Origin: a virus
IMG/VR virus record: IMGVR_UViG_3300043449_001623
Span: 1 to 30,280 of that record
Strand: one strand, 5' to 3'
Length of the DNA stretch: 30,280 nt
This document shows positions 1 to 30,280 of the stretch, piece after piece (position 1 is the first letter of the stretch; each line of letters begins with the position of its first letter). A model generated the notes under the pieces. It was not told where the DNA came from. It searched no databases and worked only from the letters and a program-made list of their open reading frames with translations. The position numbers were made by a program, and so were the translations under genes.

Positions 1-100
1 CGTTGCTCGTCGCGGGGATCTTCTGCCTCTCCTGAAGCGGGAAGACCGACCAACCGTGACGCGCGTACCTGAGGGCGTAGTCGCCCATCGTGAAGAGCAT
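1..100 (-). CDS. Primase-helicase, N-terminal fragment (duplicate of the right-end gene)
   Basis: The ATG is at 98-100 on the minus strand and the frame runs off the left edge of the window after 33 codons. It is the same 5' end as the complete gene at 27935-30253 and is present twice only because of the 127-bp end overlap. In the circle this is one gene. What lies directly upstream of it is therefore the sequence at 101-343 here. Confidence 0.9.
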   Translation of the reverse strand, partial: MLFTMGDYALRYARHGWSVFPLQERQKIPATSN

Positions 101-127
101 GATGTACCCGTGGACCGCCGTGGGGGA
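1..127. repeat. Terminal direct repeat, left copy (circle overlap)
   Basis: These 127 bases recur exactly at 30154-30280. The repeat covers the first 33 codons of the helicase gene plus 27 bases upstream. An exact odd-length end repeat of 127 is typical of a de Bruijn graph contig closed on itself, so the likeliest reading is a circular or circularly permuted genome of 30,153 bp rather than a biological terminal repeat. Confidence 0.95.
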
Positions 128-343
128 AGTGGGGGGAGGGATGACCCCTCCCCCCTACGGGTAGCTAGCCCGCGTCCCACGGGGACACTCGCCTAGTAGC
201 CGAGCAGTCAACCCACGCGCCAATCGCTTGAAGTTATCGACATGCGCGAACCTGTAAGATTTCCTTACACGTTCCCCGCGCGAGACCGTGAGACGTGACC
301 ACGGAGAAGACCGAAGATTGAGGGTCACGCCTCACGGCAAGTC
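101..343. other. Non-coding gap upstream of the helicase gene, rich in inverted repeats
   Basis: No convincing gene lies in these 243 bases. Three structures are visible. The first is a perfect 10-bp G/C stem at 131-140 and 146-155 with a 5-base loop. The second is a dyad at 248-274 made of GAAC, TGTAAG, a 5-base loop, CTTACA and GTTC. The third is a large imperfect hairpin at 288-347 in which GTGAGAC and GTGACC pair with GGTCAC and GTCTCAC, just past the end of the MazG-like gene. There is no T-run after any stem. Roles could be termination after the small-gene operon, control of helicase expression, or part of a replication region. Confidence 0.6.
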
Positions 344-634
344 TCACGCGTGCTTCTCGAGCACGAAGAGGAGCACGGCCTCCACGATGCTCTGCGCCTT
401 CGTGCGATTCGCGGCCCGCAGGTAGCAGATCGCGTCGACCAACTCCTGGATGGCGTCCGCTTCGTGGTCGCGCCCGTTGCCACGTTGAAGCGGGACGCCG
501 TGGCGCTCGATGCCCTGCCGACGGCGCTCCTCGTACAGACCACGGAGGACCGGATGCGTCGTGTCGGCGATGATCTCGGCCCACACGTCGCCCACGTCTG
601 GCATCGGTGCGGGTTGCTCGTCGAGTAGGCTCAT
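344..634 (-). CDS. MazG-like (all-alpha NTP pyrophosphohydrolase-type) protein
   Basis: The product is 96 aa. The central part reads like the compact phage MazG-like proteins: an RRxxGIERHGVPLQ stretch, then NGRD, then a DAIQELVDAICYLR helix. Such proteins bind or hydrolyse (deoxy)nucleoside triphosphates and have been linked to nucleotide pool changes in infected cells. Here the canonical EExxE motif is poor, so catalytic activity is uncertain. The start ATG at 632-634 overlaps the stop of the upstream 130-aa gene (ATGA), so the gene is the last cistron of the small-gene operon that begins with the XRE regulator. Family placement is by pattern only. Confidence 0.6.
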   Translation of the reverse strand: MSLLDEQPAPMPDVGDVWAEIIADTTHPVLRGLYEERRRQGIERHGVPLQRGNGRDHEADAIQELVDAICYLRAANRTKAQSIVEAVLLFVLEKHA

Positions 635-1023
635 GGCGCAGCCTCCAGCGCAGCGGTGAGGGCTTCGGCCTCCGTTGGGCCGTAGAACGCGCCAGCCTGA
701 GCATCGTCCTCATCGTGCTCCACGCACCACTTCCGGAGTCCATCACGGAAAATACGTACCGCGCCCATGTCCTCTTTGCCCCACGCCTCCCGCACCAGCG
801 CGAGCAGGCACCCCAGCGTGGCGGGGTCGGTGAGGTCGGGGATGGCGTTCGGGCCTCCTGGTTCTCCGTCTTCACATTCTTCGCGTTCGTACCACGACTG
901 TGTTTCGGACAGCATCCTCCAGCCAGTGCCCATCCCAACCCACTCTACTCGCATCCCCGGCATCCAGCGCCAGCCTCGGCACGCGACGGCGCGTCGGGCG
1001 AGTTCGATCTGTTCCTCGGTCAT
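631..1023 (-). CDS. Hypothetical phage protein, 130 aa
   Basis: Function is not recognised. The protein starts MTEEQIELAR, has a Trp-rich patch (RGWRWMPGM) and a middle segment IPDLTDPATLGCLLALVREAWG that resembles a recurring conserved hypothetical of high-GC phages. The open frame extends upstream, but the ATG at 1021-1023 is chosen because GGAGGGGG lies directly before it and it overlaps the stop of the upstream gene as ATGA. It is soluble, acidic at the C-terminus and has no membrane segment. It sits in a run of translationally coupled small genes between rusA and the helicase, a region usually holding host-takeover or nucleotide genes. Confidence 0.7.
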   Translation of the reverse strand: MTEEQIELARRAVACRGWRWMPGMRVEWVGMGTGWRMLSETQSWYEREECEDGEPGGPNAIPDLTDPATLGCLLALVREAWGKEDMGAVRIFRDGLRKWCVEHDEDDAQAGAFYGPTEAEALTAALEAAP

Positions 1024-1051
1024 GCCCCCTCCTCGCGGCGGTGCTCGCCGC
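1018..1051. repeat. 34-bp junction repeat, copy 1
   Basis: This segment matches 1383-1416 at 33 of 34 positions. It contains the last codons of one gene (GEHRREEG), the Shine-Dalgarno stretch, the ATGA overlap and the start of the next gene. See the second copy and the related finding. Confidence 0.9.
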
Positions 1052-1388
1052 AAGCGATTCGCCTCGCCACGCCGTTCAGCATGAACGAGAAGGTGATGTT
1101 GTCTGAGAAGAGCTTGAGCAGCCACGCCACCACGGCGGCGCGCTCCTCGCGGACGGCGTTCTCTGGGGTGGCGCGTTCGATCTCAAGTCGGTCGCACGCT
1201 TCGCACCAGAACATGGCGTCGATCCTTGACCGATACTCGTCGCGCTCATTGATTGCTGACGCGAGATGCAGTTCTAGATCCTCGATGCGCTCGATCAGCG
1301 CGTCGAAGTCGTCCTTTTGAACCATGCGGTACAGTCCTGGTGTGACGTACACAGATCGGTAGATGATACCGTCAAGGTCGATGGTCAT
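1020..1388 (-). CDS. Hypothetical coiled-coil protein, 122 aa, C-terminus shared with the upstream gene
   Basis: Function is not recognised. Residues about 25-60 are heptad-rich and probably coiled coil (DALIERIEDLELHLASAINE). A WCEACDRLE pair of cysteines follows, then an EERAAVVAWLL helix, and the tail ends IACGEHRREEGA. The upstream 169-aa product has the same order: coiled coil, ERQAVVAFM, CPQC pair, ERGEHRREEGT. The two are probably paralogues with diverged N-termini. The ATG at 1386-1388 follows GGAGGGG and overlaps the upstream stop. EREAVV...IExGEHR tails are common in small phage hypotheticals of unknown role. Confidence 0.7.
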   Translation of the reverse strand: MTIDLDGIIYRSVYVTPGLYRMVQKDDFDALIERIEDLELHLASAINERDEYRSRIDAMFWCEACDRLEIERATPENAVREERAAVVAWLLKLFSDNITFSFMLNGVARRIACGEHRREEGA

Positions 1389-1416
1389 GTCCCCTCCTCG
1401 CGGCGGTGCTCGCCGC
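1383..1416. repeat. 34-bp junction repeat, copy 2
   Basis: Direct repeat of 1018-1051 with one mismatch, 365 bp away. It again spans the 3' end of one gene, the ribosome-binding site and the start codon of the next, which suggests duplication of a gene with its translation signals. Confidence 0.9.
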
Positions 1417-1894
1417 GCTCGATGGCGTTGGCCGTCACGTACAAGGCGGCGTCCCTGCACTGTGGGCACGCAGGCCATTCCGGGTCGGCGCGCATGAACG
1501 CCACTACGGCCTGCCGCTCCAACGCCTCGCCCTTGTTGCGAGCGAAGTCGTAGAGACGCGCGGCCTCGTCGTTGTCGAGAGTACGCGCGTCGCGCAGCTC
1601 GCGGTTGGTATCGCGTAGCATCGCGTTCTCTTCCTTGATCGCCTGGAGGGACACCTCCAGCTCGCCGACCAAACAGGAATAGCCGTACCACTCCATGTAG
1701 GCCGTTTCCGCGTGGCGCTTGGCGTCTTCGAGCGTTGCGCTCCATCCCTCGGGCGTGTTGGCATCGACATTCGCCGTCACCACGCGCCACGAGAAGCCTT
1801 CCTTCTCATGCGCCCAGATCTTGAGCTCATGCGTCTGGTCGTCGGGGCATCCTTGCCACGTCGATCCATCTTCGTACCGATACTCAATCCACAT
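1385..1894 (-). CDS. Hypothetical phage protein, 169 aa
   Basis: Function is not recognised. Three parts are visible. The N-terminal 70 residues hold aromatic beta-type segments and a WSATLEDAKRHAETAYMEWYG helix that resembles the 75-aa product upstream (DASAKHVAEKAYRAW). A coiled coil follows at about 78-105 (EVSLQAIKEENAMLRDTN). The C-terminus carries CPQC and the GEHRREEGT tail shared with the 122-aa neighbour. The start at 1892-1894 has an excellent Shine-Dalgarno (GGGAGGTGG) and overlaps the stop of a possible 18-codon gene. The frame continues further upstream but without a better start. Confidence 0.7.
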   Translation of the reverse strand: MWIEYRYEDGSTWQGCPDDQTHELKIWAHEKEGFSWRVVTANVDANTPEGWSATLEDAKRHAETAYMEWYGYSCLVGELEVSLQAIKEENAMLRDTNRELRDARTLDNDEAARLYDFARNKGEALERQAVVAFMRADPEWPACPQCRDAALYVTANAIERGEHRREEGT

Positions 1895-1950
1895 CACGGC
1901 CACCTCCCGAAGCGACGCACCAGCGCCGCGATGATGTCTCCGAACTTCAT
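1894..1950 (-). CDS. Possible 18-aa micro-gene coupling two cistrons
   Basis: The ATG at 1948-1950 overlaps the stop of the 75-aa gene (ATGA) and the TGA at 1894-1896 overlaps the ATG of the 169-aa gene (ATGA again). The peptide is MKFGDIIAALVRRFGRWP, amphipathic and basic. A GAGG stretch lies about 9 bases before the start. The double overlap fills the gap exactly as real genes do elsewhere in this operon. Its length leaves real doubt, and it may simply be a re-initiation bridge. Confidence 0.35.
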   Translation of the reverse strand: MKFGDIIAALVRRFGRWP

Positions 1951-2174
1951 ACGATCTGCCTCGCGCGCCACGCGCGGTACGCCTTCTCGGCGACGTGCTT
2001 CGCGCTTGCGTCGGTCGGCTGCGAGCCCCACGAATCGTCGTCAGCCGAGCGCGCGTGCATCTGCCAGACCCAACCTGCGCCGCGGTGGGCACGCTTGACC
2101 AGGAGGAGCAGGTCGTCCTCGAGCTCCGCGCGCCACCCACCGTTAGCCTCCGTCCAGCGCACCGCAGAGCTCAC
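1947..2174 (-). CDS. Hypothetical phage protein, 75 aa
   Basis: Function is not recognised. A short basic protein with a beta-rich first half (RWTEANGGWRAEL, LLLLVKRAHR) and a C-terminal helix DASAKHVAEKAYRAWRA similar to part of the downstream 169-aa product, so the two may derive from one ancestral domain. The start is GTG at 2172-2174, chosen because it overlaps the TGA of the small membrane-protein gene upstream (GTGA). No strong Shine-Dalgarno is present, so translation probably depends on coupling. Confidence 0.6.
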   Translation of the reverse strand: MSSAVRWTEANGGWRAELEDDLLLLVKRAHRGAGWVWQMHARSADDDSWGSQPTDASAKHVAEKAYRAWRARQIV

Positions 2175-2296
2175 AGAGCGCCCCAGACGAGGATGAGGGT
2201 CACCACGCCGAGCCCAGCAAGCACGCCGTCGGCGTGGTGGCGGATGGCGAAGACGGGGTCGTAGCGGAGGCAGCGGATGGTGTCGTAGAGGCTCAT
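2171..2296 (-). CDS. Small single-pass membrane protein, 41 aa
   Basis: The reading frame starts with ATG at 2294-2296 behind a clear GGGAGAAA ribosome-binding site and ends with TGA at 2171-2173. The first 24 residues are polar and basic (MSLYDTIRCLRYDPVF...), followed by one hydrophobic segment, GVLAGLGVVTLILVWGAL, that runs to the end. This fits a tiny C-tail-anchored inner-membrane protein. It is the first cistron after a candidate promoter/operator at 2316-2344, and its stop overlaps the GTG of the next gene. Function is unknown; superinfection exclusion or host-membrane modulation are possibilities only. Confidence 0.65.
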   Translation of the reverse strand: MSLYDTIRCLRYDPVFAIRHHADGVLAGLGVVTLILVWGAL

Positions 2297-2315
2297 GGTC
2301 GTTTCTCCCGCCCCT

Positions 2316-2344
2316 CTACTAGCGGACGGTTGCGGAACCTGCAA
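2316..2344 (-). promoter_or_regulatory. Candidate promoter for the small-gene operon
   Basis: On the minus strand TTGCAG (2339-2344) and TAGTAG (2316-2321) are separated by 17 bases, about 20 bases ahead of the ATG at 2296. The -10 box is a weak match to consensus. The -35 box overlaps the 15-bp dyad at 2330-2344, which would allow repression. Confidence 0.35.
2330..2344. promoter_or_regulatory. Dyad TTGCGGAACCTGCAA, operator candidate
   Basis: This 15-bp near-palindrome differs at one base from the minus-strand reading of the perfect dyad at 3027-3041 in the divergent control region. Both sit in front of genes in the same early cluster, as expected for binding sites of one regulator, perhaps the XRE protein encoded nearby. 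Confidence 0.5.
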
Positions 2345-2359
2345 CCCTTAGACGCACAT

Positions 2360-2788
2360 TCACCGCGACGAGATGAAGATGTCGATCCGGCCCACCGCCT
2401 CCACGGCCCGCTTGGCGACGAAGAGCTCTACGACGAGACGGTCATCCGCGAGCACGCCCGCGTCGACCAGGGCGTCTAGGACGATCTTCGCCACGTTGTC
2501 GGCGTCCGGCTTCGTCGCGTAGGCTACGCCGAAGGTGGCCGCGCGGTTCCTCCACGTCTCCCGGTCGCACCACGCGGGCCTCGCCTTCGGCAACGGCCAA
2601 TAGGCCAGCAGCTCGACGCAGACAGGCGTGATGATGGGGTCACCCCGTCGCTGCTCGCGCAGCATGGTAACGGCCGCGTCCATCCACGCGCGATGCTCAG
2701 GCGGCATGTAGACGCGCCCACCTCCTCGCGCAGCTCGGGGACGCGAGGCCCCGCGTGGGACTAGGCCGATGGTGTAGTCGGCGGTCAT
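2360..2788 (-). CDS. rusA: RusA-type Holliday junction resolvase
   Basis: The 142-aa product carries the RusA family core: KPDADNVAKIVLDAL at residues 93-107 with the acidic pair D95/D97 and K101, then ADD at 114-116. In the family these Asp residues bind Mg2+ and cut four-way DNA junctions symmetrically as a dimer. In phages the enzyme resolves recombination intermediates and helps debranch DNA before packaging. The N-terminus matches the usual start (GxxxPRGASRPR, RVYMP). The ATG at 2786-2788 overlaps the stop of the XRE regulator gene. An ERF annealing protein is encoded just across the divergent region, giving a small recombination set. Confidence 0.85.
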   Translation of the reverse strand: MTADYTIGLVPRGASRPRAARGGGRVYMPPEHRAWMDAAVTMLREQRRGDPIITPVCVELLAYWPLPKARPAWCDRETWRNRAATFGVAYATKPDADNVAKIVLDALVDAGVLADDRLVVELFVAKRAVEAVGRIDIFISSR

Positions 2789-3006
2789 GGTGTCTCCACG
2801 TCCTCGACCTGCATCATCATCAGCTCATGCGGCGGCATCCCGAGGACGCGAGCCAGGGCGACAAGTGTGGTCGGGCGGGGGCACCACGTGCCCTCCTCCC
2901 ACCGCTGGACTTGCGCCTTATGCACGCGCAGTTCCCGCGCGAGGTCGGCCCGCGTGAGGCCGAGGTCGGTACGCCGCTCCTGTATGTACTCGCCAAGTCT
3001 GGTCAT
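2785..3006 (-). CDS. XRE-family helix-turn-helix regulator
   Basis: The 73-aa product is a single HTH domain: RLGEYIQERRTDLGLTRADLARELRVHKAQVQRWEEG, then PRPTTLVALARVLG. This is the Cro/CI-type fold with no C-terminal dimerisation or peptidase domain, so it is Cro-like in size. The start ATG at 3004-3006 has no Shine-Dalgarno. A TATAGT hexamer lies 8 bases upstream, so the mRNA may begin at or very near the ATG (leaderless, as for lambda cI from PRM). The gene is divergent from the ERF-clamp operon and is followed, with an ATGA overlap, by rusA. It probably acts on the palindromes at 3013-3041. Confidence 0.85.
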   Translation of the reverse strand: MTRLGEYIQERRTDLGLTRADLARELRVHKAQVQRWEEGTWCPRPTTLVALARVLGMPPHELMMMQVEDVETP

Positions 3007-3012
3007 GGATCT

Positions 3013-3024
3013 GCACTATAGTGC
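3013..3024. promoter_or_regulatory. Palindrome GCACTATAGTGC containing a -10-like TATAGT
   Basis: A perfect 12-bp palindrome lies between the divergent genes. TATAGT reads on both strands. On the minus strand, TTGCGG stands 15 bases further upstream. The same palindrome, extended to 14 bp, recurs at 27659-27672, the only other copy I noticed, in front of another gene. The pattern fits an operator overlapping a promoter. Confidence 0.6.
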
Positions 3025-3026
3025 GG

Positions 3027-3041
3027 TTGCGGGTTCCGCAA
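3027..3041. promoter_or_regulatory. Dyad TTGCGGGTTCCGCAA, operator candidate
   Basis: Perfect inverted repeat with 6-bp arms and a 3-base centre, next to the TATAGT palindrome in the 46-bp divergent gap. A one-mismatch copy is at 2330-2344 and a weaker 12-of-15 copy at 18817-18831. Confidence 0.55.
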
Positions 3042-3052
3042 TACCCTAGTAC

Positions 3053-3316
3053 ATGGTGGGCATGACCCAGCACAACTACCCTCTCGCCGTCGCAAACGTC
3101 CTCACCTTCCTCCTGGAGCACCACGCCGAGCACGTGGAGTTCCTCTCGCTCGAAGCCAGCCCCGAGGGCATCAAGCGGTGCACCGTGTTCCTGAGCTGCC
3201 CGCCCGTCGGGCGCACGATGCTCGGGTGGGAGTGGGACCCCAGCGGCCTGCGCGGCAAGATCTCCCACAAGACGCCCTCGGGCATCACCGTCATCGCACC
3301 GGAGTTCGACCGATGA
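3053..3316 (+). CDS. Hypothetical protein, 87 aa, first gene of the plus-strand operon
   Basis: Function is not recognised. The protein begins MVGMTQHNYPLAVANVLTFLLEHHAEHVEF and is a small soluble mixed alpha/beta protein ending in ITVIAPEFDR. Start choice is uncertain: ATG at 3053 lacks a Shine-Dalgarno, and ATG at 3062 has GGTGGG immediately before it but too close. It is the first gene after the divergent control region, and its stop overlaps the ATG of the ERF gene, so it belongs to the recombination/clamp operon. Confidence 0.65.
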   Translation: MVGMTQHNYPLAVANVLTFLLEHHAEHVEFLSLEASPEGIKRCTVFLSCPPVGRTMLGWEWDPSGLRGKISHKTPSGITVIAPEFDR

Positions 3317-4026
3317 TCCAGCATATGAGCACCGAGCTCGACCAGCTCGCAACCGCCCTCGCAAAGGCGCAGGCGCAGATCCAGCCCGCAGTCAAGGACC
3401 GCCAGAATCCCGCCTTCCGCTCGAACTATGCCGACCTCGCCAGCGTTTGGGACGCGTGTCGCGTCGCCCTCGCGAGCAACGGGCTCAGCGTCTCTCAGCA
3501 TCCGGGGCGTCTCGAGGACGGGACCGTCACCGTGACCACGGCCCTCATGCACGCTAGCGGGCAGCACATCATCAGCGTGGCCTCCGCGATGCCGAAGGAT
3601 GGCAGCGCCCAGGCGGCGGGCTCGGTGGTGACCTACCTGCGGCGCTACGCCCTCGCGGCCGCGGTAGGCGTCGCTCCCGGTGACGACGACGACGGCCACG
3701 CCGCGGGCACGCCCGCCCCGATGCCCCGTCCGCAGTCTGCGCCTCAACAGGCGCCGGCTCCTAGGTCGCAGCCCGCGCAGTCCTCCTCGACGCCGCGCGG
3801 CGTTGACCCGTCCTGTCCGACGTGCGCTGGCGGGATGTGGGACAACCGCCCGAAGAAGGCAAGCGGAGAGATGAACCCGAAGGCCCCTGACTTCAAGTGT
3901 AAGGACAAGACCTGCCAGGGCGTGATCTGGAAGCACTCCGAGAAGGCGGCAGGGCCCGTCCCCGCGACGCGCGAGCCCCTCCTCGACAACGCCACCGCGG
4001 AAGACGACCGCGGCTTCCCCTTCTAG
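3313..4026 (+). CDS. erf: ERF-family single-strand annealing protein with zinc ribbon
   Basis: The 237-aa product matches the ERF family: LAKAQAQIQPAVKDRQNPAFRSNYADLASVWDACR at 16-50, a NGLSVSQ...TVTVTTALMHASGQ beta region, and GSVVTYLRRYALAAAVGV at 103-120. ERF proteins form rings, bind single strands and anneal complementary DNA, driving phage recombination and genome circularisation. A Pro/Gln/Ser linker (about 131-165) joins a C-terminal four-cysteine module, C168-x2-C171 and C196-x4-C201, probably zinc binding. The ATG at 3313 follows GGAG by 8 bases and overlaps the upstream stop; ATG at 3325 is an alternative. RusA across the control region is the natural partner. Confidence 0.85.
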   Translation: MIQHMSTELDQLATALAKAQAQIQPAVKDRQNPAFRSNYADLASVWDACRVALASNGLSVSQHPGRLEDGTVTVTTALMHASGQHIISVASAMPKDGSAQAAGSVVTYLRRYALAAAVGVAPGDDDDGHAAGTPAPMPRPQSAPQQAPAPRSQPAQSSSTPRGVDPSCPTCAGGMWDNRPKKASGEMNPKAPDFKCKDKTCQGVIWKHSEKAAGPVPATREPLLDNATAEDDRGFPF

Positions 4027-4035
4027 AGGCGCACT

Positions 4036-4347
4036 ATGGCTCTCATCTCTTCGCATATGATGCGCCAGCGCCTCGATGCGCTGCTCCACAAGTACACATT
4101 GGAACGGCGCATCGCGCACATCAACGCCGTAAAGGTCTGCATGGTCCAGCTCGACGAGGTCGAGGCCTTCGCCGAGGATCAGGAGGCCGCGCTCCTTCAT
4201 GATCGCGCGCAGTTGGCGACGCTCGACGAGGTCGGCGTCGGGCCTGTTTCGATCATCGTCGATGAGGTCGAGATGTGCCCCGCATGTCTCGCGCCTACCT
4301 CCGCTCATCTTTGGGACTGCCGAATCCGGCAGGCTGGAGCCCGCTAA
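4036..4347 (+). CDS. Hypothetical protein, 103 aa, C-terminal Cys motif
   Basis: Function is not recognised. A helical N-terminus (MMRQRLDALLHKYTLERRIAHI) leads to an acidic middle (LDEVEAFAEDQEAALLHD) and a C-terminal CPAC...HLWDC segment (C81, C84, H91, C95) that could hold zinc. It lies 9 bases after the ERF gene and its TAA overlaps the dnaN start as TAATG, so translation of the clamp is probably coupled to it. A helper for ERF or for the clamp is possible but not shown. Confidence 0.65.
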   Translation: MALISSHMMRQRLDALLHKYTLERRIAHINAVKVCMVQLDEVEAFAEDQEAALLHDRAQLATLDEVGVGPVSIIVDEVEMCPACLAPTSAHLWDCRIRQAGAR

Positions 4348-5456
4348 TGCGTGTTCTCATTGAGAAGACCGTCCTCCTTCAGGCGGCGACCCGCGCCGCT
4401 GGGCTCGTCGATAAGCGCAACCCCATTGCGGCGGCGTCGAAGGCCCTCCTCGACGTAAGCGCCGCTGGGCAACTGCTCGTCACTGCGGGCGACGCAGTAT
4501 GTACGCTGGTCGCGCTTTACCCCGTGGATGTCGTCAGCGACCAGCTCCGGGTCTGCGTGGATGCTGCGCGTCTGCGCGACGTGGCGTCGGTGCTCCCCTC
4601 GGGTACCGTCACGCTCACGCTGCGTGAGAACCTCCTCGAGGTGGCGGCAGGGCGCTCGTCCTTCAAGCTGCCCACGTCGCCCGCGGAGGAGTTCCCGGTC
4701 CCGCAGGCGCCCGCCGACAAGGCCTGTAGAATCCAGCTTGATGCGTCGACGCTCGGTGGCCTCATCCGGTGCGTGTCGCATGCCATCGCCAGCGACGACA
4801 ATCGCTACGGGCTCTCCGGCGTCCACCTCGAGGTGCCGCAGGGCGCGCTCGCGATGGTCGCGACGGACGGGTCGCGCCTCGCGCGTATCGAGCGTCCGGC
4901 GAGTCACCAGGGCGAGCTTCCCCGCCGGATGATGTTCCCCCGACGCGGGCTCCTCGAGCTGGGGCGGCTCATTTCCGACGTCGAGGGCCCCGTAGCCATC
5001 GAGGTGGGTGCACGCGTCGCGCACGTGCATTGGGGCGGCGTGGCGAGCCTCTACGTGCGCCTCCTAGAGGCAGACTTTCCCGCCTACCGGGAGGTCCTCC
5101 CGAAGGCATACAAGCACCGTTTCGTCGTAGACCGCGACGTGGTCGGCGAGGCGCTGAAGCGCGTCCGGCTTGCGGCCCGCGACTCTGCGAAGACGGTGCG
5201 ATGCGCCTTCGGCGCCGACTCCGTCGTGCTGAGCGCGAACCAACTGGACGTCATGTCCTGTCGCGACGAGGTCACCTGCGAGGGCGATAGCGGCCTGAGC
5301 ATCGGACTCAGCGCCGAGTTTCTCGGCGAGGCCCTCGCGGCCTGTCCCCAGGGCGACGTCGTGCTGGAAAGCGGAGGCCCCCTCGCGCCGCTCCTGTTGA
5401 AGCCGCGCGGGGATGCCGCTGCGCTCTACGTCGTCATGCCAGTGCGCCTCGACTAG
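4347..5456 (+). CDS. dnaN: DNA polymerase III sliding clamp (beta subunit) homologue
   Basis: The 369-aa length and three-domain pattern fit DnaN. Recognisable segments are MRVLIEKTVLLQAATRAAG at the start, FKLPTSPAEEFP near 105-116, SHAIASDDNRYGLSGVHLE and ALAMVATDGSRLARIER in the second domain, LLEADFPAYREVLPK opening the third, and the terminal YVVMPVRLD, close to the family ending MPMRL. The ring clamp tethers replicative polymerase to DNA. No polymerase gene exists in this genome, so the phage clamp presumably recruits host enzymes. The ATG at 4347 follows GGAG and overlaps the upstream TAA. Its TAG is shared, as CTAG, with the stop of the convergent gene. Confidence 0.9.
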   Translation: MRVLIEKTVLLQAATRAAGLVDKRNPIAAASKALLDVSAAGQLLVTAGDAVCTLVALYPVDVVSDQLRVCVDAARLRDVASVLPSGTVTLTLRENLLEVAAGRSSFKLPTSPAEEFPVPQAPADKACRIQLDASTLGGLIRCVSHAIASDDNRYGLSGVHLEVPQGALAMVATDGSRLARIERPASHQGELPRRMMFPRRGLLELGRLISDVEGPVAIEVGARVAHVHWGGVASLYVRLLEADFPAYREVLPKAYKHRFVVDRDVVGEALKRVRLAARDSAKTVRCAFGADSVVLSANQLDVMSCRDEVTCEGDSGLSIGLSAEFLGEALAACPQGDVVLESGGPLAPLLLKPRGDAAALYVVMPVRLD

Positions 5457-5803
5457 TTCGCGGGCTTCGAGGTCGTGAGTAGAAACTCGACGGTAACGGC
5501 GTTGTGGCTGAGCGAAAAGATGAAGAGCTTGCTCACGCTCGCCAGCCCATTCGCGCCGTTGCCGTTCACGTTGTAGCTCAGGTATTGGTCGATGGTCCAT
5601 CCACCCGCGACAGGCGCGGCACCGCCGTCCGTCAGGGTCTGGTCAAAGGAGACCATTGCCTCCTTCGAGGATTGGTCGCGGTTGTGGATGTTTAGCGCGA
5701 GGTGACGTGTCGCCGGAAGGTTGACCTGCGTGACCACACCAGCCGTGCCCGTGGTCATCACTTGGACGTGAGGGAGCGACGTCGGCGCGAGGGTCACGGC
5801 CAT
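5453..5803 (-). CDS. Hypothetical protein, 116 aa, last gene of the late operon
   Basis: Function is not recognised. The sequence is beta-rich, with Thr/Val/Asn-rich strands (MAVTLAPTSLPHVQVMTTGT, LSYNVNGNGANG, FSLSHNAVTVEFLLTT), the composition of small virion or decoration proteins, but no family motif is evident. Its ATG overlaps the stop of the 60-aa gene upstream, and its TAG (5453-5455) overlaps the dnaN stop on the other strand. It lies downstream of the endolysin, so it is either a late virion protein or an accessory moron-like gene. Confidence 0.7.
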   Translation of the reverse strand: MAVTLAPTSLPHVQVMTTGTAGVVTQVNLPATRHLALNIHNRDQSSKEAMVSFDQTLTDGGAAPVAGGWTIDQYLSYNVNGNGANGLASVSKLFIFSLSHNAVTVEFLLTTSKPAN

Positions 5804-5985
5804 CAGTCGAGCCCATCGCGCGAGAGCACGAACGCGAGATGAAGCACGGCCTTGACCAAACGCTTCCGCTCGGCCTTCGTGATCTTGGTGCCGCCGTCGC
5901 CGTTCGCGCGGGTCGCGGAACGGACCTCAGCGATAAGCGCGAGGACCTCGGCGGGGAGTTCGATGAGCTCGTCGGGCGTGTACAT
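5803..5985 (-). CDS. Hypothetical protein, 60 aa
   Basis: Function is not recognised. Two helices are likely: TPDELIELPAEVLALIAEVRSA and KAERKRLVKAVLHLAFVLSRD, separated by a Gly-rich loop. The frame is open further upstream, but the ATG at 5983-5985 is chosen because a near-perfect ribosome-binding site (CTAGGAGGG) precedes it. It is preceded by a gap of about 175 bases after the endolysin and probably co-transcribed with the 116-aa gene. A similar short basic helical protein occurs beside lysis genes in some phages, but the similarity is too vague to name. Confidence 0.65.
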   Translation of the reverse strand: MYTPDELIELPAEVLALIAEVRSATRANGDGGTKITKAERKRLVKAVLHLAFVLSRDGLD

Positions 5986-6160
5986 GGACCCTCCTAGTAG
6001 GGAGACGCCCCCGTGCCGGACCATTCCGACCGCGAGGGCGCGCGCCTCCGATGTTGCGCACGCTTAGAGTAGCCCAAGAAGAGACGACGCGCCGCCCCGA
6101 CACCATGTCGAAGAAGCGCGCCGCCTTTCTGGGGTAGGCGTTCCCCACCCGCAGTCTAGC
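5986..6160. other. Gap between the endolysin and 60-aa genes
   Basis: Nothing gene-like is supported in these 175 bases. A weak TGGGG/CCCCA stem is near 6129-6146, and the strong ribosome-binding site of the 60-aa gene is at the left end. The gap may carry a separate promoter for the last two genes, which would be expected of moron-type additions, but I cannot pick convincing -35/-10 boxes. Confidence 0.5.
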
Positions 6161-6610
6161 TCAGTAGCGAACGGGCTTGTAGGTCTTCCCGTCGAAGTAC
6201 AGGCTCTCTCCGCACCGCTTCGGGTCACGGTAGGGCGCACCGAGCGAGATGTGGACCCACGCCTTCCCCGGAGGCTTCTCGAGGATGCACTGACCGAACC
6301 GCAAGCCCGACTCGGTGACGATCCACTTGTGGAGGATCTCGACGTCGCAGCTGGCGCACGTGATGTCTGCGGCCTCGCCTTTGGAATGTTGTGACGAGGC
6401 ACTGCCTCCCACCGCGGCGTTGAGGGCAGGCCCTCTGAATCCACTCGACACGCGCACTGGGCCGAAACGCGAGCGGATCACCTCGAGCATCTCGGCGACG
6501 GCCTTCAGGCGCTCCACGTAGGGGAGGGCCTCCTGTCGGTTGGCGTCCTGGAGGGCGCTCTGGCCCGTCCGGGTGAGCTCCTCGAAGCTGAAATGCTGGG
6601 TCAACGTCAC
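6161..6610 (-). CDS. Endolysin, peptidase M15 (D,D/L,D-carboxypeptidase type)
   Basis: The 149-aa product has the M15 zinc peptidase signature S73-Q-H75-S-K-G78-E-A80-A-D82 and the later W118-V-H120, giving the three zinc ligands H75, D82 and H120. The start QHFSFEELTRT is typical of the Peptidase_M15_3 group found in phage lysins. It would cut peptide stems or cross-bridges of peptidoglycan at the end of infection. There is no signal peptide, so release depends on a holin, probably one of the two membrane-protein genes upstream. The ATG at 6608-6610 overlaps the stop of the upstream gene. Confidence 0.85.
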   Translation of the reverse strand: MTLTQHFSFEELTRTGQSALQDANRQEALPYVERLKAVAEMLEVIRSRFGPVRVSSGFRGPALNAAVGGSASSQHSKGEAADITCASCDVEILHKWIVTESGLRFGQCILEKPPGKAWVHISLGAPYRDPKRCGESLYFDGKTYKPVRY

Positions 6611-7317
6611 TTGCTACCTCCCTTCGTCGTCGGAGCCTTCACGCCAAGGCGTCGCACCGCCGCTTCTACCTTGCCGAGTCGACCTGTCAGCTCGTCGGCG
6701 TCGAATCCGTCGGGCAAGGCGAGCGAGGTCTTCTCGACCTTTCCCAGCCGCGCATCAATGGCTGCGAGCTTCGCGTCCGTCTCCGCCTGCTTCGTCTGGC
6801 ACGGGGGAGGCTGCGCGGTCCCATTGGCCGTCGCGGCGTCCAGCTCGAGGCGCTTCATGGCGAGTTCGTGCGCCTGCTCGCTCCGCTTCGTCCAGAGCTT
6901 CCACGCCGAGCCACCGCCGAGTACGGCGATAGTAGCGAGGCCCAGCGCGAGGAGCGGGTTGTCGCCTGCGCTCTCGGCAAGCTTGCCCAGCTCGCTCGCC
7001 GATGGGGTCGGTGCGGGCTGAGCTTCGTGCGCGACGACAGGCGGCGCGACGGGTAGAAGTGCGGCGTCGTCGGATACCTGCGACACGACCTCTTCCGGGG
7101 TGGGTGGAACGGGGATGGGGTCCATGCGGTGCCTCCTGATACGCCGAGGTGGCGGGGGTGGGGATTCAATGCGCCAGCCAGCGCCAACGGCGATGTAGCA
7201 GTCAGCCAGCGAGGCGACTGTGCGCCCGTCCGGCAGTAGCCACCCGTGCGGGGTGCGGACTGCGAGTTCGCCAGCCTCTAGACGACAGTCAGCGCCCGCG
7301 CTGGATGGCGTCGACAT
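6607..7317 (-). CDS. Membrane protein of the lysis region (holin-like candidate), two possible starts
   Basis: The long form is 236 aa. One hydrophobic segment, NPLLALGLATIAVLGGGSAWKLW, follows a Pro-rich acidic stretch; after it come a KRSEQAHELAMKRLELDAA helix and a Lys-rich tail (TTKGGSK). The position directly before the endolysin and the single membrane segment suggest a holin or holin accessory. Two starts compete. ATG at 7315-7317 has no Shine-Dalgarno and overlaps the upstream gene by 29 bases. ATG at 7123-7125 has an ideal AGGAGG six bases away and gives 172 aa. The extra 64 codons look protein-like (HGWLLPDGRTVASLADCYI), so the long form is listed. Confidence 0.6.
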   Translation of the reverse strand: MSTPSSAGADCRLEAGELAVRTPHGWLLPDGRTVASLADCYIAVGAGWRIESPPPPPRRIRRHRMDPIPVPPTPEEVVSQVSDDAALLPVAPPVVAHEAQPAPTPSASELGKLAESAGDNPLLALGLATIAVLGGGSAWKLWTKRSEQAHELAMKRLELDAATANGTAQPPPCQTKQAETDAKLAAIDARLGKVEKTSLALPDGFDADELTGRLGKVEAAVRRLGVKAPTTKGGSK

Positions 7318-7597
7318 CGGCCCGCAGCGCGTTCACGTCGCGTCGAAGGCTCACGAGCTCGGAGCGCAGGGCCGCGCCCTCGCGTTCCATGCCCTCGAGA
7401 CGCCCGTCGATGCGCGCGAGGATGGTCCGCATGTCCGAGACGTCCTCAGCGGCAATAGCAGGCGCTGCCTTCGCTTCGGAGAAGTATCCGCCGGCGAGGC
7501 CACCGCCGCCAACCATCGCAGCGCCGAGGAGCATGAGAGACCACACCGGAACCGGAACGAGGCGGTCACTCCACCTCGCAGTCTGCGCGTCAGCCAT
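7289..7597 (-). CDS. Single-pass membrane protein with coiled coil (spanin-like candidate)
   Basis: The product is 102 aa. A short basic/polar N-terminus is followed by one membrane helix (VWSLMLLGAAMVGGGGLAGGYF, about 18-39) and then a long heptad region (DMRTILARIDGRLEGMEREGAALRSELVSLRRDVNALRADVD). This N-in topology with an outer coiled coil is like inner-membrane spanins, but no partner lipoprotein was found and similar proteins occur as holin accessories. The ATG at 7595-7597 follows a strong CTAGGAGGTC site. It lies just upstream of the second membrane protein and the endolysin. Confidence 0.6.
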   Translation of the reverse strand: MADAQTARWSDRLVPVPVWSLMLLGAAMVGGGGLAGGYFSEAKAAPAIAAEDVSDMRTILARIDGRLEGMEREGAALRSELVSLRRDVNALRADVDAIQRGR

Positions 7598-7618
7598 CAG
7601 ACCTCCTAGTAAGGATGC

Positions 7619-7813
7619 CTAACCGACGAGACGAAACCTCGCGATCTCTACGCCGCCGCTCTCCTCAAGCTCGCAGTAATCCTCTGCCCACGGCTGGACG
7701 ACCACGTGCGGGTAAGCGGGCAGCGCAGCGACGCCACACCAAGAGGGGACACTCGTCACCGCCGTGAGCGGGTAGGCGGCGACGTACTGCTCGATCTGCT
7801 CGGTGTAATTCAT
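7619..7813 (-). CDS. Hypothetical protein, 64 aa
   Basis: Function is not recognised. It begins MNYTEQIEQYVAAYPLTAV and holds Trp, Cys and Pro-rich segments (VPSWCGVAALPAYPHVVVQPW) before an acidic EDYCELEESGG turn. It has no membrane helix. It lies between the last tail-fibre gene, ending 8 bases upstream of its start, and the lysis region. It may be a tail accessory or fibre chaperone; nothing in the sequence decides. Confidence 0.6.
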   Translation of the reverse strand: MNYTEQIEQYVAAYPLTAVTSVPSWCGVAALPAYPHVVVQPWAEDYCELEESGGVEIARFRLVG

Positions 7814-7820
7814 CGTGACC

Positions 7821-8807
7821 TCAGTACTTGAGGAAGAGGGTATCGCCCGTCGCGCTGGTTGTGGACCACCCGAGGCCGTAGGCCCCGATGACCCCCGGCG
7901 AGGACTCTACGCGCGAATGGTAGAGCATCGACCGTGCGAGGTACATCTCCCGCACGCGACCGACCCATGCGACGCCCGTGGGGATGTACAGGGGCATACC
8001 CGGAAACTGTCCCGCGAGGTCGGTATAGTTAGCGAGGGTCTGCGTTCCGGTGCTCGTCCACTGACGTGCGACCGTGTCCACGGTGTTCACGCCCGGACGC
8101 CACACGTAGCCGTGTCCATTGCCGACAGAGGTAGAGTGTACCCACATCGCGCCATTAGTAGCCGTTCCGAGGAAGTTGGCGACGAGCGCACCGCCACAGA
8201 CGACCACGCCATAGCGCCGGCCGTCTGTCTCAGCAGTAGCCGCAGCCGTTGTCTCAGGGTCGTAGATGGCCCCGGCGAGCGCGAACTGAACGCCCGTCCC
8301 CGCCGTCAGAATCTCCACGATGATCGTCTCTTGCGTCTCGTAGACGCAGCACGCGAGCGTCGCGAAGGCAGTTACCGCGGACGCACCCATGACGCGCGTG
8401 TAGCCCATGAATCGGGCGTTCGTGAACGGCGTGGCAGAGTTCCACGTGGTGAACGCACCTGCGCTCAGCTGATGAGAGATGAGAAGACCAGAGGCGAGAA
8501 ACGTGTCGGGGCCGATCATGGTCGGCGACGGGGCGGGAGCCGCAGACCGCCCGGCGATGATGACACGCTGGTCAAGCGAGCCACCGGGGGGCGTCGCGTA
8601 GAGGGCCTCCGTCGTTCCGCCGACCTGGACACGCGTCCACGTCCATCCCGTGGCGCCTGCGCCGGAGAAGCTGCGCGTGCTGCCGTCGGAGTACGTGGTG
8701 ACCGTAGGCCCGACGACGGCCCAAAGCGCGTCAAGCACTGCCGGGATCGTGTTGCCTACCGACGAGACGGTAGCGAGGCGACGGTGCGTGAGTGGAGTGA
8801 GGCTCAC
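7821..8807 (-). CDS. Tail fibre or receptor-binding protein, 328 aa
   Basis: The start is GTG at 8805-8807, which overlaps the stop of the upstream fibre gene (GTGA); longer open frame upstream is a shadow of that gene. The product begins SLTPLTHRRLATVSSVGNTIPAVLDALW and is rich in Thr, Ser, Gly, Ala and aromatic beta segments without long helices, as in virion surface proteins. The C-terminal part (GRVREMYLARSMLYHSR, YGLGWSTTSATGDTLFLKY) looks like a compact beta domain. No enzymatic motif is visible. The location at the end of the tail block, beside the DHSHG fibre and Gly-rich adhesin, supports a role in host attachment. Confidence 0.65.
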   Translation of the reverse strand: MSLTPLTHRRLATVSSVGNTIPAVLDALWAVVGPTVTTYSDGSTRSFSGAGATGWTWTRVQVGGTTEALYATPPGGSLDQRVIIAGRSAAPAPSPTMIGPDTFLASGLLISHQLSAGAFTTWNSATPFTNARFMGYTRVMGASAVTAFATLACCVYETQETIIVEILTAGTGVQFALAGAIYDPETTAAATAETDGRRYGVVVCGGALVANFLGTATNGAMWVHSTSVGNGHGYVWRPGVNTVDTVARQWTSTGTQTLANYTDLAGQFPGMPLYIPTGVAWVGRVREMYLARSMLYHSRVESSPGVIGAYGLGWSTTSATGDTLFLKY

Positions 8808-9328
8808 AGTATGGTCCCCGAGAAGACGAAGGCGTGGTTGTTGGGGATGATGACCCCGTCGAGGATGAGGTCGCCGCCACGGATGAACAGGACGCCAGCG
8901 ATGAGCGGCACCCATTGAAGAGTGCCCGCACGTCGTACCAGCATGGTCTCGTCGGTCGTCGCCTGCACGACGGCCGCGGCCCCGCCGCCGTTCCATGCGG
9001 CGACGGCCGTGGAGCTTCCAGTGTGCCCAGCGGACGTCCACGCGAGCGAGCTGAGCGCCGTGTGCGCGGGTACGGGCGGCGTGCCGTGGGAGTGGTCGCC
9101 TCGCGCGTAGTCCGTCGAGGTCCCAACGATCGGCGACTGTCCCGCCGAGGTTTCCGACACGACCGTCGTCGCGGGCGTCCCGCCTCCTCCACCGCCACCC
9201 GACGCGGCAACGGTCACCTCGAGCGCGCCTGCGACGGTCGTCTCGGTGATCGTGACGTTCGCGCCTGCCTTGAGCTTTCCAACGACGGCGCCCGACGAGG
9301 CCTCACGGTAGAGCGGGACGAGTGCCAC
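8804..9328 (-). CDS. Tail fibre protein with DHSHG motif, 174 aa
   Basis: The N-terminal part is beta-rich (GKLKAGANVTITETTVAG...LEVTV) and followed by a Gly7 hinge (44-50) and YARGDHSHGTPP at 75-86. This (A)xGDHxHG segment recurs in many phage tail fibres, usually near the junction to the distal domain. A Gly/Ala-rich segment and a hydrophobic beta end (GGDLILDGVIIPNNHAFVFSG) follow. The start is GTG directly abutting the TAG of the 66-aa gene, with no spacer. It is probably a distal tail or fibre component working with the next two proteins. Confidence 0.7.
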   Translation of the reverse strand: MALVPLYREASSGAVVGKLKAGANVTITETTVAGALEVTVAASGGGGGGGTPATTVVSETSAGQSPIVGTSTDYARGDHSHGTPPVPAHTALSSLAWTSAGHTGSSTAVAAWNGGGAAAVVQATTDETMLVRRAGTLQWVPLIAGVLFIRGGDLILDGVIIPNNHAFVFSGTIL

Positions 9329-9529
9329 CTAGAGCGCCGGGGCCCACGCGATGACGCTGCCGTCCTCGCTCTCGGTCACCATGCACGGCAGGCTCCATCC
9401 CTGCTCCTCGGCCAGCCCTTTCCACACGGGCGGGATGCCCTGGTAGTAGCCGATGCAGCCGTTCTCGACGGCGAGCGCCGTTGCTTCTGCGTCCGGCGTG
9501 CCAGCGACGACGATGAGCTGCTTGATCAT
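9329..9529 (-). CDS. Hypothetical protein, 66 aa, within the tail-fibre block
   Basis: The sequence MIKQLIVVAGTPDAEATALAVENGCIGYYQGIPPVWKG...IAWAPAL is a small alpha/beta protein. Function is not recognised. It lies between the Gly-rich adhesin and the DHSHG fibre and is preceded by a GGGGGC ribosome-binding stretch. Small proteins at this place are often fibre assembly chaperones, which is only a possibility here. Confidence 0.6.
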   Translation of the reverse strand: MIKQLIVVAGTPDAEATALAVENGCIGYYQGIPPVWKGLAEEQGWSLPCMVTESEDGSVIAWAPAL

Positions 9530-9537
9530 GCTGCCCC

Positions 9538-10431
9538 CTATGCGAACACGATGATGTTTACGGACCCAGCATTGCCGGGAGAGCCGGGGGCGCCACCATT
9601 CGCGCCAACGCCAGCCGTACCGCCCGTCGCTGACACCGTGCCGCCGATGCTCGCGCTAGGCGTGGTGGTCAGAATGCCGACGAGGCCGCCGCCGCCGCCA
9701 CCGCCGCCGCCTGCCAGCGACGTACCGGGGTTGAAGCTAGCGTCGCCGCCGTTCCCTCCGTTCGCGCTGATGACCCCGCCCGTGTTGACGATGGTCTTCG
9801 CTGCAAGCCACACGATACCTCCGCCGCCACCGCCACCGCCGCTATTCGCGCTGCCCGTGCCGACGAAACATCCTCCGGACCCACCACCGGATCCGCCGCC
9901 AAACGCGGTCGTGCTTGCCCTCGCAGTGAAGAGCGACCCACCCCAGCGACAGTTCGTCCCGGTGGAAGCGCCACCCGTGCCGCCTGCGTTGATACTCGCG
10001 GCGCCTCCCGCTCCGCCATCCGGGAGGAGGCCGCTGCTATTAAGGCTGCACGTGGACGCCGCTCCGCCGTTATTGCCGACGCCGTTCGACGACCGCCCGT
10101 TGACGCCCGCACCGCTCGCGGCGCCCAGGTACTGACGGGCAGCGAGGGAGCCACCCCCGGACGTCCCGTCCGCGTTGGGCCCGTTATCGTTGATGGAGCC
10201 AGCATTCGTCAGCGTGTCCGCGACGTAGAGGCGAAACCCGAGCGGCGTCACCTTCCCCGTCGCCTGGACGGTGAGGTTGTTGTAATGGCGCTCGCGCCCT
10301 GGGATGAGCGTAGCTCCCGCGAGGACGGTGTAGTTGCCGTCCGCACCATCGCCGAAGAGCCCCGCGAAGGTAGCCGCCGACGAGGACCCGCCACCCGTTC
10401 CGGGGACCGTGGGGAAGACTTGCGTCGCCAT
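9538..10431 (-). CDS. Glycine-rich tail adhesin, 297 aa
   Basis: Nearly a third of the residues appear to be Gly. Uninterrupted Gly runs lie at 198-205 (8 residues) and 241-249 (9), with many GGxGG repeats from about 90 on (SGGGSLAARQ, GGGSGGGSGG, ISANGGNGGD). The first 80 residues are a normal beta domain (NYTVLAGATLIPGRERHYNNLTV) and the end is VNIIVFA. The layout resembles Gly-rich receptor-binding adhesins of phages such as S16 gp38, where polyglycine type II helices pack and expose variable loops. That link is by composition, not alignment. In the DNA the runs are GCC/ACC triplet repeats that could slip. The ATG shares one base with the upstream TGA. Confidence 0.65.
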   Translation of the reverse strand: MATQVFPTVPGTGGGSSSAATFAGLFGDGADGNYTVLAGATLIPGRERHYNNLTVQATGKVTPLGFRLYVADTLTNAGSINDNGPNADGTSGGGSLAARQYLGAASGAGVNGRSSNGVGNNGGAASTCSLNSSGLLPDGGAGGAASINAGGTGGASTGTNCRWGGSLFTARASTTAFGGGSGGGSGGCFVGTGSANSGGGGGGGGIVWLAAKTIVNTGGVISANGGNGGDASFNPGTSLAGGGGGGGGGLVGILTTTPSASIGGTVSATGGTAGVGANGGAPGSPGNAGSVNIIVFA

Positions 10432-10817
10432 CAGAGCACCTCGACGACGAGCTCGTAGTTGGCGGCGTTATCGCTGCCGACGTTGAAGCCGAACTCAAGG
10501 TAGAACTTTCCGCCCGTGTCGGTGTCGAAGAGGACGCCCGTGCACGCCACATCGAAGAGGTCGGCGACGACGGTCGAGCTTCCTACGAACTGCTGAGCGA
10601 TGCTGCCCGTTCCGCCTGCGGACGTCGAGTAGATCCGCGGCGTGAAGCTGGCGGCGGTGCCGGCGGTGCGGAGGATCTTCACGCGCTTCACCTCGACGAG
10701 GCTTGTCCCGCCCGTCGTCTCGACGGCAAGGCGCGTCCCCGCGGCGTAGTTCGTCACGCTGCCCGTGACCGTGAGGCGGGTACGTGCCCCGAGCTGAGTA
10801 TGCGTCGCCGTCGCCAT
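10431..10817 (-). CDS. Tail-associated structural protein, 128 aa
   Basis: The sequence is all-beta in appearance: ARTRLTVTGSVTNYAAGTRLAVETTGG, VKRVKILRTAG, IYSTSAGGTGSIAQQFVG, KFYLEFGFNVG, YELVVEVL. It probably forms a small sandwich or trimeric fibre head. There is no named family. The ATG directly abuts the TAG of the hub-like gene and the stop overlaps the adhesin start by one base, so it belongs to the tail-tip operon. A fibre base-plate adaptor is the likely role. Confidence 0.6.
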   Translation of the reverse strand: MATATHTQLGARTRLTVTGSVTNYAAGTRLAVETTGGTSLVEVKRVKILRTAGTAASFTPRIYSTSAGGTGSIAQQFVGSSTVVADLFDVACTGVLFDTDTGGKFYLEFGFNVGSDNAANYELVVEVL

Positions 10818-12443
10818 CTAGGCCTCCATGACCCGCAGAGCATATCGCACGCTGCCGTCGTCGGCCCACGTCCTCGATTGTACCAGGCAGAGACGCTCGG
10901 ACCACGCGAGCTCAGGGTCCGTCACCGTCACGAGGTCCCCCGGCTCGATCCATCCCCACCGTTGCGCGCAGCCGTACTCGACCACACGAGAGGGGAGGGC
11001 CCAGCGCCGGGAGCGCCACGCAAGGACGTGCTCTGCCGTCAGCGTGTCCGCGACGACGGCCGTCTCGAGCGTCTCGCGCTTCACGCCGTACCGTGCCGCC
11101 GACCGCGCGAGTACGGGGTCCGACCAATACGACCGCGTGAGGCTGGCGAACCCACCGAAGCGAAGACCGCGAGGACGAGAGGCGGGGTCGCCGACGGCCC
11201 AGATCTCGGCGCTATAGCTCTCCGTCTGCGGGTTCCATTGGTAGAGCAGCTGGAGCGTGTTCACCACGCGGTCGCCGTCCTCGTAGGTCACCACGCCCTC
11301 GCGCTCGATGTCGGGGGCCTCGGTCACGTCGAGGTGGGCGACGGCATCCTCTGACGTGGCATCCCAGCGCCACACGTAGGGATAGACGCCCCGCGGCCCC
11401 ACGGCTAGCGACACGGGGACGACGTCGAGGATGGCCTCGCGGATGTAGTCCGCCACGCTCACGGATTCATCAAGGTACGTCCCTACCCGGAAAGCGCGGA
11501 GGGCCTCCCGCGCCGCGTTGACGCGTCCGTGATCGACCTGCTGCTCAGTGACGCGAAGGAGCCACGCGATGAAGTCGCCGGCCGTGTCGAGCACGGTTCC
11601 GGTTTCGTCGATGAGCCCGCCCACCGACCACGTGACGACGGGGACTGGCGCTGGGGTCATCGTCGTCGTCGCGGTGTCCTCGACGGCGACGGATACCGAC
11701 TCACCGTAGACGGTCACGCGCAGCACGGGCGTGGTTACCGAGGTCGCATCCTGAGGGCTGGTAAGCGTCACTGTCGTAGCGGCCACGGGATGCCCTGCCA
11801 GCAAGTAGAATCTCGCTGGGATGCCCGTCCCCGCGTCGAGCAGCGTGCACGAATACGCCGCCTTGCTACCGGGAATTAGCCCGCCTCCCGGCGTACCGAA
11901 GATCAGAGGCGCGACTACGTCCTCCGTCGGGTAGACCGCGGCACCGTAAAGCCCTGTCGCGATGAGTGCCGCGGAGAGGTCGTCGGCCTTGATGTTCGAT
12001 ACGTCGATAGTCTCTTCTGACGAGAGCACGTCTTGCTCAATCGAGGCGCGCACGCCCTCGTACTCCGCACCATACTGCGGCTCCTGGAGACGCCCGCGCA
12101 CGAACGGGCGACGTGCCGTCCACGCGTCCCCCTCGGCGAGCTGGGCCAGCTCGGCCACGCAACCCGCGAGGTCGTGACCCTGCTCGACCAGCATAGCCAC
12201 GTCGAGGCCGAGGTCAAACTCCACAGGCACACTACGCCGGGGGGAGTCGGTGCTCCAGAGATCGAGCGTCTCCGTCATGTCGGCGAGATCGAGGAGGCCG
12301 TCCGTGATGACGATGGTCCCGCCGTTCCCGTCGTCCACGGTTACCGACTCCTGTCCGAGGTACCAAGTACCTCCGGCGTACTCCAGAGAGAGCACCCACC
12401 GGATGGGGCCCGCAAGCTGACTCGGCGTCCAGCGGTCGGTCAC
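10818..12443 (-). CDS. Tail tip / baseplate hub-like protein, 541 aa
   Basis: The product follows the large tail protein and precedes the fibre genes, where siphophages encode the hub or tail-associated protein. N-terminal strands (IRWVLSLEYAGGTWYLGQESVTV) suit a virion barrel. The C-terminal part has AEHVLAWRSRRWALPSRVVEYGC...GWIEPGDLVTVTDPELAW, a pattern seen in hub proteins with a rotated barrel near the end. No lysozyme or peptidase motif is present. The start is GTG at 12441-12443, backed by GAGGAGG and overlapping the upstream TGA (GTGA). Hub assignment rests on order and length. Confidence 0.65.
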   Translation of the reverse strand: MTDRWTPSQLAGPIRWVLSLEYAGGTWYLGQESVTVDDGNGGTIVITDGLLDLADMTETLDLWSTDSPRRSVPVEFDLGLDVAMLVEQGHDLAGCVAELAQLAEGDAWTARRPFVRGRLQEPQYGAEYEGVRASIEQDVLSSEETIDVSNIKADDLSAALIATGLYGAAVYPTEDVVAPLIFGTPGGGLIPGSKAAYSCTLLDAGTGIPARFYLLAGHPVAATTVTLTSPQDATSVTTPVLRVTVYGESVSVAVEDTATTTMTPAPVPVVTWSVGGLIDETGTVLDTAGDFIAWLLRVTEQQVDHGRVNAAREALRAFRVGTYLDESVSVADYIREAILDVVPVSLAVGPRGVYPYVWRWDATSEDAVAHLDVTEAPDIEREGVVTYEDGDRVVNTLQLLYQWNPQTESYSAEIWAVGDPASRPRGLRFGGFASLTRSYWSDPVLARSAARYGVKRETLETAVVADTLTAEHVLAWRSRRWALPSRVVEYGCAQRWGWIEPGDLVTVTDPELAWSERLCLVQSRTWADDGSVRYALRVMEA

Positions 12444-15400
12444 AGTTCCTCCTCGAGGCGGATGCTAGAGGTACGGACCACCTCTCCGGTATTGCCCTTG
12501 CCGTCCCATTCCTTGCCCTGAACCGTCTCGATGCTGACGTCGGAGACGATGCGCCCGTAGAGGTGAAGATCGGGATGGACGACCATCTGCGTCGTGTTGA
12601 GCGGCACGCGAGGCAGGTACGCGAGGTACACCACGGGCTCGGCGCTCCCATTGAGGTGGTCGACAATCCCGCGGATTAAGCCGGGGCCATCCTTTGCCGC
12701 GGCGACAGGGTCCGGCGTGAACGTCGAGGCCCCGAGGATGTAGTCTGGTTGCGAGGTGGTCATGTCGACGCCGAACTCGCTTTGGTCGACGGCGTCGCTC
12801 CAACCGAACTCGACGGCACGGCGCGAAGGGCCCATCACCTGAGCAGTGCGGCGACCGGAGGAGCCCGTGCGGAGATCCACGTTGGGCTCCGTCGTGAGGC
12901 TGCGACCCCACGAATACCGACGCCCGAACGCGGCCACGTGACCGATGAGGCACACGCCCATCTCGTAGTGAGCCTCGGCCACGGGCTGCACCGGGATCGT
13001 CAGCCGGAAGGCCGAATACTGAGGATCGTTGTTCCAGACGAGGAGCCCGCCCGTCGCCATGAGCGCGCCGGAGGTTCCGGAGATGGCGACCGCCGACACG
13101 TCCCCGTACATGGCGAGGCGCACGTGCTTCGTGGGCTGCTGGGTCCACGCCCCCTCGGTCTGGTATTGGATCGTCCGGACGGGGCCCGCAGCGGTGTCGA
13201 ACGTGAACCGCGCCGAATCCATCATGCCGTGGGGGTACCAATAGACGCCCGTCGAGGGGTTCGTGCTCGAGGGATAGACGAGGTTCCCCCGACGATTCCA
13301 GGCGAGGCCGGACTGTCCCGAGGACGCGTCCCACGTGCCGATAGAGACCCACACACCGAAGGCGTTGCGCCCCTCGAGCGTGGCGGTGCGGAAGTTCGCG
13401 CCGCCGATGTAGAGGGCGCCCATACTGCCCATCGCGGGGGAGACGTTCGCCGCCGTGGTGTCCGTCTCCCATACGAAGACCTGCGAGCTCAACGTGTCCG
13501 CGCTCTGCCACGTGACCGACGGAGACGGGGACTCCAACGCATCGACGCCGTGGCCGTAGCGGGCAGCGATGGTCCATGCGTCGCCGAGAACCGCGGGACC
13601 GCCAACGGCGCGAACCGTCAGACCCTGCGAGAGCGTCAGCGCGCGCGTCGAGAAGTCGCGCCCGTTGATCTCGGCGGGGATACTGAGCTGATGAGGCGAG
13701 GACATCTGCGACGACGCCTGCCACGCCGCATAGCGCCAACTCGAGACGCCCTGCCCCGTCTGCCCGATCTTGATGGACTGCGCCGCGGCGACCACGCCGC
13801 CGTCCGTGAGGGTCGTGTCAACCATGCGGACATAGCCGCGCGAGATGCCGTAAGGCCCGTCGACCTCGTCCACCCACACCGTGCACCGACCCGTCGCCCC
13901 GAGGTTCGACGCCCAGGCGCGGATGTGGACCCACTCCGCCGCCGTGCGGTTGTACGTCATGAGCACCGCGCCCGAGACGTCATCGTAAGCGACGACCGTC
14001 GTCGTCGTGACGCGCACCCGGAGACGGTACGAGGACGTCGAGGAGTGCGCCGTTAGCGTTGTCTCGGTGGCCGTGCCCGAGTCGGTGTCGACCTCCCACA
14101 AGCCCTGCACGGTGTGCGCCGCAGTCAGCGCCGTCGAGCGCGTGTGCGTGTACGTGCGGACCTCGGCGAGCCCCGCGGAGATCTGCATCGCCCCGCCCGT
14201 CAGGGTCGTCGTCGGGGCACCGATGGTCGTCGCGGTCCACCCGAGCGCCGTCGGGGCCCAGAAGGGAATCCACGTCGAGTAATTACCCGCCGAGTAATCC
14301 CCGCCATCCTGTACCGCGGGCAGCATCGGAAGCGTCGCCGCGGTGTACCCGCTCAGGACGGAGTCCCCGAGCTGCGCGTCGTAGGTCGTCGTCGAGTCGA
14401 CAGAATGGATGACATGCAGGGCGCCTGCGTACCAAGCGCACGTCATCGACGCCGGACGCTCGCCCCCGAAGTCGAGGCTATGGACGAGGTTCAGCGCCTG
14501 CCCTAGCACTGTCCACGTCTGCCCATCCGAGCTGCGCGCTGGGCGCACGCGGGAAGCGTTGACCGAGTTTGGCGCGAGGGCGTAGACCTGCCCGTCGTCG
14601 TCCACACTTGCGCATAGCTCGGTATCGTCGCTCAGCTGATTTCCGAGCGTCAGCGTCGAGGCGGGGGCGAGGAGGCCGATCTCTACCGGGGTGATGTCCG
14701 TCCAACGCGAATACGCGCTCCCGAGGCGCTTTGAGAGCGTCTCGGAGTTCGCGCCCCACTGCGACCGCGAAGACCCGCAGTAGACCACGCCGAAGCCGAT
14801 GTCGGGGAGCGCGACCACGTCGTGCGCACCGCCCGTGTGGACCGAGTCAGCGTCCGCACCGGACACGGCCTCGACGAGCGCGAAGGACACGCCGTCGTCC
14901 ACGCTCGCATACTGCCAGAGCGTGTCGGGCACCGTCGCAGCAGAGACGCGGACGGCGAGCACCAAGAGGACCTGCCCACCGTAGTAGGCCGCGCGCAGAC
15001 GGCGTACGGCGGTCGTCGTCGTGTCCACGTAGGCGGGAAGACATGCCGACGCCTGGAGGGCCCACGTCGCGCCGTCGTCCTCGCTCAAGTACGCGCGGAC
15101 CTGCGCGCCCGAGCTGGGGAGATCGTCGTAGTACGCGAGGAGGAGCACGCGGGAGTCGGGCAGATTCACCAGACAGGAGTGAAGGGGCTGACCCGCTACC
15201 GCCCCAGAGACGATGTCGATGCTTGAGGTAGCGCCAGCCTGCGTGCGACGGTGCACGCGGAGCGTCTGCACCGCACCGATCGAGGTGGTCTTCTGCGCGC
15301 TAACGAGGCGCGTCCCGGTCGAGGTGAAGAGCACGTGCGGGTACGTATACAGGTCCGTGCCTGCGCCCGAGGCCCACGTGTGGACCGTGCCGAACCCCGC

Positions 15401-15706
15401 ATAGCCGAGGGGACCGTCCCATCCCTGCCACGCACCGCCCGCCTCGCGCCACACAAAGCCGCCGGCGCGGATCGCGTCGGTGGTCACCGCACCTCCGGCT
15501 CGCGTCGTCTGGACCTCTACTTTGGTTCCGTTGACCTGCGTACCGCCCGTCGAGAGCGTCAGCATGGTGCTCGAGGAAGGGGAGGGGACTCCGGGATTCG
15601 GATCCGCCTGCGTATAGCTCGACCCCGCGCCCGTCGTGCCGGGGCTGAGTCGCGGGTCCCGGATGAAGATGCCCCGGAGAGCGTCCGGCGTGTACGTGGT
15701 CCCCAT
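12440..15706 (-). CDS. Large minor tail protein with Asp-box (BNR) repeats, 1088 aa
   Basis: This is the largest gene. Residues about 120-400 carry Asp-box-like motifs: SEDDGATW at 208-215, SVDDGVSF at 268-275 and SSDGQTW at 392-398. These are the turns that mark sialidase-type beta-propellers and other BNR proteins. Catalytic sialidase residues cannot be assigned, so it may bind glycans rather than cleave them. A middle segment (about 495-640) with alternating strands resembles a LamG/concanavalin-type sandwich, and the C-terminus (VVYLAYLPRVPLNTTQMVVHPDLHLYGRI) resembles the end of distal tail proteins. It lies directly after the tape measure gene. It is probably a tail-tip protein that touches surface polysaccharide. 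Confidence 0.7.
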   Translation of the reverse strand: MGTTYTPDALRGIFIRDPRLSPGTTGAGSSYTQADPNPGVPSPSSSTMLTLSTGGTQVNGTKVEVQTTRAGGAVTTDAIRAGGFVWREAGGAWQGWDGPLGYAGFGTVHTWASGAGTDLYTYPHVLFTSTGTRLVSAQKTTSIGAVQTLRVHRRTQAGATSSIDIVSGAVAGQPLHSCLVNLPDSRVLLLAYYDDLPSSGAQVRAYLSEDDGATWALQASACLPAYVDTTTTAVRRLRAAYYGGQVLLVLAVRVSAATVPDTLWQYASVDDGVSFALVEAVSGADADSVHTGGAHDVVALPDIGFGVVYCGSSRSQWGANSETLSKRLGSAYSRWTDITPVEIGLLAPASTLTLGNQLSDDTELCASVDDDGQVYALAPNSVNASRVRPARSSDGQTWTVLGQALNLVHSLDFGGERPASMTCAWYAGALHVIHSVDSTTTYDAQLGDSVLSGYTAATLPMLPAVQDGGDYSAGNYSTWIPFWAPTALGWTATTIGAPTTTLTGGAMQISAGLAEVRTYTHTRSTALTAAHTVQGLWEVDTDSGTATETTLTAHSSTSSYRLRVRVTTTTVVAYDDVSGAVLMTYNRTAAEWVHIRAWASNLGATGRCTVWVDEVDGPYGISRGYVRMVDTTLTDGGVVAAAQSIKIGQTGQGVSSWRYAAWQASSQMSSPHQLSIPAEINGRDFSTRALTLSQGLTVRAVGGPAVLGDAWTIAARYGHGVDALESPSPSVTWQSADTLSSQVFVWETDTTAANVSPAMGSMGALYIGGANFRTATLEGRNAFGVWVSIGTWDASSGQSGLAWNRRGNLVYPSSTNPSTGVYWYPHGMMDSARFTFDTAAGPVRTIQYQTEGAWTQQPTKHVRLAMYGDVSAVAISGTSGALMATGGLLVWNNDPQYSAFRLTIPVQPVAEAHYEMGVCLIGHVAAFGRRYSWGRSLTTEPNVDLRTGSSGRRTAQVMGPSRRAVEFGWSDAVDQSEFGVDMTTSQPDYILGASTFTPDPVAAAKDGPGLIRGIVDHLNGSAEPVVYLAYLPRVPLNTTQMVVHPDLHLYGRIVSDVSIETVQGKEWDGKGNTGEVVRTSSIRLEEEL

Positions 15707-15709
15707 CGC

Positions 15710-17650
15710 TTAGCTCCTCCGCTGGCCTGCGCGTCCACCCGAGCCTAACGCCCGAGCGAGAGGACCGCGCGTCCGGAGGTTGTCGGACACGAAGCTATCA
15801 AAGACGCGGTGTCGGTAGACCTGCTGGACCATGATGGTCTGTCCGCTTCCCATACCCGCATTCGCCGCGCGGATCGTGTCGTCGCCGAGGGCACGACGTC
15901 CCTGCGGAGAGAGCACGGCCTCCCCGCGGCGAATGACCGCCGAGGCCTCGTCGGGCGAGAAGTCGGCCATACCGCCGCTATGGAAACTCGGACGCGCCGC
16001 GGCGATGGTCGCTACCTGGACCGCGCCACCTGCAGCCGCAAGGCCCGCAGCGATGTAGTTAGGCGCCGGAGGCATCGACAGGGCGTTGATAGTTGCGAGC
16101 GCGGTCGCGGTGAGCGCCTGGGCGAGTTTCGCCGCCTTGTCGATGAGGAAGGCGATCATCGCCTGTTTGCGCTTCTCAGCCACCTCTTCGGCGGCGCGTT
16201 GCTTCTCCGCTTCGGTGGCCTTCTTCCCGAGGGCATCCTGAGCGGCGAGGGCGTCCTCGTAGCCCTGAACCTGTTGATCCAGCTTGTACTGACTGTAGGC
16301 GGCAACCACATCCGCGGCGCCGGTCGCGATCTCTGCACGCTTCGCGTAGAAGGCGATATCTGCCTGAAGCTGCGCCTCTTGAGCCTTCTTTGCATCCTCC
16401 GCCGACTTGACCCGCGCGGCCTCCTCGGCAGCGGCTACCTGCTTCGCGAGGACTTCCTGAGCGCGGGACGTATCGATCTCTGCCCCTTGCTGCGAGAGAG
16501 ACTCGGTGGCTTCCATAAGCGCGACGAGTCGATATTGAAGCTTCTCCGCCTCCGACGACGTCCGCGCGAGCTCCTCCGCCATGATGCGCTCAACCTCGGC
16601 GTTTAGGTCGGTCGCCTCACGCTGAAGCTGGGCAGCGGCGGCGTCTGCCTCCTTGTCGGCGGCGCTCGCCTTGAGCTCGGTACGGAGGTTCTTCGTTGCC
16701 GCGGCGTGCTGCGCCTTTGCGGCCGCTGCCCCCAGCTGCGCGTCTCGAGACTTCTTAGCGGCCTCCGTTGCTACGATGGTCGCCGCGGCAGCGTTCTTCT
16801 CTGCCGTCGCTACCTTCCCGGTAAGGCCCATATAGTCGGTGAGCTTGCGCGTAAGGTCGGAGACCGTGGGTACCTGCGCGCCCATAGCCTCGGCAATCAG
16901 GAGAAGCGGACCCACGCCGCCCATCGCAGCGGTTGCAAGGTCGCCGATGGTCTCCGCGATAGCGGCGGTCTGGTTCTCCGCTGCGAGCGTCTCTGCGGTG
17001 GTCTTCGTAAGCGTGTCCAGGTATTCGCCGAGGCGCTGCCCCGACTGCGCGCGGATGTCAGCCTCGGCGCGCTCAGCATCCGTAATGGCGCCGGTAGCGA
17101 CCGCGAGGTCGAGGGCCGCGACCCGTTGGAGCTCGAGCTCCTGGCGTGCGTAAGCGTTGGCGGTCCCCATCACGCGCGCCGCCTCGGCTTCCGCATCCAT
17201 CTCCGCGCTTAGATGCATGAGCACGGGACCGAGCGTGACTGCCGCCGCGGCAAGGGCGACGAGCGCAGGTGTAGCGAGTCCACCCAGGCTGCCCGCCGCC
17301 ACCTCGCCCACGTCCGCGAGGTCGGCGATACCCTGCCCGACCGACCCGAGGCCGGGAGCGAGCATATCGAGGGCCCCGGCGAGCTTACCCGCCCCGCTGC
17401 CTACGCTTCCGAATCGGTCGCCGAGCTCCTTCCCCGCCTCGCTTGCCTTGCGCGTAGCCTCCTCGGCCTGCTTCATCGCGGCGCGCGTGGCCTTCGCAGC
17501 CGACGCTGCGGCCTTCTCGGCGCGCTTGTAGCCGCGGTCCAGCTCGGCCACCATGAGGCGCGCTTGCTCTGCCGTGATGCCTGGGATGCTCTCGAGCTGG
17601 CGGCGGAGGTCGCCGATGTCGGCGGATACGGTCAGGTTCACATCTGCCAC
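15710..17650 (-). CDS. Tape measure protein, 646 aa
   Basis: The N-terminus (ADVNLTVSADIGDLRRQLESIPG) is the usual tape measure opening. A long Ala/Lys/Glu-rich coiled coil follows at about 40-80 and 290-520, with a hydrophobic stretch (LGGLATPALVALAAAAVTLGPVLM) near 125-147. The C-terminus has the typical SFHSGGMADFSPDEASAVIRRGEAVLSPQGR segment. Tape measures set tail length and pass through the tail at injection. At about 1.5 angstrom per residue this predicts a tail near 95-100 nm. The start is GTG at 17648-17650. Position after the G/GT chaperones supports the call. Confidence 0.9.
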   Translation of the reverse strand: MADVNLTVSADIGDLRRQLESIPGITAEQARLMVAELDRGYKRAEKAAASAAKATRAAMKQAEEATRKASEAGKELGDRFGSVGSGAGKLAGALDMLAPGLGSVGQGIADLADVGEVAAGSLGGLATPALVALAAAAVTLGPVLMHLSAEMDAEAEAARVMGTANAYARQELELQRVAALDLAVATGAITDAERAEADIRAQSGQRLGEYLDTLTKTTAETLAAENQTAAIAETIGDLATAAMGGVGPLLLIAEAMGAQVPTVSDLTRKLTDYMGLTGKVATAEKNAAAATIVATEAAKKSRDAQLGAAAAKAQHAAATKNLRTELKASAADKEADAAAAQLQREATDLNAEVERIMAEELARTSSEAEKLQYRLVALMEATESLSQQGAEIDTSRAQEVLAKQVAAAEEAARVKSAEDAKKAQEAQLQADIAFYAKRAEIATGAADVVAAYSQYKLDQQVQGYEDALAAQDALGKKATEAEKQRAAEEVAEKRKQAMIAFLIDKAAKLAQALTATALATINALSMPPAPNYIAAGLAAAGGAVQVATIAAARPSFHSGGMADFSPDEASAVIRRGEAVLSPQGRRALGDDTIRAANAGMGSGQTIMVQQVYRHRVFDSFVSDNLRTRGPLARALGSGGRAGQRRS

Positions 17651-17653
17651 GGG

Positions 17654-18226
17654 CTAGCCTCCCTTGCGTTTCACCGCGTCCCTTATCGCGCTTGACCCTT
17701 CGCGTTTCAGCTTCGCTCCGAGGGCCTTCCCCGGCTTGATGACCAGCTCTTGCCATAGGTTCCGGCCATCGCTGGCCTTCGGGTTCGGGTACCGCTTGAC
17801 TAGACCGACGGGGCGTCCTTCGGCGAACCTCACGCCGTCGCGCGTCCACTGCTCCGGCAGTTGCCCCGTCTTCCGGTATTGCTTCATCGCCGCCGAGTAT
17901 TCGTCCTTCGTCGCGAGGCGGCTCTTCGTGGAGTTCGCGCCAGGGCGACGGACCATGTACGTTCGGTTCGTCGCCTCGGGCAGCACGACCACCGAGAGCT
18001 TGTCTGGCGTGAGACGCAGCTCATCCTCGATTTTCCCCGTCTCCCCGGTGCGGCGGTCGACCTGCGTGTACCACTCGCCCTCCGAGCTGGTAACGATGGT
18101 CTCGCCGATGGCCGAGAGCTGGTCGCGGACCTCGGCATAGACTGTGTCGACCACGCGCTGAAGGTGCGCCTCCAATGTGCCGGAGAGCTGCGCGGTCACG
18201 TTCCCGTGCTTGACCTTGACCTGCAC
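17654..18226 (-). CDS. Tail-region protein between chaperones and tape measure, 190 aa
   Basis: A basic alpha/beta protein beginning MQVKVKHGNVTAQLSGTLEAHLQRVVDTVY. A RPGANSTKSRLATKDEYSAAMKQYRKTG segment lies in the middle and a KLKREGSSAIRDAVKRKGG tail at the end. An N-terminal helix followed by a basic C-terminus is seen in HK97 gp10-like head-tail joining proteins, but the position after the tail chaperones is unusual for that family, so the name is withheld. The GTG at 18224-18226 shares its first base with the TAG of the T-frame (TAGTG). Confidence 0.6.
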   Translation of the reverse strand: MQVKVKHGNVTAQLSGTLEAHLQRVVDTVYAEVRDQLSAIGETIVTSSEGEWYTQVDRRTGETGKIEDELRLTPDKLSVVVLPEATNRTYMVRRPGANSTKSRLATKDEYSAAMKQYRKTGQLPEQWTRDGVRFAEGRPVGLVKRYPNPKASDGRNLWQELVIKPGKALGAKLKREGSSAIRDAVKRKGG

Positions 18227-18411
18227 TACAACCCCCAGAAGGCTCGCGCCGCTGGGTCTACCGTATCATTCTCGCGGGGTTGGAATACCCGCTTGCGCTT
18301 CTTCGGGGCAGGCTGACGCGCCCTGTACCACCCGAGGACGCGCTCCTGTGTCTCGAGGGGCCAGCGCCAGAAGGCGTCGGGATCGCCGCACCACGTCAGC
18401 CCGATCTCCAT
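18226..18411 (-). CDS. Tail chaperone T segment, made as a -1 frameshift extension (GT)
   Basis: The frame encodes 61 aa from ATG at 18409-18411 (MEIGLTWCGDPDAFWRWPLETQERVLGWYRAR...), but no ribosome-binding site suits this ATG. The frame is open upstream into the G gene, where GGGTTTT at 18447-18453 sits in the correct phase for -1 slippage. A shift there gives a 179-aa fusion: residues 1-106 of G, then YRSADGALDAVAMEIG and the rest. Conserved G/GT pairs in long-tailed phages work this way. GT is thought to load on the tape measure while G coats it, and neither stays in the virion. Confidence 0.85.
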   Translation of the reverse strand: MEIGLTWCGDPDAFWRWPLETQERVLGWYRARQPAPKKRKRVFQPRENDTVDPAARAFWGL

Positions 18412-18413
18412 GG

Positions 18414-18764
18414 CTACGGCGTCGAGGGCTCCGTCGGCGGAGCGGTAAAACCCTCGGCACGCGCGACGGCTTCCTCGGTTGGGACCTCGACGCAGAGGGA
18501 AAGCGCCTTCTGCCCAGCCTCGTAGATGTCGCCCTCGGGGATGCCCAGCGCCATGAGCTCGTCGAAGACCTCACCGCCGTAGGGGAGGGGTTGGTAGGTG
18601 TACTTGGCCTTGAGCGGCTTCCCGCCCCAGCACACCCCCAGGGCGGCACACAGACCGCGCAGCGGGGAGGTGGACATCGCGACGGCGACCTCGCGCCGGA
18701 CCATCGTGGACGGCGGGGCGCGAAGCGTGACGGTGTGGGAACCGAGCTGGACGACAACGGACAT
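18414..18764 (-). CDS. Tail assembly chaperone G
   Basis: The 116-aa product sits between the tail tube and tape measure genes. It starts MSVVVQLGSHTVTLRAPPSTMVRREVAVAM and has helical segments (VFDELMALGIPEGDIYEAGQKAL) like gpG-type chaperones. The ATG at 18762-18764 follows CCGGAGGCTCC. Codons 105-106 are GGT TTT in GAG GGT TTT, a classic X XXY YYZ slippery site, followed after 3 bases by a 6-bp stem. Terminating at the zero-frame TAG (18414-18416) gives G; slipping gives GT. A large hairpin in the gap upstream may lower its expression relative to tail tube protein. Confidence 0.85.
   Translation of the reverse strand: MSVVVQLGSHTVTLRAPPSTMVRREVAVAMSTSPLRGLCAALGVCWGGKPLKAKYTYQPLPYGGEVFDELMALGIPEGDIYEAGQKALSLCVEVPTEEAVARAEGFTAPPTEPSTP
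18428..18453 (-). promoter_or_regulatory. Programmed -1 frameshift signal: slippery GGGTTTT and stem-loop
   Basis: The minus strand reads GAG GGT TTT ACC at codons 104-107 of G. The heptamer is 18453-18447. A stem GCTCCG (18443-18438), loop CCGA, CGGAGC (18433-18428) begins 3 bases later. The -1 frame continues open into the T segment and meets its ATG in frame. Confidence 0.8.
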
Positions 18765-18777
18765 GGAGCCTCCGGAT

Positions 18778-18817
18778 ACTAGAACGCCCCCCAGCCATAG
18801 CCGAGGGGCGTACTAGT
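18778..18817. terminator. Strong hairpin between tail tube and chaperone genes
   Basis: Arms of 13 bases (18778-18790 and 18805-18817) pair with one mismatch around a 14-base loop. No T-run follows on the minus strand, so it is not a textbook intrinsic terminator. Placed directly after the highly expressed tail tube gene, it could attenuate read-through or protect the upstream mRNA 3' end. Confidence 0.5.
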
Positions 18818-18835
18818 TGCACGTTCCGCGACAGG

Positions 18836-19333
18836 TCAGGTCGCGACCACCGCACCGTAGCAAGTGAAATTAATCGTGTAGGAGTTCGGGTCTCCCTCCG
18901 ACACATCCACGGAGTCGATGCGCACGTCGTTGAGCGTGAGGACGTGGTCGGCGGCGTCGCCGAAGTTCGTGCCTTCGACCGTCCAGACGAGCGTCTTGTA
19001 GGTCTTCACGTCGCTACCCGCGATGCTCTGAACGGCGGTGGCGAACGGACCCGACCACGTCGCCAGCGCCCAGAGGGTTTTCTCGGCGGATCGGAGGTCC
19101 GTGAAGTGGGCCGAGAACGATCCACTGGGAAACGACCGCGACGTCTTCCTGAGCGTACCCAGCTCCCCCCTGTCCAAGTAGACAGTCGTTTCCGAGTTGC
19201 CTTCGTTGCTGCCCGTCAGAGTGAAGTCTCCAGACTCATACTGCACGGTCAGGCTGATCGGGGTGGGCGTGGTGGCGTCGGAGACGACCAGGGTCCCGTC
19301 CCGAAAGTTCTTCACTACCGCAGATACACTCAT
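18836..19333 (-). CDS. Major tail tube protein, 165 aa
   Basis: The protein is beta-rich and follows the common tail tube scheme: SAVVKNFRDGTLVVSDATTP, then PISLTVQYESGDFTLTG, a ESGNE-like loop, FTDLRSAEKTLWALATW, and a final DHVLTLNDVRIDSVDVSEGDPNSYTINFTCYG. The last segment is typical of tube proteins, where a strand and loop build the ring interface. Length and position between the terminator/connector genes and the G/GT chaperones agree. The ATG is at 19331-19333. A 70-bp gap with a strong hairpin follows the gene, as often seen after abundant structural genes. Confidence 0.75.
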   Translation of the reverse strand: MSVSAVVKNFRDGTLVVSDATTPTPISLTVQYESGDFTLTGSNEGNSETTVYLDRGELGTLRKTSRSFPSGSFSAHFTDLRSAEKTLWALATWSGPFATAVQSIAGSDVKTYKTLVWTVEGTNFGDAADHVLTLNDVRIDSVDVSEGDPNSYTINFTCYGAVVAT

Positions 19334-19345
19334 GATTTCGACCCC

Positions 19346-19804
19346 TTACGAGATTGGGAGAGCGTGAAGGACGAGGAAGGTCGCCGTACCGAGGAACCAC
19401 TCCCCGCTATCGGTCACCTCCGTAGTAACCGTCTGGAGCTGGACCTTGAGCTCGAGGGGCCACGTCGACGTATAGGCCTCGCACGCCGCGATGAGCTCCT
19501 GTCCGGCGGCCTCGCCCTCGTCGCGCGACGTGGTCTGGTCCTTCATCCGCAGGCAATAGGCCCAGCGCACGACGACGGACGTCTCGACGAGGAGGCCCTG
19601 TCCAGGACGCCCGCGGTAGCCGTTACCCGTGCCGCCCATACGGTTGTTCGTGTCGCCGAGGCCGACGGCGTAGATCTTCCCGGTGCCCATCAAGCCCTGC
19701 GCGTCGCGACCGAAGACGTCCGCGGCGAAGCGCGAGCGCGTCCAGCCGGAGAGCGCCCCGACCTGTCCGTCGAAGGCGGCGCGAACCTCTGCGCGGGTCT
19801 TCAC
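19346..19804 (-). CDS. Tail terminator / head-tail completion protein, 152 aa
   Basis: A mixed alpha/beta protein beginning MKTRAEVRAAFDGQVGALSGW, with GQGLLVETSVVVRWAYCLRMKDQ in the centre, EAAGQELIAACEAYTS as a helix and LQTVTTEVTDSGEWFLGTATFLVLHAL at the end. The central outer strand, helix and final strand pair are the pattern of gpU-like terminators and related connector proteins. It precedes the tail tube gene, where terminators are normally encoded. The start is GTG at 19802-19804, overlapping the stop of the upstream gene (GTGA). Assignment is by order and secondary structure pattern. Confidence 0.6.
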   Translation of the reverse strand: MKTRAEVRAAFDGQVGALSGWTRSRFAADVFGRDAQGLMGTGKIYAVGLGDTNNRMGGTGNGYRGRPGQGLLVETSVVVRWAYCLRMKDQTTSRDEGEAAGQELIAACEAYTSTWPLELKVQLQTVTTEVTDSGEWFLGTATFLVLHALPIS

Positions 19805-20571
19805 GACCGGAGGCCTCGCCAGCCCATCGGGTACTCGACGCCCGTGGAACCGAGCCAGAGCGTGGGGCTACCAGAGTTCCGACGATCCACGTTTACGACG
19901 TTCTCGTCGGTCGTGTCGTAGTGGAACGTGAGCTGCTGCCACGCGTTCTCATATGCCTGTCCGTAGGAGTCCGCGAGCTGCTGGTAGCGCGAGGTATCGC
20001 CCGCCGAGGTGGCGTAGTCCTGCCACACCAGGTGAAGCGTGAGGCACACGTGCGCCTCGCGGAACGCCGCGGGGGACATCACCAAGTAGGGGCGCTTGCC
20101 GCCACTAATGAGGCGGTTCTCAATCATGCAGAAGGCTTCGTCCAGGTAGTCCTGGTACGAGGTGACGCCCGCCTCGCGAAGCTGCCCGAGGTCGCGGTGG
20201 CGACGGAGCAGGTCGATATCCGAGATGACGGGGTACAGACGGCGACGGACAAGCGCGCCGTCTCGACGGAAGACGTGGGCGACGCCGTCGGGCATCGTCA
20301 GTGTCCACTCAACGAGCCACCCGTCCTCGAGGACGAGCGACCCGATAGAGGCCGCGGGGATCGTGTAGCTCGCCACGCTCCCCGCGATGGTGACCACGGC
20401 GGCGTTTACCACCGCGGCCTGATCGGCCTTGTAGACCGACACGGTCCCCGACACGGGCGCGACCAGCGCACCGTTCCGATAGACCGGAGCGGTGATCTTG
20501 TTGTCGCGACCACGCTCGATGAACTCCGGAATGGAGAACCGCGGCGCGTATTCCGTGTCGGCGCTCGACAT
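19801..20571 (-). CDS. Head-tail connector / adaptor-like protein, 256 aa
   Basis: Two parts are visible. The N-terminal 110 residues are beta-rich (APVYRNGALVAPVSGTVSVYKADQAAVVNAAVVTIAG). The C-terminal part is helical (ISDIDLLRRHRDLGQLREAGVTSYQDYLDEAFCMIENRLI, then AAFREAHVCLTLHLVWQDYATSAG and YQQLADSYGQAYENAWQQL). The second part looks like helical-bundle adaptor proteins that join portal to tail, which often contain a YxxLAxxYxxxxxxAW helix. Its ATG shares one base with the upstream TGA. It lies two genes before the tail tube. Confidence 0.6.
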   Translation of the reverse strand: MSSADTEYAPRFSIPEFIERGRDNKITAPVYRNGALVAPVSGTVSVYKADQAAVVNAAVVTIAGSVASYTIPAASIGSLVLEDGWLVEWTLTMPDGVAHVFRRDGALVRRRLYPVISDIDLLRRHRDLGQLREAGVTSYQDYLDEAFCMIENRLISGGKRPYLVMSPAAFREAHVCLTLHLVWQDYATSAGDTSRYQQLADSYGQAYENAWQQLTFHYDTTDENVVNVDRRNSGSPTLWLGSTGVEYPMGWRGLRS

Positions 20572-20807
20572 CAGGTCGCGCCCTTCATCGCCACCCAGCT
20601 ACCACCGATGCGGGCGTAGATCGCCTCATCGGCGGTCGTCCCGTTCGTCCGGAGGTAGATGCTGCCGTTGGGCTCGGTGGCCGTCGGGGCACCGGAGCCA
20701 GACGTCACGGTCGGCGCCACGACGGGGTCCTGACCTGCGGTGGACTTGACGATGTAGCCGAGGGCGGCGACGCCGCTGCGCATGTTCTGGGAGGTCTTGA
20801 CGGCCAT
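20571..20807 (-). CDS. Small virion-type protein, 78 aa
   Basis: Starts MAVKTSQNMRSGVAALGYIVKS and contains SGSGAPTATEPNGSIYLRTNGTTADEAIYARIGGSWVAM. The APT...PNGSIYLRT-G...YxRxGGSWxxM pattern recurs in phage head-fibre and tail proteins, usually as a small beta module. Here it stands alone, immediately after the head genes, so a capsid fibre or decoration protein is plausible. The ATG is at 20805-20807 with GGAG upstream. A perfect 9-10-bp tandem repeat, TGCTAGCGGG, lies in the 25-bp gap before it. Confidence 0.65.
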   Translation of the reverse strand: MAVKTSQNMRSGVAALGYIVKSTAGQDPVVAPTVTSGSGAPTATEPNGSIYLRTNGTTADEAIYARIGGSWVAMKGAT

Positions 20808-20832
20808 CGGGGGGCTCCGATGCTAGCGGGTG

Positions 20833-20970
20833 CTAGCGGCTCTGCTTGTTGTCGTGCTTCTGCGCCGCTTCCTTCGCCTTCTTCTCGGCGAGCTCGGGAC
20901 GCATACCGTTGCGGACGAGGGTCTCGGCGAACCGATCCTTGGCGTCCCTAATATCCTTGCGCTCGCTCAT
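20833..20970 (-). CDS. Small helical protein, 45 aa, between head genes
   Basis: The frame runs from ATG at 20968-20970, which overlaps the TGA of the 210-aa gene (ATGA), to TAG at 20833-20835. The product MSERKDIRDAKDRFAETLVRNGM...ELAEKKAKEAAQKHDNKQSR is a highly charged pair of helices. Short genes of this kind (N-G-M-x-x-ExAxxKA) follow capsid genes in many phages, and their function is unknown. Coding is supported by the exact overlap and phage-like codon choice. Confidence 0.65.
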   Translation of the reverse strand: MSERKDIRDAKDRFAETLVRNGMRPELAEKKAKEAAQKHDNKQSR

Positions 20971-21599
20971 GCGCGCCCCTTGCGCGACTGCGCGGTGGGG
21001 ACCTTGGCGGAGTCCATCTGCGCCAGAAGGGCCTTATCGGCCTCGAGGCGGCGCGCGGCTTCCGGGTCGTTAGCAGCCCGCTTGCTATTCTCCGCGACGC
21101 GGAAGCGTTGCCGCTCCTTGATCGCATCGGTCGTGTAGGGGTCGGGAGCGCGGACCACGCCCGACGAGACAAGCCCCCGGAGGAACTCCCGGTAACCTGC
21201 CTCGTCGGGCGTGATGACCACCTGCCCCGCCACCATGCGCGGGGTTTCCCACCGCGACAGGCGCACCGGACCCCGCACCCCATCGTACTCGACGACGTAT
21301 CCGCCCTCGATGACGTCCCACGGAATCACGGTCCAATGCTCGCGGCGGAGCTTGGTCTCCGCCCCCGACGTGTCGCCGTCCTTGTCGACGGCGTTCACGC
21401 CGGGGGTGGCCCGCATCTGGGCGAGCACGGGCAGCCACTCTCCGTCGATGCACTGCCAGCGCGCCGGATGCCAGATGTACCACCACTGCGCGTTCGTCGG
21501 GAGGTTGAGCTTGGGAGCTCCTCCCGCCGTCTGCGTAGCGGGACGACCTGCGAAGGTCGGTCCGGCGGCGTTGGTTGTATCGGTGAAGGTGACGGCCAC
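20967..21599 (-). CDS. Hypothetical head protein, 210 aa
   Basis: Function is not recognised. The N-terminal part is Gly/Ala/Thr-rich, then aromatic (NAQWWYIWHPARWQCIDGEWLPVLAQMRATPGVN), which looks like conserved phage proteins found just after the major capsid gene. The C-terminal part is a charged helix (TTDAIKERQRFRVAENSKRAANDPEAARRLEADKALL). The start is GTG at 21597-21599 with AGGAGA 5 bases before it. It lies 22 bases after the capsid gene and probably makes a capsid-associated or virion protein. Confidence 0.65.
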   Translation of the reverse strand: MAVTFTDTTNAAGPTFAGRPATQTAGGAPKLNLPTNAQWWYIWHPARWQCIDGEWLPVLAQMRATPGVNAVDKDGDTSGAETKLRREHWTVIPWDVIEGGYVVEYDGVRGPVRLSRWETPRMVAGQVVITPDEAGYREFLRGLVSSGVVRAPDPYTTDAIKERQRFRVAENSKRAANDPEAARRLEADKALLAQMDSAKVPTAQSRKGRA

Positions 21600-21621
21600 G
21601 TGCTCTCCTAGATGATGACGC

Positions 21622-22545
21622 TCACGCGTCGGTGATGATGCTGACGCCCATCGCGTCCTGAAGCTTCCCGATGCCGAGGTAGTAGCTGGCGAGGATCGAG
21701 GTGGTCCCCCCGCCGACGATACGGTCGAACTCGACCACGACCGGGGAGCCGGCCGGGGTCACCACGCCGGGGGCGCCGACGATGGGGAACGGGGAGCCCT
21801 CGACGTAGCCGACGGCGCCGCGACCGAACATCGCGCCAGCGCGGTCCGCGCCGGCGTTCGCGGTGGGGACCTTCGAGGAGACGAAGATGTCCACTCCGTT
21901 GAACATGCCGGCGAAGCCCTGGCCCTTGATGTTCAGCATGTCCTGCGTGGCCATGACGAACTGAGTCGCACCGTACTCCGCGCGGAGGCTCGACTGGAAG
22001 TCAGCGAGCTGGCGCGGGTGGAGGATGGCGATGTAGGGGCCGGGGACGCTGGCGAGCGTAAGGGCGAACTGCGCGGAGTAGAAGTCGTCCACGCTCATGT
22101 CGACGCCCGAGACGCCGGCCGTGGTCGTGAAGCCGTCCGTCACGTCGCAAAGCGCGTTCTGGAAGGCCATGACCGTCGAGCCAACCATGCTCTCCGCGAG
22201 GCGCTGAGCGTTGAGGCCGATCGAGTCGGTGATCGCCCCGCCGAGGTCAGTTAGATCGTAGCGAAGCGCAAATCGCCCGATCGTGAGCGTGGCCGCGGTG
22301 GAGGTGAGCGTGGTGTTCGCCACGACCGCGCCGTCGGCGGCGGAGCTCAGCAGGTCCGACCCGTCGAGACCGACGATGGGAACCTGGAGCGCCGCGGAGC
22401 CACGGCCCGCCATGTTGCCGAAGTTGATGAGGCTCGGGTGGTTGTGGAGGCTCGCGCGGTCGGCGAGCTTCAGCACGATCTCCTGAGCGAGGACGGCGGC
22501 AACGCGGGCGTTGCCAGACAGGGTCGAGTATTCGGTGAGAGCCAT
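21622..22545 (-). CDS. Major capsid protein, 307 aa
   Basis: Position after the scaffold gene and sequence pattern support the coat protein. An N-terminal helix (VAAVLAQEIVLKLADRASLHNHPSLINFGN) leads to ALQVPIVGLDGSDLLSSAADGAVVANTTLTS, then a helix pair (GLNAQRLAESMVGSTVMAFQNALCDVTD), FYSAQFALTLASVPGPYIAILHPRQLADFQSSLR and VDIFVSSKVPTANAGADRAGAMFGRGAVGYVEG. This is the order of HK97-fold coat proteins of about 300 residues. The absence of a protease and presence of a separate scaffold suggest assembly without delta-domain cleavage. The ATG is at 22543-22545 with GAGGT upstream, and a 10-bp hairpin stands about 66-96 bases before it. Confidence 0.85.
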   Translation of the reverse strand: MALTEYSTLSGNARVAAVLAQEIVLKLADRASLHNHPSLINFGNMAGRGSAALQVPIVGLDGSDLLSSAADGAVVANTTLTSTAATLTIGRFALRYDLTDLGGAITDSIGLNAQRLAESMVGSTVMAFQNALCDVTDGFTTTAGVSGVDMSVDDFYSAQFALTLASVPGPYIAILHPRQLADFQSSLRAEYGATQFVMATQDMLNIKGQGFAGMFNGVDIFVSSKVPTANAGADRAGAMFGRGAVGYVEGSPFPIVGAPGVVTPAGSPVVVEFDRIVGGGTTSILASYYLGIGKLQDAMGVSIITDA

Positions 22546-22610
22546 GATGTACCTCGGATGGTTTGACGTTCATCCCGGCGTCGCTGATACGGGGCTCGAC
22601 CCGACGGGTA

Positions 22611-22641
22611 CGCGTAGCCTACCGCATTCGCAGGCTACGCG
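22611..22641. other. Perfect 10-bp hairpin between scaffold and capsid genes
   Basis: Arms CGCGTAGCCT (22611-22620) and AGGCTACGCG (22632-22641) enclose an 11-base loop. The 110-bp gap is one of few in the late block. There is no T-tract, so an RNA processing or mRNA-stabilising element at the 5' end of the capsid message is as likely as attenuation. Confidence 0.65.
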
Positions 22642-22655
22642 CACGCGGAGAGCGT

Positions 22656-23213
22656 CTAGCGGTCGAGGCCGAGGATCGCCGCGCGAGCGGCCTTGTACTC
22701 GGCGGGGCTCATCCTCGAGATGGCCTCGGGCGAGTACTGCGACGGGGCTCCCTTCGGGGCGTTCGTCGCGCCCGCGTTGGCGGCGGGGGGAGGCGGCGCC
22801 GGAGGAGCAGCAGGCGCAGGAGGAACTCCGCCCTCGGGCATGTACGCGCGCACGGCCTTCGGGAGCTTGTCGGCCTGCGCGAGCCATTCGCCGAGGGGAG
22901 GACGACCATCGGCCGGAAGACGGTCGTACGCCATCCGGACGAAGTCCATCCCCTCCTGATCCGTGATGCCACGGGAGAAGAGCTCGCGCTCCGTCTCCCA
23001 CTGCGTGCGCGCCTGAGAGAACTTGGCTTCCCACTCGGCGGCGGTTGCCTTGTAGGTATCGGCCTGCTTCACCAGCTCGGCCTGCTGCTCGTAACGGCTT
23101 TGAAGCTCAGCGTAGCTCTCGCGCAGTTGCTTGCGCTCAGCGGACAGGGCGCGGATGCGCTCCTCGGCACGCGAGGTGCCGACATCGTCGGGGGTCACGG
23201 TCTCGTCGGGCAT
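22656..23213 (-). CDS. Capsid scaffolding protein, 185 aa
   Basis: The acidic N-terminus (MPDETVTPDDVGTSRAEERIRAL) leads into a long coiled coil (about 18-80: ALSAERKQLRESYAELQSRYEQQAELVKQAD), a GITDQEGMDFVRMAYDRLP segment, a Pro/Ala-rich linker and a C-terminal helix (YSPEAISRMSPAEYKAARAAIL). This is the architecture of internal scaffolds, whose basic/helical tail docks on the coat. The ATG at 23211-23213 has an ideal AAGGAGTG that overlaps the stop of the preceding gene; the frame upstream is a shadow. It directly precedes the coat gene. Confidence 0.8.
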   Translation of the reverse strand: MPDETVTPDDVGTSRAEERIRALSAERKQLRESYAELQSRYEQQAELVKQADTYKATAAEWEAKFSQARTQWETERELFSRGITDQEGMDFVRMAYDRLPADGRPPLGEWLAQADKLPKAVRAYMPEGGVPPAPAAPPAPPPPAANAGATNAPKGAPSQYSPEAISRMSPAEYKAARAAILGLDR

Positions 23214-23215
23214 GG

Positions 23216-23629
23216 TCACTCCTTGCGGGTTGCTTCGTAGGCCCGCAAGACACGCCGTGCGAAAGCGCGTCCCGAGTCTCCGCCCCAAAGTAGCCAGGCG
23301 ATGCGACCCGCGGATGGGTAGCCGGGGTGACCAGGACGCGCCGCTGGCGCCTCGAGGTCGACCTCGTGTCGATCAAAGTATGCCACCATGCGCCGGATGG
23401 TCTCAACCGAGAGCACCGAGCGGTTGGCGAGTTGGCTCGCACGGCGGGCCCCAATGGGCGTGCCGCCGCGGTTGAAATTGGCGCGGAGCTCGAGGCCACG
23501 CTTCGCCTCGCGGGCGACTGCCGGCGGCGCGCGGAACCCTGCGCGGGCCCCCTCCTCGAGGAAGCGTCGCAGCACATCCGGGTGCGTCGCCGCCAGGTAG
23601 CGGCGCTGGCGTTCACTGACGACGGGCAC
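23216..23629 (-). CDS. Conserved phage head-region protein with WGGD motif, 137 aa
   Basis: The N-terminus (VVSERQRRYLAATHPDVLRRFLEEG) and the C-terminal half (ETIRRMVAYFDRHEVD...YPSAGRIAWLLWGGDSGRAFARRVL) are both widespread motifs in phage head or DNA-packaging neighbourhoods. The second is often fused to other head proteins. Biochemical function is not established to my knowledge. The GTG at 23627-23629 has GAGGAG before it and overlaps the portal 3' end by 17 bases. It lies between portal and scaffold, so a role in head assembly or an injected protein is likely. Confidence 0.7.
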   Translation of the reverse strand: MPVVSERQRRYLAATHPDVLRRFLEEGARAGFRAPPAVAREAKRGLELRANFNRGGTPIGARRASQLANRSVLSVETIRRMVAYFDRHEVDLEAPAARPGHPGYPSAGRIAWLLWGGDSGRAFARRVLRAYEATRKE

Positions 23630-25166
23630 CGTTCTCCTCGGTGTGCGCCTCGCCTTCGGCGATATCCTCGGCGACGTCGCCGGAGGCGGCTTCGTGCTCG
23701 GGCGTCTCCTCTTCCGGCTCGCCCGCTTCCTCTTCCATGTCCGCGCCGTCCTCGGCCATCTCGCGCGCCTTGTTCATGGCGTCGATCTCGGCGAGCATCG
23801 CCGCGGCGTCCTGTTCCGTCAGCGAGTCGTCAAACAGGCGCAGAGCTTCGACGCGGGTCATGAGCCCAGCATCCAGCAGTTCCAACGCGTGCTTGCGGCG
23901 CGCGTCGAGCTCTGAGCCTGAGAGCGGGATGGAGCGATACTGAACCGAGTACCCGCCCTCCGGGTACTGCGTGCCGAGCACGCGGTTCAACAGGATCGCC
24001 GCGGTCATCACCAGCTGCTCGTCCGAGGCGCGGAAGGACTGCGCGTAGGACCTCTGCGCGTCACGCTTCGACTCATTCGACAGGGCGATCGCATACCCGC
24101 TGCGCGCCGTCCCGCCCATCCGCTGGATATCGGCAGGGGAGACGCCCGCATCCTGGGCGAGGCGGTTCGCGCACGACGCGATGGTCTGCTCGAGGGCGGT
24201 CACGTCCGCCCCGGCCTGCCACTGTCCGATCACGGGTTGCTGCTCGTCCACCGCGCGCAGCATGAGCACGGTAGCGGGGTCGCTCACGACCTCGCGACGT
24301 GCCGAGGCGACGTCGCCCTGGATGGTCCCGCCCTGCGGCTCCGCCCCGACGATGTACCGCTGCGGCCAGCTCGAGTCCTTGATCGCGTGGAACAGCATGG
24401 AGTAGGTAACGGCGATGTTGAGGCTACCCTCGACCACCTCGACGCCTTCCCACGCGTCCCACAGACGGTCGCCGATGCGTTCCGCATGGTACAAGACGTA
24501 CGGCAGAATCGGACGCCCGTCGTTGCGACGGTAGGGGTAGGCTGCGCCCGAGTAGTTTCCGCCCAGGTAGACTGCGCTCAGGTCCTCCCCGACCTTCCCG
24601 CCATCAATGTAGGCGCGGACCTCATAGATCGGGTTCTCCGGGTTGGAGATGTCGAGCACATCCCACGTCCACCGGGGTTCCCCCTTCTCATCCAGGCGTT
24701 CGCGAAGCTCATGCACCGAGACGGGGTAGTCGGGACGGTCGGCGAAGGACCGCGCGATGGTCATATCGGGCGCGACGGGACGGAACGTCAGGCGCCCCTC
24801 GGCGCTCACGTGCACGCGCTGCCAATACTCGCGGCATCCGACGACCAGCTGCTGAAAGCGGTTCATCGTCGCCCAGAGACCCGACCGCGAGATCGTCTCG
24901 GCGAGGGCCTCGGCGTTGCGCATCGTGGGATGCGTCACGTCCGGGGGCATCACGTACAAGGCGCTCAGCGCGCGGGCGATCTGCCGGAAGATGTTGGACG
25001 ACATGTCCGGGTAGCCCCACGCCGCTTTACGCACCGTGCCCAGGTGGATCTGGAGACGGTTGTGCAGATCCTCCTCCCACGTGCCCTCGAGGAGGCGGCG
25101 CCGGAGTCGGGTGTGCTCGATGCGGCGGACCTCGTAGGCGTCCGAAGAGATGACGGGAACGTTCAT
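23613..25166 (-). CDS. Portal protein, 517 aa
   Basis: The gene follows TerL with an ATGA overlap. Supporting segments are RLLEGTWEEDLHNRL, SSNIFRQIARALSALYV, LVVGCREYWQRVHV, ILPYVLYHAERIGDRLWD and the characteristic long helix EGSLNIAVTYSMLFHAIKDSSWPQRYIVG. Then come QTIASCANRLAQDAGVSPADIQ and ALSNESKRDAQRSYAQSFRASDEQLVMTAAILLN, as in SPP1 gp6-like portals. The very acidic C-terminus (about 460-510, EEEAGEPEEETPEHEA) would face inside. The dodecamer forms the DNA channel, docks the terminase motor and nucleates the capsid. Confidence 0.9.
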   Translation of the reverse strand: MNVPVISSDAYEVRRIEHTRLRRRLLEGTWEEDLHNRLQIHLGTVRKAAWGYPDMSSNIFRQIARALSALYVMPPDVTHPTMRNAEALAETISRSGLWATMNRFQQLVVGCREYWQRVHVSAEGRLTFRPVAPDMTIARSFADRPDYPVSVHELRERLDEKGEPRWTWDVLDISNPENPIYEVRAYIDGGKVGEDLSAVYLGGNYSGAAYPYRRNDGRPILPYVLYHAERIGDRLWDAWEGVEVVEGSLNIAVTYSMLFHAIKDSSWPQRYIVGAEPQGGTIQGDVASARREVVSDPATVLMLRAVDEQQPVIGQWQAGADVTALEQTIASCANRLAQDAGVSPADIQRMGGTARSGYAIALSNESKRDAQRSYAQSFRASDEQLVMTAAILLNRVLGTQYPEGGYSVQYRSIPLSGSELDARRKHALELLDAGLMTRVEALRLFDDSLTEQDAAAMLAEIDAMNKAREMAEDGADMEEEAGEPEEETPEHEAASGDVAEDIAEGEAHTEENGARRQ

Positions 25167-26554
25167 CCGATCCTCACGGCGTGGGGGACGTATAGCCGTC
25201 GCGTGACGAGCTCAATCGCACCATAACGCAGGCTATCGATGCCGTGCTTATGCTCGTCGTCCGCGCCGTCCCACATCTTCAGGTCCTCGATGAGCTGCTT
25301 GCACCGGGGGTGCACGATGAGATCGTGGCGCAGCATCGCCGAGTTCAGGATGCGAACGCCCTCGTAGATCGAGCCCGCGGGCTTCCACGCCGTGTGGATG
25401 CGGAAGCCAAGCGCGCCGATGGGGAGGCGCAGTTCGCGCTCGAATCCCTGCATGAGGAGCGCGTTGCTCTTCTTCCCGCCCCAGCGCCGCCCGCCGTGCT
25501 TGCGGTCGCCTGTCCACCTGTCCACGGACTCGACGCGCATGTTGTTCCGCCTGAGCATGTTCAGGATGTCTCGCGCGTCCTGTTCCGGTGTCGTCGTCCC
25601 GTTCGACACGGTCTGGTCCAGAATCCAGAATCGCGGGTTGCCCTCGACGCCGCCGTCGCGCGAGACGACGCAGAGCGTAGCAACCTGCGACCCGCCCTCG
25701 GAGCCGTGGTCGATCCCGATCCCGACCTGGCATTCGCCCTCCGGTAGGACGTCCGAGACGTGGGCAATGGGGTCGAACCCGGAGAAGATGCGCCCCTCGG
25801 AGAAGCCCGCATCCCAATCCCCGTGAATGCGCTGGCGCCGCTCCATCGGAAGGATCTGCGCCTCGAGGCGGTCGATGTCCTCCTGAGTCAGGAGCGGACG
25901 TCCACCGATGGGCGTCGTGTTCTCGACGGTCAAGGGGAAGTGCAAGTCCTGCACCACCTTCTTCTCGACCAGATCGCGTAGCCACCCGAGCGGAGCACCG
26001 ATGGGCGTCAGCGTGACGGCGATACGCCCGCGGTTTCGCATGACGCGCGGGACCAGCTCGGACCAGACTGCCTGCGGGGGCGGCTCATCGATCATGACGT
26101 AGTCAACCGTGGACCCAGCGAGCGCCGCGGCGCCCTGGTTCACCGTTCGGATGCGGAGCACGCTCCCGTTCAGGAAGCGGACTAGGGGCACCTTGCCACG
26201 CAGGCCCCGGCCCGGCGTGTACTCCGTCTCTGGGTCGATCTGGCTCTTCGGGAGCAGAGCCCAGAGCTTCTGCTGGATGGACAGAGACTGCTCCCACGAC
26301 ACGACCACTACCCACGCCTCAATCGGTGCGGCCTTCACGAGCTGATAGGGATGCTGGCCTAGGCACCGGTAGATGCAGTCCACCAAGCCCATCGTCGTTT
26401 TCCCGAGCTGGTTCCCGGAGCGCGCAAGCTTGATCGGCGCGGTGCTGCTTAGAAAGGCGAGCTGCGGGGGCGTCGGGTTGAAGTAGGCGAGGGGGTCCGC
26501 GACTGCCCTGCGCTGCAAGGTGTCCGCTGCACGCGCGAGGGCCGAGAGGCTCAT
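25163..26554 (-). CDS. terL: Terminase large subunit, 463 aa
   Basis: The ATPase domain has Walker A SGNQLGKT at 46-53 and Walker B VDYVMIDE at 150-157, with a TLTPIGAP coupling segment near 181-188. The RNase H-like nuclease domain has GIDHG (D282), VESVDRWTGD (D345/D350) and HKHGIDSLRYG (D440) as candidate metal-binding acids. TerL cuts concatemers and drives DNA into the prohead. The frame is open 89 codons further upstream, but the ATG at 26552-26554 overlaps the TerS stop (ATGA) and fits family length. The neighbours are candidate TerS upstream and portal downstream. Confidence 0.92.
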   Translation of the reverse strand: MSLSALARAADTLQRRAVADPLAYFNPTPPQLAFLSSTAPIKLARSGNQLGKTTMGLVDCIYRCLGQHPYQLVKAAPIEAWVVVVSWEQSLSIQQKLWALLPKSQIDPETEYTPGRGLRGKVPLVRFLNGSVLRIRTVNQGAAALAGSTVDYVMIDEPPPQAVWSELVPRVMRNRGRIAVTLTPIGAPLGWLRDLVEKKVVQDLHFPLTVENTTPIGGRPLLTQEDIDRLEAQILPMERRQRIHGDWDAGFSEGRIFSGFDPIAHVSDVLPEGECQVGIGIDHGSEGGSQVATLCVVSRDGGVEGNPRFWILDQTVSNGTTTPEQDARDILNMLRRNNMRVESVDRWTGDRKHGGRRWGGKKSNALLMQGFERELRLPIGALGFRIHTAWKPAGSIYEGVRILNSAMLRHDLIVHPRCKQLIEDLKMWDGADDEHKHGIDSLRYGAIELVTRRLYVPHAVRIG

Positions 26555-26934
26555 GCGTCGTCGGTCCCGGTCTTCACCAGCCGGAGGGGAGCACCGCCCC
26601 GACGGATCGCCACGGCCTCCTCGATGCGCTCGAGGTGTTGCGGGGGCAGCTGCGCGACGGCCTGGACGATGATGCCGAGGAGCTGCTCGTCGCTCATCGC
26701 GTCGTCGGGTCGGTTCGCCTTCTCGATCGCCGCGTCGAGGTCGGCGCGCGTCTGGAGCGCCCGCAGCTTCAACGCCGACACCGCCTGCCAACTTCCCGAC
26801 GCCGCGGCAAGCTCCGCGCACTCCTCGAGCTGCGTCACGCTGGCCCGCAGGTAGTCCACAATAGGCAAGGTTGCCGCCTGTTGCGGGTCGAGAGCGGGTG
26901 CCTTGCGATAAGGCTGGCGGCGGGTTTTCGACAT
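26551..26934 (-). CDS. Candidate terminase small subunit, 127 aa
   Basis: A mostly helical protein: a basic N-terminus (MSKTRRQPYRKAP), a helical hairpin (IVDYLRASVTQLEECAELAAASGSWQAVSALKLRALQTRADLDAAIEKA), an acidic DDAMSDEQLLGIIVQAVAQLP segment and a basic end. The size, the position directly before terL with an ATGA overlap, and the central coiled-coil pair agree with TerS, which recognises phage DNA and regulates TerL. There is no clear HTH, so the name stays tentative. The ATG is at 26932-26934 behind AAAGG. Confidence 0.55.
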   Translation of the reverse strand: MSKTRRQPYRKAPALDPQQAATLPIVDYLRASVTQLEECAELAAASGSWQAVSALKLRALQTRADLDAAIEKANRPDDAMSDEQLLGIIVQAVAQLPPQHLERIEEAVAIRRGGAPLRLVKTGTDDA

Positions 26935-27135
26935 ATTTTAGCCTTTTCGCGTCAAATTCGACGGGTAGCGCGAGAAAGTCGAGGTGCGAGAGGTCGGGGT
27001 AGGTAAACCCTCAGACACACGACAACCCTGCCCGCGAGGCAAGGCTGACTTGGACAGGCCTGCGCTATCGTCCGAGCGCATCGGAGGACGCGGTCCCCAG
27101 GCACCATGCCGAGGACCGCACGCTCTAAGGTGAGT
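26935..27135. other. Non-coding gap upstream of terS, with a long hairpin
   Basis: No supported gene lies in these 201 bases. At 27090-27119 a bulged hairpin stands out: GCGGTCC pairs with GGACCGC, and inside it GGCA-cca-TGCC. A smaller stem is at about 27028-27047 (CCTGCC/GGCAAGG). Just before terS the sequence turns A/T-rich. The region could hold the late promoter, a terminator after the 74-aa gene, or the packaging-initiation site recognised by TerS. Confidence 0.55.
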
Positions 27136-27360
27136 CTAGCGCGGAGCACGTCGGCGTGCGTCTCGGTACTCGACACGCGCTTGCTCGAATGCCGCGGTGA
27201 CATGCTCACCGTACCTGCTCAGGTACTCGCGAAGCTGGCGGATACCAGCCTCCTTCGGTAGCCCGGTGTCGCGAGCAAAGTCCTCACCAAGATCCGACAC
27301 CACGTCGCTGCGGGCTCTGTCCTTGCCCTGACGAATGACCCACTTTGTGAACGGCTTCAT
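27136..27360 (-). CDS. YozE/SAM-like fold small protein, 74 aa
   Basis: The sequence FTKWVIRQGKDRARSDVVSDLGEDFARDTGLPKEAGIRQLREYLSRYG...FEQARVEY follows the YozE_SAM_like family pattern: an aromatic start, DxxSDLxxDxxxDxxFPK, an xxxYLxxxG helix and a final FxxAxxEY. These small proteins are thought to be DNA-associated, though their function is unclear. The ATG at 27358-27360 overlaps the stop of the 88-aa gene; nine further in-frame codons upstream lack a start signal. It lies between the origin-like region and packaging genes. Confidence 0.7.
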   Translation of the reverse strand: MKPFTKWVIRQGKDRARSDVVSDLGEDFARDTGLPKEAGIRQLREYLSRYGEHVTAAFEQARVEYRDARRRAPR

Positions 27361-27623
27361 GCTGCCTCCTTCGGATACAGGACCCACCGTCGTCCAGGGT
27401 TGTGCGCTCCCATCTGCACGGCATCGTACGCCGTGTGCGTCGTGACTTTTCGCATCGCACGGCCCACTGACATCGCGAGCCCTCGCTCGGTCAATCCTCG
27501 TGGCTCAATCAGCCCGGAGGATGAAGCCAGCGAAACGAGGTCCGTGCTTGACATCGGAGCCCCTCCATTCGCATCCAGCCATGCTGCGATGAACCTTTGA
27601 GCTATCCTCGCTTCCCTTTCCAT
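27357..27623 (-). CDS. Hypothetical protein, possibly winged-helix, 88 aa
   Basis: Function is not recognised. Helices EREARIAQRFIAAWLDAN and STDLVSLASSSGLI, then RGLAMSVGRAMRKVTTH and a closing NPGRRWVLYP strand suggest a compact winged-helix-like DNA-binding fold similar to phage transcription or origin proteins. The ATG at 27621-27623 has a strong TAGGAGGGC site. Its promoter region overlaps the TGCACTATAGTGCA palindrome and the edge of the iteron array, so it may be autoregulated or controlled with replication. The winged-helix idea comes from pattern only. Confidence 0.65.
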   Translation of the reverse strand: MEREARIAQRFIAAWLDANGGAPMSSTDLVSLASSSGLIEPRGLTERGLAMSVGRAMRKVTTHTAYDAVQMGAHNPGRRWVLYPKEAA

Positions 27624-27644
27624 CCTTGCCCTCCTACTAGGACA

Positions 27645-27673
27645 CTAGTACCACAAGCTGCACTATAGTGCAA
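27645..27673 (-). promoter_or_regulatory. Candidate promoter for the 88-aa gene
   Basis: Minus strand TTGCAC (27668-27673) and TACTAG (27645-27650) are 17 bases apart, 22 bases before the ATG. An alternative -10, TATAGT, lies inside the palindrome. The arrangement resembles the candidate promoter at 2316-2344 (TTGCAG-N17-TAGTAG). Confidence 0.35.
27659..27672. promoter_or_regulatory. Palindrome TGCACTATAGTGCA, operator candidate
   Basis: A perfect 14-bp palindrome whose central 12 bases equal the palindrome at 3013-3024 in the divergent control region. It overlaps both candidate -10/-35 elements of the downstream gene. Confidence 0.6.
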
Positions 27674-27684
27674 GTGGTCACTAT

Positions 27685-27720
27685 GGGGACGGAACGGGGG
27701 ACGGAACGTGGGACGGGTGA
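27685..27720. repeat. Left iteron array, three 12-bp units
   Basis: Two identical copies of GGGGACGGAACG are followed by a degenerate third, TGGGACGGGTGA. The period is exactly 12 bp. Mirror partner of the right array at 27902-27937. Confidence 0.9.
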
Positions 27721-27750
27721 GTTCCTCTACGATGTAGGCCAGCACGCGAG

Positions 27751-27865
27751 GGGGACGGGAGGACGGGAGAATCCGAGTTCATCCACGCTTATACATGTAT
27801 GAGAGACAACTGACCTTCCCTCTCGTATAGAGAGGATACCCAACTTCTCCCGTCCTCCCGTCCCC
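27751..27865. repeat. Long inverted repeat, 21-bp perfect arms
   Basis: Arms are 27751-27771 and 27845-27865, perfectly complementary, 73 bases apart. Inside lie a 10-bp palindrome ATACATGTAT (27791-27800) and a 6-bp stem CCTCTC/GAGAGG (27819-27835). Each arm carries GGGGACGGGAG and an 8-bp-shifted partial repeat of it. It could extrude as a cruciform or fold as RNA. Confidence 0.9.
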
Positions 27866-27901
27866 TTGCAGTGCTGATGCGGATCGTAGAACTTCGGATG
27901 C

Positions 27902-27937
27902 GTCCCCCAACCTGTCCCCCAACCTGTCCCCTAGCTA
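27902..27937. repeat. Right iteron array, three 12-bp units
   Basis: Two identical copies of GTCCCCCAACCT are followed by a degenerate third, GTCCCCTAGCTA, whose last bases contain the helicase stop codon. Orientation is opposite to the left array. Confidence 0.9.
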
Positions 27938-30253
27938 CCAAACCCTCGGCATCTCACGAACGTTAGCCTCCGGTGCATCACGTAGAGACAGGCCGATCCA
28001 GCGCCGCCCAAACTTCCGCGACGGGTCCTGTTTGTAGCCGCGGTCCGTCAGGGCACGCGTGAGCCACTTGTGGCTGCGGGGCCTCTCGCCGTTCGCCTGG
28101 CTCCACTCCGCGAAGGCCTTGTAAATGGTCGTGTTCGTTGCCACGCCATGCGGGACACACTTCTCGGAGATGAAGTCGGCCAGCATGTCCATGTCGCTGC
28201 GGTAGTCGTCCGTCGCGTCTCGCACGGCTGCAGGCAGCGCGAGGCCTTCCTGTGCCCAAAGCCTCGCGCCCTCGACGCACCACGCGAGGATGGCGTCCCG
28301 CTCGGCCTCGAGCTTCTTCCCGAGGTCGCGGTCCTTCTCATGGTCCTCGATAGTCTGCGTGAACGGCACCAGCCGAATGCGGCGCCAGATACCGTGGTCG
28401 GTGCCGCGGATGACAGGGCGATGGTTCGTCGCCATGAGGACCTTGAAGGTCGGCGTGAAGGTGAAGAACTCCGCGCGCATGAAGCGCGCCTCCATCGCCG
28501 CGTCACCCGTCATCTCCTTGATGAGACTCTCATCCAGCTGCGCGCCCTGCTCGGGCTCGGAGCAGGTCACCAGACGGTGGCCACGCAGCGCCGCGACGTC
28601 GTTGGGGATGCCGCCGCTGCGGTCGCGCATGAAGGTCTCGGCGCGCGAGTGCTTGGCGTAGTCCCCAAGCACAGTGCGGACGGTGTCGAGGAACGTGCTC
28701 TTACCGTTCGATCCATTGCCGTACAGGATGAAGAGGCATTGCTCGCGCGTCGAGCCCGTGAGGCAGTAGCCCAGCACGCGCTGGATGAAGCCGACCATCT
28801 CCTGGTCATGCCCCATGATGCGGCTCAGGAAGGCGAGCCACGTGGGGCATCCCGACGAGGACAAGCCAGCGCCCGCCATCTTCGTATGGAGCGCCTCGCG
28901 CTCATGCGGGCGCACCGTCCCCCAGCGCAGGTCCACGATGCCCGCCTCTGTATTCAGGGCCCACTCGTCAGCATCCAGCGCGTTCTGCTCGATAGCGACG
29001 TCACCACGCGCGACCTGAACTGCCGAGCGGAGATGCTGGCTCATCTCGGAGGCGGAAGCCCACTTGCTCCACGTCCGCGCTTCCTCCTTGAGGACGGCGA
29101 TAGCCCGAGCCATCGACGGAGGAGGCTGCGCTCCTCCCGCAAGGACCGCCTGACGGAGACGCTCCTTCAGGTCGTCAGCGTGCGCGACCACGTCGAGGGC
29201 GACCTCGCGCGACAGGTTGTCCACGCGACGACGCGTGTCCGAGCTCCACCGCTTGCCATCCCAGACAAGGAAGCCGTCGCCGGGGAGAGAGCCACACCAG
29301 CGGACGTCGGGCCCGAAGCGGTCGACGAGGCGCGCTGCGTTGCCCACGTCGGTCGGACGGTAAGGCGTCGCCGGGATGGCCGTCGGTGCATCCGAGGGAC
29401 GACGCGGGCTCTTCTCGCCGCGGTCGAGGCCATCCTTGACGGTGCGGCGGACCTCCTGTTCCGGCTTGCCAGCGTCCAGCCCAGCGGACACCAGCGCGAA
29501 CTCCGCCGCATGACGATCGAGGCATCCGCCGCCCACCAGCTCGCCGACGCGGCAGCTCTCGCGGTAGATCGCATCGTGCCGACTGCCCTGGCATGTGCGA
29601 ACCCGTTCGCACGCGGCGTCGAGGGCCTCGGCTGCGGTCGCTGCGTCTCCCGGCGCCACCGTCACGGGCGCGGGAGCTGCAGCCGGCAGCGGGAGCGGCT
29701 TAGGCTCCTCTCGCTTCGCGACCATGGCGACAAGCCACGCGGGGGCCGACGCGGCTTCGCGAGCACCCACCTCCCACTGATAGACCCTGCCCGACGGGTG
29801 AATGCTCGGCGGCACGACGACGTACCCGCCATCCGCGCGGATATCGAGCCCCGTTCGCTGCCCGTGCACCTTGATCCGCGCGCGGTTGTTCAGCTCCACG
29901 CCTTCGGGCATGCGGAAGTAATAGTGCGCGCCCGACCCCGTCGTCGCGGTCAGCGTCGCGGGCAGCGCGCCGTGCTGGGCTACGAGCTGCTCGAGGGCCT
30001 CCGGGCCTGTAAGCCCGCCATCCTTGGGCGGTGCCGCGTCCACGTCGAGGACGAACACGCCCGAGGCCGCCCCCGTGGCGAGACCGATGTTGTAGGCCTT
30101 GTCGCCCCACAGATCGGCGACGACGCTCGCGTCGTTGCTCGCCGCCTTGAAGCCGTTGCTCGTCGCGGGGATCTTCTGCCTCTCCTGAAGCGGGAAGACC
30201 GACCAACCGTGACGCGCGTACCTGAGGGCGTAGTCGCCCATCGTGAAGAGCAT
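27935..30253 (-). CDS. Primase-polymerase / SF3 (P4-type) helicase, 772 aa
   Basis: N-terminal prim-pol domain: a YARHGWSVFPL opening, FVLDVDA with D70/D72 as metal ligands, GSGAHYYF near 106-113, GLDIRADGGYVVVPPSIH near 135-152. A Pro/Ala linker (about 175-205) leads to a D5_N-like segment and an SF3 ATPase with Walker A GNGSNGKST at 512-520, a CSEPEQGAQLDE Walker B region at 564-575 and the polar sensor KVLMATNHRP at 604-613, then the arginine segment IWRRIRLVPF. The last 100 residues look like a winged-helix DNA-binding end. Such enzymes open origins and prime. The ATG at 30251-30253 has no Shine-Dalgarno; an in-frame ATG lies four codons later. Confidence 0.92.
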   Translation of the reverse strand: MLFTMGDYALRYARHGWSVFPLQERQKIPATSNGFKAASNDASVVADLWGDKAYNIGLATGAASGVFVLDVDAAPPKDGGLTGPEALEQLVAQHGALPATLTATTGSGAHYYFRMPEGVELNNRARIKVHGQRTGLDIRADGGYVVVPPSIHPSGRVYQWEVGAREAASAPAWLVAMVAKREEPKPLPLPAAAPAPVTVAPGDAATAAEALDAACERVRTCQGSRHDAIYRESCRVGELVGGGCLDRHAAEFALVSAGLDAGKPEQEVRRTVKDGLDRGEKSPRRPSDAPTAIPATPYRPTDVGNAARLVDRFGPDVRWCGSLPGDGFLVWDGKRWSSDTRRRVDNLSREVALDVVAHADDLKERLRQAVLAGGAQPPPSMARAIAVLKEEARTWSKWASASEMSQHLRSAVQVARGDVAIEQNALDADEWALNTEAGIVDLRWGTVRPHEREALHTKMAGAGLSSSGCPTWLAFLSRIMGHDQEMVGFIQRVLGYCLTGSTREQCLFILYGNGSNGKSTFLDTVRTVLGDYAKHSRAETFMRDRSGGIPNDVAALRGHRLVTCSEPEQGAQLDESLIKEMTGDAAMEARFMRAEFFTFTPTFKVLMATNHRPVIRGTDHGIWRRIRLVPFTQTIEDHEKDRDLGKKLEAERDAILAWCVEGARLWAQEGLALPAAVRDATDDYRSDMDMLADFISEKCVPHGVATNTTIYKAFAEWSQANGERPRSHKWLTRALTDRGYKQDPSRKFGRRWIGLSLRDAPEANVREMPRVW

Positions 30254-30280
30254 GATGTACCCGTGGACCGCCGTGGGGGA
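30154..30280. repeat. Terminal direct repeat, right copy (circle overlap)
   Basis: Identical to 1-127. Joining the two copies makes one continuous helicase gene with the 101-343 region upstream. Confidence 0.95.

Follow-up and report, generated by a model that had tools for sequence, protein, structure and literature searches.

Replication modules adjoining primase-helicase genes

In PICI satellites, a symmetric two-sided array around a core lies immediately 3' of the rep gene and acts as the replication origin (PMC6092414). Such repeats are bound by SaPI Rep and SCCmec Cch2 via the C-terminal domain (PMC7581432). SaPI Reps bind the iterons directly downstream of their own gene, apparently as two hexamers. 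The alpha protein of P4 is a helicase-primase whose C-terminal winged-helix origin-binding domain binds repeats (PMC4234260, PMC10516667). In plasmid pRN1, a stem-loop located 3' of rep is required and, together with the replication operon, sufficient, and the plasmid is held to be without iteron structure (PMC4234260). In Lactobacillus casei phage A2 (AJ251789), whose origin is known here from the deposited annotation alone, the rep_origin feature starts at the end of a primase gene homologous to rep of the present study. The satellite PLE was set aside as a model, since its initiator is RepA_N.

The element analyzed here was found in a window that is the whole virus record of 30,280 bases. 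Its position, its conservation in six Rep relatives, the deposited A2 origin, and the PICI and pRN1 precedents support well the origin function proposed in a preliminary description: the element is very probably the phage replication origin, i.e., the cis half of a rep-ori cassette on which Rep would load as two opposed helicases. The same description regarded the origin as being of an undescribed type; it belongs, however, with the PICI/SaPI, A2, and pRN1 rep-ori modules and represents a known kind whose layout is here nested and unusually rigid. New are this nested geometry, the CTACGAT motif, and the composition of the required pRN1 stem from tandem GGAC boxes. The following features were distinguished:

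26984..26992, minus strand: deduced cohesive end of the packaged genome, 9 nt, CTCTCGCAC, outside the origin
27685..27714, plus strand: outer box triplet of the distal side (GGGGAC, GGGGAC, TGGGAC), 12-bp period
27727..27733, plus strand: CTACGAT motif, distal copy
27751..27771, plus strand: inner double box, other arm of the inverted repeat, GGGGACGGGAGGACGGGAGAA
27772..27844, no strand assigned: A/T-richer core between the inner arms
27845..27865, minus strand: inner double box with an 8-bp period, one arm of the 21-bp inverted repeat
27883..27889, minus strand: CTACGAT motif, rep-side copy (ATCGTAG on the plus strand), on the axis of the boxes
27902..27931, minus strand: outer box triplet of the rep side, GGGGAC ending at 27931, 27919, and 27907, 12-bp period
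27935..30253, minus strand: Rep (Prim-Pol, D5_N, and SF3-type helicase, TIGR01613 primase_Cterm), presumed initiator
27938..28216, minus strand: predicted C-terminal winged-helix domain of Rep (AF2 model, pLDDT 76), presumed origin-binding domain

Structure of the box array

The element contained ten boxes with a GGAC core, five per side, on one dyad axis (coordinate sum 55616). On the plus strand, GGAC started at 27687, 27699, 27711, 27753, and 27761, and the opposite GTCC ended at 27929, 27917, 27905, 27863, and 27855, with box steps of 12, 12, 42, and 8 bp per side. The eight boxes listed in the preliminary description were found at their given coordinates, every pair summing to 55616, as was the 21-bp inverted repeat (27751–27771 and 27845–27865) on the shared axis; its count of four boxes per side, however, missed a fifth, because the inner arm GGGGACGGGAGGACGGGAGAA contains two boxes 8 bp apart (on the other strand, CTCCCGTC followed by CTCCCGTC). 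The arrangement, named there mirror symmetry, is dyad (inverted-repeat) symmetry and not that of a mirror repeat. Conservation of box position with changing spacers, also noted there, applied to the outer boxes, whose spacers differ between the arms (GGAACG versus AGGTTG), but not to the inner pair, in which all 21 bp are identical, spacer included; gene conversion between the arms could account for this identity. The inner arms enclose a loop of 73 nt. The G+C content was 0.47 in the core, 0.57 in the element, and about 0.67 in the genome, i.e., the core was A/T-richer, as described, only to a modest degree. This segment (27772–27844) is presumed to be the region of melting and priming.

A genome scan for any 6-mer in tandem (8–13 bp) plus its inverted tandem nearby revealed 16 arrays, all 16 of which were inside the element; of 60 shuffled whole genomes, only 4 contained any such array. 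The axis of the element also marked the best ungapped dyad genome-wide (71/124 bp versus no more than 61/124 bp in 15 shuffles).

The element has features in common with the PICI/SaPI origins (SaPIbov1, SaPI5, and EcCICFT073) and that of Cch2, which are located immediately 3' of rep, and the SaPI5 initiator, like Rep, belongs to the D5_N/Primase_Cterm family and has a primase domain. It differs from them in its occurrence in a tailed phage, in the ten boxes on one exact axis, in the nested 12-bp and 8-bp periods, and in the additional CTACGAT motif. Its anatomy fits the SaPI model of iteron binding by two hexamers. The origin of phage A2 is similar in its inner CTCCCGTN doublet with an 8-bp period (the right inner arm is CTCCCGTT followed by CTCCCGT) and in its outer pairs, which have a 12-bp period and are inverted across an A/T-rich core. 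It differs in a core that is far more A/T-rich (G+C 0.17), in fewer boxes, in longer outer-to-inner gaps, and in having no CTACGAT motif.

Position of the element in the genome

The element is situated between the stop codon of the 772-aa Rep and an 88-aa ORF starting at 27623, and all genes identified in the window are on the minus strand. The last box ends at 27931 and the rep stop codon is at 27935–27937, in agreement with the description of the element as adjoining the helicase gene; the origin is thus immediately 3' of the initiator gene. The window encodes a large terminase, an endolysin, and a protein with a distant match to a major head protein, and therefore belongs to a phage and not to a satellite of the PICI type, which is without structural genes of its own and helper-dependent. 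An exact 127-bp terminal repeat (1–127 and 30154–30280) inside the rep gene region is most likely an assembler overlap of a circular map, with a genome of about 30,153 bp. The GC skew across the genome, a check suggested in the preliminary description, had no informative switch. A blastn search with the element against named phages gave no match at the DNA level.

Iteron arrays may serve copy control or segregation besides initiation, and the element lies upstream of a small operon with the 88-aa ORF. That Rep would bind it for control or partition (by handcuffing, autoregulation, or as a segregation array) and not for initiation is nevertheless unlikely, as the symmetric two-sided array immediately 3' of rep is the organization of PICI origins (PMC6092414), the 6-mer array scan of the 30-kb genome revealed no second array that could be the origin, and partition genes were not found among the scanned proteins.

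The intergenic position and an adjoining palindrome, TGCACTATAGTGCA, could also indicate a transcriptional operator, an attenuator, or a structured RNA. This is very unlikely: no promoter-like or terminator-like site was found, and the array is conserved with Rep and not with the downstream genes. Matches to Rfam failed by a wide margin to reach any gathering score and differed little between the strands, and a structured RNA was rejected on these grounds; sub-threshold matches of similar strength on both strands are obtained with any long inverted repeat. The palindrome itself was present at 27659–27672 and 3012–3025 (one mismatch at 3012), with 0.01 copies expected, in each case immediately upstream of the start of a minus-strand ORF (27623 and 3006), and its core was also found in seven terminase relatives (L059–L065). 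It resembles an operator or promoter element of a phage, and its half CACTATAG recalls the T7 promoter core.

Primase-helicase Rep

The Rep protein was assigned to Pfam families PF09250 (3.6e-45), PF08706 (5.2e-21), and PF19263 (DUF5906; 1.3e-10), and to TIGR01613, the P4 family of phage/plasmid primases (4.3e-90, 301.7 bits at a cut-off of 108.7). It thus has the D5_N/Primase_Cterm composition of the PICI/SaPI rep-ori initiators. A model of residues 290–772 (pLDDT 88.5) matched the hexameric D5-type helicases AsfvPrimPol and mpox E5. When the C-terminal 93 residues were modelled separately, the best fold matches were the RFX DNA-binding domains (Z 8.0–8.7) and the AsfvPrimPol tail (Z 7.9), with archaeal Cdc6/Orc1 lower; these middling values (Z 8 to 8.7) support, but do not prove, the predicted winged helix at the Rep C-terminus. 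The resemblance of the AsfvPrimPol tail to the P4 origin-binding domain and RFX was reported independently (PMC10516667). The P4 domain was absent among the fold matches listed, which carries no weight. As a helicase-primase with a C-terminal winged helix (predicted in the case of Rep), P4 alpha is similar to Rep, whereas its primase is of the bacterial type (Toprim) and that of Rep is a Prim-Pol of the archaeo-eukaryotic type (PF09250).

Conservation of the array in Rep relatives

Rep as a single-protein query of viral and genome contigs gave no match, and a query with a Rep alignment identified six contigs (L205–L210) encoding Rep with 59–67% identity. In all six, the boxes began at or just after the rep stop codon. 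Contig L207 ended too early to show both sides, and the geometry could be read whole in the other five; all of these contained outer boxes 11–12 bp apart, CTACGAT, inner boxes 8–9 bp apart, and a core, with the same elements inverted on the opposite side. The place and period of the rep-side outer triplet were alike in the five, the outer-to-inner gap on this side was 43 bp, and both sides carried CTACGAT (with a single-base change in one L206 copy). Boxes and CTACGAT had a common axis in four of the five, whereas in L206 two of the four box pairs were one base off the axis of the motif. The dyad z of the relatives was 6.0–9.6 versus at most 5.3 in shuffles. The box flanks varied among the genomes (GCGGACAC, TGGGACAC, ACGGACAC, TGGGACAG, and CCGGACAC), while the GGAC core was invariant and spacing and axis were kept. 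Thus, conservation of box spacing, which the preliminary description had proposed to look for in related phages, was found, with changing letters. As to a DnaA box, only TATGGATAAGTCC in the cores of L209 and L210 resembled one, being one base away from it on the other strand; it was absent from the window, and a conserved DnaA box was rejected.

It was also considered whether the origin is structure-based, i.e., whether Rep reads the shape of a hairpin or cruciform formed by extrusion of the 21-bp arms, the arm letters being of importance for pairing alone. The inner arms paired perfectly or nearly so despite differing letters in the window (21 bp), L205 (17 bp), and L210 (16 bp), and the pRN1 stem-loop is needed (PMC4234260), with shape recognition having been proposed for this plasmid. 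However, the loops are long (73 nt in the window and 84–85 nt in L205, L206, and L210), spacer mismatches break the inner stem in L208 and L209, and L016 and L188, two relatives with a different helicase, have boxes without a long stem. An invariant GGAC core would be unexpected if pairing alone mattered, and the outer boxes share the axis though their spacers are unpaired. The constant features are GGAC, CTACGAT, and the spacing, for which reason boxes read by a protein are preferred and a hairpin is considered improbable; the cruciform, included in the preliminary description, is not a requirement, as several relatives break the stem and keep the boxes.

The pRN1 arms themselves consist of tandem GGAC boxes: the 21-nt stem TTATGTCCATAGTGTCCAACT (L287, 185–205) is composed of two GTCC boxes 9 bp apart, and the pRN2 stem (L289, 61–80) contains tandem GGAC boxes at the same distance; in pIT3, a direct array was found. 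The pRN1 Rep is homologous to the window Rep (4e-13), including the C-terminus, and in L205 the inner arm, TGTCCGTAGTGTCCG, has almost the same letters as that of pRN1. Judging from the stem letters, these data suggest that pRN1 may have an iteron structure, located in its stem. Both plasmids are similar to the element in the origin just after rep, in a Rep with Prim-Pol, SF3, and winged-helix parts, and in inverted arms with tandem GGAC boxes 9 bp apart (loop of 57–58 nt), but differ in the archaeal host, in having no outer boxes, and in having been described as stem-loops without iterons. The element has in common with the pRN1 type a long stem-loop directly 3' of a Prim-Pol/SF3/winged-helix rep; conservation of stem pairing rather than box sequence was not found, since the GGAC core and CTACGAT are conserved and the stem is broken in L208, L209, L188, and L016. 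The direction of the boxes relative to rep was opposite in pRN1 and pRN2, which may bear on plasmid compatibility.

Genome ends and exchange of the replication module

The location of the element between the replication genes and the terminase could point to packaging (cos or pac recognition), as allowed for in the preliminary description. Most terminase-relative contigs (L003–L045) started at one common base, 171 bp upstream of the terminase; both ends of contig G027 carried the corresponding 9 nt, directly followed by sequencing-adapter sequence, in L036 an adapter immediately preceded the first genomic base, and in G032 the 9 nt were repeated at both ends, as expected for end-filled 9-nt 5' cohesive ends. 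The corresponding site of the window (26984–26992) is 693 bp from the nearest box, i.e., the element does not coincide with the physical genome ends. Furthermore, the boxes track the Rep type, and a terminase about 90% identical combined with another helicase was accompanied by other boxes, which makes a packaging role extremely unlikely. It should be noted that physical genome ends are readable from metagenomic contigs (the starts of L003–L045 and the ends of L187 and L188) by a common start base, a 9-nt overlap at both ends, and a joined adapter, and that the 9-nt letters vary by subgroup (CTCTCGCAC, CTCGTTAGC, CGCGTTAGC, and CTCCTTCGC).

Contigs with a terminase approximately 80–94% identical often carried a separate Prim-Pol and a VapE-like helicase. 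In four of the six VapE-type relatives examined (L012, L016, L187, L188, L048, and L186), strong inverted arrays with boxes GTGTCCAC or GTGTCCGAC were found between the helicase stop codon and the genome end, the array being weak in one and not significant in the other of the remaining two (L186 and L048). As a different helicase comes with different boxes among the terminase relatives, the array goes with the helicase rather than with the packaging genes. The element DNA compared with the terminase relatives gave only the neighbouring palindrome and chance matches. Thus, the fused Prim-Pol/D5 Rep was swapped for a split Prim-Pol and VapE-like helicase, mostly together with its own boxes, which represents an exchange of rep-ori cassettes.

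Arrays in the wider Rep family

Of 58 non-redundant viral contigs with a Rep of this family, 20 had two-sided tandem inverted arrays after rep (0.04 expected from shuffles), the other 38 failing the strict array test, and the frequency of arrays after rep was 28/77 versus 1/2506 in windows elsewhere in the same loci. Among named family members, Shady and a Thermaerobacter plasmid had no obvious array by eye, and an exact search of viral contigs for GGGGAC-N6-GGGGAC-N6-KGGGAC gave no two-sided copy adjoining Rep among the matches listed. In L266 (5400–5700), after rep of another virus, an extended two-sided array of GGCGCA boxes with extra outer copies was found (22 array matches), possibly another nested layout.

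Putative mechanism of initiation and its significance

According to the proposed mechanism, Rep, whose gene ends 3 bp away, would bind the GGAC boxes via its C-terminal winged helix. As the boxes of one side are oriented oppositely to those of the other, two Rep hexamers facing each other would assemble across the core, the SF3-type motor would melt it, and the Prim-Pol domains would prime both strands, with bidirectional theta replication of the circularised genome as the outcome. The strict geometry (outer period of 11–12 bp, gap of 42–43 bp, inner period of 8–9 bp, and a common axis) may reflect the packing of subunits on DNA, and CTACGAT is probably the site of a second protein or a contact of another Rep domain.

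It may tentatively be proposed, with somewhat less than even confidence, that archaeal plasmids, bacterial phages, and satellites share one origin plan. In this plan, two opposed pairs of tandem GGAC-like boxes, spaced by 8–9 bp, would be read by a winged-helix tail that is homologous among the Prim-Pol/D5 helicases; the geometry would be fixed, and the letters would drift along with the protein that reads them. The pRN1 stem-loop would then act as a pair of inverted iterons instead of being recognised as a hairpin, and in the present phage group the outer boxes of 12-bp period, together with CTACGAT, would be an added, undescribed layer for loading or control.

The element supplies this uncultured phage group with an origin that is precisely placed and open to experiment, and it shows that complete phages, too, have the two-sided iteron origin that was reported as a peculiarity of PICI satellites. 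Because the geometry is fixed and the letters change, Rep tails and their boxes form naturally occurring pairs for the study of DNA reading by self-loading helicases. The element also bears on the pRN1 question, namely, whether hairpin or iterons are recognised and whether replication is of the theta or rolling-circle type.
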